DNA of 64,000 bases. Source: Bdellovibrionales bacterium. Lineage in GTDB: Bacteria > Bdellovibrionota > Bdellovibrionia > Bdellovibrionales > UBA1609. The notes beneath the pieces were generated by a model. That model worked only from the letters and a program-made list of their open reading frames with translations, was not told the DNA's origin and did no database searches. The DNA lies in the NCBI GenBank assembly GCA_019637855.1, contig JAHBUX010000001.1, forward strand, positions 333,337 to 397,336, read 5' to 3'. Position numbers and translations under genes: made by a program. Below, piece by piece: positions 1 to 64,000 of the stretch. Numbering within the stretch: position 1 is the first letter of the stretch; the number at the start of each line of letters is the position of its first letter.

Positions 1-569
1 ATCAAATACGGCGGCAGATTCATGCTGTAGTGAGAGATGCCGTAATAGTCAAAATTCTCGGGCTGACTATGAGGTCCAAGCCAAGACATGGCCCAGGTGG
101 CCGTGAGATTAAACAACAGCAAACGTCTTTGCCATGCCGAATAGAAAATTCCACGCTGAACGCTGGTTACGATCACGCAACCAAAGATCTGCTTCACGTA
201 ATGCCAGCCAACCAGGAAGTACATTCCGGTGATGATGTGGGCCATGAGAGCGGCATTGGCTTTATAAAGCGCAACTCCGATTGCAAGAACCAAGCATATC
301 GGCACCACCACGGCGGCCCAGAAGTAACGGCGTTGAGTGAGGATTCTCTTGCGGTAGTCGCCGTAAAGTAAAGTGTAGGACACCAGGAAGTGCGGATCGT
401 TCACAACGAACGCCAGTGCCACCGCCAGGTTAGCCACAGTATGTACCGGTGTCGTCACATCCATAAAGGCCCAAGCCGCGAGGCACACAAGAATGGAAAA
501 TCCGCCCAAGAGCATGGACTGGGTACTAAGGTAGCCGTCGTTGGGAATTGCCTGCGGTTGTGCTTGCAT
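1..569 (-). CDS. Multi-pass membrane protein of unknown function (3' end outside window)
   Basis: The minus-strand frame is open from an ATG at 569 to the window edge, so only the N-terminal ~189 residues are visible. They begin MQAQPQAIPNDGYL and contain several hydrophobic segments that look like membrane helices (about residues 17-32, 38-52 and 77-100). Polar motifs such as NDPHFLVSY and GWHYVKQ sit between or in them. The His/Tyr-rich motifs could bind a metal or pigment, but that is speculation. The frame stays open upstream of the ATG, including an adjacent TTG, so the start is uncertain. I do not recognise the family. It lies downstream of, and on the same strand as, two exported proteins. 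Confidence 0.6.
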   Translation of the reverse strand, partial: MQAQPQAIPNDGYLSTQSMLLGGFSILVCLAAWAFMDVTTPVHTVANLAVALAFVVNDPHFLVSYTLLYGDYRKRILTQRRYFWAAVVVPICLVLAIGVALYKANAALMAHIITGMYFLVGWHYVKQIFGCVIVTSVQRGIFYSAWQRRLLLFNLTATWAMSWLGPHSQPENFDYYGISHYSMNLPPYL

Positions 570-659
570 CAACTCTATATCGGCGAGCCAAGATTTTGGG
601 CTGAGACAGTGAGGCAAAAGCTAGACCTGCATCTGGTCGAGCTCGGTCTCGGAAAATAC

Positions 660-1679
660 CTACTTTTTGGGACGACCCACACTGGCCGGCAGGCGATTGG
701 CGGTAGAATTACTCACGCCTTCGATAAAATGATTTCCCGCGCGTTTCTTTTGATAACACTCGTGCACCATATCGAAAATGTTGTTGCCACGAACACCGAT
801 GGGTTCTCCATCGAAGTTGACGGTCTTGCCGGCCATCAAGCGTTTGCGCGCATTTGGATCATAAGAGTGAGTGCCAAGCCCCGCGCTTCCAGATTCGCTA
901 GCTTCCCCGCCGGTCGATCCGCCATCGGCACCACCGCCGCCGCTACTGTCGACAGCGACGCCGGCCACATTGGCACCTAAACGATTGATCTCATCATTTA
1001 CTGCAGCCGTAACTTTCTGTGCCTCGCGAACGGCGTCGGCACCAAAGTTTGAAGCCATCGCGGAAGTACCCATGCTCGAGGCGGGTTGAAACGATCCGTT
1101 CGGAAGTTTCACTCCTGCGTCAGTAACGGTGTAGCCGTTTTCTTTAAGCGCAGCTAAGCCTTTGGCCACCGCCGGATTGGAAAATCCAGAAGTGCCTTTG
1201 CTTGGATCTGCATACGTAGGCTTGCCTGTGGCGGTGGTTGTCGTGGGGGTTGTCGTGCCGTTCAACTGACTGGCGTTGTAAGTGGCCGCAGACTGCCCGG
1301 AGGCACCGCTATCATGCCCGCCTTGCGCCAACGCCATAGCACCCATAGCACACAAAGCCATATTCGGCGGCTGCGTGGCCATACAGGCAGCCAGCATTGC
1401 GGCACCGGCAGCCATGTTGATAGCCGCGCCATTGTCTTGCGATTTTTTCCCAGCGGCTGCGCCCGGGTTGATGGAGTTGCCGGTATTGGAAGTAATTGGT
1501 GTACCGGTGCTGCCAGCACTTTCTCTGACCGCGCTAGTTCCATCGGTTGCCGTCGGTTGGTAAGCGCCGCTCTGCTTGACCTCTTGCTGAAAAATACTGC
1601 GCGCCAAATCGGCCGAATCTTGTGCGGCGTGAGCGACTGACACGGTCAGCGCAGTCGCAATGAGGACGGAATAACGCAT
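660..1679 (-). CDS. Exported Ser/Ala/Gly/Thr-rich protein of unknown function
   Basis: A 339-aa protein with a clear signal peptide (MRYSVLIATALTVSVAHA, cleavage after AHA). The body is low-complexity, rich in Ala, Gly, Ser and Thr, with a Cys/Met-rich hydrophobic patch near residues 90-115 (LAACMATQPPNMALCAMG). The C-terminus changes character: a DPNARKRLMAG segment, then NNIFDMVHECYQKKR and a basic tail. That segment resembles the C-terminus of the next gene upstream. The start is an ATG with GAGGG upstream. A near-palindromic GTCTCA-type site lies about 80 bp upstream. It is probably periplasmic or surface exposed; no function can be named. Confidence 0.75.
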   Translation of the reverse strand: MRYSVLIATALTVSVAHAAQDSADLARSIFQQEVKQSGAYQPTATDGTSAVRESAGSTGTPITSNTGNSINPGAAAGKKSQDNGAAINMAAGAAMLAACMATQPPNMALCAMGAMALAQGGHDSGASGQSAATYNASQLNGTTTPTTTTATGKPTYADPSKGTSGFSNPAVAKGLAALKENGYTVTDAGVKLPNGSFQPASSMGTSAMASNFGADAVREAQKVTAAVNDEINRLGANVAGVAVDSSGGGGADGGSTGGEASESGSAGLGTHSYDPNARKRLMAGKTVNFDGEPIGVRGNNIFDMVHECYQKKRAGNHFIEGVSNSTANRLPASVGRPKK

Positions 1680-1759
1680 TCTAAACCCTCTTTAGATACT
1701 TCTATTATTCCAGTAAATGCGCGAGTCTTCTAAGAGGTTTTGTCTAGTTTTGATATTAC

Positions 1760-1774
1760 GTCTCAAAACAAGAC
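1760..1774. promoter_or_regulatory. GTCTCA-N3-TGAGAC-like near-palindrome
   Basis: Reads GTCTCA-AAA-CAAGAC. It lies in the intergenic region about 80 bp upstream of the 660-1679 gene. A GTCTAG box lies just beside it at 1742-1747; on the minus strand this reads CTAGACAAAA. It is one of five similar sites in the window and the most degenerate of them. A binding-site role is inference. Confidence 0.3.
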
Positions 1775-1802
1775 GTCGTGACTTTGGTCTTGCGAGTGGG
1801 GA

Positions 1803-3656
1803 TCAGTTGCAGCGCCAGAGCACGCCGAGCTTACACTTCTCGTACATCTTGTTGGAGATGCGCCGCCAAATATTCTCTTCCTTTGCATTGATCTGCACTT
1901 GTCCCGCAGCAGAGCCGGCCAAACGACGGCCGGGATCACGGCTGCCGCCGGGGAGAAATTGTTTTAGATCCATGCCACGATAACCGCCGTCATCGTCAGC
2001 GGAGGCGGCGGGTCGAACGGGGGCCTGTCGTTGCCCGTAGGACATGGGGAAAACGTTGTTATCTTGCGCAGGAGGGGGCGAGTACCCACCTGAACGATAG
2101 CCTTGATCGATATTAGTCGAAGCTCCACGCGCGGCGGTCGAACCAGCTACGCTGCCACGAGTGGGTCCAAGCCGAGCCGAATTAGCTGAACTCTCACCGT
2201 CACCGATAAGTCCACCGCCCGAGTTATTCGGCACCTGCGGTACATCGACTTGGCGAGAACCATACTGTTGCACACGCTCATTCCCGGCATAAGCCGAAGC
2301 ATTGCTGGTATAGCCATCCGCGAGTGCAAAGCCCTCTTGTTTGATAGTCGTGTTTGACTTGAAACCAGCCTGTCCACGGGCCACGGCGGCCGCGGTGGCT
2401 TGTTGAATGGAGGCCACGCAAGCGGGAGAGTTGGGATTCATTTGGCAAGCATAGGAACTGGACCCTGGCTGAGCCGCAAAGCCGGAGGCTCCACCGAAGC
2501 TGTTCTGAGTAGGCATGCCCATGTTCTGAGGCACCGCACTTGCCGCCTGTTGGCAAAGGTCACCATAGGCAGAATTGGACGCCGTCGAAAGCCCTTGCAT
2601 GCTAAGCGCATCTGCGCGAGCCGAGAGCTGCTCGCAGGACCGCCCCATGCTTTGCAGTGAAGAGATCGTCGATGAATAAACTGAATAGCTATTGCACTCG
2701 CCATTACACGAGGCGAGAAGCGATTGATATTTGCTAACGAGCGACGAACAAGTGTTCTGACATGCATAGTGGTTACTGGTGCAAGTCGCACCAAGGCGCG
2801 TGTTGATCCCACCACTGCTATCGCCAAGCCCTTGCATCTGCTGACAGTAGGCGGTCAGACCTTGCGAATCCCCCGAGGCACCATAGCTGTTGATTTGTTG
2901 AATCGCGGCTTTGTCTGCGGAAGAGGCGCAAGAAAGCGGATTGTTACAGCAGCGCGTGGCTATGCTCTGCGCTTGCTGACAGCGCGAAATATCTGCGCTT
3001 GCTTGCGCTTGAGCGGAGGAGGCGTCATCGTTGGGTGCGGATATGGAAGTCGCTGTACTGGCTCCGCCTTGAGAAAAATTGTCAGACGCCCTAGTGTCGG
3101 AGGTGCCACCACTGTTTGTCTCCGCTTTGGACGCCGCAATACCGCCCGTCGATGCCTTAGCTCCTGAGCCCGTAGTAAGCTTCGAGCGAGGAGTGGGAAT
3201 ATTTTTGCTTGGCTGGACCTTTTCTATAATAGGGAGCTCGGACTCACGATCGGCACCTATACCTAGAATTGCCGCTGTATTGGATCCCGACTTCTGATAG
3301 AACTCCGATTCTTCCTTGATCCCAAAACTTTCTTCCACCCGTCTCTGTTCAACCGCCGCTGAACGAGATTGATCAACGTCATTAGGCGCCAATGACTTCA
3401 AGACTCCGGAGGAAAGCTTACAAAAATTGACAGCTGCAACTTCACTACCGTATTGCGCCACACACGCATTTATCGCGATTTCACTTCGAAGCTCACCACA
3501 TTTCGATTTAATTTCAAATTGGATTCGCGCGCGCTCTTTGGCCAGGCACTGCTGATATTTCACAGCCTCTGCTGGAGCCTCGGCAGCGTAGCTACCAAAT
3601 GCTAACGCGAGAACGAGTAGACTGCTACCGATGACGATTGAAAAATTCAGCGGCAT
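1803..3656 (-). CDS. Exported Ser/Ala/Gln-rich, Cys-containing protein of unknown function
   Basis: A 617-aa protein with a signal peptide (MPLNFSIVIGSSLLVLALAFGSYAAEA). Residues ~30-80 carry several Cys in a compact helical-looking region. Residues ~110-220 are a disordered Ser/Thr/Ala stretch. Residues ~225-350 hold a dense cluster of about 14 Cys (CQQAQSIATRCCNN, CNGECNSY) suggesting disulfide bonds in the periplasm or outside the cell. Another low-complexity stretch follows. The end (FLPGGSRDPGRRLAG ... NIWRRISNKMYEKCK) resembles the C-terminus of the neighbouring 660-1679 product. There is no recognised enzymatic domain. A GTCTCA-type near-palindrome lies about 62 bp upstream of the start. 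Confidence 0.75.
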   Translation of the reverse strand: MPLNFSIVIGSSLLVLALAFGSYAAEAPAEAVKYQQCLAKERARIQFEIKSKCGELRSEIAINACVAQYGSEVAAVNFCKLSSGVLKSLAPNDVDQSRSAAVEQRRVEESFGIKEESEFYQKSGSNTAAILGIGADRESELPIIEKVQPSKNIPTPRSKLTTGSGAKASTGGIAASKAETNSGGTSDTRASDNFSQGGASTATSISAPNDDASSAQAQASADISRCQQAQSIATRCCNNPLSCASSADKAAIQQINSYGASGDSQGLTAYCQQMQGLGDSSGGINTRLGATCTSNHYACQNTCSSLVSKYQSLLASCNGECNSYSVYSSTISSLQSMGRSCEQLSARADALSMQGLSTASNSAYGDLCQQAASAVPQNMGMPTQNSFGGASGFAAQPGSSSYACQMNPNSPACVASIQQATAAAVARGQAGFKSNTTIKQEGFALADGYTSNASAYAGNERVQQYGSRQVDVPQVPNNSGGGLIGDGESSANSARLGPTRGSVAGSTAARGASTNIDQGYRSGGYSPPPAQDNNVFPMSYGQRQAPVRPAASADDDGGYRGMDLKQFLPGGSRDPGRRLAGSAAGQVQINAKEENIWRRISNKMYEKCKLGVLWRCN

Positions 3657-3717
3657 GTCTCAATTATCTCCGGACTTCGCCGGTTTTATAAGAATTTTCA
3701 GCTTAAACGCATGTACC

Positions 3718-3732
3718 GTCTCAGATCGAGAC
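3718..3732. promoter_or_regulatory. GTCTCA-N3-TGAGAC-like near-palindrome
   Basis: Reads GTCTCA-GAT-CGAGAC, one mismatch from a perfect 6-bp inverted repeat. It sits between the end of the protease gene and the start of the 1803-3656 gene, in a promoter position for the latter. A further GTCTCA half-site overlaps the start region at 3657-3662. Confidence 0.35.
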
Positions 3733-3733
3733 G

Positions 3734-4801
3734 CTAAATTCCTTTGGTACTAGTAGGCAGAGTCGACCTTTGTTCACGCTGTACCATTTGGTCGCCTAAA
3801 TGACTTTCAACGACTTGAAAATCGCGCAAGAAAAACGAATCCATTGTTAATGAGACCGTCACGTTATTGAGAATTGGCAAGCCGTCCTTACCAAGGACTA
3901 CATTGCCTTGGGAGTCGGTCTTATACACCGGTTGTCCATCAAGTTGTGAATTCATACCACCGCGGAACATGCCTATTGCAGACAACTGACCTTTTTCATC
4001 ACGGACGACATTCAAAGAACCCGATGATCCAGGAGTTGAGGAACAGTTAGACATAAAGGCGCCAGGCTCACTCGCTGTAGCCGGAAGATAGCGAATCACT
4101 TCACACTCCTGGGCAACTATATCGCGCTTACCTAACTTTTCTTTCATTCGATGCTGCTTGGCTGAGAAGGTATAAACATGCATACCTTCTCGCACTTCAG
4201 TTCCACGCAAAATTGGAATCTCTTTTGCGCCAGGAATCTTTTCAGCAAGCTTTACGAAAAACCGATCATTGAGCGGATCTTTTTTGCTATCCAAAGTACC
4301 TAAACTATAGCTTCCCGGACTTAAGATAAGATCGACTGGTTTATCCCCAAACTTATTCGCAAACTGACATGATTCCAATCCGGGTTTTGGGCGACCGTTT
4401 CGATCGAAATATGCCTCTACCAAATGTGCATTAGTTGCCACATTTAAGTTTGTTCCACTGGAGCCAACAAGAGCGCAGCTCGCACTAAGTGTAACCTTGG
4501 TGCCGGCTTCACGGTATATGCAAGTGCAGTCTCCAATAGCCTTCTCTAGCGTCCGAATTTCTTCTCTGTTGAGGGCTGGGAGTACTTCAGGCTTAAATTT
4601 TCTAAGTGCCGTCCGGCTGTCGTTCTCACTCAACGCAATCTTCTGAACCAGCTTCGAAAAGTCGTTTACGTTTTCTTCGGCGACTGCAGGATCGCAGTCG
4701 TTGGTTTCAGGCGTGGTGAGGTTCATACGCGGGATATTGATGGCCGCCGCAGTGGCTGCGTGGAGCAGGAGACCCAGGATTGTTAGGTGGCGGAGACCCA
4801 T
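3734..4801 (-). CDS. Secreted trypsin-like (S1-fold) serine protease
   Basis: A 355-aa protein starting at the ATG at 4801. That start gives a clean signal peptide (MGLRHLTILGLLLHAATAAA) and has TTGAGG about 10 nt upstream; an upstream in-frame ATG at 4900 would add an implausible leader. The three elements of a chymotrypsin-fold catalytic triad appear in order: His in VATNAHLVE, Asp in NDRFFVKL, and Ser in TPGSSGSLN (counterpart of GDSGG). Several Cys suggest disulfides. It is likely a periplasmic or secreted endopeptidase; the substrate is unknown. Placement among exported proteins fits a surface or predation-related role, which is inference. Confidence 0.75.
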   Translation of the reverse strand: MGLRHLTILGLLLHAATAAAINIPRMNLTTPETNDCDPAVAEENVNDFSKLVQKIALSENDSRTALRKFKPEVLPALNREEIRTLEKAIGDCTCIYREAGTKVTLSASCALVGSSGTNLNVATNAHLVEAYFDRNGRPKPGLESCQFANKFGDKPVDLILSPGSYSLGTLDSKKDPLNDRFFVKLAEKIPGAKEIPILRGTEVREGMHVYTFSAKQHRMKEKLGKRDIVAQECEVIRYLPATASEPGAFMSNCSSTPGSSGSLNVVRDEKGQLSAIGMFRGGMNSQLDGQPVYKTDSQGNVVLGKDGLPILNNVTVSLTMDSFFLRDFQVVESHLGDQMVQREQRSTLPTSTKGI

Positions 4802-4820
4802 GTTAAAAAACCTCAACTCC

Positions 4821-4849
4821 CTTATATAGATGCACGCAGCCTTTGTCAT
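4821..4849 (-). promoter_or_regulatory. Putative sigma-70-type promoter of the protease gene
   Basis: On the minus strand, ATGACA (4849-4844) is followed by a 17-bp spacer and TATAAG (4826-4821). Each hexamer is one base from consensus. The -10 element lies about 20 nt before the ATG at 4801, leaving a short leader that still contains the TTGAGG ribosome binding site. Confidence 0.45.
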
Positions 4850-4953
4850 AGCATTAGTTATGCCTAGGACAGGCCCAGTGTAGCGGTTCTCAGGCCACAC
4901 TCGTGTCGAAATTATTTACACCCTGGGGGCACGTTTGAACCGCTTTCCTTCCG

Positions 4954-4969
4954 CCCGTTGCGCAACGGG
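4954..4969. promoter_or_regulatory. Perfect 16-bp palindrome (possible operator)
   Basis: CCCGTTGCGCAACGGG is perfectly self-complementary. It lies in the divergent intergenic region, ~65 bp upstream of the 5035 start. No T-run follows, so it is not an obvious terminator. It could be an operator or a hairpin in the leader of the plus-strand gene. Confidence 0.3.
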
Positions 4970-5034
4970 TGGCGCGGCACCGCCCTTGTATATCCGTGTG
5001 CCGGCGCAGGGAAATGCGGCGGGGAAGCAAGGGT

Positions 5035-6993
5035 ATGAGTCCATTTCTGACAATTTTTGGCCTTTGGCGCCGTCTTTTGACGGTGGCGCTGCTATTTTCA
5101 GTAAGCCTTTCGGCCACCGCTCAAACCGGCACCGGAGCCGCTCCCTCCGTTCAAATCCCCCTCCTTGGAGGGGGATCGGTTCCTACCACTTTGCCCGATC
5201 AAGATACCACTTCCATTCAGCTGTGGAGCGACTCCGTCCGCTACGAACCCGCCGACGATCGCTTCCAAATTCCTTATGTGCAATCCGATCTACGCGTGGG
5301 CTACCAGCTCAACTACAAATTCACCTTTCAGTTGAAGGCGCGCCGTCTTAACTCCGACAAACTACCGCGCATCCCCGACGGCTGGTATCTGTTCACCACT
5401 GCCATGGTCTTGAAAGAAACCGCACACTTGTACAATGGCCGCGCCCTCAGCCTGACCGAACGCTTTGTCACCAGCACCATGCCGCGAGCGATCTACATCA
5501 CCGACGGCAGATTCACGGAATCCCTTTCGTTTCGTTTCGACAATCTCACGCCGACAGCACTTAACAATCTGCTCTACGCCGAACTCTTGCCCCTCGCCAA
5601 GACCTGCCGAAACACCGCCACCAAAACCACGTATCCTTGCATCTCCACTTTGCCCAATGGCAAGGCCGACATGAGCAAATCGGACGTGTCCCAATTGCTA
5701 CCCGGCTATCGTCCTTACCTCGCGCAACTTGCCATCATTCCCTTCAAGAGCAAGGGTGACGCAACTCTCACTGCAGACGAAGACGCGAGCCCCCTCGGCA
5801 ATCAGACTTTGGCCAGCTTCGTAGTGAACGCCCGACGCGAGCAAAACGCCAAACGCATTCGTGAACGCCCTCGCACACGCACGGCTGAGCAATATGCCGA
5901 AGCCAACAATCTCTACTTCTTGAACGTCGACGACGCGCAGTTGAAATATCTCTCGCCCCGATGGCTGCGGGGAAAAGATCCAGCGGCCATGATCACCTCG
6001 CTGCTTAACGAAAAAGGTTTCGGGGGCGTAACTATCAGCGAATCCTATAAACAGCTTCTGCCATTGTTCTGCCACGTTCTTTATCAGCGCAATCGCCAAT
6101 ACCAAGAGGTACAAGAGTACGCCGGAGTGTTCGGACGCAATCCCATGGATGCGATTCGCTACTGCATGTACGAGGAAAACACGCTCAATCTGACGCGTTT
6201 GATTCACATCGGAAAAGTCGACACCACACGGCCCGTGCTGACTTCCATGAATCCGCAACTCAACTACACAATTATGAACAATTTCATGGTTACGCGCGGC
6301 CGTACACGCGACTCCAGCACCTCCGTATCCGAGAAGCCTTTGGCTCTGCTCGGTCCGCTTGTGAAGTTCTTGGAAAGCTCGGGCTTCCCGTTGCCCATCG
6401 ATTTCACACACTCGGTGAGCGTGTCCTACAGTCAAACCAAAGCCGAAATGTCGATGGCTAGCATGAATGAGATTATGGACTTCAACCCGCTTGGGCTCGT
6501 GTTCGGTGCCGCCGACGCACGCGTGTGCCTGCAAGTGAGTGTTACACCGACTCGCAATATGCCCTACTTCGATTCACGCAAAGGCAGTAAGAACGGGCTC
6601 TACATCTGCCTTCCGCAGGTGGAGCGCATGGACGTTGAAGAAGTCTACGCTCACATCTTTACGTATTCACATGACTCTTCGATTTCAAAGGCATTTGAGC
6701 CAGGCAGCCAAACCTTCAATCGCAGCTTGCGCGGCGATCGCGATCTGTCCGCCTTCTTCTATCAGATTCGCAGCACGCTCAGACCAGCACACGGACCTGA
6801 AATCTTCCCCAATGCGCCCGCCTCGGCCGCTCAGTCCTACCTAAACCGCCCCATGATGGAGCCGGGAATCATCGCCAACCCGATCAATTTTGAACGCGAT
6901 TGGCAAAACTCTCTGACCCAGATGGCGTTGTTTCAATACAAAGAAAAGTTCATGGAAGAAAACCCACGCTTCACTCAAGCGGGCGATTTGTAA
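5035..6993 (+). CDS. Large exported protein of unknown function
   Basis: A 652-aa protein from the ATG at 5035 (MSPFLTIFGLWRR, then a hydrophobic signal core ending SATAQ). An in-frame ATG at 5014 with AGGG upstream is an alternative start. The mature part is mixed alpha/beta-looking without low complexity and has several paired Cys (TCRNTATKTTYPC, FCHVLY, RYCMYEE). I recognise no family. The stop lies one base from the stop of the convergent TadG-like gene, so the two transcripts probably overlap at their 3' ends. Lack of obvious membrane segments after the signal peptide suggests a periplasmic or secreted protein. Confidence 0.7.
   Translation: MSPFLTIFGLWRRLLTVALLFSVSLSATAQTGTGAAPSVQIPLLGGGSVPTTLPDQDTTSIQLWSDSVRYEPADDRFQIPYVQSDLRVGYQLNYKFTFQLKARRLNSDKLPRIPDGWYLFTTAMVLKETAHLYNGRALSLTERFVTSTMPRAIYITDGRFTESLSFRFDNLTPTALNNLLYAELLPLAKTCRNTATKTTYPCISTLPNGKADMSKSDVSQLLPGYRPYLAQLAIIPFKSKGDATLTADEDASPLGNQTLASFVVNARREQNAKRIRERPRTRTAEQYAEANNLYFLNVDDAQLKYLSPRWLRGKDPAAMITSLLNEKGFGGVTISESYKQLLPLFCHVLYQRNRQYQEVQEYAGVFGRNPMDAIRYCMYEENTLNLTRLIHIGKVDTTRPVLTSMNPQLNYTIMNNFMVTRGRTRDSSTSVSEKPLALLGPLVKFLESSGFPLPIDFTHSVSVSYSQTKAEMSMASMNEIMDFNPLGLVFGAADARVCLQVSVTPTRNMPYFDSRKGSKNGLYICLPQVERMDVEEVYAHIFTYSHDSSISKAFEPGSQTFNRSLRGDRDLSAFFYQIRSTLRPAHGPEIFPNAPASAAQSYLNRPMMEPGIIANPINFERDWQNSLTQMALFQYKEKFMEENPRFTQAGDL
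5155..5176. repeat. 10-bp-arm inverted repeat inside the 5' coding region
   Basis: ATCCCCCTCC-TT-GGAGGGGGAT lies about 40 codons into the 652-aa exported protein, just after the signal peptide. In mRNA it would form a very stable GC hairpin. It could be chance, or it could slow translation during export. Confidence 0.4.
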
Positions 6994-6994
6994 A

Positions 6995-8992
6995 CTACCA
7001 GCCGTCTTGCGCGGGCGGCGGATTCAAAATCGCATCGGCGGAAGCCGGCGGCCCGCCAATCTTGTGCTGATTGGACAGAAGCGCATCGCGCCCCACCAAT
7101 TTCACTGAATAACCTGTACGGCCACCCGCCGCTACGCAAGAGCCCGGGTTGGTGAACTTCATGCCATCATCAGGCAAGCCGCATTTACCAAAGTTCTGCA
7201 GCGCCTGGGTAACATCATAGTTAAACGCACCCGGCGCAGGTAACCACGAAGTCAACAGGTGCGCACGATCGCGCACGAAATAGAAAGCCTCGCTGCGCTG
7301 ATTGCCTTTTTGCTTCACCGCTGCCATCTGTTCTTGTACCGAATAGGTGGGAACACTTTGCCCATTGCTGCCCAGATCCGAGCGAATCGGCGTGTCGCTA
7401 GGAATGCGCAAAGCCGTACGGTTGGCGATCAAACGAGGGAGATAGTTCTTACTGAAATTCGGCTCGATCGAATAGTACGTGATGTCGAAGAGATCAGGTG
7501 CCAACGCAGCCATCTCGGCGCTGCGAATATCGGGAGCCTGACCTGCGCCATCCCACGCCATGATGTCATTGGGTGAGCTTGAGGTCATATCCTCTTTGAT
7601 ATTCTTGTAGTAGTCGAACTTAATTCCCATCTGAGCCATGCCCGTGACACCATTCAAAGCCAATTTCGAACTTAAGCCCAAAGTATCCCCTGGAAAGCGG
7701 GAGTAGTTAGGCAAACGGCGCGGATCATCGCCACTGTTCATCAGTCCACCCGCCGCCATCCGCGGCGCCATCAAGGCATCCGTCGGGGTTCCCGTCGACG
7801 TCGGCGAACCTTTGTCCCAACGCGAGGAGTACCAAGGACCAATGCGCCCACCGAACGGCTTTGCAAAAGCGCGTGCCACCATCTCAATGCCGTTCCCGAA
7901 AGGAAAGAAAATCTGCCGCGGCGTCGTCTTCACTTTGATACCGACGTAAGGCATGTACCAAGGATTCTTTTCCACACCGATCGAGAACTGAAAATCCGAG
8001 TCTGCCAAAAACGAATCTTGCCGCCACTGCACCAGATTGCCCGCCTGCAAGCCCTGCGGGAACGCTTGTAGCAAAAGATTGCGCGAATCCGCCCGTTGCG
8101 GAAGATTCTGCAAAGGCTGCGGAGAAGCCGCACAGCTAGCGCCTTCGAGGGTGTCGGTGTAGATAATTGTCGGAATGATTTTTATCTCGGGCAACCACTG
8201 CTGAGGATTGATTCCACCGAGGGCGTTGAGCAGCTCGAACTCGCCCCCACCATTTTCAAAGCTCTGCAAGTTCGCATACGTCAGGTTCTTACGGAAGGTC
8301 TCACGCGCGCCCTCGAGAACCGAGTTCCCGTCGAGATCGAGAAAGTCGTTCTTGTCCGCGGAGAGCGTCTGCGCCAAGCCATAGATGATCTGCTTGCGGT
8401 TACGCTGATCCAAGCGGAAGGCGTGCAGAATGCTCATGCCAAACCACCAGTTGTAAGCACCATGCTTACTGCACTGAATATCAAACTGCGCACGCAACTG
8501 CCGAGACAACGCCGCGATCCCCGCGTTCAATCCTAAAAACCCGGCGATCACTTTGACTTCCGGCAACGCCGGGATCACGAGGTTCTCGGTGTTGCATAAG
8601 TTCTCGCCCTCGGGAACTTCGGTCCACGTCGGTTTATAAGTTACGCACAATGAAGGCCGCACGGCCGGAGCGTAAACGGATTCCGCCGCGTCTCCAGTCC
8701 ACACGGGATGGGGTGCGCCACGATACAAGCCCATGGTACCCAGGACGCGATAACGCCAGCTCAAGAGTTTATAAGATTGGCGGATCATGTAATTCTCGTG
8801 CGCGATCACATTCATAAGCTCGGCTTGCTTCATGGCAGCATAGTAAGCCGCCATATCGGCTGAGTTCTGCAGATTGATCTTGTCGTGCACGACCAGCGCT
8901 ATATTGATCGCCATCGCAAAGAAGACGAACAATACGTTAAACATCAGGGCCACAAAGATTGCGGCCTGGCCGCGTTGGTTACGAAGGGTCAC
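6995..8992 (-). CDS. TadG-like (Flp pilus-assembly TadE/G-like N-terminus) membrane-anchored protein
   Basis: About 665 aa if it starts at the GTG at 8992 (VTLRNQRGQAA). The N-terminus has the layout of Tad-domain proteins: basic RNQRGQAA, a ~20-residue hydrophobic segment, then KINLQNSADMAAYYAA, matching the lQnaaDaAAlA pattern of that family. The rest is a long extracytoplasmic region with no recognised domain and no obvious von Willebrand motif. The start is uncertain: no good ribosome binding site precedes 8992, and a GTG at 9022 is possible. No other Tad genes are nearby, so it is an orphan. It abuts the 652-aa exported protein tail to tail. Confidence 0.6.
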   Translation of the reverse strand: MTLRNQRGQAAIFVALMFNVLFVFFAMAINIALVVHDKINLQNSADMAAYYAAMKQAELMNVIAHENYMIRQSYKLLSWRYRVLGTMGLYRGAPHPVWTGDAAESVYAPAVRPSLCVTYKPTWTEVPEGENLCNTENLVIPALPEVKVIAGFLGLNAGIAALSRQLRAQFDIQCSKHGAYNWWFGMSILHAFRLDQRNRKQIIYGLAQTLSADKNDFLDLDGNSVLEGARETFRKNLTYANLQSFENGGGEFELLNALGGINPQQWLPEIKIIPTIIYTDTLEGASCAASPQPLQNLPQRADSRNLLLQAFPQGLQAGNLVQWRQDSFLADSDFQFSIGVEKNPWYMPYVGIKVKTTPRQIFFPFGNGIEMVARAFAKPFGGRIGPWYSSRWDKGSPTSTGTPTDALMAPRMAAGGLMNSGDDPRRLPNYSRFPGDTLGLSSKLALNGVTGMAQMGIKFDYYKNIKEDMTSSSPNDIMAWDGAGQAPDIRSAEMAALAPDLFDITYYSIEPNFSKNYLPRLIANRTALRIPSDTPIRSDLGSNGQSVPTYSVQEQMAAVKQKGNQRSEAFYFVRDRAHLLTSWLPAPGAFNYDVTQALQNFGKCGLPDDGMKFTNPGSCVAAGGRTGYSVKLVGRDALLSNQHKIGGPPASADAILNPPPAQDGW

Positions 8993-9037
8993 GTAAAAAA
9001 TTTTGACACCCTTTTCAATCACTTGGAAACTAGTCAC

Positions 9038-9901
9038 ATGACTAAAAGGCTTTTCGGTCTTTTCCTCCTGTTCTTTAGTCCAGTGGCGGCCCTTGCCGGC
9101 GAAGTGATGTTCGAGGGCTATTACGTAATTAAACTGGAGGGCAAGCCCATAGGCTATTCCATCCAGCGTTTTGAATTCGATCCGAAAGCCAAAATGTTCG
9201 ACAGCATCTCTTTCGTGCGCACCAAGTTCGGCGGCAAAACCAGCCAAGAGAGCTTGCGTGCTCGCGCCAACGATAAGTTCGAACCAGTGTCTTACCAGTA
9301 CACTTCGCAGATTGATAACCAGCTGATGTCTATCGACGCCACCTTTAAAGGCGAAACGATGACACTGCTGAAGCACGACGGAAAGTCACCGACCGCTAAG
9401 AAAGAGACGTACAAAATCCCTAAGAACACTTTCTTGAGCACCTTTCTCGTCTACAAATTGATGCAGAACAAGCTCGCCCTGAACGAAGTCTACAAATATA
9501 GCGGTATCGCCGAAGAAGAAGGCGCCTCCTACTGGGGTAAAGCGTGGCTCGAGTCGAGGACAGAAAGAGGACCCTACACTGTTTTTCGCGTCGTGAACTC
9601 CTTCAAGGGCGAAAAGTTCATCTCGATGTTGGCCGCCGTCCCTGATCCTAAGCGCGCCGACTTCTTTATCAAAGGAGAAGCTCTCTCCAGCAACTCTCCC
9701 GCTAAGAATGTCGAAGTTGAATTGGTGGACACTCCGCAAAAGGCCACGGAAGGTCAGTTGGTACCGAACAAAATTCTGATCACCCTGTTTGGAACTATGC
9801 CCACGGGCAAAGTGAATATGCTCACCTCTCCGCCGCCGAAGATGATTCCTTCGCCCGTTCCCGCGCAAACCGCGCCGGAGCCAGCAGCCAAAGAAGAGTA
9901 G
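9038..9901 (+). CDS. Exported protein of unknown function
   Basis: A 287-aa protein starting at the ATG at 9038, chosen because a signal peptide follows at once (MTKRLFGLFLLFFSPVAALA). The body (GEVMFEGYYVIKLEGKPIGYS...) looks beta-rich and ends in a Pro/Ala-rich tail (PSPVPAQTAPEPAAKEE). The pattern of a periplasmic beta-sandwich with G-x-P-I-G-Y near the N-terminus recalls DUF3108-like proteins; this is a weak resemblance. It sits immediately upstream of the two permease genes (1-nt gap) and is probably co-transcribed with them. Confidence 0.65.
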   Translation: MTKRLFGLFLLFFSPVAALAGEVMFEGYYVIKLEGKPIGYSIQRFEFDPKAKMFDSISFVRTKFGGKTSQESLRARANDKFEPVSYQYTSQIDNQLMSIDATFKGETMTLLKHDGKSPTAKKETYKIPKNTFLSTFLVYKLMQNKLALNEVYKYSGIAEEEGASYWGKAWLESRTERGPYTVFRVVNSFKGEKFISMLAAVPDPKRADFFIKGEALSSNSPAKNVEVELVDTPQKATEGQLVPNKILITLFGTMPTGKVNMLTSPPPKMIPSPVPAQTAPEPAAKEE

Positions 9902-9902
9902 C

Positions 9903-10826
9903 GTGCTCAGATACTGCGCCCATCGGCTCGGCTTTATGCTGCTCTCTTTGGCCGGAGTGATCACGCTGTGTTTTTTCCTGATTCATCTCGTACCCGGTGA
10001 TCCTGTCGACACTTTGCTTGGCGAGCAGGCGGCCCTAGAAGACAAAAACAACTTGCGGAGAGAGCTCGGACTGGATCAACCTCTCTCAACACAATTTGTC
10101 CACTATCTTTCCGGCCTGGCCCAATTCGATCTCGGTCGCTCTCTGCGCACCCGTTATCCGGTAATGCAAGAGATCACCGATCACTTCCCCGCCACCTTTC
10201 AACTTGCACTTACCGCAATGGTAATTGCGGTGGTTTGGGGATTGCCGCTCGGAGTTTGGGCCGCGGTTCGAGCCGGGAGAGCCTGGGATCATTTTGCCAA
10301 TGCGATTTCATTGCTAGGTATGAGTGTGCCCGGAGTATTTCTAGGCCCCGCGCTGATCTACATCTTTGCGATTCGTTTGGATTGGTTCCCCGTATCTGAT
10401 CGTGGCGGCCTGGAACATGTCGTGCTACCTGCCCTCAGTCTGGCACTGCCTTTAGGCGCTGTAATCGTAAAGATGACTCGGGCCGCGATGCTAGAAATCC
10501 TGCGTGACGATTACATGCGCACGGCGCGAGCTAAAGGCGTATCGGAATTTCGCTTGTATTTTAGGCACGGCTTGCGCAACGCCATGATTCCAATCACCAC
10601 CATCATAGGTATTCAACTAGGCGCTCTGTTGACCGGAACCGTGATCACAGAAACCATCTTCGATTGGCCGGGCGTCGGCATGCTGCTGTTCGGTTCCATC
10701 CAGAGTCGGGACTACCCCTTGGTGCAGGGCTGCGTGCTCTTTGTCGCCTGCATCTATGTCTTTGTGAATCTATTGACCGATCTCACCTATGGCGTCGTCA
10801 ACCCGCGGGTAAGGCTGGCCGAATGA
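9903..10826 (+). CDS. Oligopeptide/dipeptide ABC transporter permease, OppB/DppB type
   Basis: A 307-aa inner-membrane permease with a GTG start preceded by AAGAAGAG. It shows the family's N-terminal signature (LVPGDPVDTLLGEQA ... LGLDQPLSTQF), about six membrane helices, and the EAA coupling motif region (RTARAKGVSEFRLYFRHGLRNA) that docks to the ATPase. The C-terminus VVNPRVRL is typical. It overlaps the next permease by ATGA. No ATPase or substrate-binding protein gene is in the visible operon, so these would have to be encoded elsewhere. The substrate is unknown; murein peptides are an attractive inference given nagZ downstream. Confidence 0.88.
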   Translation: MLRYCAHRLGFMLLSLAGVITLCFFLIHLVPGDPVDTLLGEQAALEDKNNLRRELGLDQPLSTQFVHYLSGLAQFDLGRSLRTRYPVMQEITDHFPATFQLALTAMVIAVVWGLPLGVWAAVRAGRAWDHFANAISLLGMSVPGVFLGPALIYIFAIRLDWFPVSDRGGLEHVVLPALSLALPLGAVIVKMTRAAMLEILRDDYMRTARAKGVSEFRLYFRHGLRNAMIPITTIIGIQLGALLTGTVITETIFDWPGVGMLLFGSIQSRDYPLVQGCVLFVACIYVFVNLLTDLTYGVVNPRVRLAE

Positions 10827-11635
10827 CCAATAAGTTGCGTAGCGGATTGATCATCGTCGGATTGATCACACTAGTCGGAGTCTTCGCGCCTTGGCTGTCG
10901 CCTTACAACCCACAGAAGATGTCGCTCAAGGACCGACTTGAAGGCCCTTCGTGGTCGCATCCATTGGGACTCGACGAAAACGGATCGGATATTCTCTCAC
11001 GGCTCCTATTCGGCGCACGTGTAAGCCTAAGTGTGGCGTGGAGTGTAGTTTTGATCAGCGCTGGTGTTGGACTGATCGTTGGGTCCTACGCCGCTTTTCG
11101 CGGAGGCTGGCCCGAGATGGTTCTTATGCGCGTCGTAGACATGGTGTACGCCTTCCCAAGTTTTTTATTGGCACTGGCGTTGGTTGCCATGCTTGGACCA
11201 GCATTAAGAAATCTTATTATTGCACTCTGCTTAACGTCATGGACCGGCTTTGCACGCCTAGTGCGCGGCGAAGTTTTACACCTCAAAGAGCGCGAGCATG
11301 TGCTCAATGCGAAAGCACTTGGAGCAGGAGGACTGCGCCAGATTGTTTTGCATATTTGGCCCAACCTCGCAGGTTTACTGCTTGTGCAAATGACGTTCGC
11401 GTTGGCCGGAACAGTGATCGCAGAATCGGGACTCAGCTTTTTAGGCTTAGGTGTTTCGCCCTCGACACCGACATGGGGGAGTTTGCTAAATTCTGGCCGG
11501 CGGGTGTTGGCTGAGGCGCCGCACGTGAGCTTTGCCGCTGGTAGTGCAATCATTCTCTTGGTTCTGGGTTTCAATCTGCTCGGCGATGGCCTGCGCGACC
11601 ACCTCGACCCTCGTCGAGTCCGCAACAGCAATTGA
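10823..11635 (+). CDS. Oligopeptide/dipeptide ABC transporter permease, OppC/DppC type
   Basis: A 270-aa inner-membrane permease starting at the ATG that overlaps the stop of the OppB-type gene (ATGA). It has the OppC N-terminal helix, the HPLGLDENGSDILSRLLFGAR signature region, several helices, the EAA motif (LNAKALGAGGLRQIVLHIWPN) and the characteristic ESGLSFLGLGVSPSTPTWG segment. The end (LGDGLRDHLDPR) is a family hallmark. It should form a heterodimer with the preceding permease. nagZ begins 15 nt downstream, suggesting one operon. Confidence 0.9.
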   Translation: MTNKLRSGLIIVGLITLVGVFAPWLSPYNPQKMSLKDRLEGPSWSHPLGLDENGSDILSRLLFGARVSLSVAWSVVLISAGVGLIVGSYAAFRGGWPEMVLMRVVDMVYAFPSFLLALALVAMLGPALRNLIIALCLTSWTGFARLVRGEVLHLKEREHVLNAKALGAGGLRQIVLHIWPNLAGLLLVQMTFALAGTVIAESGLSFLGLGVSPSTPTWGSLLNSGRRVLAEAPHVSFAAGSAIILLVLGFNLLGDGLRDHLDPRRVRNSN

Positions 11636-11650
11636 TTTCGATCCGCTTCG

Positions 11651-12772
11651 ATGGTGCAATTAGGAATGGTCGACAAACTCGGTCAATTGATGATTATCGG
11701 CGTTCGCGGTAAAACTCTTTCGCAAGATGAATGCGAATTCATCATCAAGAACAACATTGGTGGAGTGATCTTATTCGCCCGCAATGTCGAATCGCCGCAA
11801 CAAGTGCACGCTCTGTGCAGTCAGATTCAAAGTCTGCGACACAAGACACGCGATAAACTTCCGCTCTTCATCGGCGTCGACCAAGAGGGTGGCCGCGTGG
11901 CCCGCATGAAGGCGCCGTTCACCGAATGGCCACCTCTTTCTTACGTCGGTAAACTCGATTCGACCTCTGTCGCTTTTAAGTTCGCGTTTGCAATGGGCAC
12001 TGAGTTGCGCTCCGTAGGCGTGAATTTGGATTTCGCTCCTTGCGTGGACGTGTTCACCAATCCGAAGAACACCGTGATCGGCGATCGTTCTTTGAGCGTA
12101 GACCCAGAGCAGGTGGCTAAGCTGGCCTCCGCATTGGTGCGCGGCTATATCAAAAGCGGCATTATCCCCTGTGCAAAGCACTTCCCCGGACATGGCAACA
12201 CGCTTATCGATTCGCATGAAGACCTGCCGGTGGAAGATTCCGACTTGGAACATCTACGCAATGTGGAGATGGTGCCTTTTAAAAAGGTATTCCGCGCGCG
12301 CCTTGATATGGTGATGACCGCGCACATCAAGTTCCCAAAAGTGGACGATAAGTTCCCCGCCACACTGTCTGAGAAGTTCGTGAAGGACATCTTGCGCGGC
12401 GAATTGCGCTACCGCAATCTGATCATCACCGACGATTTGGATATGAAGGCTTTGGCCAAAAACTTTCCGGTGGCCGATATTCCGGTAATGGCCTTGCAAG
12501 CGGGTGTCGATCTCCTTTTGTATTGCAATAACTTCGATCACCCCGCCATCGCCATGGACGCTCTGACTAAAGCGGCAAAGGACCATAAATTGCCGGCCAA
12601 ACAGATCGACGAAAGCTACAATCGCGTCGTCGCTCTGAAAAAAGAGATGCTGGCCAATCCGGATCCAGAACCCTTCGATAAAGCCGCGCAGTGGATTGGC
12701 CACGCCGACCACAAGCGTTTGTCCGTGGCGATTCGCGAAGGCTCTGTCCCCGCCGATCTTTTAACCAGCTAG
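11651..12772 (+). CDS. nagZ: Beta-N-acetylhexosaminidase, glycoside hydrolase family 3
   Basis: A 373-aa GH3 enzyme of the NagZ type, which removes N-acetylglucosamine from anhydromuropeptides in the cytoplasm during peptidoglycan recycling. Visible landmarks are DQEGGRV (~residue 76), KHFPGHG (~177), the DSHEDLP loop carrying the His/Asp dyad, and ITDDLDM (~260) with the catalytic Asp. It has no signal peptide, as expected. The start is uncertain: the ATG at 11651 lacks a ribosome site and the in-frame ATG at 11666 has AGGA directly adjacent. The last 12 nt overlap the convergent regulator gene. Position after peptide permeases fits muropeptide salvage. Confidence 0.9.
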   Translation: MVQLGMVDKLGQLMIIGVRGKTLSQDECEFIIKNNIGGVILFARNVESPQQVHALCSQIQSLRHKTRDKLPLFIGVDQEGGRVARMKAPFTEWPPLSYVGKLDSTSVAFKFAFAMGTELRSVGVNLDFAPCVDVFTNPKNTVIGDRSLSVDPEQVAKLASALVRGYIKSGIIPCAKHFPGHGNTLIDSHEDLPVEDSDLEHLRNVEMVPFKKVFRARLDMVMTAHIKFPKVDDKFPATLSEKFVKDILRGELRYRNLIITDDLDMKALAKNFPVADIPVMALQAGVDLLLYCNNFDHPAIAMDALTKAAKDHKLPAKQIDESYNRVVALKKEMLANPDPEPFDKAAQWIGHADHKRLSVAIREGSVPADLLTS

Positions 12773-14218
12773 TCGATACCGAGTCCCGCGACCCTGAAAA
12801 CGTTTTTTCAAGCGACCCTGAGCTCTGGCTTTTTCTGCCCAACGTAAATATGTCGGCCGTGAGATCTCGAGCACTCGACAAGCTTCGTCCGCTCCAAATT
12901 CAGCCCCCAAAAACGACCTCATTAATCGATTCCAGATAAGATCTTCGGCCGGCGTTCTGTGTAAAGGCACCTCAAAAGCAAAGATCGGCTGTGCCTGCAG
13001 TCGGTACTCTCCGTTTTGGGCGGCCACAGAGAACGGAAGGCCATGCTCCTTTAACCAGGCGCGAGCACGCGACAACGTTTGGTGTACGCGGTTCGCAGAG
13101 GAGAACACATCAAAATGATCATTAGGAAACAGCTCCGCAAAAAGCACACCCAACCGCAATGGCCGATAAAAGTCCGTCAGCAAAGCTGCTGTTACTTTCA
13201 AAGCTGAAGGATTCGCAAGACCGACAGCGCCGGATTCGTGGATCTCCCCCGTGGTCAAATCCAACCACGGTTTTCCCTCACCGTTGTAACGAAACCCTCC
13301 TATAGGAAGTTCGCGACCAAGACGCTGCACCACTCTTTCACGAAAAGCGTGATGAGGAGTGCCGTAGATCAGATAACGAAAGCGCTCTTCATCAAAACGT
13401 ATTTGCAAACTATGGCGATCGAGATCTCGCACCGTCTCCCAGTGTCCGCGTTGAACCGCCTGTGGACGAAAGCGCTCAATCGGCTCCACATCCTGAGTAC
13501 GAAAGGCCTGTAGAATTGCGCGCCATTTCTCCGCATAAAGTTGGTCATTGGTACGCTCTCGTTCCAGCTGGCGCGAGCTGGCCTCAAGATCCTCCTCACT
13601 CTGCTGCCACCGACCGGAGAAAAGATGAATCTGTCCGCGGAGCTCCAAACTGTTGGCATACAAGCGTACCTGCCGCTGTTTGCGCGTGATTTCAACAACC
13701 GGACTGATAATCTGCAGAGCTTCTGAAAACTGCCCCGTGGCAATCAGCGCAGAACTTAAATTTACCTGCGCCACTAAGCTGGCGTAATCCTCCAAAGGCT
13801 CTTGCATATAGCGACGGAGGGCTGCGACGGCGCGCTCATAGTCCCACTTGGCCATCCAGGCGAAGGCACGAAACAGCTCCACTTCAGGAACCTGATCGGA
13901 AGTCAGAGGTTCAAGCAGCGTCAAAGCTTCATTCAAGGAGCCGTTGCGAGTGAGAAGTGCCGCATACTCCGCGATCTCGCGCGTGGAGGCAGGCTCCAAC
14001 CAGCGCTTTTTATCGGGACGAACCAAGGACGACAAAAGCTTCAAGCCGCGAGTAAACAGCCCAGCTCGACGGCAAATGACCGCCAGAGGTAGAAGCTGCG
14101 CACGCTCGAAAGACGTATCAGGTAAGCGATCTAAGGCTGAAGCGCAGAGATCCGCTCGGCCCGTGCGCAAATGCGCGTCCAGAACCTGCAGCAATCGATC
14201 GAAGTCCAAGGAGGTCAT
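12761..14218 (-). CDS. TPR-containing regulator with C-terminal winged-helix/HTH regions
   Basis: A 485-aa cytoplasmic protein. Residues ~1-245 are helical repeats of TPR type (QVNLSSALIATGQFSEALQII, LELRGQIHLFSGRWQQSEEDL). Residues ~285-400 look like an OmpR/BTAD-type winged helix (LTDFYRPLRLGVLFAELFPND, NRVHQTLSRARAWL). The end contains a classic helix-turn-helix (ADEACRVLEISRPTYLRWAEKA) and a basic tail. It is likely a transcription regulator that senses through protein-protein contacts. The gene ends within nagZ: the two stop codons overlap by 12 nt, so antisense interference is possible. Targets are unknown. Confidence 0.7.
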   Translation of the reverse strand: MTSLDFDRLLQVLDAHLRTGRADLCASALDRLPDTSFERAQLLPLAVICRRAGLFTRGLKLLSSLVRPDKKRWLEPASTREIAEYAALLTRNGSLNEALTLLEPLTSDQVPEVELFRAFAWMAKWDYERAVAALRRYMQEPLEDYASLVAQVNLSSALIATGQFSEALQIISPVVEITRKQRQVRLYANSLELRGQIHLFSGRWQQSEEDLEASSRQLERERTNDQLYAEKWRAILQAFRTQDVEPIERFRPQAVQRGHWETVRDLDRHSLQIRFDEERFRYLIYGTPHHAFRERVVQRLGRELPIGGFRYNGEGKPWLDLTTGEIHESGAVGLANPSALKVTAALLTDFYRPLRLGVLFAELFPNDHFDVFSSANRVHQTLSRARAWLKEHGLPFSVAAQNGEYRLQAQPIFAFEVPLHRTPAEDLIWNRLMRSFLGAEFGADEACRVLEISRPTYLRWAEKARAQGRLKKRFQGRGTRYRLAG

Positions 14219-14344
14219 GACTCTCTATCGATGTGAATGAACGTCAGCTAAAGGGCGAAGTCCCACAATGAAACACTTCTGATCAAAAATGTAAGTCGAA
14301 GGCCCAGTGATCCTTTGCCAAACTGATTTCACTAGGGGGGTTCT

Positions 14345-14779
14345 ATGAAAAAAACTATTTTAACAGCCGTGCTTCTTAGCTTTATGGCTGGTGTTCTTCC
14401 GGCCCAGGCTGCGCAACCGCTGCCTCAGCAAGTGAGCTATGTGAAAGAGCTGTATAAAACCGTTTTGCGGCGCACGCCTTCACAAAGTGAAGTGGATTAT
14501 TGGTCCAACGTGTATCGCAATGCACCTTTGACCTGCTACGAAATCACGCGTGTCTTTTTGCTCAGCGTGGAATCGCGCCAACTGCAGAATTCATTGGTTA
14601 CCGCAGATCTCGTTGTCTACCTGTACAGAGCCGCTTTTAACCGCACACCGGATTTAGCAGGAGCCAAATTTTGGTTAAGCTCCTTGGGTAAAGGCGTTTC
14701 ACGTTCACAATTGGTGAGCATATTCGCTAGCAGCCCTGAGGTCGGACAGCGCTGTATCGCTCGCGGTTTATTGCCTTAA
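14345..14779 (+). CDS. Exported DUF4214-domain protein
   Basis: A 144-aa protein with a strong ribosome site (AGGGGGG), a signal peptide (MKKTILTAVLLSFMAGVLPAQA) and two repeats of the DUF4214 helical unit (YVKELYKTVLRRTPSQSEVDYW and YLYRAAFNRTPDLAGAKFW). Such domains occur in surface-layer, haemolysin-like and cell-surface proteins, usually as accessory adhesion or structural units; the exact role is unknown. A conserved Cys follows each unit (LTCYEITRVFL, RCIARG). The following gene encodes a second, larger DUF4214 protein. Confidence 0.8.
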   Translation: MKKTILTAVLLSFMAGVLPAQAAQPLPQQVSYVKELYKTVLRRTPSQSEVDYWSNVYRNAPLTCYEITRVFLLSVESRQLQNSLVTADLVVYLYRAAFNRTPDLAGAKFWLSSLGKGVSRSQLVSIFASSPEVGQRCIARGLLP

Positions 14780-14781
14780 AT

Positions 14782-14796
14782 GTCTCAGGTTGAGAC
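14782..14796. promoter_or_regulatory. Perfect GTCTCA-N3-TGAGAC palindrome
   Basis: GTCTCA-GGT-TGAGAC, a perfect 6-bp inverted repeat. It starts 2 nt after the stop of the first DUF4214 gene and lies about 52 bp upstream of the second one's start. It is the best copy of the motif in this window. Confidence 0.4.
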
Positions 14797-14848
14797 GCTT
14801 CATTGCGAAGCAGCCCGAGGTGGGTGACAATGAACTGGGGTGAGGGTT

Positions 14849-15805
14849 ATGAATAGTTCCGGTCTAAGAGCAACTATGCGGTATGGGGCCGGGTTGCTTT
14901 TCGCCGTTATCGCTATTGGGCAAGCTTGTTCACAATCGGTTCCACATCCATCCACAATGGGTAAGGAACGATCGCACGCGCTAGCCGGTGGCAATGGTGA
15001 AGGTTATTCGGGTAAAGTCTACGTCGCCGAAATCAAAGGTAAGTTTTGCGACAACAATGAGCCAGATTCTTCAGAGATCTTGGCGGCGGTCGACGGATTC
15101 TATTATTTGCTGCGCGACAATTGCACGCAGCTGAATCCGCCTCCGATCCTCCCCGAAAACGAGGTGATCTACTCGCCGCAATCGCACGCTCTTCAATACC
15201 AGGGTCTGATTTATATCGATGAAGAGGTTTTGAACGGCACGGTGGCCATTATACCTCCTGCGCCCGTACCGCCGCAGGTCTCGCCAGCGCCAAAGCCCGC
15301 GCCAACACCAAGCCCCGTACCAACCACAAAACCGCCAGTAGCGACTCCTGCACCTAAACCCGCGACCGCTTCACCGCCGCCAGCGACTACGCCGGCGGTC
15401 ACTCCGCCCACAGCGCCTAAATCCGAAACTACGCCGCAAAGTTTGTATTTGACTCATCTGTTCGTGGACACTTTCGATCGCCAACCTGACAGTGCTGGCC
15501 TTAGCTATTGGTTGAGTGCCTACGAAAATCGCACTCACGGCTGCCAGAGCCTAACCCGCGCCTTTTTAATTGCGGCTGAGAACAAAACTCGATCGCGAGC
15601 CCTCAATGGCAGTGCCACACAGAAGAGAGCCTATATAAATCAGCTTTTCCGCGTGGTCCTGTGGCGCTCTCCTGATACGGCAGGCTTGAACTTCTGGAAC
15701 AATCAGTCCACCAGTGGCGCAATGACCATCACGCAGATTGAAGAGGCATTCCTAACTAGCGACGAGTTTAAATCTCTCTGCTCCAAAAAAGGATTGCGCT
15801 TCTAA
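14849..15805 (+). CDS. Exported Pro-rich DUF4214-domain protein
   Basis: A 318-aa protein. The ATG at 14849 is preferred because GGTGAGGG lies just upstream; a GTG at 14840 is in frame. An N-terminal hydrophobic segment (GAGLLFAVIAIGQACS) is a signal peptide; the Cys is not in a canonical lipobox. A short N-terminal domain with CDNNEPDSSE and CTQLNPPP follows, then a Pro/Ala/Thr-rich linker (about residues 135-195), then two DUF4214 units (LTHLFVDTFDRQPDSAGLSYW and INQLFRVVLWRSPDTAGLNFW). The linker resembles cell-wall or periplasm-spanning spacers. It is paralogous to the preceding gene. Confidence 0.78.
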   Translation: MNSSGLRATMRYGAGLLFAVIAIGQACSQSVPHPSTMGKERSHALAGGNGEGYSGKVYVAEIKGKFCDNNEPDSSEILAAVDGFYYLLRDNCTQLNPPPILPENEVIYSPQSHALQYQGLIYIDEEVLNGTVAIIPPAPVPPQVSPAPKPAPTPSPVPTTKPPVATPAPKPATASPPPATTPAVTPPTAPKSETTPQSLYLTHLFVDTFDRQPDSAGLSYWLSAYENRTHGCQSLTRAFLIAAENKTRSRALNGSATQKRAYINQLFRVVLWRSPDTAGLNFWNNQSTSGAMTITQIEEAFLTSDEFKSLCSKKGLRF

Positions 15806-15939
15806 GCGACCGCAGCCGCAAATAGTCACCGCCGTGAAGGCTTTACCCGCCGGTACACTCCTACACCAATACAACGCAGGCCCATAAGGGCATAGGCCTT
15901 GTACTCCTCCTGGCAGGAACTCTAGCAAGGATGCGAGTG

Positions 15940-16809
15940 ATGCGTTCTACAGTTTTTGTGATTCTCTCAATTATGGTGCACATGATGGCCGTAGCTGCGA
16001 TCGCGCTGAACCCTCAGCGCCTGAGCGAAACCGGCGTGCATGGTGCCGATATCGAGGTCGTCACGGGTGCTGAGTCGGAAGTTCCGGGTGCTGCTGATGC
16101 ACCGGCTGAAAAAGTAACTGAAGCCCCTCCCGCAGTACAACCAGTTGTGGAAAAACCTGTTGAGAAAGTGCAGAAGAAAGCGACTTCGAAGAAAATCGCT
16201 GTGAAAGCATTGCCGCCGAAACAAGACCCCGCTGAAGACAAAACGGAACCCGTTGTTGAACCCACTCCCGAGCCCGTCGCTGCCGCCGACCAAGCCCCCG
16301 AACAACTCGATCCCGTGATCGACGAAAATGTGCAAACTGCACCCGTTGCGCAACAGGAAGAAGCGCCGTCGACAACTCCTGTAGCGGCGGCCGCCGCCAG
16401 CACCGCCACGAAGGCTACTGCCACCGAAGACATCAATAGCCTCACGCAAGGCGGAGAGCTGGGCCAAGGTGGCGCCACCAAAGCCGGCGCTGTGGAGTAT
16501 ACCGAATTAAAACAAATGGACGGCAATCGTGGTCCGCTCTACCCGATGGCGGCTCGTCGTGAAAAACGTCAAGGCAATGTGGAATTGCGCTACCGCGTGA
16601 CCAAAGAAGGTCATGTGGCTGATGTGCAGGTTGAAACTAGCTCGGGTTCGGAAGATTTAGACAAAGAGGCCGTACGGGCTATCAGTAAGTTCCGCTTCGT
16701 CCCTGGCCAAGAAGGCTGGGCCCGTCACCCGGTGCAGTTCACCTTGAAAGGCGACACTGCCGAAGCACCCTCTCGCCTGCGCACCAAGGTCGGCGCGCAA
16801 GCTGAGTAA
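15940..16809 (+). CDS. TonB-family energy-transducer-like protein
   Basis: A 289-aa protein starting at the ATG at 15940, which has AAGGA nine bases upstream; the ATG at 15931 is only one base from that site. The layout is that of TonB: one N-terminal membrane helix (STVFVILSIMVHMMAVAAIAL), a Pro/Glu/Lys/Ala-rich periplasm-spanning region (~35-160), and a C-terminal TonB domain (~190-270) with PLYPMAARREKRQGNVELRYRV and the SSGSEDLDKEAVRAISKFRF signature. No exbB/exbD is adjacent. It could energise outer-membrane transport or be a TonB-like protein in gliding or secretion. The 130-nt upstream gap contains only an AGGCC/GGCCT hairpin. Confidence 0.8.
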   Translation: MRSTVFVILSIMVHMMAVAAIALNPQRLSETGVHGADIEVVTGAESEVPGAADAPAEKVTEAPPAVQPVVEKPVEKVQKKATSKKIAVKALPPKQDPAEDKTEPVVEPTPEPVAAADQAPEQLDPVIDENVQTAPVAQQEEAPSTTPVAAAAASTATKATATEDINSLTQGGELGQGGATKAGAVEYTELKQMDGNRGPLYPMAARREKRQGNVELRYRVTKEGHVADVQVETSSGSEDLDKEAVRAISKFRFVPGQEGWARHPVQFTLKGDTAEAPSRLRTKVGAQAE

Positions 16810-16816
16810 GCGAAAG

Positions 16817-16945
16817 CTATTCGCCGAAGAGTTCTTTTTTAGACTTAGTCGTGCCTTTGTTGCGATTGGCGGCTTTACGCTTCTTGCCCATTTTCGAAAC
16901 TTTGCGGCGGCGGCGAAATTTGGTTTTCTTGGTTTTTGAAGCCAT
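16817..16945 (-). CDS. 42-aa extremely basic small protein
   Basis: A short gene with an ATG at 16945, a good ribosome site (AAGGGAGTGAG) and a TAG at 16817-16819. The 42-residue product begins MASKTKKTKFRRRRKVSKMG and continues KKRKAANRNKGTTKSKKELFGE; over 40% of residues are Lys or Arg. Composition resembles small ribosome-associated or nucleic-acid-binding proteins such as Thx-type or bL34-like peptides, but it is neither by sequence. It is convergent with the TonB-like gene (stops 7 nt apart). I infer a nucleic-acid-binding role from charge only. Confidence 0.7.
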   Translation of the reverse strand: MASKTKKTKFRRRRKVSKMGKKRKAANRNKGTTKSKKELFGE

Positions 16946-16984
16946 TGAGCTCACTCCCTTTTCAATTTGAAACCGCGATAGCTA

Positions 16985-17836
16985 TCAAAACACCAATCTC
17001 AAGTCAACGCTATGCAGCGCTCCAGGAGTGCCTTCCTGGTTCTTTTCTATGGCGTAATCCAGCTTCAGGCGGGGGCCGTCAAAGCCAATACCGGCGGTCC
17101 AGATGCGCTCATTGGCCCAATCGTCATAACGATAGCCCAAACGCAGGATCAGCATCTCTGAGGTCTTCGACTCCAAACCAAACATATAGGCCATATCGTG
17201 ATCAGGGTTGAACCGCTCCTGGCGCTCGAGATCAAAGCGCACCCGCGCGATCTCCCCCCACTTTGCAAACACGCCCGCAGTTTGCCGCATGTCCTCACGC
17301 AAGGGCTTAGGCACATTGGAGCCGGGCTGAGCCACGTTGCTGAGCACGTAGGCCACACCCAAGCCATCGTGAATCATGTAAACACCACCCACTGAGCCAT
17401 TCCATTGGGTGTACTCGCGGTCATTTTGCACATCATAAACCAACCGGTACACCGAGAGGCCCAGCGTGAACTGCTCGAAGCGCTCGGCGATACTGACATG
17501 CCATAGATCGCCCTCGGCGGGGAGCCCTCGGCCCGTGTCGCGCGTGCGCACATAGTGGATGGCGCCAGGAAACCAAACGTCGCGAGTGTTGTCGATGGCC
17601 CCCAACGCCCAAGCCTGACGATGGCGCCCCGGCGCTTCATAGCCATCCCGATAATAACCATCGATCGCCGACCCCTGAAACAGCGGGATCAGTGCCGGAT
17701 TAAGAAAGGAGGCCTCGGCACCGTCCATTCCGGCCACTCCAGTTCCACCCAATGCCGAAGACATCGGGCCGCGAAAAGGAAGGGCATGAACCTGTGCGAA
17801 AGAAAAGATCAGCAGAAAAAACGCGAGAATTTTCAT
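16985..17836 (-). CDS. Outer-membrane beta-barrel protein (PorV/FadL-like appearance)
   Basis: A 283-aa protein with a signal peptide (MKILAFFLLIFSFAQVHA). The N-terminus LPFRGPMSSALGGTGVAGMDGAEASFLNPA matches the GGxGvAxxxGaxAxxxNPA pattern of PorV/FadL-type barrels, and the rest alternates polar and hydrophobic residues with terminal Phe (VDLRLVF), typical of barrels. Length fits a 12-14-strand barrel. Its ligand is unknown. It is downstream of the YQNC lipoprotein on the same strand (21-nt gap), suggesting an operon. Confidence 0.7.
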   Translation of the reverse strand: MKILAFFLLIFSFAQVHALPFRGPMSSALGGTGVAGMDGAEASFLNPALIPLFQGSAIDGYYRDGYEAPGRHRQAWALGAIDNTRDVWFPGAIHYVRTRDTGRGLPAEGDLWHVSIAERFEQFTLGLSVYRLVYDVQNDREYTQWNGSVGGVYMIHDGLGVAYVLSNVAQPGSNVPKPLREDMRQTAGVFAKWGEIARVRFDLERQERFNPDHDMAYMFGLESKTSEMLILRLGYRYDDWANERIWTAGIGFDGPRLKLDYAIEKNQEGTPGALHSVDLRLVF

Positions 17837-17857
17837 ACCCGCAGACAGTATGACCGC

Positions 17858-19036
17858 TTAACGGCGAATGCAAACGCTGACGAAGTGCGGGCAACGAGTT
17901 GCGCCGGAGTTGACACAATTCGCGCTACCGTAAGTGATCGTGGCGCCATTGAGTGCGCCATAGCAGTAGTCGCCCGTACGCTTCGGGATAACGCAGCGGT
18001 TGGCGACGTCAACAAACCAGTCTTCCACTCTCAATACACGACGAACGGCGTTCAACGCCGCCTCTTCGGTGGCATTGGCAAAACGATCGACAGTGGCATT
18101 GCAGGTCACCAGATTGGCGAACTTGTCTTCCGGGCGAACCACCATGAACTGATAGCTATTCGAACAGTCCCAGGAAGCAGCCCGCGGCTGCCCCGTGCGT
18201 AGATCAATCTCTTGCACGCCGCTATTGGGGTTGAGCACCCGACGTTCGCCGCTGCTGTAGTTGCGCGGCAGACTAAACGACAAAGCAAAGCCTGTTCCAT
18301 AACCGCGGCTGGCCAGCGTGTTGTCCGAGGGGGCGCGAAGCCCTGTTGCCAGCTCATCACCGCTGTTGCCATAGCCGACGGTCAAATAGGCCGGGCTACC
18401 TGCACCTTCGAGATTGGAGCGCGTATCTTTGGAAACGTTTTCGAACTCATAGAAACGCAGGGAAGCTTCCATCAGCCGCTTTTGCTGAGTGCCGGGAAAG
18501 TAGTTCGCGTAAAATTTTGTGCCGCCCGCTGAGGGGGCGGCCAACGAAGCCAAGGGTCCCGCCACCGGCGTAGAGTCGAGCGCCGGCAGGAAGGAATCGA
18601 TCTCATCCCCCACACGCAGTTCACCCTGCGACCAAATGGATTGCAAATTCGAACGCAAACGCACCGATAGGTTCAAAACCGCGCCACTGTTAGCATAGCT
18701 CGAAGCCAGTGCACGCGCGCGATCCGTCTTAGTATAATATTGAGTTTTCGAACGGAAATCGTCAGTCATTGTCAGGCCGGCCACGGATTTATTGAACGCA
18801 CCCACGCGGTAGCTAAAATAAGCGCGGCGATCGACGGAGTCTTTGATTTCCGAACACGACATGTAGCCGATGGTGTCCAGTTTTTCTTCATAAGCGAAAG
18901 GTAAGCTCTCTTGATAAGAGGCTTGCGAATTGCTCCCATCATCCTCTGGAGTTTGTGCGCAATTCTGGTAGGTCATAAGCAAGCAAACGCCGGCCAGCAT
19001 AAGCACATGTCTCGGGTTGAGACGGGACGGGATCAA
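17858..19036 (-). CDS. Lipoprotein-like exported protein with a YQNC motif
   Basis: A 392-aa protein. A TTG at 19036 is chosen because a full GGAGG lies 5 nt upstream and a compact signal peptide follows (PRHVLMLAGVCLLMTYQNCAQ). The Cys after YQN is probably lipidated; this YQNC/FQNC form is not the textbook lipobox but occurs in exported proteins of Bdellovibrio-like bacteria (my recollection). The mature region is rich in Ser, Asn and Tyr, with a C-terminal Cys cluster (RCVIPKRTGDYCYG, NCVNSGATRCPHFVSVC) suggesting disulfides. No domain is recognised. It is divergent from galU; the shared promoter region carries GTCTCA-type sites. Confidence 0.65.
   Translation of the reverse strand: MIPSRLNPRHVLMLAGVCLLMTYQNCAQTPEDDGSNSQASYQESLPFAYEEKLDTIGYMSCSEIKDSVDRRAYFSYRVGAFNKSVAGLTMTDDFRSKTQYYTKTDRARALASSYANSGAVLNLSVRLRSNLQSIWSQGELRVGDEIDSFLPALDSTPVAGPLASLAAPSAGGTKFYANYFPGTQQKRLMEASLRFYEFENVSKDTRSNLEGAGSPAYLTVGYGNSGDELATGLRAPSDNTLASRGYGTGFALSFSLPRNYSSGERRVLNPNSGVQEIDLRTGQPRAASWDCSNSYQFMVVRPEDKFANLVTCNATVDRFANATEEAALNAVRRVLRVEDWFVDVANRCVIPKRTGDYCYGALNGATITYGSANCVNSGATRCPHFVSVCIRR
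19009..19023. promoter_or_regulatory. GTCTCA-N3-TGAGAC-like near-palindrome inside a coding start
   Basis: GTCTCG-GGT-TGAGAC, one mismatch from perfect. It lies within the first codons of the YQNC lipoprotein, downstream of its start. Another TTGAGACG half-site is at 19058-19065. Confidence 0.25.
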
Positions 19037-19120
19037 ATTTACCTCCAGAAGACCTATTTGAGACGTATCGGAATACTCCAATAAATGATGAGGCCCGGCC
19101 GGCACTTTTGTCTAGACTGC

Positions 19121-19135
19121 GTCTCAATATGAGAT
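19121..19135. promoter_or_regulatory. GTCTCA-N3-TGAGAC-like near-palindrome between divergent genes
   Basis: GTCTCA-ATA-TGAGAT, one mismatch from perfect. It lies 14 nt before the galU ATG and 85 nt upstream of the divergent lipoprotein gene. A perfect 8-bp palindrome GTCTAGAC sits beside it at 19110-19117; read on the minus strand this gives CTAGACAAAA, the same box found upstream of the 660-1679 gene. Confidence 0.35.
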
Positions 19136-19148
19136 ATCTTTGAAAGCC

Positions 19149-20027
19149 ATGAAGATCCGCAAAGCAGTCATCCCGGTTGCGGGCCTCGGCACCCGCTTTT
19201 TGCCCGCCACAAAGACCGTTCCCAAAGAGTTACTTCCCATCGTGGACAAACCCACGCTGCTGTACATCGTGGAAGAGATTGTGGCCGCCGGTCTGTCCGA
19301 AATCGTGCTCATCGCCGGGCGCGGCAAGACTGCCATCGAGGATTTCTTCGATACCTCCTATGAACTTGAAGCCACGCTGGAGAAAGCCGGTCGCTTAGAG
19401 CTTCTCAAGCCATTTCATGAAACCGTTAAAAATCTCACTGTGGTGAGTATCCGACAGCACGTCGCCCTCGGCTTGGGCCACGCGGTCCTATGCGCAGAAC
19501 CCGCTATCGGCCGTGAGCCCTTCGCAGTTCTGTTGGGTGATGAGGTGATGATCCGCCGGCCGGGTAAACCCTCCGGCATTGCTCAGTTGACCAAGATTTA
19601 TGAAGAGACCGGAGTCAGCACCGTCGCGGTCATGCCGGTCGAGGAATCCGAAGTAAATAAATATGGAATGGTAAAGGTCACGGAGCGGGCCGAGAACCTG
19701 TGGAACGTTCACGACGTAGTTGAGAAACCAGCGCTTGGCCAAGCACCAAGCCGCTTCGCACTTCCCGGTCGCTATGTGTTTGATGCCTCGATTTTTGAAG
19801 ACCTGCGCCAGACCAAGCCTGGGCGCGGCGGCGAGATTCAGCTGACCGATGCTATGACCAGTCTGGCCAAGCGCCAGGGCCTCTTAGCCACGGTGATCGA
19901 CGCCCAACGCTTTGATGCTGGCGACAAACTGGGTTATTTGCAGGCCAACATCGAGCTCGGTTTAAGTCATCCGCAGATTGGCCCGGCTTTAGAAAAATAC
20001 TTGAAGGAACGCTTCGGGGGGAAATGA
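19149..20027 (+). CDS. galU: UTP--glucose-1-phosphate uridylyltransferase
   Basis: A 292-aa enzyme making UDP-glucose for envelope polysaccharides. It has the nucleotidyltransferase signature GLGTRFLPATKTVPKE near residues 12-28, VDKPTLLYIVEE, the LLGDEV metal/nucleotide segment, YGMVKV and VVEKP. Length is typical. The ATG at 19149 matches the family start (MKIRKAVIPVAG); an in-frame TTG lies 9 nt upstream. The stop overlaps the start of the following exported-protein gene (AATGATG), implying translational coupling. Confidence 0.95.
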   Translation: MKIRKAVIPVAGLGTRFLPATKTVPKELLPIVDKPTLLYIVEEIVAAGLSEIVLIAGRGKTAIEDFFDTSYELEATLEKAGRLELLKPFHETVKNLTVVSIRQHVALGLGHAVLCAEPAIGREPFAVLLGDEVMIRRPGKPSGIAQLTKIYEETGVSTVAVMPVEESEVNKYGMVKVTERAENLWNVHDVVEKPALGQAPSRFALPGRYVFDASIFEDLRQTKPGRGGEIQLTDAMTSLAKRQGLLATVIDAQRFDAGDKLGYLQANIELGLSHPQIGPALEKYLKERFGGK

Positions 20028-20854
20028 TGTTTTGGATTAGCGCTCTGGTCAGCTTGACGGCGGCCGCTTACATTCCGGAGTATTCAACGATCACATCACG
20101 CGCCGCAGATCAACACGGCAAAGGTGCCTATCAGATTGAGCAGGAGGTCACGTTCCGTAAGGATTCCGACGTCTACTCCATCAAAGAGACATGGCAGGTG
20201 CTGAACGAAAATGAAATGCGCGTCACCCTTGAGGGCCGTGGCCCTTTGCGCGGCTTAGTCAGCGGCACAATCGTGTATCATGGCAACAGCAAGTCGCTGG
20301 CCGACGGCGGGCAAAATGTGCGCGCCATCCGCTTGGGAGAAGAATGGCTGGAGCCGATGTTTTACTTTCGCTCAAGCAAGTGGCTACGCAATCGCTTAGT
20401 GGCATTGAAGATCGCGCCCCCCGAATCTATTCAAGATCGCCCTGCTTTGAACTCTGAAGGTGAACCGCGCTATGAAGCGCCCAGCTTCCTGCGTCTTTCG
20501 CGCACCGGCGGCGTCGTCAATTGGGCCGTCGGCATTCCACCCACCGTGGGCATCGCGCCGACCGCTTGGTTTGAACAAGATCAGTTTGTCTTGCGCAAAA
20601 TTCGCACCGCCAGTCAGGTGACTTTGAAAGCCGACGACTATGCCAAATTTGCCGAGAATATGTGGTTTCCGCGCTCACGCACATACACCTATGGCCCGTT
20701 CGTAGTGACAGTGAACACTCTGTCGGTAAAGTCTTTGGGCAAACTTCCCGCGGGAGATACGCGCTTCAAAGCCACTTCTTTAAATCCGGCCCGCGATGCC
20801 GTGAAGCTGCCCGAATCCGATGCGCTGAAAGAGTTCTACTCGAGATTCCGATGA
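20024..20854 (+). CDS. Exported protein of unknown function
   Basis: A 276-aa protein with a short hydrophobic N-terminus (MMFWISALVSLTAAAYIPEY) that is likely a signal peptide. The body is mixed and beta-looking, with no Cys pairs and no recognised domain. The start overlaps the galU stop, and the stop overlaps the priA start (ATGA), so it is embedded in a galU-x-priA operon. An ATG at 20027 is an equally possible start. Confidence 0.65.
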   Translation: MMFWISALVSLTAAAYIPEYSTITSRAADQHGKGAYQIEQEVTFRKDSDVYSIKETWQVLNENEMRVTLEGRGPLRGLVSGTIVYHGNSKSLADGGQNVRAIRLGEEWLEPMFYFRSSKWLRNRLVALKIAPPESIQDRPALNSEGEPRYEAPSFLRLSRTGGVVNWAVGIPPTVGIAPTAWFEQDQFVLRKIRTASQVTLKADDYAKFAENMWFPRSRTYTYGPFVVTVNTLSVKSLGKLPAGDTRFKATSLNPARDAVKLPESDALKEFYSRFR

Positions 20855-22869
20855 ACCCTTCGTTTTATGTGGTGGCGGTCGATTCGCCTCTGAAAGAGGC
20901 TTTGACCTATTTGCCGCCGGAAGACGGCCGCGTTTTTGAACGCGGCCAAAGCGTACGCGTGCCACTGGGTTCGCGTAAAGCCTATGGCGTGGTGATGCGC
21001 CAAACGCAAGAGGCGCCGCCCGCCGTAAAACTCAAAGCCATTCTTGAACGTGAAGACGAACGCCCTACCATTCCAGAACCCTACATGGACTGGCTCGAAT
21101 GGCTCGCGCAGTACTATGTTTTTCCGGCCGGGATGATCATGGAGACCGTATTCCCACCGCTGGGTAAAGAAAGCACCCGCACTAGCCGCAAATCACCCGT
21201 GGTGAAAGACTACGAGACAAGAAGTGAGCCCCCACCGCTCACCGAAGAGCAGCGGAACGTTTTACGCCAACTTAAAGAAGCTCCCGACTTCAACGTTCAC
21301 TTGCTCTTTGGCGTGACCGGCTCAGGCAAAACCGAAGTGTATATGCATCTGCTGGAAGAAGTCCTGGCGCGCGGCAAGCAAGGTTTGGTGCTGGTCCCGG
21401 AGATTTCCCTGACCCCACAGCTGATCGATCGCTTTTCCAAACGCTTTCCCGGTCAAGTGGCGGTCCTGCATTCTCACCTCACCGCCCGCGAAAAGACGAC
21501 GCAGTGGTGGAATATGGTCGATGGTAAACGCAAGATTTTGATCGGAGCACGCTCGGCTCTATTCTGCCCTCTGCCGGACTTGGATCTGATCGTGCTCGAT
21601 GAAGAGCACGAACCCAGCTACAAACAAGATGAGCAGTTGAAGTATCACGCGCGCGACGCTGCCATTATGTTAGCCAAACGCTTGAACATTCCGATCGTAT
21701 TGGGCTCGGCCACTCCTTCGTTAGAGTCATGGAACAATGTGCAGACCGGAAAATATCAGCTGCATGAGATGACTCAAAGAGTGAACGCTCGCGCCATGCC
21801 CGCGATCGAAGTGGTGGACTTGCGTGAATTGCATCGCCAACGCAAAGACACCCCCTCGAGTCTGCCCTTTTGGCTGTCGGACCGACTGCATGAGGAGTTG
21901 GTGCAAATCTTCGACAAGAAAGAGCAAGCCGCATTGTTTCTTAACCGTCGAGGAGTGGCGCAAACGGCTCAATGTCACGCCTGCGGGTACGTGGCTGAGT
22001 GTCCAAACTGTTCAGTGTCATTGACCGTACACGCGACTTCGCACTTGGTCTGCCATTACTGCGACTACAGCGAACGACTTACGGAGATGTGCCCCGACTG
22101 CAAAGAGTCGCCATTGGAACCTCTCGGTCTCGGCACCGAGCGCGTTGAAAAAGACATGGCCACACTATTCCCCGACATTCGTATCGCCCGTGCGGATCGC
22201 GACGAAGTGCAATCGCGCGATCAACTGGAGAAGCTGGTAGAGGATGTAGAGACCCGCAACATTGATTTGCTGGTCGGCACACAGATGATTGCCAAAGGTT
22301 TAGATTTTCCACACCTCAACCTAGTCGGATTGGTGTTGGCCGACGTCGGTTTTCATTGGCCGGATTTTCGTGCCAGCGAACGCAGTTTTCAGTTGCTCAC
22401 TCAGGTCAGCGGGCGATCAGGCCGGCAAAGTGCGGGCAAAGTGGTGATTCAAACTTACGATCCAGAACATGCCAGCATTCGTCACACACTGGGCGCGGAC
22501 TTCCAAGGCTTTGCCAAAGCCGAACTGGAAGAGCGCAGCGGATTGTTTTACCCGCCTTTCTGGCGCATGGCCATGTTGCGCATTCAATCCAATAGCAAAG
22601 AGCGCGGTGAACGCACGGCCGATCTCCTGGTCCAGCGGGCCCACGTACTGCAACGAAGCTTCGCCGCCTACGGCGACGGTATTCACGTGCTCGGTCCAGC
22701 CGAAGCACCGCTTTTTAAGCTGCGCAATAAGTTCCGTTATCAAGTGATGCTCAAGTGCGACTCGCCGGCGCGCCTAAACGCCTTCTGCCGGCAACTGCTC
22801 GCCGACGATTCATGGATAGAAACGGGGACCAAGGTCCAGGTCGACATCGACCCGTTCCAGATGTTGTAA
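20851..22869 (+). CDS. priA: Primosomal replication restart helicase PriA
   Basis: A 672-aa superfamily-2 helicase that reloads the replisome at stalled forks. It has the N-terminal 3'BD (PLKEALTYLPPEDGR), Walker A GVTGSGKTE (~155-163), Walker B DEEH (~250-253), the GSATPS motif, and the eight-Cys zinc module (CHACGYVAECPNC ... CHYCDYS ... CPDC, ~375-417) inside the helicase core. The later motifs QMIAKGLDFPHL and QVSGRSGR are intact. Start is the ATG overlapping the previous stop. Length fits the family. Confidence 0.95.
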   Translation: MNPSFYVVAVDSPLKEALTYLPPEDGRVFERGQSVRVPLGSRKAYGVVMRQTQEAPPAVKLKAILEREDERPTIPEPYMDWLEWLAQYYVFPAGMIMETVFPPLGKESTRTSRKSPVVKDYETRSEPPPLTEEQRNVLRQLKEAPDFNVHLLFGVTGSGKTEVYMHLLEEVLARGKQGLVLVPEISLTPQLIDRFSKRFPGQVAVLHSHLTAREKTTQWWNMVDGKRKILIGARSALFCPLPDLDLIVLDEEHEPSYKQDEQLKYHARDAAIMLAKRLNIPIVLGSATPSLESWNNVQTGKYQLHEMTQRVNARAMPAIEVVDLRELHRQRKDTPSSLPFWLSDRLHEELVQIFDKKEQAALFLNRRGVAQTAQCHACGYVAECPNCSVSLTVHATSHLVCHYCDYSERLTEMCPDCKESPLEPLGLGTERVEKDMATLFPDIRIARADRDEVQSRDQLEKLVEDVETRNIDLLVGTQMIAKGLDFPHLNLVGLVLADVGFHWPDFRASERSFQLLTQVSGRSGRQSAGKVVIQTYDPEHASIRHTLGADFQGFAKAELEERSGLFYPPFWRMAMLRIQSNSKERGERTADLLVQRAHVLQRSFAAYGDGIHVLGPAEAPLFKLRNKFRYQVMLKCDSPARLNAFCRQLLADDSWIETGTKVQVDIDPFQML

Positions 22870-22876
22870 TAGTGAG

Positions 22877-23737
22877 ATGATGCAGCAACCGACCCCTTGC
22901 CCGCGATGCGGATCTCTCAGCGATACCTTTATTGGTATCGATCCGGCTATGCGCGCGACTTTGCAAGAAGCGGGTGAAGGCAATCTGCCCGATCAAGTGT
23001 GTTCGGCCTGTTTCGAAAAACTAACGGGCTCGGTCTCGCAGGGCATGAAGTTGCGCATGGAACGCGACGTGCGCGAAAAAAACAAAATGGTGATGTGGAA
23101 GAACCGCGTGCACCTGATCAAAAACGCGCGCAACCTGATGAGCCAAAAAGCGTATTCGGAAGCCGCTGTACAGTATGAAAAATACCTACGCGTTCTGGAA
23201 GTCGTTTACAGCCTGAAGAAGGGTGATCTTTCGCCCGCGGTGTTCAACAACTCCACGCGTTCGAAAGAACTGACTGTGGTCGCATCCGTGTATTGGGACT
23301 TGATGCGTATCTATGACACCAACCCTCGCTACACCGATCGCATGCAAGTTTCGGCCAGCAAATTGTCGCAGTTCTTGCCGTTCAGTCAGATCTATCCCGA
23401 TATTTTGAAAAAGGCCGAGTTGTTCGCGCGCACGGCTAAAAACCCCGGCGTAATGAGAACATTTTTGCGTCAGACGAAATCACGTCGAGGTCCCTGCTTT
23501 GTGGCGGATGCTGCATTCGCACACGATCCCTATGCAGTGGAGCTCGAGCTCCTGCGGCGCTTTCGCGATGAGCGCTTGCGCCGCACTCTCACCGGCCGTC
23601 GTCTCGTCTCGCTTTACTACCGCTATTCGCCGCCGATCGCGCGGGCCATTGGGCGCAGTCAATGGAAATCCGCGGCCGCCCGTTGGAGCCTGGCAAAAAT
23701 CACACTCCTGATTAAGAAAAACTTGAATTCAAACTAA
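22877..23737 (+). CDS. Zinc-ribbon and CFI-box C-terminal domain protein
   Basis: A 286-aa protein 7 nt after priA. The N-terminus has a CPRCGS ... CSACF pair that probably binds zinc. The middle is helical and TPR-like (AYSEAAVQYEKYLRVLEV). The C-terminus matches the CFI-box/CFIATAAYG family: CFVADAAFAHDPYAVELELLRRF, then LVSLYYRYSPPIAR. That domain occurs at the C-terminus of many proteins of unknown function. The protein has no signal peptide. A cytoplasmic location is inferred. Confidence 0.7.
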   Translation: MMQQPTPCPRCGSLSDTFIGIDPAMRATLQEAGEGNLPDQVCSACFEKLTGSVSQGMKLRMERDVREKNKMVMWKNRVHLIKNARNLMSQKAYSEAAVQYEKYLRVLEVVYSLKKGDLSPAVFNNSTRSKELTVVASVYWDLMRIYDTNPRYTDRMQVSASKLSQFLPFSQIYPDILKKAELFARTAKNPGVMRTFLRQTKSRRGPCFVADAAFAHDPYAVELELLRRFRDERLRRTLTGRRLVSLYYRYSPPIARAIGRSQWKSAAARWSLAKITLLIKKNLNSN

Positions 23738-23757
23738 GAAACGGGTGATTTAGATCC

Positions 23758-24828
23758 ATGAGTTCACACTACGACACTCTCGTTTTGGGCGGCGGCCTCA
23801 GCGGGTTGCTGATCACGCATCGTCTGCATAGCGCCGGCCAACGCGTGGCTTTGATTGAAGCGCGCGAAACCTTGGGCGGTAGTTCCCGCCGACAAAGTAC
23901 AGTCGATTTTTTCCCGGCCACGCAGGACAGTTTGGATTTGTTGGAATGGACCCGCTCGGTCTCTCCGCTGCCCTTACATTTAGATGTGCGCGAGCATCGC
24001 CCGCAGCTTTTCGACGAAGGCAAGTGGCGCAACTTCTCTGGCTTCGGCGAGACACATTTCTCTTCAGTCGATCAACTGATGCATTTTTCGCATACGCACG
24101 AAGTACATGTAGAGCCGGCACTGGAGCAGCTCGTACGCTCACTCAGTGAACAGCTGCCAGTGGCAGCGAACACGCGTAGCGAGATCACATCCATTAAGAT
24201 TGCCGACGGCCGTGTTAGCGAAGTGGTGATCAATGGCGACAAATCGCTCACTGCCGAGCAAGTGATTTTCACGGCTCATCCCGCCTTGCTCAATGATCTG
24301 ATCGAAGGTGAAGGGCTCCCCGCCAAGCACCGCACGCGTTTTGCCAAGATGCAGGGTTGGACTTCGGTGACCTTGGAGTTGCAAAACGCAACGCCTTTGG
24401 CTGAAGACTCTGCCATACGCATGTTCAGTCACAATGCTAAGGAGTTTGAGCCTGTTGTCGGCCGCGTAAATGGAACTCAATCTTTGTGGATGACTCTGGT
24501 GCCAGCGGAGCGCGAAGGCGAGCATGAGTTTATCGGCCAATGCATTCGCCATATCAAACGCCAGCTCAAGCGCGCCTGGCCCGAAGCTTTGGATGGTCAA
24601 AAAGAAGAGAAGATCTACGTGCAATCAAACGCCTACGGTCAGTATGCACTGAAGACCAAGGACCCATTGCGCCTGCCGGAGATTCAAAACCTCTATCTGG
24701 CCAACCATATTTTGGGGACATCGCCGGGGGCCTTAGGCAGTCTGGAGACCGCGCGTACGGTCATTACGGCTTTGACCAACGCCCCCACTGCAAGTGCTGC
24801 GGCGGCTTCCGCTCCGGAAACAGTTTAG
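23758..24828 (+). CDS. FAD/NAD(P)-binding oxidoreductase (amine-oxidase/phytoene-desaturase superfamily)
   Basis: A 356-aa protein with an N-terminal Rossmann dinucleotide motif (LVLGGGLSGLLITHRL) followed by the Glu that binds ribose (IEARETLGGSSRR). The C-terminal FAD signature region reads NLYLANHILGTSPGALGSLETARTV. This layout is shared by protoporphyrinogen oxidase and amine-oxidase-like enzymes; the substrate cannot be told. It is short for the family (usually over 420 aa), so the substrate domain is reduced. It ends in an Ala-rich tail. Confidence 0.72.
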   Translation: MSSHYDTLVLGGGLSGLLITHRLHSAGQRVALIEARETLGGSSRRQSTVDFFPATQDSLDLLEWTRSVSPLPLHLDVREHRPQLFDEGKWRNFSGFGETHFSSVDQLMHFSHTHEVHVEPALEQLVRSLSEQLPVAANTRSEITSIKIADGRVSEVVINGDKSLTAEQVIFTAHPALLNDLIEGEGLPAKHRTRFAKMQGWTSVTLELQNATPLAEDSAIRMFSHNAKEFEPVVGRVNGTQSLWMTLVPAEREGEHEFIGQCIRHIKRQLKRAWPEALDGQKEEKIYVQSNAYGQYALKTKDPLRLPEIQNLYLANHILGTSPGALGSLETARTVITALTNAPTASAAAASAPETV

Positions 24829-24903
24829 TAGGTCTTTTCAGCCCTGAGGGTGGACAGCGCCGCCCTCTTCCTTTATATGCAATGCATTATCAAGGAGGCC
24901 GTC

Positions 24904-25434
24904 GTGCTGAAAACTCTCATTCTTGCCAGCGCCCTAGCTCTAGCGGCACAAGCTGGAGCCGAACCCCTTTACGTTCCCCATGCGCAAGCCCGCAACGCCG
25001 AAGCCAGAGGAACACTCTACTTTCGTGCGCTAGTGGCCATTATCGGCTGCGCACCTGACGGTGGCGCTGTGGTCGCCAATATGACGATAGGCGCTCCCGA
25101 AGACGATATCGTCTCCACCTTGGACTACTGCAAAGGGGAGGAAGCTTGTTTCCATACGTACGCTAGACGCATACCGCAGGATTTCCATGCTTTGGTAAAT
25201 GCTTCGGGTTTTAGGATGGAGCGTATATTGGATCCAGAGATGCTGACTGAAAAAGTCTCTTCCAGCGCGGATCTGTATGATCGCGCCTTGGCTCGCGTAG
25301 AACCTGAAATTCGGCGTTTAGTCAGCTCTTTCGCAGCCTTAAAGAAATGGCCCACCTTCACATACAATGTTATTTTGACCCACGAGACTGATGTGCAATC
25401 GTGCGTTCCGTCCACGGGTACCAAGATCAAATAG
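24904..25434 (+). CDS. Small exported protein of unknown function
   Basis: A 176-aa protein starting at a GTG at 24904, chosen because a perfect AAGGAGG lies 5 nt upstream and a signal peptide begins at once (LKTLILASALALAAQAGA). The mature protein has about five Cys (GCAPDGG, DYCKGEEACFH, VQSCVPS), suggesting disulfides in the periplasm. I recognise no domain. It stands alone, 147 nt before rpsB. Confidence 0.65.
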   Translation: MLKTLILASALALAAQAGAEPLYVPHAQARNAEARGTLYFRALVAIIGCAPDGGAVVANMTIGAPEDDIVSTLDYCKGEEACFHTYARRIPQDFHALVNASGFRMERILDPEMLTEKVSSSADLYDRALARVEPEIRRLVSSFAALKKWPTFTYNVILTHETDVQSCVPSTGTKIK

Positions 25435-25581
25435 AGATAGACGCGCCCGACCCTCCATGTTAACTCAACCCCACTAAACGACTCACTTTCCGCGGGTCTC
25501 TTCTGGTGCTGGGTAACTCCGGCTCTTAGACGGTCCATTGGCCGTCACGCGGAGAGGTGGCTTAACCAGGAGGAACAACCT
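25435..25581 (+). promoter_or_regulatory. Upstream region/leader of rpsB
   Basis: A gene-free 147-nt stretch before rpsB. It contains a hairpin GACGG(N8)CCGTC at 25529-25546 and a strong AGGAGG site at 25570. Leaders of rpsB often bind S2 for autogenous control; whether this one does is inference. Confidence 0.3.
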
Positions 25582-26529
25582 ATGCCACAGATTACCATGA
25601 AAGACATGCTCGACGCGGGCGTGCACTTCGGTCACCAGACTCAGCGCTGGAACCCCAAAATGAAGCCGTATGTTTATACAGATCGCGGCGGCATTCACAT
25701 TATCGATCTGCAAAAGTCGGTCGTCAGCGCCAAGAACGCGGCCGAGTTCGTGCAGAAAGTAGCTGCTGACGGCGGACGTATGATTTTCGTCGGCACTAAG
25801 AAGCAAGCTGTTGAACCGATTCGCGAAGCTGCCGCTAAATGCGGTCAGTACTTTGTGACCAAGCGTTGGCTGGGCGGCATGCTCACCAACTTCCAAACCA
25901 TCAAAACCAGCATCGACCGTCTGAAAAAGATCGATGTTATGCGCGAAAAAGGCGAACTAGATTTCTTCTCGAAAAAAGAACGCTCGCGCATGGAAAAAGA
26001 ATATGTGCGTTTGATGGAATACCTCGATGGTATCCGTGAAATGAAAGAGCCGCCGGCAATCATGTTTGTGGTTGACCTGAACAAAGAGCACATCGCTGTC
26101 GCCGAAGCTAAAAGCTTAGGTATTCCGGTGGTGGGTATCGCGGACACTAACGTTGATCCGGAAGCTATTGAGTTCCCGATTCCCGGTAACGATGACGCCA
26201 TTCGCTCGATCAAACTGTTCGCCAATCTAGTTGCCGACGCTTATCTCGAAGGCAGCAAGAAGTGGCAGGAAAAAGTCCGTGCTATGGGTAACAAAGCCGA
26301 AGCGCAAGAGGCGGCTCCGACGGGCCGTGTGGAACGCGCTCAACGTGGTCGCGGCGCTGACGCTCCCGCGGCAGCTGCAGGCGGCCCCGCTGTTGTGAAA
26401 GTGAACAAAGCCAATCGCAAACTTGTCGCCGCCGGAACTGCCGAAGACGTCGAGATCGCGATGGAGCTTGAAGCGCCCACTGAATCCGCCGACGCCACAG
26501 ACGAAACCAGCGAAACGACCGAGAAATAA
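25582..26529 (+). CDS. rpsB: Small ribosomal subunit protein uS2 with C-terminal extension
   Basis: A 315-aa S2. The core (~1-230) has the family start (ITMKDMLDAGVHFGHQTQRWNPKM), FVGTKKQA, RWLGGMLTNFQTIKTS and IPVVGIADTNVDP. Usual S2 is about 230-260 aa; here the last ~80 residues form an Ala/Gly/Glu-rich tail with basic patches (GRVERAQRGRG) and an acidic end (ESADATDETSETTEK). It heads the rpsB-tsf-pyrH-frr-uppS-cdsA block. The ATG is preceded by AGGAGG. Confidence 0.97.
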   Translation: MPQITMKDMLDAGVHFGHQTQRWNPKMKPYVYTDRGGIHIIDLQKSVVSAKNAAEFVQKVAADGGRMIFVGTKKQAVEPIREAAAKCGQYFVTKRWLGGMLTNFQTIKTSIDRLKKIDVMREKGELDFFSKKERSRMEKEYVRLMEYLDGIREMKEPPAIMFVVDLNKEHIAVAEAKSLGIPVVGIADTNVDPEAIEFPIPGNDDAIRSIKLFANLVADAYLEGSKKWQEKVRAMGNKAEAQEAAPTGRVERAQRGRGADAPAAAAGGPAVVKVNKANRKLVAAGTAEDVEIAMELEAPTESADATDETSETTEK

Positions 26530-26540
26530 AGGTGGAGCTT

Positions 26541-27194
26541 ATGTCGACGATTTCAGCCAGTGCAGTAAAAGATCTGCGTGAAAAAACCGGCGCCGGAATG
26601 ATGGATTGCAAAAAGGCTCTTGAGGAAACCAAGGGCAACTTCGAGCAAGCTGTCGATTGGCTGCGCGCCAAAGGCTTGAGCAAGGCCGCTAAGAAATCCG
26701 GCCGTGTGGCTGCTGAAGGTTTGGTTAGCTCTTACATTCACGCCGGTGGTCGTATCGGCGTGTTGTTGGAAGTGAACTCCGAAACTGACTTTGTGGCTCG
26801 CAACGATGCCTTCCAAGACTTCTGCCGTGATGTGGCTATGCACATCGCCGCGCTTGGCCCTCAGTTTGTACAACAGACGGACATCGACGAATCCACGCGC
26901 GAGCGTGAGAAGTCGGTGCTTAAAGCCAAGGCTATCGAAGAAGGCAAAAAACCCGAATTCCTCGAAAAGATTTTGGATGGCCAAATCAAAAAATGGGCTT
27001 CCGAAATCTGCTTGCTTGATCAGAAGTTCGTGAAAAATCCCGATGTAACTGTGGGTCAGCTGTTGCAAGAGTTGATCGCCAAAATCGGTGAGAACATCGT
27101 GATCCGCCGCTTTACCCGTTACGAATTGGGCGAAGGCATCGAGAAGAAGAAAGAGGATTTCGCCGCTGAAGTCGCGTCCTACGCGAAACAGTAG
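26541..27194 (+). CDS. tsf: Elongation factor Ts (short form)
   Basis: A 217-aa guanine nucleotide exchange factor for EF-Tu. It has the N-terminal UBA-like domain ([21 protein letters not shown]) and the TDFVARND signature. At 217 aa it is shorter than E. coli EF-Ts (283) and resembles the short single-core form found in Thermus and some other phyla. The ATG at 26541 has AAAGGTGGAG upstream; a GTG at 26532 is less likely. Confidence 0.96.
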
Positions 27195-27208
27195 AAAGGC
27201 CTGAAACC

Positions 27209-27928
27209 TTGTCCGCAACAAAGAGTAAATTCCGCCGGATTCTGTTGAAGCTTAGTGGTGAAGCGTTGGCCGGCGGACAGCACAGTGGAATTCATCCGCA
27301 AACTATCGGCCAGATTGCCGACGACGTGAAAGAGGCCCATGACCAAGGCGTGCAAATCGGCTTGGTCATTGGCGGCGGCAACTTCATTCGTGGCGTAGCG
27401 CAAGCTTCGCAGGGAATGGACCGCGCCAGCTCTGACTACATGGGCATGCTCGGCACCGTGATCAACAGCATGGCCATGCAGGATGCTCTGGAAAAACGTG
27501 GTCTTTCGACCCGCGTTCAGAGTGCCATCAGCATGGCAGCGATCGCTGAGCCTTACATCCGCCGGCGCGCCATTCGCCATCTTGAAAAAGGACGCGTAGT
27601 CATATTCGCTGCGGGTACTGGCAATCCCTATTTCACAACGGACACTGCTGCCTCCTTGCGTGCGATGGAAATCAACGCCGATGTGATTATGAAGGCCACC
27701 AACGTGGACGGGATCTACGACAAAGACCCTAAGAAACACACGGATGCTAAGCTATACAGCGAACTGAACTATATGGACGTGTTGAAACAGGGCCTGCAGG
27801 TCATGGATTCCACGGCCATCAGCTTGTGTATGGACAATAAGCTTCCTATTATTACTTTTAATATGAATAAGCCCGGCAATATCGCGCGCGTTGTGCGCGG
27901 GGAAAAGATCGGCACTACCGTTAAATAG
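27209..27928 (+). CDS. pyrH: UMP kinase
   Basis: A 239-aa amino-acid-kinase-fold enzyme converting UMP to UDP. Signatures are [55 protein letters not shown] and [10 protein letters not shown]. It begins with TTG at 27209, with AAAGG about 10 nt upstream and no ATG alternative near the conserved N-terminus. It lies between tsf and frr, as in many bacteria. Confidence 0.96.
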
Positions 27929-27944
27929 TTGGGAGACATTTCTT

Positions 27945-28502
27945 ATGGCTTCGCAAATGGCAACTGCCTCAAAAGACAAAATGGAAAAGGCTCTGCAAGG
28001 GCTGGTCGGCGAACTTAAAAAAGTACGCACCGGCCGCGCGCAGGTTTCGATGTTGGACGCCATCAAAGTGAACTACTACGGAACTCCGACGCCGCTGAAT
28101 CAAGTTTCGGCCTTGAGCACACCGGATGCACGCTCGTTTCTGATCTCTCCTTGGGAGACGTCGATTTTGAAAGAGATCGAATCGGCCATCGTGAAGAGCG
28201 ATTTGGGCATGAGTCCGATGAACGATGGCAAAGTGATCCGCCTGAAAGTTCCTGAACTCACCGAGGAACGTCGTAAAGACCTGGTTAAGAACATCAAAAA
28301 GATCTGCGAAGACGCCCGCGTGGCGGTACGCATGGTCCGTCGTGATGCCAATGATGAGCTCAAGAAAGCTCTGAAAGATAAAGTTATCAGCGAAGACGAC
28401 AACAAACGTCAGCAAGAAGAAGTTCAAAAGCTGACGGATGACTATATCAAGAAGATCGACACCATGGCGGCCGACAAAGAAAAAGAGCTGATGACGGTCT
28501 AA
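27945..28502 (+). CDS. frr: Ribosome recycling factor
   Basis: A 185-aa protein that splits post-termination ribosomes with EF-G. It has the helical-bundle signatures LKKVRTGRAQVSMLD, VNYYGTPTPLNQV, LTEERRKDLVKNIKKI and the C-terminal AADKEKELMTV. The start at the ATG 27945 follows GGGAGA. The TAA overlaps the uppS ATG by one base, implying coupling. Confidence 0.97.
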   Translation: MASQMATASKDKMEKALQGLVGELKKVRTGRAQVSMLDAIKVNYYGTPTPLNQVSALSTPDARSFLISPWETSILKEIESAIVKSDLGMSPMNDGKVIRLKVPELTEERRKDLVKNIKKICEDARVAVRMVRRDANDELKKALKDKVISEDDNKRQQEEVQKLTDDYIKKIDTMAADKEKELMTV

Positions 28503-29221
28503 TGAACCTGCCTAGACATCTCGCTATCATCATGGACGGCAACGGGCGTTGGGCGAAAGCGCGGCATCACAACCGCGTTTACGGCCATTTGCGCGGAGCC
28601 AAGATAGCGAAGACGGTCATTGAGGAGTGTGCGCGTTTAAACCTTTCGCACCTCACGTTGTTCGCATTTTCCACTGAAAATTGGTTTCGTCCTCTGCAAG
28701 AGGTACGTTTTCTGATGCACCTTCTCCGCCGCCAACTGCTGCGCGAGAAAACCACGCTCATGAGGAACAACATTCGCTTTCAGGTGATCGGCGAGATCGA
28801 TCGCTTGCCGCCAGAAGTGCGTGACGTGATCGCGGACATCTTAGATGAGACTGCAAGCAATACGGGAATGATTTTGACGTTTGCTCTTTCTTACGGTGGT
28901 CGGCAAGAAATCACTCTGATGGCACGCGAATTGGTGCGCCAAGCGAAGCTTGGACTGCTCGATGAGACGCAAGTGGACCAAGCCTTGGTGGCCGGCCTGC
29001 TGCCCTCTTCGTTTTTACCCGATCCCGATCTGATTATCCGCACCAGTGGCGAGTCGCGCATTTCGAATTTCTTTCTGTGGCAAGCAGCTTATAGTGAAAT
29101 CGAATTCGAAGATAAGTCCTGGCCTGAATTCACTCTTGATGATCTTCACCGCATTCTCAGCTGTTACTCTGCGCGCGAACGTCGGTTCGGCCGTACCAGC
29201 GAGCAACTGCAGACGAGGTAG
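28502..29221 (+). CDS. uppS: Undecaprenyl diphosphate synthase
   Basis: A 239-aa cis-prenyltransferase making the C55 lipid carrier for peptidoglycan and other envelope polymers. It contains IIMDGNGRWA with the catalytic Asp, HLRGAK, FAFSTENWFRP, the ALSYGGRQEI segment and the C-terminal DLIIRTSGESRISNFFLWQ region. It overlaps frr by one base (TAATG) and is followed by cdsA after 8 nt. Confidence 0.96.
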   Translation: MNLPRHLAIIMDGNGRWAKARHHNRVYGHLRGAKIAKTVIEECARLNLSHLTLFAFSTENWFRPLQEVRFLMHLLRRQLLREKTTLMRNNIRFQVIGEIDRLPPEVRDVIADILDETASNTGMILTFALSYGGRQEITLMARELVRQAKLGLLDETQVDQALVAGLLPSSFLPDPDLIIRTSGESRISNFFLWQAAYSEIEFEDKSWPEFTLDDLHRILSCYSARERRFGRTSEQLQTR

Positions 29222-29229
29222 ATAGACGT

Positions 29230-30057
29230 ATGGCAGAGTCGCGTTCGGCACTTTTTCAACGCGTGATATCCGCCATCCTCTTTGCCGCCGTCGTTTTTTC
29301 TCTCGGCTATTTTGGCGGTGAACTTGGTTTATATATCGTGTGCACTGTGGCGATTGTGCTCGGTGTCCGCGAGTACTCGCGCATGGTGTTCGTGCACTAT
29401 CAAATGCCGCTAGCTGTTAGCGTTGTTTATTGGGCTGCCAGCATTTCGTTTTATGCCTTGATGGTCCTGTTTGAGCAGTACGGCTTGATGTGGTTTGCGC
29501 TGACCAACGTCTTCTTTTTTGTGGGCGTGCTGTGGTCGACGCGCAACCGAGTCAGTAATGACAATCTCCTACCAGCGCTCGCGCTGGGCACTTTCGGAAT
29601 GCTCTACTGCGTCTTATTTCCTAACTTCGCCGTTCGTCTGGTGACCGTGGACAATGGTCCTCAGTGGTTTTTGTTCTTACTGTTGGTGGTTTTTTTTGGC
29701 GACACCTTCGCTTACTTCGGTGGCCGTTTTTTGGGTCGGCACAAACTGATGCCGCAACTCTCGCCCAACAAGACCATAGAAGGGTGTGCTGCAGGATTGT
29801 TCGGATCCGCCTTGGCCGGATGCATTCACCTCTATCTGGTGATGCCGTACGTGGCTCCCCTTCACACGCTTTTGTTTTGCCTCGTCTGCGGATTTGCCGC
29901 ACAAAGTGGCGACCTCCTTATGTCTTTGGTCAAGCGAGTCGCCCAAGTTAAAGACACCGGCCATATTATGCCCGGGCACGGCGGTGTCTTAGACCGCCTA
30001 GACGGCATTTTCATCGCCTGCCCCCTAGTCTACAGCTTCGCCCTCCACGTCGCCTAA
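29230..30057 (+). CDS. cdsA: Phosphatidate cytidylyltransferase
   Basis: A 275-aa multi-pass inner-membrane enzyme making CDP-diacylglycerol. It has about seven to eight helices and the C-terminal family signature SLVKRVAQVKDTGHIMPGHGG followed by LDRLDG, plus GDTFAYFGGRFLGRHKL and SPNKTIEG. The gene ends at a very large hairpin whose arm begins inside the TAA stop. Confidence 0.95.
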   Translation: MAESRSALFQRVISAILFAAVVFSLGYFGGELGLYIVCTVAIVLGVREYSRMVFVHYQMPLAVSVVYWAASISFYALMVLFEQYGLMWFALTNVFFFVGVLWSTRNRVSNDNLLPALALGTFGMLYCVLFPNFAVRLVTVDNGPQWFLFLLLVVFFGDTFAYFGGRFLGRHKLMPQLSPNKTIEGCAAGLFGSALAGCIHLYLVMPYVAPLHTLLFCLVCGFAAQSGDLLMSLVKRVAQVKDTGHIMPGHGGVLDRLDGIFIACPLVYSFALHVA

Positions 30058-30164
30058 AGGTAGGGCCTAACATTTCCGGAAATATACGCGATTTGGAGTC
30101 CGGCATACGGTCACCGGACACCATCTCGCGTATATTTCCGGAAATGTTAGGCCCTACCTTTTTT
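30056..30164 (+). terminator. Giant hairpin (48-bp arms) with T-run; terminator-like palindromic element
   Basis: The arms 30056-30103 and 30114-30161 are complementary with three mismatches across 48 bp; the outer 36 bp are perfect. The loop is 10 nt. A run of six T (30159-30164) closes the right arm, so it can act as an intrinsic terminator after cdsA. It is far longer than ordinary terminators. Each arm contains the palindrome TTTCCGGAAA at its middle. It resembles a REP- or MITE-like element. Confidence 0.85.
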
Positions 30165-30189
30165 CCACAAAGGTTACTACAATTGGGTG

Positions 30190-31872
30190 ATGAGTATTAT
30201 TCAATGGGTTCTTTATAATGTCGGCCCGTTTTTTATTCTGCTGGGGCTGTTGATCTTCATCCATGAGTTAGGTCATTTTCTCGTCGCGAAGTACTTCAAT
30301 GTTCGCGTTGAGACATTCTCACTCGGCTTCGGAAAAAAAATCCTGAGCTACAAAAAGGGTGAGACCACCTACTGTGTTTCGCTGATTCCGCTTGGCGGCT
30401 ACGTGAAAATGTTTGGCGACGACCCGAACGCTGACGTGCCCGAAGCGGAAAGAGATCGCGCCTTTTTGCACAAACCAGTTTCGCAGCGGATTGCTGTAGT
30501 ACTCGCCGGTCCGCTGATGAACCTATTTTTCGCCGTTTTGCTGTTCACCATTATTGGTGCCGTCGGTGAGCAGCTGCCTGGCCCCTACGCTGGCGATGTG
30601 GCGACCGATAGCAAAGCTTATGCAGACGGTTTCCGCTCGGGCGATAAGATCGTATCGATCAATGGCCAAGCCACTCCGTCATGGACGCATGTGAAGAAGA
30701 AGATCGAGAGCATGGCCGGTAAGGCCATGGAGTTTGTGGTCGAACGTAAGGGCGAAAGCCAACCGCTCAAGTTCGACGCGGCAGCCACCACCACAGAGAA
30801 CGAAAATATCTTCAGCCGTGATTCACAAGTCGGAACCATTCAAGGCCTGGGCATGGAGTCGCGCTCATCCATCGTGGGTGTAAAAGATCCGAAAAGCCCC
30901 GCAGGTCTGGCCGGTATTCAACCGCTCGACCTCTTAGTCACCGTGGACGGTCAAAAGGTTACGTACTGGCGTGATTTGCAGCCCACATTGGCTGAGGCTT
31001 TGAAGGATGGGAAAACAACGCTCACTTTGCAGGTCCGCGATCTGGAAGCCGAAGACAAGCCAGAAGCCTTGCGCACGGTCACACTCAATATGCCGGCAAA
31101 GTTGGATAAAGTCGGGGATCTGCCTGAACAGCTTGGATTAGAACCGGCGGAACTCTACATTTATCAAACTAAAAAAGATTCGCCGGCGGCTAAAGTCGGT
31201 ATTCAACCTAAAGACCGCGTGATCAAAGTGGGCGGTGAGCCTGTTACCGCTTGGAGCCAAGTGCTTGAGCGCGTGAAAGCCTTTGATCCGACCAAAGAAG
31301 CCATCGAGTTCACTGTTCTACGCAACGGTGAGGAGAAGGCCTTTCAACTCAAACCTGAAATGACCAAATTCATGACAATGAAAGGTCAGGAAGAAAGCCG
31401 CTACACCATCGGCATTCAGTCAGGCTTCGTGCAAATCGGACCCGAACCCATCTTTCACCGCCTGACCAAGCCGATTGAGATCCTGAAGTATGGCGTGCGT
31501 GAGACTGCCAATTGGACAGAGTTCGTTGTGATGAGCATGGTGCGTTTGGTGACGGGCGATGTGTCGGCCAAAAACATTGGCGGTGTCATCACCATCGGAC
31601 GCGTCGCTGCCCACTCGTTCGAGGCCGGCCTGTCGACCTTCCTACGTACGATGGCCATTATCTCGATCAACCTGTTCCTGTTGAATCTTTTGCCCATCCC
31701 CGTGCTCGACGGCGGCCATTTGGTGTTCTACGCCTACGAAGGCCTGCGTGGAGCTCCCATGTCCATGCGGAAAATGGAGCTAGCACAACAGATTGGGCTT
31801 ATGATTTTGATGTGTTTGATGGTATTTGCCTTCTTCAATGACATCACCAACTACATCTTCAATCGTTGGTAA
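30190..31872 (+). CDS. rseP: RIP metalloprotease RseP (site-2 protease) with three PDZ-like domains
   Basis: A 560-aa inner-membrane zinc protease that cleaves anti-sigma factors or other membrane substrates. HELGH is at ~25-29 in the first helix; the third zinc ligand lies in LPIPVLDGGH (~500-509). Between them are three PDZ-like segments (about 125-194, 216-302, 312-393), each with the GxxxGD/LDx-I/L-Gxx pattern (FRSGDKIVSING, IQPLDLLVTVDG, IQPKDRVIKVGG). E. coli RseP has two PDZ domains and about 450 aa, so this one is longer. ATG 30190 is chosen over the adjacent GTG. Confidence 0.93.
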   Translation: MSIIQWVLYNVGPFFILLGLLIFIHELGHFLVAKYFNVRVETFSLGFGKKILSYKKGETTYCVSLIPLGGYVKMFGDDPNADVPEAERDRAFLHKPVSQRIAVVLAGPLMNLFFAVLLFTIIGAVGEQLPGPYAGDVATDSKAYADGFRSGDKIVSINGQATPSWTHVKKKIESMAGKAMEFVVERKGESQPLKFDAAATTTENENIFSRDSQVGTIQGLGMESRSSIVGVKDPKSPAGLAGIQPLDLLVTVDGQKVTYWRDLQPTLAEALKDGKTTLTLQVRDLEAEDKPEALRTVTLNMPAKLDKVGDLPEQLGLEPAELYIYQTKKDSPAAKVGIQPKDRVIKVGGEPVTAWSQVLERVKAFDPTKEAIEFTVLRNGEEKAFQLKPEMTKFMTMKGQEESRYTIGIQSGFVQIGPEPIFHRLTKPIEILKYGVRETANWTEFVVMSMVRLVTGDVSAKNIGGVITIGRVAAHSFEAGLSTFLRTMAIISINLFLLNLLPIPVLDGGHLVFYAYEGLRGAPMSMRKMELAQQIGLMILMCLMVFAFFNDITNYIFNRW

Positions 31873-31878
31873 ACGGAT

Positions 31879-32538
31879 ATGACCCTGCTGGCGGTAGCAA
31901 CTAGCTCCGCGCAGGGTTCTCTAGCTATTGCTGAGAAAACGGCAAGCGGTCTGACCCTTCTGCAACAGACGTTGTGGGAGAAAAAAGCCATGCACTCGGA
32001 ACTTGCCACCCAACGCCTTGAAGAAGTTCTGCGCGCGTCGGAAAAAGATCTGAAATCGCTTACTCATATCGCGGCGATCGTCGGCCCGGGGTCCTTCACT
32101 GGCATTCGCGTTGGCATCAACCTCGCTCGCACCTTGGCCTATGGTCTGTCTTTACCAATCGCGCCTTTCAACGCGCTGGCGATTTTGGCTTTTAAAAATC
32201 TAGACGTTGGTCAGACCGGACTTGTCGCCATGAAAGCCGTGCAACAGTTTTATTACACAGCGATTTATCAAAAGACCGACCAAGGTCTGGTCGAGATTCT
32301 TGCGCCCTGTTCACTATCGCAAGACCAACTGCCAGCTCATCTTAACAATGGTATCAAAAGCTGGATCGAAGGCCAGTCCACTGAGTTCTCCACTCACACC
32401 GAAGCTGCTGATCTTATTCACTACCTGAGCCGGCATCCTGCGCCATTTTTTTCATGGAAAGAGATCAAACCTCTTTATATTCGTGCCAGTGAGGCCGAAG
32501 AGAAAATGAGACAGGGATTACTGAAACCGCTTATTTAG
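31879..32538 (+). CDS. tsaB: tRNA threonylcarbamoyladenosine biosynthesis protein TsaB
   Basis: A 219-aa ASKHA-fold protein, partner of TsaD in making t6A37 on ANN-decoding tRNAs. The signature VGPGSFTGIRVGI is at ~69-80, and the N-terminus MTLLAVATSSAQGSLAI and the HSE segment (MHSELATQRLEEVL) are typical. It starts 6 nt after rseP. Confidence 0.92.
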   Translation: MTLLAVATSSAQGSLAIAEKTASGLTLLQQTLWEKKAMHSELATQRLEEVLRASEKDLKSLTHIAAIVGPGSFTGIRVGINLARTLAYGLSLPIAPFNALAILAFKNLDVGQTGLVAMKAVQQFYYTAIYQKTDQGLVEILAPCSLSQDQLPAHLNNGIKSWIEGQSTEFSTHTEAADLIHYLSRHPAPFFSWKEIKPLYIRASEAEEKMRQGLLKPLI

Positions 32539-32543
32539 CAGGG

Positions 32544-33527
32544 ATGCCTTTGAGTTCCGCCAATTCGAACGTCACACAAGTTGACTTCACTTCACTTCGC
32601 GGCCGCGTTGCCCCGGGTGCGACGATTATCGCCGTTGGCGGCGGTAAAGGTGGCGTTGGAAAATCCTTCGTTAGCTCTTCGATCTCTATCTTCCTTGCAC
32701 ATCTTGGCTATGAAACTTTAGCGATTGATCTCGATCTCGGTGGCGCGAACTTGCACACCAACCTTGGTGTTTCGCTCAACACTCGTGGCATCAACGAGTT
32801 CATTCTCGATCCATCACTGAGCTTGGGCGAACTCGCACAACCAACACATTGGCCGAAACTGAAGCTGATCAGCGGCGCCAGCGAAGTTTTCGACATAGCC
32901 AACATTGACGAAGTTCAACGCTCGCGCGTGATGTCGTCGATCTACAACTACAAAACTGATTTTATCGTACTCGACCTTAGTGCAGGAACTCACACTTCCA
33001 CTTTAGACTTCTTCCTGATGGCCAGCCACAAGGTGGTGGTCTTCACTCCTGAGCCATCGAGCATCGAGAATGCCTATCGCTTTTTGAAAGCCAGTTTCTT
33101 CCGCAAACTGCGGCGCTACGAACATCAATTGCAATTGAAAGAGCAAATTGATGAACTGCTGGGTAATCGCGGCGCGCATGGCATCAGAAACCCCGCAGAT
33201 CTGATCCGCGTGCTCGTTGAACGCGAGCCGGTCCTGGGCTTAAAACTGAAAAACATTCTGACCGATCTCAACTTCGAGATCATTCTCAATCAGGCTCGCA
33301 CTCGTCAGGAAATCGATATGGGTGGCGCGCTTCAAAGCGTGTGCAACAAGTACTTCGGTTTCCCCTGCGGTTTCCTCGGCGGCCTTGAGTATGATAATGC
33401 AGTATGGCAGTCACTGCGTCAGCGCAACCACCTGCTGATGTCGAATCGTCAAAGCCACCTGTATGGCCAGCTATTGAGCATCGCTCGCAAAATCGCCAAG
33501 ACACAATCGCTTAAGGCTGTGGTATAA
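32544..33527 (+). CDS. MinD/FlhG-like P-loop ATPase
   Basis: A 327-aa deviant-Walker ATPase. VGGGKGGVGKSFVSSS (~31-46) is the Walker A with signature Lys; IDLDLGGANLHTNLG and FIVLDLSAGTHTSTLDFF are the switch and Walker B regions. FlhG, MinD and ParA proteins use this fold to position flagella, division or other machines. It differs from FlhG in a longer middle region. It is followed 10 nt later by a DnaJ-like/HTH protein, so the pair may act together. The ATG at 32544 has the SD AGGG only one base away; a TTG at 32550 is possible. Confidence 0.8.
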   Translation: MPLSSANSNVTQVDFTSLRGRVAPGATIIAVGGGKGGVGKSFVSSSISIFLAHLGYETLAIDLDLGGANLHTNLGVSLNTRGINEFILDPSLSLGELAQPTHWPKLKLISGASEVFDIANIDEVQRSRVMSSIYNYKTDFIVLDLSAGTHTSTLDFFLMASHKVVVFTPEPSSIENAYRFLKASFFRKLRRYEHQLQLKEQIDELLGNRGAHGIRNPADLIRVLVEREPVLGLKLKNILTDLNFEIILNQARTRQEIDMGGALQSVCNKYFGFPCGFLGGLEYDNAVWQSLRQRNHLLMSNRQSHLYGQLLSIARKIAKTQSLKAVV

Positions 33528-33537
33528 TTTCCTTACA

Positions 33538-34254
33538 ATGAGTGATCGCAACGAAGGACAGACTTACTACGAGATTCTCGAGGTCAAGCCTACGGCTGGC
33601 CCTGCAGATATCTACGCCGCTTATCAACGCGCGCGTAGCACCTATTCTCCTTCAAGTCCGGCTCTCTATAGCATGTTCACTCCTGAAGAAGCGCAAGCCT
33701 TGATGGCGTTAATCGAAGAGGCTTATCAAACATTGTCGCATCAGGCCCGTCGTCGTGAATACGATGTGAAGATCGGCTTGGGTAAAGCTCCCGGTGCAAA
33801 GCCCACCAGCGCTTATCGCCCTGAACCCGCGTCTCGCGAAGAAGCCAAACCCGGCCGCACGCCCGTTGGCTCGGTGAAGACGGATGCTTGGGTTGGACCG
33901 GTTAAAGTCTCTACTCGTAAGCATGAAGATCTACCCAGCGGTTTTGCGCGTACGAAGTTCACCGTGTATGAAGTAAAATCCGATATCGAAAACGAAATCG
34001 AAAACGTCGCTGAGTGCGACGGTCAGTTTCTGCAAAAAATTCGTCTCTATCGTGGCGTGACGCTTGACCAAATGAGTGATGAGATTCGCGTGATCAAGTC
34101 CACCTTGGTCGCACTTGAAGCCAACGATCTTGATGCCCTTCCGGTCGCGGTATTTACACGCGGTTTTGTCGTTCAGTTCGCTCGTGCTCTCGGACTGGAT
34201 GAACGCAAGATTAGCGACGCCTACATGAAGTTCTTCCGAGCCAAGAAAACTTGA
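33538..34254 (+). CDS. DnaJ-like plus RodZ-type helix-turn-helix fusion protein
   Basis: A 238-aa soluble protein. Residues ~9-77 resemble a J-domain (YYEILEVKPTAGPADIYAAYQRA ... AYQTLSHQARRREYD) but the HPD motif that activates DnaK is absent; the loop reads STYSPSSPALY. A Pro/Lys-rich linker follows. Residues ~160-236 match the HTH_25 domain of RodZ (FLQKIRLYRGVTLDQMSDEI, IKSTLVALEANDLDALP, FTRGFVVQFARALGLDE). No membrane helix is present, unlike RodZ. It is co-directional with the MinD/FlhG-like ATPase, suggesting a positioning or cytoskeletal function (inference). Confidence 0.8.
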   Translation: MSDRNEGQTYYEILEVKPTAGPADIYAAYQRARSTYSPSSPALYSMFTPEEAQALMALIEEAYQTLSHQARRREYDVKIGLGKAPGAKPTSAYRPEPASREEAKPGRTPVGSVKTDAWVGPVKVSTRKHEDLPSGFARTKFTVYEVKSDIENEIENVAECDGQFLQKIRLYRGVTLDQMSDEIRVIKSTLVALEANDLDALPVAVFTRGFVVQFARALGLDERKISDAYMKFFRAKKT

Positions 34255-35195
34255 AAACCGAACACCTTCTCACTGTCAGTGATGAGCACTCCGGGCTGCG
34301 CTTGGATAAATGGTTAAGCATATTTGATATCGTGGCCTCACGCTCTCGCGCGGCCGAACTCATAGATCGCGGGCTGGTGACTTTGAACGGCAAAGCGCTG
34401 AAAGCTTCGTACAAAGTTCAATCCGACGACATCATTCGCGTTGAACTCCCTGCCGCCCAGCCAAGCAAGCTGATCCCCCTCGATGCGCCCTTGGATATTC
34501 TTTTTGAAGATGAAGACGTGGTAGTCGTAAACAAACCGGCGGGACTGGTGGTGCATCCAGCCGCGGGCCACGCACAAGACACATTGGTGAATCTACTTTT
34601 ACATCACGTGGATTCGCTTTCGATGGGATTCAACGAGCAAAGGCCTGGTATCGTTCATCGCCTCGATCGCGATACCAGTGGAGTGTTGGTGGTCGCCAAA
34701 AACGATGCCGCTCATCGCAATCTGGCAGCACAGTTCAAAGATAAAACAACTCACCGAGTGTACCACGCCCTAGTGCATGGTGTGCCCAAGGCACACCTCG
34801 GCACTCTGACTACGCGACTCGCGCGACATCCTCAAAATCGTAAACGTTTTGCTTCCACTGGAAGTGATGCAGGTAAGTTGGCGATCACGCACTATCAAGT
34901 TCTGCAGTCTGTGCCGGCCAAAATCAGTCTCCTACAGTGCCGACTGGAAACTGGGCGCACACATCAAATCCGCGTGCATCTATCCGAAGCCGGTCATGCT
35001 CTGGTGGGAGACGTGATTTACGGCAGCAAGTCCCGCAAGCCGGCCGATCTAGAACTAGGCCGACTCGGATTGCATGCAGCAGAACTAGGTTTTAGCCACC
35101 CGCGCACGCATAAGCCTCTACTTTTCAAACAGGCCTGGCCGGAACAGTTTGCCACGTTTGCGCATAAGAAAGGCATTCACGATGTTTCAACGTGA
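34251..35195 (+). CDS. RluA/RluD-family pseudouridine synthase
   Basis: A 314-aa enzyme with an N-terminal S4 RNA-binding domain (LRLDKWLSIF ... SRAAELIDRGLVTLNG) and the catalytic core with HRLDRDTSGVLVVAK, where Asp140 is the catalytic residue. RluD modifies 23S rRNA 1911/1915/1917, and this is the closest likely role, but RluC-like activity is also possible. It begins with a TTG whose TTGA overlaps the previous stop. Confidence 0.93.
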   Translation: MKTEHLLTVSDEHSGLRLDKWLSIFDIVASRSRAAELIDRGLVTLNGKALKASYKVQSDDIIRVELPAAQPSKLIPLDAPLDILFEDEDVVVVNKPAGLVVHPAAGHAQDTLVNLLLHHVDSLSMGFNEQRPGIVHRLDRDTSGVLVVAKNDAAHRNLAAQFKDKTTHRVYHALVHGVPKAHLGTLTTRLARHPQNRKRFASTGSDAGKLAITHYQVLQSVPAKISLLQCRLETGRTHQIRVHLSEAGHALVGDVIYGSKSRKPADLELGRLGLHAAELGFSHPRTHKPLLFKQAWPEQFATFAHKKGIHDVST

Positions 35196-35862
35196 AGAGC
35201 GTGCGGGAAACCTTCTCGGTTACTCGCTTCAACATAAGCACGCTTTCTTTTTCTTCGGTTCTCAGGCTTTCACGCGCGACGATCTATGGACCGTTTTCCC
35301 CGAATACGATTTCGCTTTTCTAAAACAAGTGCATGGCAAAGCCGTGATCGATGCCAATCCCGCCTCCGCTTGTGAGGCCGATGCGCACTTCACCAATTTC
35401 GCCACTCGCGCACCAGTGATTCAAACCGCCGACTGCGTGCCTGTGCTACTTGCTTCCAAAAGTCGGGTCTGTGCCGTTCACGCGGGCTGGCGCGGTGTCG
35501 CGCAAAATATCATTGCGGCTACAAAACCGCACTTCACCGACGATCGTGTGCAATTTGCTGCCATTGGACCGCATATCTTAGTCAATAGCTTCGAAGTAGG
35601 TCAGGATGTTTCAGCTCAGTTGCAAGCGGCCGCACCCGACCCTAGCAAGGCCATTGAGTATCTGCGCTCACATCCCTCCGCTGACAAAACGTATTTCGAT
35701 CTGGCGCAGCTCGTGCGGGACCAACTCACCGCGAGTTATGGCGGCCAGCTAAAGATCTTCGAATGTCTTCACGACACCAAAACCGATCACGCGTTCAGTT
35801 CCTTTCGCCGCGACGGCAAACAGGCTGGCCGCAATCTGAGTTTTGTGGTGCTCAACGCCTGA
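35182..35862 (+). CDS. pgeF: Peptidoglycan editing factor / purine nucleoside phosphorylase-like (YfiH/PgeF, DUF152)
   Basis: A 226-aa protein of the YfiH family, a zinc enzyme reported to act on adenosine/inosine and linked to peptidoglycan editing. The metal-site elements are visible: LKQVHGKAVID, TADCVPVLL and VCAVHAGWRGV. The start ATG at 35182 has AAGAAAGG upstream and overlaps the end of the pseudouridine synthase by 14 nt. Confidence 0.9.
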   Translation: MFQREERAGNLLGYSLQHKHAFFFFGSQAFTRDDLWTVFPEYDFAFLKQVHGKAVIDANPASACEADAHFTNFATRAPVIQTADCVPVLLASKSRVCAVHAGWRGVAQNIIAATKPHFTDDRVQFAAIGPHILVNSFEVGQDVSAQLQAAAPDPSKAIEYLRSHPSADKTYFDLAQLVRDQLTASYGGQLKIFECLHDTKTDHAFSSFRRDGKQAGRNLSFVVLNA

Positions 35863-35882
35863 AACAGTGCTTGAATTAGTGA

Positions 35883-36350
35883 ATGTCGACCCGCCGCTGG
35901 CTGATTTTCAGCGTTCTGTTGCTTGTCGCCGCCGCTCTCGTGGCGGCCGCGCTCACTCCTTCGGTACGCGAAGGCGTGCAGAGTTATTTCGGTCAGGTTG
36001 GTCGCGAAGTCTTAGCCACTGCGGATGGTGATCTTCTCAATGAAGGTACGCCAGCCAAAGTCATTAAGTACCGCAATCGCGATGGCCTATTTGTTGATGT
36101 CTTGCGTGTCACGCCTGACGGCGGCAGCAGTTTAGTCGATCGCATTCTATTGCCCGACAAACACGACGGACTTTTTAATTTCCATGGTCGCGTCACTCGC
36201 CTGGCAATAGCGGATGTGGATGGCGATGGAAAGATGGAGCTTTTAGCGCCTAGCTTCGATAACCAATTGGTTCCCCATCTCAATGTTTTTCGCTACAATC
36301 CCGCCATTCAGCGCTTTGAAGCCGCTCAACCACCGGACAAAGTGCAATAG
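35883..36350 (+). CDS. Membrane-anchored protein with a Ca-binding VCBS/FG-GAP-like motif
   Basis: A 155-aa protein with an N-terminal hydrophobic anchor (RRWLIFSVLLLVAAALVAAAL) and a periplasmic part ending with ADVDGDGKMELLAPSFDN, the DxDxDG loop typical of FG-GAP/VCBS beta-propeller repeats. Only one repeat is present, so it cannot form a whole propeller alone. The function is unknown. It starts 21 nt after pgeF. Confidence 0.65.
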   Translation: MSTRRWLIFSVLLLVAAALVAAALTPSVREGVQSYFGQVGREVLATADGDLLNEGTPAKVIKYRNRDGLFVDVLRVTPDGGSSLVDRILLPDKHDGLFNFHGRVTRLAIADVDGDGKMELLAPSFDNQLVPHLNVFRYNPAIQRFEAAQPPDKVQ

Positions 36351-36423
36351 ACCTAGACAATTTTGATGCGTAGTGTTAAATTGCCTTGTCGCTATTTTCG
36401 CCCGCCGGGCCACTGGGAGCTTT

Positions 36424-37113
36424 ATGAAGTCGTTTCAATTAGTTAGCTTGTTGTCGATGGCTGCTCTGCTTATCTCGTGCACTGGGGGGCAAGGCCTCGA
36501 TAGACAGGCTGTGATCCAGTGCCCTCGCAACTATAAGCCAGTCGATATGGCGGCTGCGACCCTTCCCCGAACCCAGCAGAAGCTAGAATGGAACAACCTT
36601 TCCACCATCGAACCCGGCACCTATGTGGAAACCAGCGCTCAGCTGTATTTTGAAGACAGCGAATTCGCGCCGACAAAAAACATTCGTGTAGAAGTTCGCG
36701 ACACAAGCTCCATGGATGAGAAAACAAAAGCTCGCACTTACACGGCCTCCACCTACTGTATGCGCAATGCCCGCGCCAGCATGGAAAACCTTATGCTAAG
36801 CGTACCCGGAATTTCCCAAATGACCTTTGCAGGTCAACCCAGCAACGGAAGTACTCCGGCCAACACGACCTTAACGGATTCCGAAGCACGCGAATTTGGT
36901 TTCGCTTTCAACGCTAAAGGTGAGTTCAAGCCCAACTCGAAGCCTTATCAGAAACCCGGTTCAACCGGTGATATCTATGGCACGGCCACCCAATCCTTTG
37001 TTGTTAAGCGCAGCTCGACCGAAATCGAGATTCGCTCAACCGGTGCCGTGATCTCCGCCGAGGGCGCTCCCGGGACTTACTACCTGTCTATAGTTCTGCA
37101 AAAACAGCATTAA
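36424..37113 (+). CDS. Lipoprotein of unknown function
   Basis: A 229-aa protein starting at ATG 36424 after GGGAGC. It has a textbook lipoprotein signal (MKSFQLVSLLSMAALLISC, Cys at residue 19). The mature domain looks beta-rich (TYVETSAQLYFEDSEF, NIRVEVRDTSSM) with one Cys pair (QCPRNYKP, TYCMRN). The domain is not recognised. A CTAGACAATTTT box lies about 65 nt upstream. Confidence 0.72.
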   Translation: MKSFQLVSLLSMAALLISCTGGQGLDRQAVIQCPRNYKPVDMAAATLPRTQQKLEWNNLSTIEPGTYVETSAQLYFEDSEFAPTKNIRVEVRDTSSMDEKTKARTYTASTYCMRNARASMENLMLSVPGISQMTFAGQPSNGSTPANTTLTDSEAREFGFAFNAKGEFKPNSKPYQKPGSTGDIYGTATQSFVVKRSSTEIEIRSTGAVISAEGAPGTYYLSIVLQKQH

Positions 37114-37149
37114 TTGTGTTTCGCGGGACCTCCCCGTAAAATTGAACAC

Positions 37150-37593
37150 ATGCTTCAACTCATGCGCCGGCTTGCCCTGCTCCTGATCTTACCGCTGATG
37201 GTGGCGCCGGCACTTGCAACTGCCAAAGCTAAGACAACCAAATCACATAAGACCACGAGCTCTAAAAAAGCCAAAAAGCCCACCAAAGCGAAAACGACCG
37301 CCGGCAAAGTGAAGAGCGATATGGAATCACGCGCGTTGATCCGCAAAAAAGCTCCCCTCTACTTCAAGCAGGCGGAACGCACAGAGATCGTACGCATCAA
37401 TAAGGACGGCACTTTCTCTCTTGAGGGAGAATTAGGTGCTACTTCACGCGGCTCCTGGCGCGTGAAGCAAGGGAAGATCGTGCTTAAATGGACCACCGGT
37501 GAAGAGCACGGCTATAAAGTCACCTTCGCGGGGACCACTCCCGTAGTCGAAGGCACCAAGGCCAACAAAGCTGGCCAATACATTCTTAATTAA
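37150..37593 (+). CDS. Small exported Lys-rich protein
   Basis: A 147-aa protein with a signal peptide (MLQLMRRLALLLILPLMVAPALA) and a Lys/Thr/Ser/Ala-rich low-complexity region (~26-60). The rest is a small beta domain with a lipocalin-like turn (VRINKDGTFSLEGELGATSRGSWRV, IVLKWTTGEEHGYKV). The start could also be the ATG at 37162. Its TAA overlaps the stop of convergent mltG in a shared TTAA. Confidence 0.6.
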   Translation: MLQLMRRLALLLILPLMVAPALATAKAKTTKSHKTTSSKKAKKPTKAKTTAGKVKSDMESRALIRKKAPLYFKQAERTEIVRINKDGTFSLEGELGATSRGSWRVKQGKIVLKWTTGEEHGYKVTFAGTTPVVEGTKANKAGQYILN

Positions 37594-38660
37594 TTGCTAG
37601 TTGTGCTCGCAGGAGTCTTGTTGAGATCGCGCCAGCTTTTACCTTCGCGGGCGGCGGGATCAAGCTGAAAGCTCTTTACGGCCTTCAAATGCTCATCATA
37701 ACTGCGAGTGAATACATGGGTGCCGTTGTTGCGACTTACGAAATACAGATACTCGCTATTGGCGGGCATCATCACCGCCGCCAAAGCTTCGCGACCGGGG
37801 TTGGCGATAGGGCCCCACGGCAAACGCGGCACCGTGTAGGTGTTGTAACGAGTCGCGCGCGTGATGTCCTCTTTACTGATGTTCTGTTTATAAGAGCCGG
37901 TGTCGACCCAGATGCCATAGATGATAGTGGGATCACTCTGCAGCTTCATGTTCTTGCGCAAACGATTGTAAAACACGGAGGCAATCATGGGACGCTCTTC
38001 GGCCGCGCCAGTTTCTTTTTCAACAATACTCGCTAAGGTCACCAGCTCGTGGCGCGACAACGGCGGCGACTGACCGCGCGACTTCAACTGCGCCTCGACA
38101 TGTGAGTACGCGGTTTTGAAATTGCCCACCATCTGAGCCAAAAGGTCCTTCAGCGGCGTGTAACGTGTCACATTGTAAGTCTCAGGGAACAAGTAGCCTT
38201 CTAAGCTCGACACTTCCACACCTAGAAGTTCCTGAATGATCTTCTTATCCTTAACCGCCTTCAAAAACTCTTCACCCTTGAAGATGCCCTTAGAATTCAG
38301 CACTGCCGCCATATCATAGACGTTGCTTCCTTCAGGGAAGGTGATGGGGTACTGAATGCTTTTGCCAGAAACCAAAAGGCCGAGAATTTCTTGGGGAGTC
38401 ATGCCTTTGTTCAAAGCATACTCGCCATGCTTAAGCCGGCCGCCTTGCCCAGTAGCTTTCGCTAACACTCGCAGTTTGAACGCATCGCTGATCAATCCCT
38501 TGTCTTGAAGGTCTTGAGCAACACGACGGAAGGGAACCCCGGTGGGAACTTCAAACACCAACTGCTCTTCGGCTTTGCCCGGACCCGATGAAAGAAAGCG
38601 AAACGCTTCGAACCCGGCTCCGGCTAAGGCAATCACCAAGATTGCCGCTATAAACTTCAT
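37590..38660 (-). CDS. mltG: Endolytic transglycosylase MltG
   Basis: A 356-aa inner-membrane enzyme that cuts nascent peptidoglycan strands. It has an N-terminal helix (FIAAILVIALAGAGFEAF), a LysM-like region, and the catalytic YceG domain with LEGYLFPETY (~154-162) and the catalytic Glu in SIVEKETG (Glu ~214). The ATG at 38660 (AAGAG upstream) is preferred; an in-frame TTG at 38684 would overlap the previous gene. It is the last gene of the AST-type cluster, an unusual position, and probably has its own role. Confidence 0.92.
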   Translation of the reverse strand: MKFIAAILVIALAGAGFEAFRFLSSGPGKAEEQLVFEVPTGVPFRRVAQDLQDKGLISDAFKLRVLAKATGQGGRLKHGEYALNKGMTPQEILGLLVSGKSIQYPITFPEGSNVYDMAAVLNSKGIFKGEEFLKAVKDKKIIQELLGVEVSSLEGYLFPETYNVTRYTPLKDLLAQMVGNFKTAYSHVEAQLKSRGQSPPLSRHELVTLASIVEKETGAAEERPMIASVFYNRLRKNMKLQSDPTIIYGIWVDTGSYKQNISKEDITRATRYNTYTVPRLPWGPIANPGREALAAVMMPANSEYLYFVSRNNGTHVFTRSYDEHLKAVKSFQLDPAAREGKSWRDLNKTPASTTSN

Positions 38661-38667
38661 CACGCTC

Positions 38668-40185
38668 TTAGTCCTTGAACTCAAAGTTCAATCCCGGAGG
38701 CATACCTTGCCCGGTGTACGGGGTCGGGTCCTCCAAACTGCTGAGGGGCACGGTGCAGTACTGAACCGCATAGTGCGCGCTTGGACGATCGTTGCCAGAC
38801 TTATTCATCCCGCCAAAGGGCAGGCGCGAACTGGCGCCGTTCGTCGTACGATTTAAGTTCAACACACCCACCTGGGCCTCGATCAATGCTTTTTCGTAAA
38901 GGGCTCGACTTTTGGTGAAGAGACTCATGACTAGACCAAAGCCGGAGGAGTTGTTAATTGCCAATGCTTCTTCGAAGTCGTCCACTGTGAAGATCGCGAC
39001 GTTAGGCCCAAAAATCTCACTCTTCTGATAGACCGACTTGGGATCAAATTTCTCGACCAAATTGATACTGGGGGTAACGTAGTAACCGTCATGATCCAGA
39101 CTTAAGGCCTTACCGCGCATCAGTGATTCGGCCCCTTCGCGCTTGGCGATCTCCTGATAGCGAATGTATTTATCCACCGAATCGGAGCTGATCAAAGGAC
39201 CCATGAACACGTTCTCGCGCCAATGACCGATGCTCAGCTTTTTGGCGTTGGCATAGAACTGCTCGACAAAAGCGTCTTTAACCTTACGATGCAGGATAAT
39301 ACGGCTGGTGCATGAGCAACGTTGGCCGGCACTCATAAAAGAGCCGATCATGCTTTCGTACACAGCCTTCTTCATATCCGCATCGTCCCACACCACCGTG
39401 GCGTTCTTGCCGCCCATCTCTAGCGCGAGAATTTTGTTGGCGTGAGTGAGTGTGTCTTGCTTGATCTTCAAACCGACTTCATAAGAGCCGGTAAAGAGGA
39501 TGCCGTCCACGTCACTATGGTTGACCAAACGTTTGCCGGTCTCGACTTTACCTTGCAGCAGATTGAACACTCCCGGCGGGAAAGCTGCCTGCTCAAAACA
39601 CTGCGCCATCCACTGACCCACAGCCGGAGTTTTATCTGACGGCTTAAAGATAACCGTATTGCCCGTCGCCAAAGCCGGAATGATGTGCCCGTTGGGCAAG
39701 TGGGCCGGAAAGTTAAAGGGTCCCACCACAGCCATCACCCCGCGCGGCTTGTGTCGAGTGTAGCCGGTCACGCCAGGGAGCGCGTCTTTCAACTCTTCCT
39801 CAGCCACGATCTGCATCGAGTAGTTCAACGTGATGTCGATTTTGTTAATCAGAGCCGCGGCCTCGGTTTTCGATTCCCACAAAGGCTTACCCGTCTCACG
39901 CGCAATCAGCTCCGCCACCTCGGCACCGCGGGCTTGGAAAATCTCTTTCAAACGCATCAGGTACGCTTTGCGCTTTTCTGCCCCCAAGTGCGCCCAGGGT
40001 AAAAAAGCCTGGCGAGCCGCACTCACGGCGCGATCGACATTGTCGAACTTGGCGCTGGGTCGAATTACGATGTCTTTGAGATTTGCCGGTGAGGGAACTT
40101 CCCAGTCTTCATCGTTGTGCTCGATCAACTCAAAGCGTCCGTTGATAAAGTCACCGAGAAATTTAACCGTCTGCTCGCCGCTCAT
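38668..40185 (-). CDS. astD: Succinylglutamate semialdehyde dehydrogenase
   Basis: A 505-aa NAD-dependent aldehyde dehydrogenase. It has VVGPFNFPAHLPNGHI, the catalytic Glu in ALEMGGKN, and the nucleophilic Cys in SAGQRCSCTSR (~residue 287). The N-G-HI-P-A-L segment and the FGGMNKSGN end are characteristic of AstD. It oxidises N-succinylglutamate semialdehyde in arginine catabolism. It lies 9 nt after astA and 7 nt before mltG. Confidence 0.88.
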   Translation of the reverse strand: MSGEQTVKFLGDFINGRFELIEHNDEDWEVPSPANLKDIVIRPSAKFDNVDRAVSAARQAFLPWAHLGAEKRKAYLMRLKEIFQARGAEVAELIARETGKPLWESKTEAAALINKIDITLNYSMQIVAEEELKDALPGVTGYTRHKPRGVMAVVGPFNFPAHLPNGHIIPALATGNTVIFKPSDKTPAVGQWMAQCFEQAAFPPGVFNLLQGKVETGKRLVNHSDVDGILFTGSYEVGLKIKQDTLTHANKILALEMGGKNATVVWDDADMKKAVYESMIGSFMSAGQRCSCTSRIILHRKVKDAFVEQFYANAKKLSIGHWRENVFMGPLISSDSVDKYIRYQEIAKREGAESLMRGKALSLDHDGYYVTPSINLVEKFDPKSVYQKSEIFGPNVAIFTVDDFEEALAINNSSGFGLVMSLFTKSRALYEKALIEAQVGVLNLNRTTNGASSRLPFGGMNKSGNDRPSAHYAVQYCTVPLSSLEDPTPYTGQGMPPGLNFEFKD

Positions 40186-40194
40186 ACTCTCTCC

Positions 40195-41205
40195 TTAGGC
40201 CGGGGCCAGATGAATCTCTTCGCCGGCACTTAAGTCCAATAATTTCCAAGTTTTTTCAGGCAATGCGATCTCCGCGCCCTCGACGCGGAATGAACTCGCG
40301 CAACCCACGTAAGAACCATCACGACTCAGTCCAACAAGACCCGCGTGACCAAATTCACCACTGCCGCTCTTCAGTTTGAAGGTCTTCATATTTTTGATCA
40401 CCGTACACTCGGTGGTTTTGCAGCCCAAGTGAGGTCCGCCGTCGAACGGATCGACTTCCTCTTTGTAGGTGAAGCCAATGCGATTGAGCATATGCAGGGC
40501 GGCCTGAGTTTCATTACCCACGCGACCTAAAACCAAGCGCGCCTTCGAGTCCAGCAACGCCAAATAAATATCCTCTTCGGGGAAGAGGCTTTGAATGAAC
40601 CCATTGTTTTGACTGCTGAGTTGATCGGCTTCTTGATAAGGCATTCCCGTAAAACGACGACCTAAGGCTTCCCAAAATTCGCTGCGGCCTTCTTCTGTCA
40701 ACGGCGGCGCCATCTCGGAATGCAGGTCCGCTTCGAAACGATCTTGTTGCATGCCAATGTATAGAAACCGGCTGAGGCTGATCAAACGACCGACTTTCTC
40801 CGGACGGCGACGATAAGCACGATCGACCACCAATCCGCCCACTTCCGTAGGACCATCCGTATTGGCACGCAAACGCAGAATTTGATGAATGAAGCCAATG
40901 CCTAGCTCGCGGCTGAAACGCTCTTTCTTCATCACTTGAAAACTGAAATTTGGCGAATTCGGAGTGCCATTCTTAGCGAGGATCATTGAGCTACCGGTGA
41001 CCATATCGGCCTCCGTGTCCTCAACGACAAAGATATATTCGGCTTCAGCCTTACTTAACTCACCGGCAAAAGAGGCCTCGCTACGCTCCACCTTTTTTTC
41101 GATCGTACGTTTGTCGGCCGGCAAATTAAGCAGCGTGAACTGGCGAGCCAGCTCATAAAGCGCTTGGGAATCTTCGCGGCGAACCGCTCTAACTAAAAAG
41201 CTCAA
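40195..41205 (-). CDS. astA: Arginine N-succinyltransferase
   Basis: A 336-aa GNAT-like enzyme that succinylates arginine, first step of the AST pathway. The N-terminus LVRAVRREDSQALYELA and the segments FSFQVMKKERFSRELGIGFIHQI and EVGGLVVDRAYRRRPEKVGRLISLSR are AstA-typical. The start is a TTG whose TTGA overlaps the stop of the M20 gene; AAAGG lies 7 nt upstream. In some bacteria AstA acts on ornithine too. Confidence 0.88.
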   Translation of the reverse strand: MSFLVRAVRREDSQALYELARQFTLLNLPADKRTIEKKVERSEASFAGELSKAEAEYIFVVEDTEADMVTGSSMILAKNGTPNSPNFSFQVMKKERFSRELGIGFIHQILRLRANTDGPTEVGGLVVDRAYRRRPEKVGRLISLSRFLYIGMQQDRFEADLHSEMAPPLTEEGRSEFWEALGRRFTGMPYQEADQLSSQNNGFIQSLFPEEDIYLALLDSKARLVLGRVGNETQAALHMLNRIGFTYKEEVDPFDGGPHLGCKTTECTVIKNMKTFKLKSGSGEFGHAGLVGLSRDGSYVGCASSFRVEGAEIALPEKTWKLLDLSAGEEIHLAPA

Positions 41206-42545
41206 AAACAAAACCTTTCGATCATCTGTCGATAAAAACCGACGGCGGTTTTTAAATCGCTGATCCGCACATTCTCGTTTGGAGCATGCGAATTGCCAAC
41301 ACTTTGCCCCGGGCCCCACACCAGACATTCAACGCCCATACGGGTGAAAACATTGGCCTCGGAACTCACCGCCATCTTGTGCAGGGATGAGTTTAACCCC
41401 ATCGTGTGTAGAATGTCTTGCGTGCCCTGAGCAAAAGCAGTCTCGGGCGCCGTGGTAAAACCCTTACGGTAGTCTTTGACGCGAAATGTTGCTCCTACCG
41501 ACTGCACCGCGGCCGCCAACTTCTTCATCCAGCCTTCATAAATCGCATCGGTCACCGATGGCGGTAGGCGGCAGCTGCCAGTAATCCGAATCTCATCATT
41601 GGAGGTGCGGATATTGCCCAAGTTCATTGTGGGATGAGGCGGTTGAAAACCGTCCTCGCGAAAACCGCGCAGATCGCTTTCCAGCGCGCGCAGGCCTTCA
41701 TAAATGCGGGAAATTTTCGGCAGGATGGGATCTTTGAATCCAGCCACCATGTCGATCTCGAGCAAGGCGTGGGCGGGAACAGTATTGTAGTCGATCCCAC
41801 CATCTAAATCCATAACGGCAACACCGTCAGGCAAATGTGCCAGATACTCCATCATTTTCATGATAGCGTTCTCACCGAGCTTAGGATCTGAAGAGTGCGC
41901 GGCCTTGCCGGCAAACATTTTGCTCTGAGTGGACGTGGACTCGAGCAGATCATGATCTCGACGATAGATCTTCTCTTCTTCCGAATACGGAATATCGATC
42001 TCCACCACAGCCATACCAGTGCCGGCGTGCACGAGGCGCATATCGGTAGGCTCGCCAATCAAAGCTTGTGTGGCCTGCAGTTTTTTGCGCCGAATCAGTT
42101 TAATAGCGCCGGCCATCCCGTTTTGTGCACCAAACGTGGCCACCAAAACAAAAGGCATTTTCATCGGACGACCCACGAACGCCTTGATTGCTTCGAGTTT
42201 GCACAAGAAATCCAGCTTGGCATCGGCCGTACCAAGTCCATACATCACGTCATTGTAAATGCTGGCGTTAAACGGATTGCTCTGAGTCTGTGTCCACTGA
42301 CTGAAATGCCCGGCATGCACCGTATCCAAGTGAGTCTGCAACAAAAACTCACGCGCGGGCGTGTCCTTTTGTGGCCTTGCAATGACATTGCATTGCTCCA
42401 CACCTTCCAGCGCTTCGCGCTGATATTCGACGTGCAGCCCGGCCTCTTCGCACAGACTACCGACAAACTCGGCTGCGGAGAGATTGCCGTGACTGGGGGT
42501 ACTTTCCAGCGCCACCAACCGTCGGCAATGATCAAGAAAACTCAA
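41202..42545 (-). CDS. M20-family peptidase-like protein with altered catalytic Glu-Glu pair
   Basis: A 447-aa protein of the M20 family (ArgE/DapE/succinyl-diaminopimelate desuccinylase type). Metal ligands look intact: His72 in THLDTV, Asp108 in GTADAKLD, Glu165 in GEPTD and a C-terminal His in NSHAPNE. The usual EE (catalytic base and metal ligand) is AQ: residues 139-144 read GAQNGM. Both changes are one base away from Glu codons. It starts with a TTG overlapping the previous stop. The context suggests a desuccinylase step in arginine catabolism, replacing AstE; activity is doubtful if the AQ is correct. Confidence 0.8.
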   Translation of the reverse strand: MSFLDHCRRLVALESTPSHGNLSAAEFVGSLCEEAGLHVEYQREALEGVEQCNVIARPQKDTPAREFLLQTHLDTVHAGHFSQWTQTQSNPFNASIYNDVMYGLGTADAKLDFLCKLEAIKAFVGRPMKMPFVLVATFGAQNGMAGAIKLIRRKKLQATQALIGEPTDMRLVHAGTGMAVVEIDIPYSEEEKIYRRDHDLLESTSTQSKMFAGKAAHSSDPKLGENAIMKMMEYLAHLPDGVAVMDLDGGIDYNTVPAHALLEIDMVAGFKDPILPKISRIYEGLRALESDLRGFREDGFQPPHPTMNLGNIRTSNDEIRITGSCRLPPSVTDAIYEGWMKKLAAAVQSVGATFRVKDYRKGFTTAPETAFAQGTQDILHTMGLNSSLHKMAVSSEANVFTRMGVECLVWGPGQSVGNSHAPNENVRISDLKTAVGFYRQMIERFCF

Positions 42546-43915
42546 GCCAGCTCCAACACCGATTTCTCGATGATCTTCTTGGCCACCTGAATGTCCTTTG
42601 ACGTCACGATGGCGGGAATCAAGAAGCGAATACGATAGGGGTCACTGCCGCAACCAAAGCACATTAAACCGTTTTTATATAAAGACTTGAGCAAAGCCAA
42701 CTGCTTATCTTTGCTGCCATCCAACGGAGTTACAGCCACCATCAGGCCCATACCTCCGGCTTCACGCAAGAGTCCTTTGCACGTAGTGGTATTGAGTTCG
42801 TTCAGCATGCCGATGAACTCACGATGGATTTGCATGATTTTGCCGTCAGGACCTAAATAGCCCTCCTCTTCGATCATCTTTAGAATTTCCATACCGGCGC
42901 GCAACGCCGGAGTGGAACCCGAGAAGGTGCCGCCCAGCAAGCCCGGATCGGGCTTGAACTCGGGCGTAAACATCGTGGCCCCGTTCTGCGCCGTCTTAGC
43001 GATCGTGCAGATGTCGATGTATTCCGCAATGCCAAGAGTTTCAAAAGCAAAGAAATTGCCAGTGCGAGTGAAGGTTTGAATTTCGTCGGCCCAAATCGGA
43101 ATGCCCTGCGAACGACAGAACTCCAAAAGCGGAACGAAGAACTCGCGAGTGGCTGCGCGGTAACCACCCTCGCCGAGCATCGGCTCAAACATAAAGCAGC
43201 AAATGTTTTTGCCGTGCTTAGCCACATGCTCTTTCAGCACGTTTAGCGTTTTGTCGGGCGGATCGTTGGGGCTGTAAAACGGCAAACGCAAGACTTCGTC
43301 GTACTGGGGAATACCGACTTTGAAAGACGGATTGTCCGTGACTTCTGTCATCAACGTCGACCGACCGGCGAAAGCGTTTTTAAAGGTGATGATCATGCGC
43401 GCGCCCTTCATTTTCTGACGGGCAATTTTCAGCGCGCTTTCATTGGCCATGGTTCCGCAAGTGGCCAACCAAACGTGGCGCATACGGCTGTTCTTAGCCA
43501 CGATGCGACCGAGCTGCTCACTGAACTGAGCGTACTCGACGTTGGGCGCCAGGTTACCTTGCTGAACAACATCGCTCAGCGCGCCGCTCAAAGAGGCGCG
43601 CACGATACGCGGATGCGAATGACCGAATAGATGTACGCCGATACCATTGATCAAATCGAGTTTCACACTGCCGTCTTCGAGCTCCACATAAGGGCCGTTG
43701 CCCAAGCCTGAGCCCAGGTAGTTGTAAAACAACGGGCGACTGCGCACTTGCCCAATAGTTTGAATGTCCTTCGCCATTCCCGCTTCGCACGCGCTGTCCG
43801 GGCCTTTAACGCCGTCAATGCGTTTGCTGAATGACAAAACCTGTTCGACCAATCCATCCAAAAGCTGTGCTGTCTGCGCCGAATGGCGCATTTGTTGCCC
43901 GAGCGTTGAAGCCAT
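42542..43915 (-). CDS. Class III aminotransferase (ornithine/succinylornithine/lysine type)
   Basis: A 457-aa PLP enzyme starting at ATG 43915 with AGGG nine bases upstream; the frame extends further upstream into the divergent gene's region, which is not favoured. Visible elements: SGLGNGPYVELEDG, GIGVHLFGHSHPRIV, WADEIQTF with the PLP-contacting Asp, and CTIAKTAQNGA with the likely Schiff-base Lys. In this cluster it could act as AstC (succinylornithine transaminase), but L-lysine 6-aminotransferase is also possible. Confidence 0.8.
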   Translation of the reverse strand: MASTLGQQMRHSAQTAQLLDGLVEQVLSFSKRIDGVKGPDSACEAGMAKDIQTIGQVRSRPLFYNYLGSGLGNGPYVELEDGSVKLDLINGIGVHLFGHSHPRIVRASLSGALSDVVQQGNLAPNVEYAQFSEQLGRIVAKNSRMRHVWLATCGTMANESALKIARQKMKGARMIITFKNAFAGRSTLMTEVTDNPSFKVGIPQYDEVLRLPFYSPNDPPDKTLNVLKEHVAKHGKNICCFMFEPMLGEGGYRAATREFFVPLLEFCRSQGIPIWADEIQTFTRTGNFFAFETLGIAEYIDICTIAKTAQNGATMFTPEFKPDPGLLGGTFSGSTPALRAGMEILKMIEEEGYLGPDGKIMQIHREFIGMLNELNTTTCKGLLREAGGMGLMVAVTPLDGSKDKQLALLKSLYKNGLMCFGCGSDPYRIRFLIPAIVTSKDIQVAKKIIEKSVLELA

Positions 43916-44008
43916 GGGATTTCCCTCTCGTGATTTGCCGACCACGCCCTGTGGTCGCGACTTGGAATTCAGTTTACTCTTGATCCCAGAGTCCGTAAAC
44001 TTTTTCGC

Positions 44009-44785
44009 ATGTTGCGCATCTGTCTGTCGATCCTTCTCGTGTCTTTCAGCTTTTCTACATTGGCCCAAACTGCGGGCGAAGAAGACTTCTTTCAAAAAGG
44101 CTTAGCGGCCTATCAGAACCGGCAGTACGATGAGGCCCGCGCTCAGTTTGAAAAGTTGATCGCGGACGGACAGGGAACCCCACGCGTCCTCCACAATCTG
44201 GCGCTCACCTACTACCAGCTCAACCAGAAGCCGCATGCCCTGGCTCTATGGCGCAAAGCATTAGCGCAGGACCCTGGATACTCCGCAGCGCGCACGGGTC
44301 GCGAGCTGCTGGAGAATCGTTTTCATATGCGCCCGTTCGAACGCAGCTCCGCCGCCGCTCAACTGCGTCACACGCTTGAGTATCTCTCTTTTTACGAAGT
44401 GCTTTGGCTCTTCGCCGCCACATTGTCTTTGGCTGGATGGCTGTGGCTGCGCTACTACGCCGGACGCCGCAACGCTCTGGAAGAGGAGCAACCGCTACCA
44501 CCGTTTCCGACAGGAGCTGTTCTTGCCTCGATTCTCTTGATCGCGGGCTTGGCGCTCACATTCTTGCGGGCAGGACTTGAGTTTGACACCCGTGCCACCG
44601 TCGTTACGGAAAAAGCTGACGCCCGCAGTTTACCGGCCGAAGATGGCGTATCGCTGTTTGAACTGGCCGGCGGCAATGAAGTCTTGGTTCGCCGACAAAA
44701 CGACGGCTGGACGCAGGTGCAAAATAGCGAAGGTGCCACGGGCTGGGTGAAGGATTCTGAAATTCTCGTCACCTCAGGAAGGTAA
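44009..44785 (+). CDS. TPR, transmembrane and SH3-domain protein (BatE-like)
   Basis: A 258-aa protein. It has a signal peptide (MLRICLSILLVSFSFSTLAQ), a TPR region (GLAAYQNRQYDEARAQFEKLI ... HNLALTYYQLNQKPHALALW), a transmembrane helix (VLWLFAATLSLAGWLWLRYY), a second helix (GAVLASILLIAGLALTFL), and a C-terminal bacterial SH3-like domain (ADARSLPAEDG ... DGWTQVQNSEGATGWVKDSEIL). This layout is that of BatE in the Bat aerotolerance operon, but no other bat gene is visible. It may bind envelope partners. Confidence 0.72.
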   Translation: MLRICLSILLVSFSFSTLAQTAGEEDFFQKGLAAYQNRQYDEARAQFEKLIADGQGTPRVLHNLALTYYQLNQKPHALALWRKALAQDPGYSAARTGRELLENRFHMRPFERSSAAAQLRHTLEYLSFYEVLWLFAATLSLAGWLWLRYYAGRRNALEEEQPLPPFPTGAVLASILLIAGLALTFLRAGLEFDTRATVVTEKADARSLPAEDGVSLFELAGGNEVLVRRQNDGWTQVQNSEGATGWVKDSEILVTSGR

Positions 44786-44786
44786 G

Positions 44787-45329
44787 ATGATCAACTTCAT
44801 GTGGGACAATCTCTTTCGCAAATCCGATGAGCAACAAGAAGTGGCCGAAGCTTTGCGCCAAACGTTTGTGTTTCAGCCCCTTAGCCGCAAAGAGCTAGGC
44901 TTCGTACAAGACACCGTGCATGTGCGCGTTTTCAAACCGGGTGAGGTGATTTTTCGCCAAGGTGAGATTGGCGTGGGTATGTACATTATTTTGCGCGGCG
45001 CTTTGGACATTTACATCGATCACGCCATGGAAGAGGACGTTCCTCCACGCGCGCATATGGTGACTCGACTACGGGCCGGAGACTTCCTCGGTGAACTTTC
45101 TCTGGTCGAGAACAACTCGCGCCGCACGGCCACCGCCATCGCCGCAGAAGAAAGCTTGTTGATCGGCTTCTTTAAGCCGGATCTGTTTGAAATCCTCGAA
45201 CGCCAACCAGCCACCGGAGTGAAGATTCTTTTGCGCTTAAGTGAAGTGCTCGGTCGCCGACTCAAAGAAACCACAATGAAGGTGACGGAACTCAAAGAAG
45301 AAATCCGTCGGATGAACGAGAAAGTATGA
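44787..45329 (+). CDS. Cyclic-nucleotide-binding-domain protein without DNA-binding domain
   Basis: A 180-aa protein with one CRP-type cNMP-binding beta-barrel (residues ~30-145), including the cap motif GDFLGELSLVENNSRRTATAIA, which carries the Glu and Arg that bind the nucleotide. The C-terminal helix (KVTELKEEIRRMNEKV) replaces the HTH. It likely acts as a regulatory sensor. AGGAAGG precedes the start, and the stop overlaps the following gene (ATGA). Confidence 0.83.
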   Translation: MINFMWDNLFRKSDEQQEVAEALRQTFVFQPLSRKELGFVQDTVHVRVFKPGEVIFRQGEIGVGMYIILRGALDIYIDHAMEEDVPPRAHMVTRLRAGDFLGELSLVENNSRRTATAIAAEESLLIGFFKPDLFEILERQPATGVKILLRLSEVLGRRLKETTMKVTELKEEIRRMNEKV

Positions 45330-46384
45330 GTCTGGCGATCTCGCAGACCACACTGAAGCGCGCCAACCGCTGGAAGCTCGTCGGGCTGCTGACGCTTTTG
45401 TTAACCAGCTTTGTCGTATTGATGGCAGTCGAGAATCTTTTGGTCTCCGCCTTGCTCGCCTTTGTCATCTCGTACACTCTGGGTCCGCTGGTCAACTATC
45501 TTGAGCGTCAGGGGGTATCGCGCACACTTGCGACCACCGTGGTGTTCGCGGGTGGGGCCGGCGTGATCGGTTTGATCGGCGTGTGGTTGGCGCCTTACTT
45601 GGGCGAAACCATTTCGCGTCTGCAGGCCGACACTCCCCGCTACATCTCGGGTTTAGGTGCCTTTATCTCGGAAATGGAGATCAAGGTACATTCGATCGCG
45701 GGGCCGCTTTCAAATTTTGATCTCACTTCGCGTGTCGAAAGCCAATTGACCTCGTGGACACACGACTTCTTTGAAAAGTTGCCCGGTTTTGTGAAAACGT
45801 TCTTTACCGTGATGCTGTTAGGGCCATTTCTAGCGTTCTTCATGGTGAAAGACGGGCGCAATCTGGTGCGCACAGTGATGGGACTTGCCCCCAATGATCT
45901 GTTTGAAACAGCGCTGAGTCTGCAACACCAAATCAACTTTCAAATCGGTCAGTTCGTGCGCGCCCGTATTTTAGAAAGTTTGATCGTGGGTTTGGTGACC
46001 GCGTTCGGCCTCTTTATGATTTCGTTTCCCTATCCGCTATTGCTCGGCATGTTTGCCGGCCTTATGAATCTGATCCCTTACCTTGGTCCAATTTTCGGCG
46101 CCGTACCGGCATTCTTGATCGCCTTGGTAAACGGTTACTCGGGGCTCGAGGTGACGGCCTTGGCGATGGTGTATATCGTGGCGCAGCTGATCGACGCTGG
46201 CTTCCTAATTCCGCTACTGGTGGCCAAAATTGTCGACCTGCATCCGGTCACAGTGATTCTGGTCATCATTGCTGGGGCGCAGTTAATGGGCGTTTTAGGT
46301 ATGATTATCTCTATCCCCGTCGCGGGAACGCTGAAGGTCACCATCTCAACGATCTATAGGCATCTTATCGATACGCGTGCGTAA
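45326..46384 (+). CDS. AI-2E/PerM-family membrane transporter
   Basis: A 352-aa multi-pass protein of the AI-2E (PerM/TqsA) family: GPLVNYLERQGVSRTLAT, LGPFLAFFMVKDGRN, the MNLIPYLGPIFGAVPAFLIAL signature and LIDAGFLIPLLVAKIVDLHPVTV. About eight helices with an extracytoplasmic loop. Substrates of the family vary (permease, export of autoinducer, Na+/H+), so no specific name is given. The start overlaps the cNMP gene stop. Confidence 0.88.
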   Translation: MSLAISQTTLKRANRWKLVGLLTLLLTSFVVLMAVENLLVSALLAFVISYTLGPLVNYLERQGVSRTLATTVVFAGGAGVIGLIGVWLAPYLGETISRLQADTPRYISGLGAFISEMEIKVHSIAGPLSNFDLTSRVESQLTSWTHDFFEKLPGFVKTFFTVMLLGPFLAFFMVKDGRNLVRTVMGLAPNDLFETALSLQHQINFQIGQFVRARILESLIVGLVTAFGLFMISFPYPLLLGMFAGLMNLIPYLGPIFGAVPAFLIALVNGYSGLEVTALAMVYIVAQLIDAGFLIPLLVAKIVDLHPVTVILVIIAGAQLMGVLGMIISIPVAGTLKVTISTIYRHLIDTRA

Positions 46385-46427
46385 CCGAGTTTGACTTTGT
46401 TCTTGCCCGTTTTGTAGACTCTGGGAC

Positions 46428-47183
46428 GTGCGCTATCTTTTATTTTCCAGAGTTATTTCCGCCGTTTTGCTGCCTCTGATCGTGGTTGCGTGTTCCACCA
46501 CTCAAGAGCTCGACAAGAACACTCCGGAGGGCGGCTACAAACTGGGTGAGAAGTTAGAGAAAGACGAGCGCTTTGAGGAAGCTCTGGTTCAATACACCAC
46601 CGTTAAAAACAAATTTCCTTACTCGAAGCTGGCCACCGAAGCCGAACTACGGATCGCCGAAATTTATTTTAAGCGCGATGAATTCATCGAAGCGCAAAAT
46701 GCTTACCAGGTCTTCAAAGAAATGCATCCGTCTTACAACCGTATTGATTACGTCACCTATCGTTTGGCATTGAGCTTTTTTAATCAGCTGCCGTCGACCA
46801 TCGATCGTGACTTGTCGGTCGCCGAACGCGCAATTTTGTACTTTGACGAAGTGATGCAGACCTATAGCCGCAGCGAGTACGTAAAAGACGCTGCCGAACA
46901 TAAACGCAAAGCCCTCGAGATGTTGGCCGCCAAAGAGTACTACATCGGCAATTTCTATTTGATCCGCGACTATTGGGAGAGTGCTTTAGGCCGTTTCGAA
47001 AATCTTCTGGCCAAATATCCCAAGCTCGGCTTCGACGCCAAAGCACTTTATGGCGCCGCCACCAGCGCTTATCAGACCAAGGATTTGGGCAAAGCGAAGA
47101 CTTACTACCAACGCCTCATCACGGAATTCAAAGATAGCGAAGAGGCACAGAAAGCGAGACGCGAGCTTGGAAGCCGTATCTAA
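46428..47183 (+). CDS. bamD: Outer-membrane assembly lipoprotein BamD
   Basis: A 251-aa lipoprotein that with BamA inserts beta-barrels. A GTG start is followed by a lipobox (LPLIVVACST, Cys22). Five TPR-like repeats follow (ERFEEALVQYTTVKNKFPYSKLATEAELRIAEIYF; YYIGNFYLIRDYWESALGRF). Length and TPR spacing fit BamD/ComL. The stop is 7 nt before the next TPR gene, so they are likely co-transcribed. Confidence 0.92.
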   Translation: MRYLLFSRVISAVLLPLIVVACSTTQELDKNTPEGGYKLGEKLEKDERFEEALVQYTTVKNKFPYSKLATEAELRIAEIYFKRDEFIEAQNAYQVFKEMHPSYNRIDYVTYRLALSFFNQLPSTIDRDLSVAERAILYFDEVMQTYSRSEYVKDAAEHKRKALEMLAAKEYYIGNFYLIRDYWESALGRFENLLAKYPKLGFDAKALYGAATSAYQTKDLGKAKTYYQRLITEFKDSEEAQKARRELGSRI

Positions 47184-47190
47184 CGACGAC

Positions 47191-47898
47191 ATGATGACGA
47201 GCGCTCGCGAATACTTTCGCGAGAACAAATACAGCCTGGCCGAGCCGATTCTGAATCAGCTGATTCTAAAAAACGCGAAGTCACCCGAAGTGTTCCACAT
47301 GCTGGGCACGATCTACTACGATCAGGGCAAGTTCAATAAAGCGATTCGCGCCTTTCGCCGCGCTCTTGAGTTAGAACCTACCTACACCGACGCCAGCGTC
47401 GGCTTGAGCATTATTCTGAACGATATTGGAAAGTACGAAGAAGGCCGCAAGGTGTTCGACGAAGCCCGCGAGCTGCTGGCCCGTCAGAATTCCAACGAGG
47501 ACCCGTACATCAATGAAAAATTCAGCATTAAGCACGATGAGCTGGGTGAGATGTACTTCCACCACTCGCGCTTCAAAGAGGCCCTGGAGCAGTACTACAA
47601 AGCTCTGTCGCTCTCTAACCGTAAACCTGAACTGACGATGAAGATCGTCGAATGCTATTTGCGTTTACAGGAGACGGAAAAGGCTCTGCGTGAATTACGC
47701 AACTTAGTTAAGGAATACACAGGGTTCCTGAGCGCGCGCGTGCGTTTAGGCAAAATCTTGTACGACACGGGCGATATTGCGGGCGCCATTGAGCAGTGGG
47801 AAGCCACCACTCACCGCGATCCGGGGCATGCCGAAGCGCAACGCTTGCTGCGTCAGGCGCAAGCTGTCACTCAACAACGGGGCCTTGCCGAGTTATAG
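47191..47898 (+). CDS. TPR-repeat protein
   Basis: A 235-aa soluble protein built of about six TPRs (SPEVFHMLGTIYYDQGKFNKAI; ELGEMYFHHSRFKEALEQYYKAL; RVRLGKILYDTGDIAGAIEQW). No signal peptide. The start is uncertain: ATG 47191 is used, but an in-frame TTG at 47167 overlapping bamD is possible. It lies between bamD and hpt and its partner is unknown. Confidence 0.75.
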   Translation: MMTSAREYFRENKYSLAEPILNQLILKNAKSPEVFHMLGTIYYDQGKFNKAIRAFRRALELEPTYTDASVGLSIILNDIGKYEEGRKVFDEARELLARQNSNEDPYINEKFSIKHDELGEMYFHHSRFKEALEQYYKALSLSNRKPELTMKIVECYLRLQETEKALRELRNLVKEYTGFLSARVRLGKILYDTGDIAGAIEQWEATTHRDPGHAEAQRLLRQAQAVTQQRGLAEL

Positions 47899-47906
47899 GA
47901 GTTACT

Positions 47907-48419
47907 ATGCAGATGCGTGAAGGGATGATCCCCTCGATCACTAAAGATGAAATCGACGCCATGGTCTCCGAGCTAGCTGCTGAGATTAGCAAAGACTATG
48001 ACGGCAAAGAATTGGTTCTGATTTGCCCGCTGAAGGGTTCGGTTTTGTTCATGGCCGACCTGTGCCGCAAAATCAAACTGCCGCAGATGATCGACTTCGT
48101 TTACATCACGTCGCCTAAGGGTGAATCGTGCCGGATCATTCGCGACATCAGTGTGGACATCCAAGGCAAGCACGTTTTGATCATCGAGGAGATCATCGAC
48201 GCTGGTCGCACTCTAAGTTTCTTGAAATCGCGCTTGATGGCGTCCTATCCCGCCTCTTTGAAGGTGGTGGCCCTACTGGATAAGCCTGCTCTTCGTGAAT
48301 TGCCTATTATGCCTGACTATGTAGGACGAACGATTGAAGATCGTTTCGTTATTGGCTACGGGATGGATTCTGAAGAGATTGGCCGAAACTACACAGACAT
48401 TTACAACTTCGCTCAGTAA
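47907..48419 (+). CDS. hpt: Hypoxanthine phosphoribosyltransferase
   Basis: A 170-aa purine salvage enzyme. It has the PRPP-binding segment LIIEEIIDAGRTL (usual EDIIDTGLT), LICPLKGSVLFMADL, VYITSPKGES and VVALLDKP. The ATG at 47907 follows TAGGAGT. It would complement the nucleoside-degrading operon at 60-64 kb by reusing hypoxanthine and guanine. Confidence 0.92.
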   Translation: MQMREGMIPSITKDEIDAMVSELAAEISKDYDGKELVLICPLKGSVLFMADLCRKIKLPQMIDFVYITSPKGESCRIIRDISVDIQGKHVLIIEEIIDAGRTLSFLKSRLMASYPASLKVVALLDKPALRELPIMPDYVGRTIEDRFVIGYGMDSEEIGRNYTDIYNFAQ

Positions 48420-48430
48420 CCAGTCGTTGG

Positions 48431-48465
48431 GGGCGGCGACTCAGCGCCGCCCACCCTAGATTTTT
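48431..48465 (+). terminator. Hairpin after hpt, likely terminator
   Basis: GGGCGGCG and CGCCGCCC form a perfect 8-bp stem around a 6-nt loop (48431-48452). T-rich sequence (TTTTT at 48461) follows after a spacer, so termination is plausible but not strong. Confidence 0.45.
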
Positions 48466-48657
48466 ATTCCACTAACGTCCCACAAAACAACGACTCCCCC
48501 GCACCCCTAAGGTCCCAACCCCTTGGAGACCTGAGTACCGTGGTAAAAAATCGGCGCCATTTTGGGTATGGAAATGTCGGGATCATGGACATCTTGGAAG
48601 GAATTACTCGAAGTCACTCCGCGCATTGGGGGGGCCGCTAATAGCTCTCATAAAAAA
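48466..48657. other. Gene-free intergenic stretch between convergent genes
   Basis: No convincing ORF. It contains a near-hairpin GGTCCCAA-CCCC-TTGGAGACC (one bulge) and an AT-flanked AAAATCGGCGCCATTTT near-palindrome. These may be terminator or palindromic-repeat remnants. Confidence 0.4.
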
Positions 48658-49887
48658 TCAAAAATAGCTGATCAATTCTACCGAAGCGCGGCTTGCGTCG
48701 ACGCTGTTGCGGCCCATGAGAGGGTATGTGTAACCCACCGAGGCGACCGTTTTACTCTCCACACCGCTGCGTTCCGTACGATCGCCCAGCTGATAGAGAA
48801 AGCCAACGCGGGTCTGATGCACTTCCTGCTCAGAATTCTCGCCCAAAGACGCATAGCGGGCGCCGCTTTCGCTACCGCTTTGGTACTTGTCGCGGGTCTT
48901 CGATAAGAAAGCGTATTCGAGATTGAGCTGTAGACGACGTGTAAGGCGATACTCCGTGTCCAGCGCACCTGTCATCCAATCCCCCAAATCGCGGCGTACA
49001 CTGGGGTCTATCGCCAAGCGCGAAGAAGTCGGCACTCGCATACGAAGGGTGTCGGGTAACTGCATGACATAACCCATACGCCATCCCAGCGTCCATTTTT
49101 GCACTCGATAATCTAACAACGAACCAAGGCCCACATCGACTTGTCCATCGTCGCCACCGGTTTGCAGATAGTCTCCCACACTAGGATTGCGGGCGGTGGG
49201 CCAACGCACTGTTTGTTGCAATGCCCATGACCAGCGATAGCTCTCAGCCAACATGAACTGACTCATCAAACTGATATCGCCCCAATCCCACGAAGCTCGT
49301 TCGTCAGGTATCGCATCATAGCCTGAATTAGCGAGCTCAGATTCGGCCATACTCTTCACTTTGCCTTGCACATTCACGTTCTGCAGAGCTTTTACCCCCT
49401 GCTGTGAAGAGGCCACGGCCAAGGCGGGCGTAAGTTGAACAGCGGTGTTCACCTTCGTGCGACGATAGACCAACGGCACCTGAAAACCGATCATCCAACG
49501 GCTGGTGAGCCCATAAGCCCAGTCCACCGCCATTCCCACTTCGGCCCGCTGGATTTGATAGGCGGCCGTGGCCGCATTGTCGCTTTCACTCAAACCACGC
49601 TGGTTCATCAATTGGCGAATCTCGCTTCGACCCTCTGGAAAACTGTCGAGCAGCTGCTTCCACGTGACTGCACGCGCGTGACGGTCACCTAGACTTTGCA
49701 CACGTCCGTCGGCAGCAAAACGGTTCGAATAAGATTGATAGCTAGATTCAAAAGACCAAACCTGCTGGCCCAGGGAGACAAGGCGAGCGCGGCGCCATAC
49801 CCGCGATTCATTCAAGGACACTTCGGCTGTAGCATGGAAGGCAAAACAGACAAGAAGGAAGCTTAGAATGGAGCGACCGGCGGGCAA
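48658..49887 (-). CDS. Outer-membrane beta-barrel protein of unknown function
   Basis: A 409-aa protein starting at a TTG (49887) with GGAGAA seven bases upstream. A signal peptide (RSILSFLLVCFAFHATA) follows. The body alternates polar and hydrophobic residues with many Tyr/Trp/Arg (WMIGFQVPLVYRRTK, RRLQLNLEYAFLSKTRDKY) and ends in Phe (ELISYF), the hallmark of OMP barrels. A transporter or porin role is inferred. Confidence 0.72.
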   Translation of the reverse strand: MPAGRSILSFLLVCFAFHATAEVSLNESRVWRRARLVSLGQQVWSFESSYQSYSNRFAADGRVQSLGDRHARAVTWKQLLDSFPEGRSEIRQLMNQRGLSESDNAATAAYQIQRAEVGMAVDWAYGLTSRWMIGFQVPLVYRRTKVNTAVQLTPALAVASSQQGVKALQNVNVQGKVKSMAESELANSGYDAIPDERASWDWGDISLMSQFMLAESYRWSWALQQTVRWPTARNPSVGDYLQTGGDDGQVDVGLGSLLDYRVQKWTLGWRMGYVMQLPDTLRMRVPTSSRLAIDPSVRRDLGDWMTGALDTEYRLTRRLQLNLEYAFLSKTRDKYQSGSESGARYASLGENSEQEVHQTRVGFLYQLGDRTERSGVESKTVASVGYTYPLMGRNSVDASRASVELISYF

Positions 49888-49959
49888 CTGAAATTCTCCG
49901 ATTTATTTAGAGGATTTCAGTATTTAATGCATTGTGGCAAAAACGTCAAGTAGGTAGGA

Positions 49960-50037
49960 CTAATTCACGAGCATATTAACGACAAAGAAAATCACAGCTG
50001 AATACACAAACATCATCACGAAATTACCGGTGATCAC
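49960..50037 (-). CDS. Putative 25-aa membrane micro-peptide
   Basis: A GTG at 50037 is preceded by a strong GGGGAGGG site five bases away and followed by 25 codons to a TAG. The peptide (MITGNFVMMFVYSAV, then IFFVVNMLVN) is one hydrophobic helix. It lies alone between rimO and the barrel-protein gene on the same strand. Micro-peptides of this size often escape annotation. No homolog is claimed. Confidence 0.5.
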   Translation of the reverse strand: MITGNFVMMFVYSAVIFFVVNMLVN

Positions 50038-50120
50038 GAAACCCTCCCCAAAACCCCTGCCTCCATCTTGCACCTTCCAGAGGTAGGTGTGTCAACAAGA
50101 AGCTCTTAGATATTCATGGC

Positions 50121-51503
50121 TTACTGCACGTCACCAGGACGGACAATTCCACCAATGAGGTCATAGTCCATAGCGTCCGTGATGCGCACTTGAACCATCT
50201 CCCCAATTTTAGCTTCCCCTTCGTTGATGTATGTGACCCCATCAATATCGGGTGCCTGTTGCGAGTGACGGCCCACGAGGAGTAGATCGGTTTCTTCGCT
50301 AAATCCCTCAACCAAAACCGGCAAAGTTTTTCCGATAAGAGCGCGATGTTTCTCCCTCGAGATGGATTGCTGCAACTCCATCAGCGTGTCATGGCGTCTT
50401 TGTTTAGTTTTCTCATCAATTTGATCGGGCAAACCGGCGGCCTTGGTGTTTTCCTCTTGCGAGTACATGAAGCAACCGACGCGATCGAAGCGATGTGTCT
50501 CAATAAAAGACAAGAGCTCCTCGAAATGAGCTTCGGTTTCACCGGGAAAGCCGACGATGAATTGCGTGCGCAAAACCGCTTCAGGAAGGCGCTCGCGAAT
50601 GCCGTTGATGGTGCGTTCAATCTTGTCGCGAGTCATACGGCGATTCATACCTTTCAAAACATCGTTGCTAATGTGTTGCAAAGGCATATCGAAATACTTC
50701 ACAAGGTTTGAGCGCGAAGCCATTAAGTCCAGAGTTTGGTCTGAAACGCCATCTGGATAGAGATAAAGCACGCGAATCCACTCTGCTCCAGACTCATCTG
50801 AGAGCGCGCGCAGCAGCTCGTCGGGACTTTCTTTGGCTTGCGCGTTTTGTTTACGCAAATCCCAACCGAAATCGGTGAAGTCATGGCTGATTACGATCAA
50901 CTCTTTCACTCCGCCAGCCACAAGAAGTTTAGCTTCGCTGACGATACCAGAGAGTTGACGCGATTGCAGATTACCGCGAATCAGGGGAATAGCGCAAAAG
51001 GCGCAACGCTTTTTGCAGCCTTCAGAAATTTTCAAGTAGGCGCGATGGCGCGGTTGCGAGTTCACGCGCGGAGTGGCGTCCTCTTGCAGGTAGGTCGGAA
51101 GGTGAAAGAATCGCTTCTCTTTGTTTCCGGCTTTCGAGTCTTTAAGAATTTTCGCAATATTTTGGAACTGTCCCGAACCTACGAATAGGTCGGCTTCGGG
51201 CAAGCCCTCAACCAAATCCTCTTTGTAGCGTTGAGTAAGGCAACCGGCCGCAATCACCTTTTGTACTCTGCCACCTTTTTTGAGAGCAGCCATTTCTAGG
51301 ATCTTATCGATCGATTCTTGCTTGGAAGCCTCAATAAATCCGCAGGTATTCACTACAACCGTGTCGGCCTCTTCGGGGTTTTCGGTCACACTGTAACCGT
51401 CACGCATCAGCGAACCCAGCATAATCTCGGTATCCACCAAGTTTTTGGGACAGCCGAGACTGACGAAATGCACTTTTTTATCGGAGGGATTGTGTTCTTT
51501 CAT
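50121..51503 (-). CDS. rimO: Ribosomal protein S12 methylthiotransferase RimO
   Basis: A 460-aa radical-SAM enzyme that methylthiolates Asp88 of S12. The N-terminal cluster Cys are C18, C54 and C88 (SLGCPKNLVDTE, NTCGFIEAS, AAGCLTQRY); the radical-SAM triad is C163, C167 and C170 (CKKRCAFC). A C-terminal TRAM domain follows. The ATG overlaps the lolA stop by one base (TAATG). Confidence 0.94.
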   Translation of the reverse strand: MKEHNPSDKKVHFVSLGCPKNLVDTEIMLGSLMRDGYSVTENPEEADTVVVNTCGFIEASKQESIDKILEMAALKKGGRVQKVIAAGCLTQRYKEDLVEGLPEADLFVGSGQFQNIAKILKDSKAGNKEKRFFHLPTYLQEDATPRVNSQPRHRAYLKISEGCKKRCAFCAIPLIRGNLQSRQLSGIVSEAKLLVAGGVKELIVISHDFTDFGWDLRKQNAQAKESPDELLRALSDESGAEWIRVLYLYPDGVSDQTLDLMASRSNLVKYFDMPLQHISNDVLKGMNRRMTRDKIERTINGIRERLPEAVLRTQFIVGFPGETEAHFEELLSFIETHRFDRVGCFMYSQEENTKAAGLPDQIDEKTKQRRHDTLMELQQSISREKHRALIGKTLPVLVEGFSEETDLLLVGRHSQQAPDIDGVTYINEGEAKIGEMVQVRITDAMDYDLIGGIVRPGDVQ

Positions 51504-52144
51504 TATAACTCAGTCACGTTGGCGCCTTTGGGCGGTTTGTAAGTGAATTTGCCCGCCGGAACCTTGCCCCTGCTGAGTGAGGAGAACTCAAACGTCACTT
51601 GATTCTCCATATTATCTTTGTAGGTGATGCGGCGAATATCTTTGTTTTGCAAAGCTACCTCAAGATGACGAACTTCGGTTTTCTTAGTGTCCTTCGGTTC
51701 AAAGGCAAAAGTCTTTTGGCCATCTTTGTTGGTGACCTTCAGCAGTTTGAAACCTTGCAGAACGTCCCTACGATCAAAGAGCGCGGCCATCAATGAATCG
51801 GTCTTCTTGATATCACCGCTGCGAATGCGGCTAACTTCCACAGTTTTTTCATCCAAACGCGACTCAAGCCAAATATTCTTACCGTCATAAACCAAAATGG
51901 ATTTCTCTGGTTTTTCAATATCGAGGCGCAGCTTACCTTTAGAAAAATAGAACTTACCTTCACTTTCATGCGAGGTTCCCATCACCTCTTGCACGACGGT
52001 CTTCTTGACCTCGGCTTGAATGGCCGGGGCTTTACGATACTTAGCGAGAACAGAGTCCACCTCGGCCACACCGGAAGGTGCCGCCGTTTTGGCCATGGCA
52101 AGGCTCGAAATAAGGCAGAAGGCGAAGGCTGCTTTTAGGGACAT
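51503..52144 (-). CDS. lolA: Outer-membrane lipoprotein carrier protein LolA
   Basis: A 213-aa periplasmic chaperone carrying lipoproteins from LolCDE to LolB. The start ATG 52144 gives a signal peptide (MSLKAAFAFCLISSLAMA) and leaves 8 nt to comF; an upstream in-frame start would overlap it. The body has the LolA pattern (ESEGKFYFSKGKLRLDIEKPEKSILVYDGKNIW). Confidence 0.85.
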   Translation of the reverse strand: MSLKAAFAFCLISSLAMAKTAAPSGVAEVDSVLAKYRKAPAIQAEVKKTVVQEVMGTSHESEGKFYFSKGKLRLDIEKPEKSILVYDGKNIWLESRLDEKTVEVSRIRSGDIKKTDSLMAALFDRRDVLQGFKLLKVTNKDGQKTFAFEPKDTKKTEVRHLEVALQNKDIRRITYKDNMENQVTFEFSSLSRGKVPAGKFTYKPPKGANVTEL

Positions 52145-52152
52145 CCGCGTGT

Positions 52153-52815
52153 TTATAGCAGCGGTGCGGCGGACTCGCAAGGGCGCCTATCCAATAGGCA
52201 CCAAACTTGAGTGTTTCTAGGCCTCTGGAGGGCTTGATAGGCTGCTTTGGCGGTGGCGCCGGTGGTGACGACATCATCGATGATAAGGGTATCCATGTAT
52301 TTGCTGCATAGTTGGTCCAAGCCGCGATCGATATCCCGTTCAAAAAAGCGAAGGGTACGCTCTTTGCGCGAGAGGTCTTTTTGCGCTTTCTGTTCAGTGA
52401 GCTTGAGTCGCTGGTCTATCGGCCACCCGGTGTAATGGCTGAGAGCGCGGGCCAAGCCTAAGGCGTGATTCTCACCCGCCAGTGAAGGAATCGGTACCAA
52501 TACGGCTCTGCGATCGGGGAAAGGATATGTTTGTAACATCCAAACCGCGGCCTCTTTCCAATAGGCAAAATCCTCTTTGTGTTTGAGGGCCATGATCCAC
52601 CAGCGCAGTCCAGGCCAATCATCCTTGTGCCAGCTAAACAAACTGCGGATAGGAAAATGGTTGGTCAAACGGACAATCGGTTCGCGTCTCTGCCACAGAT
52701 GATTCGCGCAATCCGCACAAAACGCCCGCCTAAAATGAATCGCATTACAAATCGGACAGGCCAACCAACGATAGGTCGCAATCTTCGAACGCAGGCTTTT
52801 AAGCGATAGATTCAT
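52153..52815 (-). CDS. ComF-family phosphoribosyltransferase-like protein
   Basis: A 220-aa protein with an N-terminal zinc-ribbon pair (CPICN ... CADC) and a C-terminal PRTase motif (LIIDDVVTTGATAKAAY). ComF proteins are needed for DNA uptake in competent bacteria and may have other roles. The start is taken at ATG 52815 for the family N-terminus (LACPICN near residue 20). Confidence 0.85.
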   Translation of the reverse strand: MNLSLKSLRSKIATYRWLACPICNAIHFRRAFCADCANHLWQRREPIVRLTNHFPIRSLFSWHKDDWPGLRWWIMALKHKEDFAYWKEAAVWMLQTYPFPDRRAVLVPIPSLAGENHALGLARALSHYTGWPIDQRLKLTEQKAQKDLSRKERTLRFFERDIDRGLDQLCSKYMDTLIIDDVVTTGATAKAAYQALQRPRNTQVWCLLDRRPCESAAPLL

Positions 52816-52889
52816 AAGAGCCCAGGCGCTTATGCAAGCTGAGCCCCTACCCGTTGTGCCCTTTAATCGCAAATCCGCGTCCGCCGCCC

Positions 52890-52942
52890 GGAGAGGTACC
52901 AGCTTCCTTTCCGACTATCGGAAAGGAAGCTGGTACCTCTCC
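52890..52942. repeat. Perfect 25-bp-arm palindrome
   Basis: The arms 52890-52914 and 52918-52942 are exactly complementary around a CTA centre. The right arm's last base is part of the rlmH stop. No T-run is present on either side. Outer GGTACC boxes and inner TTTCCG/CGGAAA are visible. It is smaller than, but similar in plan to, the giant hairpin at 30056. Confidence 0.85.
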
Positions 52943-53415
52943 TACCGATTGTGGTAGGGGATGCCGCGCATGATGGTGAAGCCGCGGTAGATCTGTTCAA
53001 GCGCCATCAGTTGGGCGATCCAGTGATTCATCGTGAGCGGTGAAAGCGACCACTTCATTTGCGCGCGAGCTTTAACCTCAGCGGAAAAACCGTAGGGGCC
53101 GCCGATGCAAAAGACCACTCTGGCTTTGCCGCTTTCAACCGCCCGAACCAAGCCGTCGGAAAACTCTTCCGAGGAGCGAAAGACCTTGCCGCCCTCGTCA
53201 AACAAGATCAGCAGATCGCGGTCGTCCAGCTGCTTGAGGAGAATCTCCGCCTCTTTACGGCGTTTGACCTCAGCGCTGTCACGATCTGCACTGGGACTTT
53301 TTAAGGTCTGCACCTCAAAGGCGAAAAACGGGCTGATCTTCGCCGCGTACTCGGCGCGCGCCGTTTCTACCCAAGCCGGAGCTTTGGTTTCAAAAATATA
53401 GAATTTGAGTTTCAT
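52942..53415 (-). CDS. rlmH: 23S rRNA pseudouridine-1915 N3-methyltransferase RlmH
   Basis: A 157-aa SPOUT methyltransferase of the RlmH family. It has LILFDEGGKVFRSSEEFS, the SAM-binding FCIGGPYGFS loop and the C-terminal MALEQIYRGFTIMRGIPYHN. It modifies Psi1915 in helix 69. Three nucleotides separate it from the NadD-RsfS gene. Confidence 0.95.
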   Translation of the reverse strand: MKLKFYIFETKAPAWVETARAEYAAKISPFFAFEVQTLKSPSADRDSAEVKRRKEAEILLKQLDDRDLLILFDEGGKVFRSSEEFSDGLVRAVESGKARVVFCIGGPYGFSAEVKARAQMKWSLSPLTMNHWIAQLMALEQIYRGFTIMRGIPYHNR

Positions 53416-53418
53416 AGC

Positions 53419-54420
53419 TTAAGGGCGCGCAGGTTTAGACCACAGTTGCTCCAGGCGATACTCCTGGCGAACGTAATCGTAGAACACGTGCACAATCAAA
53501 GCTCCGTAGTCGACCACAACCCAACGACCTTCGCTCTGGCCTTCCAAATTTTCCGGCCAAACGTTGTAGTCCTTCTTCACTTCGCGGATCAAATGCTCGG
53601 CCAACGCAGTCGCGTGACGAGTGCTGGTACCGGAAGCGATCAACGTAAACTCGGCAGGTGCGCTACGATCACGCAGATCGTAGGTCTGCACATTGACCCC
53701 ACCTTTATCCACCAATAAGGCCGAGCAGTACTGCGCGAACTTCTCGAAGTCCCCGATGTTGCGCTGAACGCTTTCGAACAGCTTGTGCTCACGAATGTAT
53801 TCTTCGACCGCCGGAGGGACAAGAGTGTGAATGCTTTGGCCAAAACGGATCTTCTTGCGGATCTCCGTTCCAGAAGCATCCACATCCTCGAGCTGCATAA
53901 AGTAAATCGTGCGACCGCTTTTTAGCATCGCTTGATGCGAATCGTAGTCCGCTACCAAAGAACGCACAGCCATCGGAAAGTCATCGAGCGAATAAGGCAA
54001 TTCCATGCCCGGCCGCGTGGTCACCACTAAATCGGCACCGGCTAAAATCTTATCGAAATCTTTCCACTGATCGAATTTGCTGAACTGATCCATACCGATG
54101 ATCAGCATCACTTCGGGTCTATCGCCCTCATTCAAATAGGACTGTAAAGTATCGATCGTATAGCTAACGCCTCCACGCTCAATCTCGCGCGTGTCGATCT
54201 TGATCAAATCCGCATTGTCACGCACACCACGCTTCAACATCTCAAGCCGTTGCTCAGGCGTTGAGCCTTGGGTCTGTACGCGCAAAGGGCTGACATGCGC
54301 GGGAACGACACGGATTTCGTTCAAACCAAAACGTTCCGCGACGCTCAACATGCTGTTCAGGTGGCCATAGTGAAAAGGATCGAAGTTACCTCCGAAAACG
54401 CCCATTCTACGATTGCTCAC
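53419..54420 (-). CDS. Fused NadD-RsfS: nicotinate-nucleotide adenylyltransferase plus ribosome silencing factor
   Basis: A 333-aa protein starting at a GTG with AAGGAG eight bases upstream, overlapping obgE by 14 nt. Residues ~1-220 are NadD: the nucleotidyltransferase motif GVFGGNFDPFHYGH (~7-20), IIGMDQFSKFDQW, and ASGTEIR (usually SSTEIR). Residues ~221-333 are RsfS: ASGTSTRHATALAEHL and WVVVDYGALIVHVFYDYVRQEYRLE. The two are usually separate adjacent genes. The fusion would link NAD synthesis to ribosome hibernation; the order matches the common nadD-rsfS-rlmH gene order. Confidence 0.88.
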   Translation of the reverse strand: MSNRRMGVFGGNFDPFHYGHLNSMLSVAERFGLNEIRVVPAHVSPLRVQTQGSTPEQRLEMLKRGVRDNADLIKIDTREIERGGVSYTIDTLQSYLNEGDRPEVMLIIGMDQFSKFDQWKDFDKILAGADLVVTTRPGMELPYSLDDFPMAVRSLVADYDSHQAMLKSGRTIYFMQLEDVDASGTEIRKKIRFGQSIHTLVPPAVEEYIREHKLFESVQRNIGDFEKFAQYCSALLVDKGGVNVQTYDLRDRSAPAEFTLIASGTSTRHATALAEHLIREVKKDYNVWPENLEGQSEGRWVVVDYGALIVHVFYDYVRQEYRLEQLWSKPARP

Positions 54421-55432
54421 TGAACACTCTCCTTCCAAGGACTTCGACCAATTCTTTGATGTTCTTGCCCGTCGCCGCCGAGATGGTCAAAACTTCAAGG
54501 CCGCGTTTGCGGAATCCGTCGATCGCAGCACGCAGAGCAGTTTCGTCGGCCATATCGATCTTATTCAAAACGACGATCTCAGGACGCGTGCTAAGTGGAG
54601 TGAACATCTCTTCACCCTCTTTATCCTGATCGTACATCTCGAGCTCTTTGCGAATCTCTAAATAGGCTTCCATCGGAGCCTTGCCGGACAACCCACCCGC
54701 ATCGATCAGGTGAACGAAGACACGGCAGCGCTCAATGTGACGCAAGAACTGCACACCCAGGCCCGCCCCGGTGTGCGCGCCTTCGATCAATCCGGGAATA
54801 TCAGCAACAACGAACGAAAGGTCCTCAGCAAAACGCACCACGCCCAAATTGGGAACCAAAGTGGTGAAGGGATAATCGGCAATCTTCGGTTTCGCCGAAG
54901 AGATGCGCGAAATCAGAGTGCTCTTACCCGCATTAGGTAATCCCACGATACCCACGTCGGCCAAAAGCTTGAGCTCGAGCTGGATATCCATCTCTTTGCC
55001 CGGCAAGCCTTTTTGGGCCACCGTCGGCGCTTGGTTCACACTGGATTTGTAAAACACATTGCCCTTGCCGCCCAAACCGCCTTCGAGCAACGTCAACTCG
55101 GTTTGCTCGGTGAGGTCGTACAGCACACGGCCATCCATATCTTTAATCAACGTGCCGGGCGGAACCGTCAGCACCAAATCTTCGCCTTTTTTGCCCGAAC
55201 GGTTACGCTGCTGACCGTTTTCGCCATCCTGCGCGCGGTAGGATTTTTGAAAACGCAGATCGAGAAGCGAGTGGAGACGTGCATCCGTGCGTACGATCAC
55301 GTTGCCACCATTACCGCCGTCGCCACCGTCAGGGCCACCACGCGGAACCATGGCTTCGCGGCGAAAGCTCACCGAACCGGCGCCGCCTTTACCCGAACTC
55401 ACTGTAATACTGACTTCATCGATAAACTTCAT
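54407..55432 (-). CDS. obgE: GTPase ObgE/CgtA
   Basis: A 341-aa GTPase of ribosome maturation. The N-terminal Obg fold is glycine rich (GGPDGGDGGNGGNVIVR), Walker A is GLPNAGKST (164-172) and NKID is near residue 295. The C-terminal extension is missing, as in short Obgs. It lies directly after rpmA, the classic rplU-rpmA-obgE order. Confidence 0.95.
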   Translation of the reverse strand: MKFIDEVSITVSSGKGGAGSVSFRREAMVPRGGPDGGDGGNGGNVIVRTDARLHSLLDLRFQKSYRAQDGENGQQRNRSGKKGEDLVLTVPPGTLIKDMDGRVLYDLTEQTELTLLEGGLGGKGNVFYKSSVNQAPTVAQKGLPGKEMDIQLELKLLADVGIVGLPNAGKSTLISRISSAKPKIADYPFTTLVPNLGVVRFAEDLSFVVADIPGLIEGAHTGAGLGVQFLRHIERCRVFVHLIDAGGLSGKAPMEAYLEIRKELEMYDQDKEGEEMFTPLSTRPEIVVLNKIDMADETALRAAIDGFRKRGLEVLTISAATGKNIKELVEVLGRRVFSEQS

Positions 55433-55433
55433 A

Positions 55434-55477
55434 GTCTCTCAAAAAAACAAAAGCCCTGTCGTGTCCGACCGGGCTTT
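55434..55477 (-). terminator. Intrinsic terminator between rpmA and obgE
   Basis: On the minus strand, AAAGCCC-G-GTCG-GACA-CGAC-A-GGGCTTT forms a two-part stem (55477-55450), followed by a T-rich tract. It may partly reduce obgE transcription relative to the ribosomal protein genes. Confidence 0.75.
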
Positions 55478-55514
55478 CAAAATTGATCCAATAACGAATG
55501 CAGGAGCGCGCGGC

Positions 55515-55787
55515 TTAGGCGGCGCTACCAGCAGCTTTCGGATAAACGCTGACTTTGAACTTCAGTTTGTTCAAACGCTCGAACTTCACCTGACCTTCGG
55601 CCACGGCGTAGATCGTGAAATCACGGCCCATACGTACGTTACGACCCACGTGGAACTTAGTTCCGCGCTGACGCACGATGATCGTGCCCGGCAAAACTGT
55701 TTGTCCGCCAAAGCGTTTAACGCCCAAGCGTTTACTCTGTGAATCCCGTCCGTTCTTTGTACTACCTGCTGCCTTTTTTGATGCCAT
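55515..55787 (-). CDS. rpmA: Large ribosomal subunit protein bL27
   Basis: A 90-aa L27: [24 protein letters not shown], then [22 protein letters not shown]. The N-terminus reaches the peptidyl-transferase centre; the sequence begins directly with MASKK, so no cleaved leader is present. It follows rplU by 24 nt. Confidence 0.96.
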
Positions 55788-55811
55788 TGCACTTACTCCG
55801 TAAGATTCAAA

Positions 55812-56378
55812 TTACTTCTTAGTGGTTTTCTTTGCCGTCTTCTTGGCGACGGTCTTCTTCTTTGCACCGGTTTTCTTCGCAGCTGCCTTTTTGGGAGCAG
55901 CTTTTTTAGCGGCGGCTTTTTTCTTGGGAGCGGCAGGTGCTTCGCCAGCCTTTACAGCTTTGCGGGCATTCTGTTTCCACTGCTCGCGAACCTCAGCGGT
56001 CTTAGCGACGCGGGCTGCTTTTTTCTCGGGATCGAAGACTTGCGGTTTGTTGTCCGCTTTCACAGTCTGACCTTCCGGGCTGGTGATCGATTTAACGAAC
56101 AACTCAGTGTAAGGCTGACGGTGACCGCCGGTACGGCGATAGCCCTGACGGCGCTTCTTTTTGAAAATGATAACTTTAGGACCACGCTGTTGGTTGGTGA
56201 CCACAACGGTGACATTGGCTTTAGCGGCGTTGTCACCGGCAAAAGTTTTGTCTCCACCGATCATCAAGACGTCGAGATTCAACTCGGCACCGAGCTCAGC
56301 TTCCAATTTTTCAACACGCAGAACGTCGCCGGCTTTTACTGTATATTGCTTACCGCCGGCCTTAATGATGGCGTACAT
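55812..56378 (-). CDS. rplU: Large ribosomal subunit protein bL21 with a long Lys/Ala tail
   Basis: A 188-aa L21. Residues 1-~104 are the normal L21 fold (MYAIIKAGGKQYTVKAGD ... FKKKRRQGYRRTGGHRQPYTELFV). Residues ~105-188 are an extension ending in a KKAAAKKAAPKKA-type tail, like H1-like proteins. Typical L21 is about 103 aa. The ATG follows GGAGGT. Confidence 0.96.
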   Translation of the reverse strand: MYAIIKAGGKQYTVKAGDVLRVEKLEAELGAELNLDVLMIGGDKTFAGDNAAKANVTVVVTNQQRGPKVIIFKKKRRQGYRRTGGHRQPYTELFVKSITSPEGQTVKADNKPQVFDPEKKAARVAKTAEVREQWKQNARKAVKAGEAPAAPKKKAAAKKAAPKKAAAKKTGAKKKTVAKKTAKKTTKK

Positions 56379-56520
56379 GTCTTCGTAACCTCCGAAATCC
56401 AGGAATAGAACTGAGTGCCACCCTGGGTTAATTATGTCAACGGATTCAATGGGTGGCCGAAGGTTTTCGCCAGCCGCTCAGGGCGCTATCCCGCCACCAC
56501 AGCGGTTTTGCCGCCCGCCT

Positions 56521-58065
56521 CTAGCTTTTTGCGCCGTTTGTTGGCTCCGTTGGATTTCCGAAAAGCGAATAAATTTCAAACTGTTCGATATGATAATGGG
56601 GCTCAACTTTGAACACCACTGGGCGTTGGATTTTAGCCTCAATGGCTTCCAACGCCTCCTGCTCCTCTTCATAGATCCAATCCGCCACCGAAGAATGGCA
56701 GTGGACGACGGCATTGCTAGCTTCTTTGCTGCGCAACACCTCGCGTTCTAAAGCTAAGAAAATCTCCTGAGCAACCGTACTTTTGCGCTTAATGTAACCG
56801 TTACCCTCGCAGTAAGTGCATGGCTCACACAACGAAGACACCAGGCTGGGGCTGGTGCGTTTACGTGTCATTTCCACCAGGCCGAGCTCAGACATGGAGA
56901 CCACCGTGGTTTTGGCCAAGTCGTTAGCCAATTCGGAGCGCAGCTGATTCAAAACCTTTTCGCGATGCTGCGGCTTTTCCATATCAATTAAATCGATAAT
57001 GATAATTCCGCCACAATTGCGGATGCGCAGCTGATGGGCGATCTCTTTGACCGCCTCAAGATTGGTTTTGAGGATCGTGTCTTCCAGATCTTTTTTGCCC
57101 ACATAGCGTCCGGTGTTCACGTCGATAACCACCAACGCTTCGGCTTCGTCGACCACGATATAGCCACCCGACTTCAGCCAGATTTTACGATCCAACGAGC
57201 GCGAGATCTCCAAATCCAGATCATAGATATCAAACAGCGGCTGCGGGCCTGAATGCAGGGTCACCGATTTGCCGTGTTTGGGCATAAACTGGTTAATAAA
57301 GGTCAGAACCTTCTTATGTACGTTCTTGTCATCGACAATCACACGCTGCACACGCTCATTGAGCAGATCGCGCAGGGCTCTTAACTCCACATCGATCTCC
57401 GGATTGATCAGACCCGGCGTTTTTCTTTTGTCATAGGCTTTCTCAACCTCAGACCACATGCGACCAAGATAGTCCAGGTCGGCGCCAAGCGCTTCAGCGC
57501 TGGCACCTTCGCACGCAGTGCGGATGATCACACCGCCCTTGGGGTTGATGCCTTCAACAATCTTTTTTAAGCGTTCGCGCTCGGATTCGTCTTCAATACG
57601 GCGCGAGATTCCCAAATGTTTCAGCGTGGGCATAAAGACCACGTGGCGACCGGCTAGAGAGATGTGAGTGGTGATGCGGGCGCCTTTGGTGCCGAGCGGA
57701 TCTTTCGCCACCTGCACCATAATGATCTGTCCCTCGTGCAATAGATCTTGAATCGGGGCGCGCGCCACTTCTTCTTTTTCGGGTAGCTCGGGATCTGCGT
57801 CCTCTTGATCGATGTACAGACGCGGCTCCGCATCCAAATCGGTGCGCACATCGGCCACATACAAAAAGGCGGCGCGGTCTAAACCGACGTCGACAAAGGC
57901 TGCTTGCATTCCCGGAAGCACACGCACCACTCGGCCCTTGTAAATCGAACCGACCAAGGTCGGGGATCCGCGTCGTTCGATCTTCAGATCGCTCAGTACG
58001 CCGTCTTCGACGTAAGCCACCCGTGTCGTATTGGGACGCACATTGATTAAAATTTCGGCGGCCAT
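56521..58065 (-). CDS. rng: Ribonuclease E/G family endoribonuclease (RNase G type)
   Basis: A 514-aa endonuclease for rRNA/mRNA processing. It has an S1 domain (~38-120; SIYKGRVVRVLPGMQAAFVDVG), the DNase I-like core with Asp in VVIDVNTGRYVG and IIIIDLIDM, and a Zn-link CEPCTYC. No C-terminal degradosome scaffold is present, so RNase G fits better than RNase E. Start ATG 58065 follows GGAGTG. Confidence 0.92.
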   Translation of the reverse strand: MAAEILINVRPNTTRVAYVEDGVLSDLKIERRGSPTLVGSIYKGRVVRVLPGMQAAFVDVGLDRAAFLYVADVRTDLDAEPRLYIDQEDADPELPEKEEVARAPIQDLLHEGQIIMVQVAKDPLGTKGARITTHISLAGRHVVFMPTLKHLGISRRIEDESERERLKKIVEGINPKGGVIIRTACEGASAEALGADLDYLGRMWSEVEKAYDKRKTPGLINPEIDVELRALRDLLNERVQRVIVDDKNVHKKVLTFINQFMPKHGKSVTLHSGPQPLFDIYDLDLEISRSLDRKIWLKSGGYIVVDEAEALVVIDVNTGRYVGKKDLEDTILKTNLEAVKEIAHQLRIRNCGGIIIIDLIDMEKPQHREKVLNQLRSELANDLAKTTVVSMSELGLVEMTRKRTSPSLVSSLCEPCTYCEGNGYIKRKSTVAQEIFLALEREVLRSKEASNAVVHCHSSVADWIYEEEQEALEAIEAKIQRPVVFKVEPHYHIEQFEIYSLFGNPTEPTNGAKS

Positions 58066-58163
58066 TCGCACTCCAGTTTCGCAAACGAAACAGCGCATCG
58101 TATCCAAACTTAGGTCCGGCTACAAGCGTTCAAGACCGAAGCTCGATTTGCCGATGGAAAGGC

Positions 58164-59288
58164 ATGGCCGAGATAGATAAGTTATTCAAGTTGATGGTGC
58201 AGCAGAACGCGTCGGACATGCATCTCTCCGCCGGCGGGCCACCTTATTTCCGCATCCACGGTGAGATGGTGGCCTTGAACCACCCGCCTTTGGAAAACGA
58301 TTCCGTCCAGGCCCTGATTTTTGAAATTCTGACTGAAAAACAAAAACGTGCATTTGTTGAAACCTGGGAACTCGACACTTCGTACTGGGTGCAAGGCGTT
58401 GGCCGCTTCCGGGTGAACGTGTTCATGCAACGTCGTGGTATGGGCGCCGTCATGCGTGTGATCCCGGAGACTATCCGCAGTGCGCGCGAGATGAATCTAC
58501 CCCAAGCCATTATCGACATGATCGATACTCCGCGCGGATTGATTCTGGTGACCGGTCCCACCGGCTCAGGAAAGTCGACCACGTTGGCCTCTTTGATCCA
58601 TGAGATCAATCTGACCCGCAAAGAGCACATCATTACGATCGAAGATCCGATCGAATTTGTGCACGAAAACCGCAACTGTTTGATCAACCAACGTGAAGTC
58701 TCTAGTCACACTAAATCTTTTAGCAACGCCCTACGCGCGTCTTTGCGCGAAGATCCGGATATTATTCTGGTGGGTGAATTGCGTGATTTAGAAACCATTC
58801 AATTGGCCATGACCGCGGCCGAGACCGGCCACTTGGTTTTTGGCACTTTGCATACCAACAATGCCCCTAAGACCATCGATCGCGTGATTGACGTTTTCCC
58901 CCAAGCACAACAATCACAGATCCGTGTAATGTTATCCGAGAGCTTGCGTGGCGTGGTGGCGCAGACTTTGTTCCCTCGTCACGACAAACCGGGACGTGTA
59001 GCTGCCTTCGAGATCTTGACCAACACACACGCCGTAGCCAACTTGATCCGCGAATCCAAGACGCACCAGATTCCATCGATCATGCAAACGCAGATGGACG
59101 CTGGCATGATGACCTTCGAATATCATCTGACTCGTTTGGTGGCCGACGGCAAAGTCGACAAGGCCTCTGCGGACAACTTCCTCGGCAAGAAAGAAAAGAA
59201 GATCGAAGAGCTTAAGACCGGCACACAGATCGGCGTTAAAAGCCCCGCTGGCCAAGCGGCCGGCGGCATTCGTATCTCCAAAGGCTAA
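58164..59288 (+). CDS. pilT: Type IV pilus retraction ATPase PilT
   Basis: A 374-aa hexameric ATPase powering pilus retraction and twitching. It has the N-terminal PAS-like domain (NASDMHLSAGGPPYFRIHGE), Walker A GPTGSGKST (~131-139), Asp box ITIEDPIE, Walker B region DPDIILVGELRDLET, and the AAETGHLVFGTLHTNNA His box. The AIRNLIRE-like motif appears as VANLIRESKTHQI. It is divergent from RNase G. Confidence 0.95.
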   Translation: MAEIDKLFKLMVQQNASDMHLSAGGPPYFRIHGEMVALNHPPLENDSVQALIFEILTEKQKRAFVETWELDTSYWVQGVGRFRVNVFMQRRGMGAVMRVIPETIRSAREMNLPQAIIDMIDTPRGLILVTGPTGSGKSTTLASLIHEINLTRKEHIITIEDPIEFVHENRNCLINQREVSSHTKSFSNALRASLREDPDIILVGELRDLETIQLAMTAAETGHLVFGTLHTNNAPKTIDRVIDVFPQAQQSQIRVMLSESLRGVVAQTLFPRHDKPGRVAAFEILTNTHAVANLIRESKTHQIPSIMQTQMDAGMMTFEYHLTRLVADGKVDKASADNFLGKKEKKIEELKTGTQIGVKSPAGQAAGGIRISKG

Positions 59289-59298
59289 AAACGTTCAA

Positions 59299-59700
59299 TC
59301 AAAACGAAAAATGAAATTCCATTTTCGGGGTATAGACCGAATGGCCACGCTCATCCCCGGGCTGCATCGCCAACAGATTGCCCTCGGTGTAGTCGCGCAA
59401 ATTATAGAAATCGCGCGGTTCAGTAGCGGCCTTGAAGGTGGAATAGACAGCGCCACCGATAATTCCCACGGCGGCACCGACAGCGATATGGTTCAGTTTG
59501 TCTTGCGGACGACCATAAAAACTTAACGTCGAAAGGCCGAGTATCGCCCCGGCCACACCGGCAAATACAATCACACTGAGTCGCTTGCCTGTGCCACTGG
59601 AAGCGCTATCCGTTTTGCTCTTACCTGCCTGAGCGAAGGCGGCAGGCGATGTGCCGACAAGGCATAGTGAAAGCGAAATACTGATAAGAATGCGCCACAT
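59299..59700 (-). CDS. Small exported/membrane protein of unknown function
   Basis: A 133-aa protein with a signal peptide (MWRILISISLSLCLVGTSPAAFA) and two Gly-rich hydrophobic segments (LSVIVFAGVAGAILGLSTL, HIAVGAAVGIIGGAVYS). C-terminal Phe (FHFSF) hints at a beta-strand end. It is convergent with pilT and two bases downstream of acyP. Confidence 0.65.
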   Translation of the reverse strand: MWRILISISLSLCLVGTSPAAFAQAGKSKTDSASSGTGKRLSVIVFAGVAGAILGLSTLSFYGRPQDKLNHIAVGAAVGIIGGAVYSTFKAATEPRDFYNLRDYTEGNLLAMQPGDERGHSVYTPKMEFHFSF

Positions 59701-59702
59701 GC

Positions 59703-59984
59703 TTAATCCCTTCTCAATTCAAAATCCGAGAGCTCATCGTCTCCCTGCCATTCCCCGCAAATCAAACTCTCGACTCGCGAGGCTGGCGGACCACGGCGCA
59801 AACGCGCCTCAAACTCCTGTAAAACCTCGCGCGCGCCACCAGCTACGGCTTCCACTCGCCCATCGGGCAAATTGCGCACCCATCCTTTGAGACCAAGTTC
59901 ACGCGCCTGTTGATGCGTGAAAGCCCGGTAACCCACTCCTTGAACTCGGCCAGAAATCAAGTAGTGTTTGGTGAGATCCTCCAT
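59703..59984 (-). CDS. acyP: Acylphosphatase
   Basis: A 93-aa enzyme hydrolysing acyl phosphates. Catalytic Arg lies in GRVQGVGYRAFT and Asn in GWVRNLPDGRVEAVA. Both signature residues are present and length is normal. Confidence 0.93.
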   Translation of the reverse strand: MEDLTKHYLISGRVQGVGYRAFTHQQARELGLKGWVRNLPDGRVEAVAGGAREVLQEFEARLRRGPPASRVESLICGEWQGDDELSDFELRRD

Positions 59985-60026
59985 TCTACAAAGTTAGGAT
60001 GGGGCTGTTGGTTTGGAAAGGACTTT

Positions 60027-60707
60027 ATGGCCAACCTAACGCAAAGCGCGCTCGCGGCAATGATTGATCACACTCTTCTGAAAGCCGAGGCGACGCGAAC
60101 CGAAATCGATCAGCTCTGCGATGAGGCAAAGCAATGGCAGTTCGCAACGGTTTGCGTGCAACCGTTTCGAGTGGCCCAAGCCGTACAACGTTTAAAAGAC
60201 AGCGCTGTGCAAGTGTGCACCGTAATCGGATTTCCTCTGGGCGCCAATCGTGCCGAAATCAAAGCCATGGAGACTGTGCGCGCCGTCGCCGACGGTGCCC
60301 GTGAGTTCGATATGGTGATCAACCTGGGGGCCTTGAAAGATCGCAACTATGCCGCCGTTGAAAATGACATTCAGGCCGTGGTTACAGCCGCCCAAGGCCA
60401 TCCGGTGAAAGTGATTTTAGAAACCTGTTTGCTCAGCGATGAGGAAATCGTGCGGGCCTGTGAACTGGCCGTTAAGGCCGGCGCCCGGTTCGTCAAGACA
60501 TCCACGGGGTTTTCCACATCCGGCGCGCAGATAAATCACGTAAAACTGATGCGCCAAACCGTTGGCAAAATTTTTGGCGTCAAAGCCAGCGGCGGTATCC
60601 GCGACCGCGCCACTCTGCTCGCGATGATTGAGGCCGGCGCCAACCGAATTGGCACCAGCTCGGGCGTCGCACTTCTTCGCGATCTTCCCGCGGAGTCCAC
60701 CTACTGA
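60027..60707 (+). CDS. deoC: Deoxyribose-phosphate aldolase
   Basis: A 226-aa class I aldolase converting deoxyribose-5-phosphate to glyceraldehyde-3-phosphate and acetaldehyde. Schiff-base Lys lies in FVKTSTGFSTSGA; VKASGGIR follows. ATG 60027 has AAAGGA upstream. The TGA overlaps the next ATG by one base. Confidence 0.95.
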   Translation: MANLTQSALAAMIDHTLLKAEATRTEIDQLCDEAKQWQFATVCVQPFRVAQAVQRLKDSAVQVCTVIGFPLGANRAEIKAMETVRAVADGAREFDMVINLGALKDRNYAAVENDIQAVVTAAQGHPVKVILETCLLSDEEIVRACELAVKAGARFVKTSTGFSTSGAQINHVKLMRQTVGKIFGVKASGGIRDRATLLAMIEAGANRIGTSSGVALLRDLPAESTY

Positions 60708-62023
60708 TGGAATTTCTGCCGGCCGAATTGATTCGCAAGAAACGCTTCGGCGGAGAGCACTCGCGCGAAGAGCTGCGCTTTTTGCTCAAACACTACGTGG
60801 CCGACGACCTGCCCAACTATCAAATGGCCGCCTGGTTGATGGCCGTGTGCGCGCAAGGCATGACTCCAGAAGAAACATCGGCCTTCACTCTTGAGATGCG
60901 GGACTCTGGCCGCGTTTTGGACTTGGGTCATCTCGGCACCACCGTCGACAAGCACAGCACAGGCGGTCTTGGTGACAAAACCAGTTTAATTTTAGCTCCG
61001 CTAGTGGCAGCCGCCGGCGTTCCGGTGCCGATGATGGCTGGGCGCGGGTTGGGCCATACAGGGGGCACTCTCGATAAACTCGAGAGCATTCCCGGTTTCG
61101 ACGTACACGTGGACTTAGAACACTTCCAACAGCTGTTAGAGACTGTCGGGACGGCGATCATCGGGCAAACGTTTGAAGTGTGTCCCGCCGATCGCAAACT
61201 CTATGCTTTGCGCGATGTCACCGGCACCATCGACTCTCTGCCGCTGATCTGCGGCAGTATCATGTCGAAAAAACTGGCGGAAGGCATGAGTGCCTTAGTG
61301 CTCGACGTGAAGTTTGGTTCTGGCGCCTTTATGAAAACACAAGCGCAGGCCGAGGATCTGGCCCGGGCTCTAATGGATATCGGCGTCCGCAATGGTAAAC
61401 GAGTTACAGCTTTTCTGACCCGGATGGATGAACCGCTTGGCCGCTTCATCGGCAACGCTTTGGAAGTGCAAGAGTGTCTAGACATCATGGCGGGAAAAAC
61501 CTCCAATGGTGCCCCGGGAAAAACCTACGCCGACACCATCGAGCTCACTCTCGCCTTAGCCGCCCAAATGATTTTTATGGGTGGCAAGGCGGCCAACACG
61601 GAGCATGGCCGCACTCTAGCCGAAAAACTCTTAGCCAACGGCTCTGCTCTCCGCAAGTTTGAGCAAATCTGCGCAGCGCAAGGCGGGCGGTTGACCGAGG
61701 GACTTCCACGCGCCGAGCGCCGAGAAACGGTGACCGCGGATCGCGATGGATTTTTCGAATATCTTGATTTGGAAAAACTCGGGCATGCGGCAGTTTTTCT
61801 GGGCGCCGGCCGTAAGGTCCAATCCGATGAGCTCGACATGGGCGCCGGTCTCGAGGTGTTCTGCCGGCAAAGCCAAGCCGTGAAGAAGGGAGACCCGATC
61901 TTCACCCTGCATTTTTCCGAAACTCGCGGCTTCGCGTCTGCGTTGGCCGCACTCAACGAAGGCTTTCAAATTTCAACGCGACCTCTGACCGAGTCGCCCT
62001 TGATCGCAAAGGTACTCACATGA
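60707..62023 (+). CDS. deoA: Thymidine/pyrimidine-nucleoside phosphorylase
   Basis: A 438-aa phosphorylase that cleaves thymidine and other pyrimidine nucleosides. It has TTVDKHSTGGLGDKTS (phosphate site), MAGRGLGHTGGTLDKLESI and ALRDVTGTIDSLPLI. It overlaps deoC and punA by one and four bases (TGATG, ATGA). Whether it prefers thymidine (DeoA) or also uridine (Pdp) is not determined. Confidence 0.93.
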   Translation: MEFLPAELIRKKRFGGEHSREELRFLLKHYVADDLPNYQMAAWLMAVCAQGMTPEETSAFTLEMRDSGRVLDLGHLGTTVDKHSTGGLGDKTSLILAPLVAAAGVPVPMMAGRGLGHTGGTLDKLESIPGFDVHVDLEHFQQLLETVGTAIIGQTFEVCPADRKLYALRDVTGTIDSLPLICGSIMSKKLAEGMSALVLDVKFGSGAFMKTQAQAEDLARALMDIGVRNGKRVTAFLTRMDEPLGRFIGNALEVQECLDIMAGKTSNGAPGKTYADTIELTLALAAQMIFMGGKAANTEHGRTLAEKLLANGSALRKFEQICAAQGGRLTEGLPRAERRETVTADRDGFFEYLDLEKLGHAAVFLGAGRKVQSDELDMGAGLEVFCRQSQAVKKGDPIFTLHFSETRGFASALAALNEGFQISTRPLTESPLIAKVLT

Positions 62024-62844
62024 TCGACCAGCAGCTTAAAGAAACAAAAGATTTTATCACTAAGCACACTTCACTCAAACCCACTTTGGGTTTTGTCCTC
62101 GGCTCGGGCCTTTCTGGCTTTGCTTCTAAGGTTAAGGCCGAGGCGGAATTGCGTTTCGGGGAAATTCCTCATTTTTCCAGTTCCACCGTTGAAGGCCATC
62201 CGGGAAAACTGATTCTCGGCACACTCGAAGGTGTCAACGTGGCTGTCATGTGCGGCCGCCTGCACGCCTATGAGGGCATATCGATGCAACAGGTGATGTA
62301 CCCAGTGCGCACGCTCGCCACGCTAGGTGTGCGCACGTTGGTAGTGACAAATGCTTCCGGTGGGTTGCAAAAAAAAATGAAACAAGGTGATTTTATGGTC
62401 ATCCGCGATCAGATCAACTTTACTGGTGAGAATCCTTTGCGTGGACCCAACTGGGCCGGTGGTCCGCGTTTTGTCGATATGACCGAGCCTTTCGACAAAC
62501 AGCTCAGCGCTATTCTCACCGCCAGTTTGAAGAAAGAGAAAGTCCGCCACCATCAAGGCGTCTACATCGGCGTAATGGGCCCCACCTATGAAACCGCGGC
62601 AGAAATCAAATTCTACGGCAAAATCGGCGGCGGCGCGGTTGGTATGTCGACCGTGGCCGAAGTGATTGCCGCACGCCATGCTGGCCTTAAGGTCGTAGGC
62701 TTGAGCTGCATCACCAATTTGGGAACCGGCTTGTCGAAGACAAAGCTCACACATGAAGAAGTCAAAGAGGTCGCTCATCAGGTTGAAGCCAAATTCACGC
62801 GCACGCTTCTCACATTTACCCGACAAGCCAAGAAGCTCCTATGA
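62020..62844 (+). CDS. punA: Purine-nucleoside phosphorylase (trimeric type)
   Basis: A 274-aa enzyme for inosine and guanosine phosphorolysis. It has FVLGSGLSGFA, SSTVEGHPGKL, VTNASGGLQ, GVYIGVMGPTYETAAEI and the GAVGMSTVAEVIAA signature. The stop overlaps the amidohydrolase start (ATGA). Confidence 0.95.
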   Translation: MIDQQLKETKDFITKHTSLKPTLGFVLGSGLSGFASKVKAEAELRFGEIPHFSSSTVEGHPGKLILGTLEGVNVAVMCGRLHAYEGISMQQVMYPVRTLATLGVRTLVVTNASGGLQKKMKQGDFMVIRDQINFTGENPLRGPNWAGGPRFVDMTEPFDKQLSAILTASLKKEKVRHHQGVYIGVMGPTYETAAEIKFYGKIGGGAVGMSTVAEVIAARHAGLKVVGLSCITNLGTGLSKTKLTHEEVKEVAHQVEAKFTRTLLTFTRQAKKLL

Positions 62845-64000
62845 AATCCACTCTTCTTAAAGGCGGCTGGATCGTCACGATGAATGCGCGCCGCGATCAC
62901 TATCGCGGGGACGTGCTCATGCGCGGTGGGATCATCGTGGCTGTGGGCAAATCCCTCAACGCGGGTCAGGGCACGGAGGTAATCTCGGCGGACGATTGTT
63001 TTGTAATCCCCGGCTTGATTCAGGCGCATACGCATCTTGTGCAGACGCTATTTCGTGGAATGGCCGACGATATGGAGTTGCTTGACTGGCTGAAGGAGCG
63101 CATCTGGCCTTTTGAAAGTGCGCATGATGAAAACAGCATTCGCGCCTCAGCCCAAATCGGCCTTTTGGAAATGCAGATGCTTGGCACGACGTCCATTCTG
63201 GATATGGGGACCGTGCGCTTACACGAAGTGGTCTTCGCGGAGGCCGAACGCTCCGGAATGCGCTATTGGGGCGGCAACTGCTTGATGGATAAGAAGTCGC
63301 ACTCGGGCCCACTCTATCGCCCCACGCGAGAAACGCTGGCGTACTGTGAAAAACTGATTCGCGAGTGGCATCGCAAAACGCCACTTTTGCAATATGCCAT
63401 CAGTCCGCGCTTTGCTATCTCATGCAGTCAGACGATTCTTAAGGCCGCAGCAAAGTTGCAAAAGAAGCACGACTTGGTTTTGCATACGCATGCTTCTGAA
63501 AATCGCGGAGAAGTGCAGCTGGTGCGCAAACTAACCGGCATGGACAATATCAAATATTTGCAAAAGCTCGGCTGTCTGACGCCACAGACAGTGATCGCAC
63601 ATGGAATTCACATGAACGCCAGTGAACTGAAGGCGCTCTTGCAAACGCAAACGGGCATATGCCATTGCCCCAGCTCAAACTTGAAGCTGGCCAGTGGCGT
63701 GGCCAAGATTCACAGCTATCGCCAGCGCGGCTTGAAGGTCGCGCTGGGAGCCGACGGAGCTCCGTGCAACAACATGCTCGACCCCTTCGTCGAAATGCGG
63801 CTGGCTGCACTTCTGCAAAAGCCACATGCCGGTCCCACCTCTCTACCCGCACGCGAAGCCTTCGAGCTCGCGACTCTTCAAGGCGCGCAAGTCTTAGGGG
63901 CCCAAGACTCTATCGGCTCCATTGAGCCCGGGAAACGCGCGGACATCGTGGTGGTGAGCCGCTCTCATCCCAGCGTGGCCACGGTCGAAGATCCTTATTC
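62841..64000 (+). CDS. Amidohydrolase, S-adenosylhomocysteine/methylthioadenosine-deaminase-like (3' end outside window)
   Basis: At least 386 aa, open to the window end; no stop is seen. It is a metal-dependent deaminase of the TrzA/AtzA/MtaD type: IQAHTH (H63, H65), LHTHASE (H217), AHGIHM (H254) and GADGAPCNN (D305) supply the metal and catalytic residues. C-terminal LEPGKRADIV-like sequence (IEPGKRADIVVV) is near the end of the family. The start is the ATG overlapping punA. In the nucleoside operon it may deaminate purine nucleosides or bases. Confidence 0.87.
   Translation, partial: MKSTLLKGGWIVTMNARRDHYRGDVLMRGGIIVAVGKSLNAGQGTEVISADDCFVIPGLIQAHTHLVQTLFRGMADDMELLDWLKERIWPFESAHDENSIRASAQIGLLEMQMLGTTSILDMGTVRLHEVVFAEAERSGMRYWGGNCLMDKKSHSGPLYRPTRETLAYCEKLIREWHRKTPLLQYAISPRFAISCSQTILKAAAKLQKKHDLVLHTHASENRGEVQLVRKLTGMDNIKYLQKLGCLTPQTVIAHGIHMNASELKALLQTQTGICHCPSSNLKLASGVAKIHSYRQRGLKVALGADGAPCNNMLDPFVEMRLAALLQKPHAGPTSLPAREAFELATLQGAQVLGAQDSIGSIEPGKRADIVVVSRSHPSVATVEDPY

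Follow-up and report, generated by a model that had tools for sequence, protein, structure and literature searches.

Organization of the locus

The window, by which we mean the whole stretch of 64,000 nucleotides analysed, carries a syntenic block on its minus strand, in which the gene of an M20-family protein lies between those of a class III aminotransferase and an AstA-family acyltransferase (Table 1). The start codon of the aminotransferase was our choice within a longer open reading frame, and the last gene of the block is one that we take to be MltG, a cell-wall gene. TTGA overlaps join the aminotransferase stop to the M20 start (42545-42542) and the M20 stop to the probable AstA start (41205-41202), and suggest that translation is coupled across the operon. 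Wherever genes of the block occur together, their order is identical in the loci read. The MltG-like gene is found after the dehydrogenase in nearly all loci that extend that far.

Table 1. Genes of the block and positions of interest in the M20-family protein (window coordinates).
Feature	Coordinates	Strand	Remarks
Class III aminotransferase	42542..43915	minus	opens the block; TTGA overlap with M20 start
M20-family protein (ArgE/DapE-like)	41202..42545	minus	447 aa; Ala140-Gln141 in place of the catalytic Glu pair
AstA-family acyltransferase	40195..41205	minus	probable start TTG at 41205; overlaps M20 stop
AstD-like aldehyde dehydrogenase	38668..40185	minus	
MltG-like gene	37590..38684	minus	closes the syntenic block
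His72, Zn1 ligand position, intact	42330..42332	minus	ArgE and orthologue alignments
Asp108, bridging metal ligand position, intact	42222..42224	minus	ArgE and orthologue alignments
Codons GCA CAA (Ala140 Gln141)	42123..42128	minus	place of general base and Zn2 ligand; ArgE alignment
Glu165, Zn1 ligand position, intact	42051..42053	minus	ArgE and orthologue alignments
Thr176	42018..42020	minus	Lys in catalytic relatives, HKG in ArgE; ArgE and family alignments
Stretch of residues 178-210	41916..42014	minus	about 26 aa longer than ArgE; E191 kept in 28/28 eroded proteins
Stretch of residues 239-294	41664..41831	minus	about 46 aa longer than ArgE; G250 and E263 kept in 28/28 eroded proteins
His420, Zn2 ligand position, intact	41286..41288	minus	ArgE and orthologue alignments

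The original prediction placed the M20 gene in an arginine succinyltransferase-type (AST) cluster. This name fits the acyltransferase, which matches the AstA family (PF04958) with 317.8 bits over a cut-off of 29.4. The cluster as a whole is AST-like only, since a search of the window genome gave no match to AstB or AstE, and three of its proteins stay below their NCBIfam cut-offs: the aminotransferase for AstC (104.1 against 609.95), the dehydrogenase for AstD (448.6 against 579.3) and the acyltransferase for AstA. Among 98 genomes searched, AstA is present in 86, AstB (PF04996) is above cut-off in 12, and AstE (PF04952) is present in 5, with no match in the other 93.

The catalytic site of the M20 protein

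The replacement of the catalytic Glu-Glu pair by Ala140-Gln141 was read correctly at the outset: the open reading frame has VLVATFGAQNGMAGA there, and these two residues align with Glu147-Glu148 of the 7rsf chain (E. coli ArgE), which would be E144-E145 of the enzyme if the crystallised chain carries three extra residues. The codons lie at 42128-42126 (GCA) and 42125-42123 (CAA), more than 10 bases from the 42138-42145 first given for the site. The place of the pair is fixed by the alignment to ArgE and by the GM..A motif beside it, which rules out a Glu-Glu elsewhere in the protein.

The other metal ligands are intact as predicted, with H72, D108, E165 and H420 matching the ArgE ligands in the 7rsf alignment. 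According to the available text of PMC11270798, H80, E169 and D112 of ArgE bind Zn1, and D112, E145 and H355 bind Zn2. The expectation that the fold is kept is borne out by Pfam profiles, both above cut-off: Peptidase_M20 (PF01546) with 73 bits (cut-off 24.6) and M20_dimer (PF07687) with 42.1 bits (cut-off 21). A single-sequence structure model reached a pLDDT of 37, and the fold assignment is thus by profile only. Classic di-zinc hydrolysis should fail, as first proposed, with the base and one Zn2 ligand gone in the alignment. The loss of this mechanism is well supported, and the protein is presumably without hydrolytic activity.

Furthermore, position 176 is Lys in 50/53 intact proteins (defined below) and in only 2/32 members of f1, the family of the window genome. 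Since K176 is mostly lost in f1, substrate handling has probably changed too.

Comparison with known enzymes

ArgE (N-acetylornithine deacetylase, M20; PDB 7rsf and 8uw6) is the best solved relative by sequence and the top NCBIfam match of the window protein. The two have in common the fold, by profile, the order of metal ligands, and the TEA-like and GPG...H...E motifs. They differ in the lost Glu pair and K176 and in the two longer stretches of Table 1, whose excess lengths come from local alignments to ArgE. The score against the ArgE profile TIGR01892, 149.4 bits, is half the equivalog cut-off of 297.7.

DapE (N-succinyl-diaminopimelate desuccinylase) has the M20 fold, removes succinyl groups and carries the same ligand set as the catalytic relatives. 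Its profile scores below ArgE for the window protein, which lacks DapE's catalytic Glu pair. In contrast with DapE, the operon neighbours here are presumably not lysine synthesis genes. AstE (succinylglutamate desuccinylase), which would complete the AST pathway as its final enzyme, belongs to another family and has a different fold from M20.

Pseudoproteases and other pseudoenzymes likewise keep the fold and the gene and lose catalytic residues. Literature searches, mostly made without opening the papers, recognised no M20 case in an amino-acid operon among pseudoenzyme or inactive M20, DapE and acetylornithine deacetylase reports, and nothing on this protein among those on Bdellovibrio arginine genes and the AST pathway.

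Spread of the loss among orthologues

The search of the window's own genome returned the M20 protein with a 100% match. Orthologues share the loss: the three congeners carry AQ (G001 and G003) or AE (G002) in place of Glu-Glu, which speaks against sequencing error. An M20 match is present in 75/98 genomes, with 32/47 in f1, and no internal stop was seen in any of the 75.

A class-wide search extended this to 118/143 genomes, the earlier matches included. We aligned 115 proteins, namely the 75, a very divergent copy in the operon place of G054, and 39 of the 43 newly found proteins, the four omitted being the partial copies of G098, G117, G135 and G139. The apparent split in G098 is a run of N and not a broken copy, and its Glu-Glu is intact. 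After two further partial rows (G045 and G105) were dropped, 113 proteins were counted at seven sites: H72, D74, D108, E140, E141, E165 and H420.

All seven sites are intact in 53/113 proteins. By family, this holds for 0/31 in f1, 40/59 in f8, 9/11 in f10, 1/5 in f5, 0/2 in f2, 0/1 in f6, 0/1 in f9, and 3/3 in the outgroup order f11. Intact proteins in the outgroup order make an ancestor intact at all seven sites probable. In terms of Glu-Glu alone, 78/113 proteins keep the pair, with only 3/31 in f1 (G034, G040 and G044), all of them without D108 and E165. At the level of sequence, then, the loss is not confined to the window protein and affects the whole family.

Among the 28 complete f1 members without Glu-Glu, 12 retain all five other sites, and in all of these the first Glu has become Ala. 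Elsewhere in f1 this position holds R, Q, P, G, K or N, with Glu still present in 7/31.

A conservative and recurrent change of the bridging Asp108 to Glu is found in otherwise intact f8 relatives (e.g. G053, G085, G125, G128 and G133). The PF01546 profile, applied at E 0.001, misses the cluster M20 proteins of G029 and G045, although both lie in the operon place. A scan of genome contigs gave three distant M20 loci, which served only as queries for scans of viral contigs, where no relative was confirmed.

Number of losses and absence of the gene

The operon tree was built by a quick method from the aminotransferase, the dehydrogenase and MltG, and the families come out as clades. If Glu-Glu is never regained, it implies 9 losses, and plain parsimony gives 3 changes; the corresponding figures on a second tree, which includes the outgroup order, are 10 and 5. 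These counts are rough, because the second tree, in disagreement with the first, puts G054 (f9) inside f1, and the inner forks of this family have little resolution. In the window lineage the loss was in place by the time of the genus ancestor at the latest, and probably dates to the ancestor of a larger set of genera.

Four lineages of the operon tree (G048; G052/G057/G062; G027; and a group of reduced genomes) lack the M20 gene itself and have AstA and other block genes. Calling it a core member of the cluster was therefore too strong, and the gene is not indispensable. These repeated absences argue for a role that is useful and non-essential. Where it is absent, the aminotransferase adjoins AstA in most loci read.

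The reverse situation, with AstA missing and the operon M20 kept, is seen in G018, G029, G050 and G056 (L076, L070, L058 and L061), representing three lineages. The retention of M20 in these four genomes means that AstA cannot be its sole partner.

Evolutionary rate and constraint

Tip rates were obtained from branch lengths fitted on the fixed operon tree for 66 genomes with all four proteins, after six partial or very divergent rows had been dropped. The M20 rate was scaled to the average of the aminotransferase and dehydrogenase rates, and 55/66 tips had long enough reference branches. The median relative rate is 1.48 in intact proteins (n=17), 1.62 in those that lack Glu-Glu and keep the other five sites (n=12), 1.76 in those with Glu-Glu kept and one other site lost (n=6), and 2.40 in more eroded ones (n=20). 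The window protein itself has a value of 0.99.

No rate rise was detectable between intact and Glu-Glu-less proteins (p = 0.77), a weak test with 17 and 12 tips, in which the choice of the second group by its five kept sites may favour slow proteins. As far as this test can tell, the M20 protein of the window lineage is selected as strongly as its catalytic relatives. More eroded copies evolve faster than intact ones (p = 0.0006), as relaxed selection predicts, and in those lineages plain decay is conceivable.

Compared with its three congeners, the window gene differs at 0.16-0.18 of second codon positions and at 0.59-0.69 of fourfold sites, the latter near saturation. Catalytic residues are lost, and fold and gene are kept under constraint, the combination that marks a pseudoenzyme.

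Sites that erode and sites that stay

We took 65 sites conserved in at least 97% of the 53 intact proteins and scored their retention in 28 eroded proteins, 19 of them from f1, leaving out G054, G045 and G105. The catalytic set has 8 sites, the seven above and H217 in the dimerisation domain, which was identified by its motif. On average these are retained at 0.51, against 0.78 for 49 other sites (shuffle p = 0.0003). A smaller version of the test points in the same direction (0.46 against 0.71, p = 0.0055), and its lowest retention is found at N395, K176, M340 and S219, none of them catalytic. Because the shuffles assume exchangeable sites and the sequences have a common history, the p values are guides.

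Both long stretches are nearly constant in length among relatives (32-34 and 55-61 residues). In the stretches 178-211 and 239-294, which were picked after their conserved residues had been seen, 8 sites are retained at 0.96 and 0.88 (p = 0.013). F211 aligns with ArgE and is thus not an insertion residue; without it, the 7 insertion sites average 0.90 (p = 0.035 compared with all sites, and 0.07 compared with the non-catalytic ones). N254, inside an insertion, is retained at just 0.57, and the 14 sites that every one of the 28 eroded proteins retains divide into 3 in the insertions and 11 outside. This hints only weakly at a special retention of the two clade-specific insertions, and the idea that they are the seat of a new role is weakened.

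In the same genomes, the neighbours keep their own conserved sites at 0.90 (aminotransferase), 0.87 (AstA) and 0.92 (dehydrogenase). What we take to be the PLP lysine of the aminotransferase is kept in 85/85 rows, and the presumed catalytic Cys and Glu of the dehydrogenase in 82/82 ungapped rows.

A kept protein without the classic chemistry

Judged from sequence, catalytic chemistry appears to have been given up in the whole of f1 and in scattered other lineages, in a pseudoenzyme pattern. We tentatively favour, at a little under even confidence, a reading in which the window protein is a pseudo-deacylase that selection maintains in some non-hydrolytic role, most likely as a structural or regulatory partner of the operon enzymes. 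Its ancestor, an M20 enzyme of the ArgE/DapE kind, would probably have taken an acyl group, perhaps succinyl, off its substrate as part of an AST-like route. The present protein lacks the Glu that served as general base (now Ala140), the Glu that was a Zn2 ligand (now Gln141) and the conserved Lys at 176. With the Zn1 set H72, D108 and E165 present, the protein may still bind one metal ion. Purifying selection would keep it full length, which implies a non-hydrolytic job, and contacts with the operon enzymes might involve the two clade-specific insertions near the dimerisation domain.

A wider version, which we consider possible and rather unlikely, is that the M20 deacylase of one order has repeatedly become a non-catalytic subunit that holds or regulates the operon enzymes. 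Its active site would be free to vary, other surfaces including the insertions would be fixed, and the job would predate the loss of catalysis.

The slow decay of a dispensable step is a serious alternative that we still judge unlikely. Deacylation would no longer be needed, residues would drift, gene loss would come next, and the window protein would represent an early stage. The four gene losses on the operon tree, the variation at all catalytic sites, the faster evolution of more eroded copies and the absence of K176 in 30/32 f1 members all fit this course. Against it, none of the 75 first matches has an internal stop, no acceleration is detectable in the Glu-Glu-less type relative to the catalytic one, congeners show constraint at second codon positions, and catalytic sites are lost more than other conserved sites.

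Improbable, in our view, is a protein that still hydrolyses by altered chemistry, with a one-zinc or other-metal site and another residue or the substrate as base. The Zn1 ligands present in the window protein and the 12/28 Glu-Glu-less f1 members with all five other sites would suit it. According to the available text of PMC4320195, the H355A variant of ArgE, with one Zn2 ligand removed, is 380-fold slower and not dead, but the same text names E144, the first Glu, as candidate general acid/base. In those 12 members this residue is always Ala, which is incapable as a base, and in f1 K176 is mostly lost as well.

It is very doubtful that the M20 coding sequence acts as a translational bridge, handing ribosomes from the aminotransferase to AstA with a product that has no role. 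Both TTGA overlaps and the gene order kept in the loci read would agree with it, but loci without the M20 gene mostly have the aminotransferase next to AstA, and the constraint falls on amino acids. Lastly, GCA and CAA are each one base from GAA, but sequencing error or a recent mutation is practically negligible for a loss common to three congeners and several other genera.

For the favoured pseudo-deacylase reading, the value of the locus lies in a graded natural series of one operon protein, from fully catalytic, through base alone lost and heavily eroded, to gene absent. As the series occurs in related genomes, the route from enzyme to pseudoenzyme, and whether a non-catalytic role comes first, can be tested directly. 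In terms of annotation, automatic ArgE or deacetylase labels, and pathway reconstructions that use them, are probably wrong for f1.

AstA active site and possible replacement enzymes

At residue 230 of the window AstA (40516-40518) the sequence is GRVGNETQ, against GQVHPRAQ in PDB 1yle. The 1yle-type His occurs among 85 aligned AstA rows only in G017, G032, G039 and G043, all without the M20 gene. In E. coli AstA, a His in this place carries an active-site annotation. A tie between this change and the M20 loss is ruled out, the missing His being order-wide.

AstE, without a match in the window genome, is rejected as a replacement there. In each of the five genomes of 98 that have it (G015, G018, G047, G056 and G059), the cluster M20 has lost one or more catalytic sites, a co-occurrence that is not significant by hand estimate. 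At least one PF01546 match, the cluster copy included and motifs disregarded, is present in 84/98 genomes. A second M20 protein is encoded in the window genome (L103:6547-7797; G000:C6:27867-28772); its motifs, including Glu-Glu, are intact by eye, and another M20 protein of this kind might replace the catalysis in trans.
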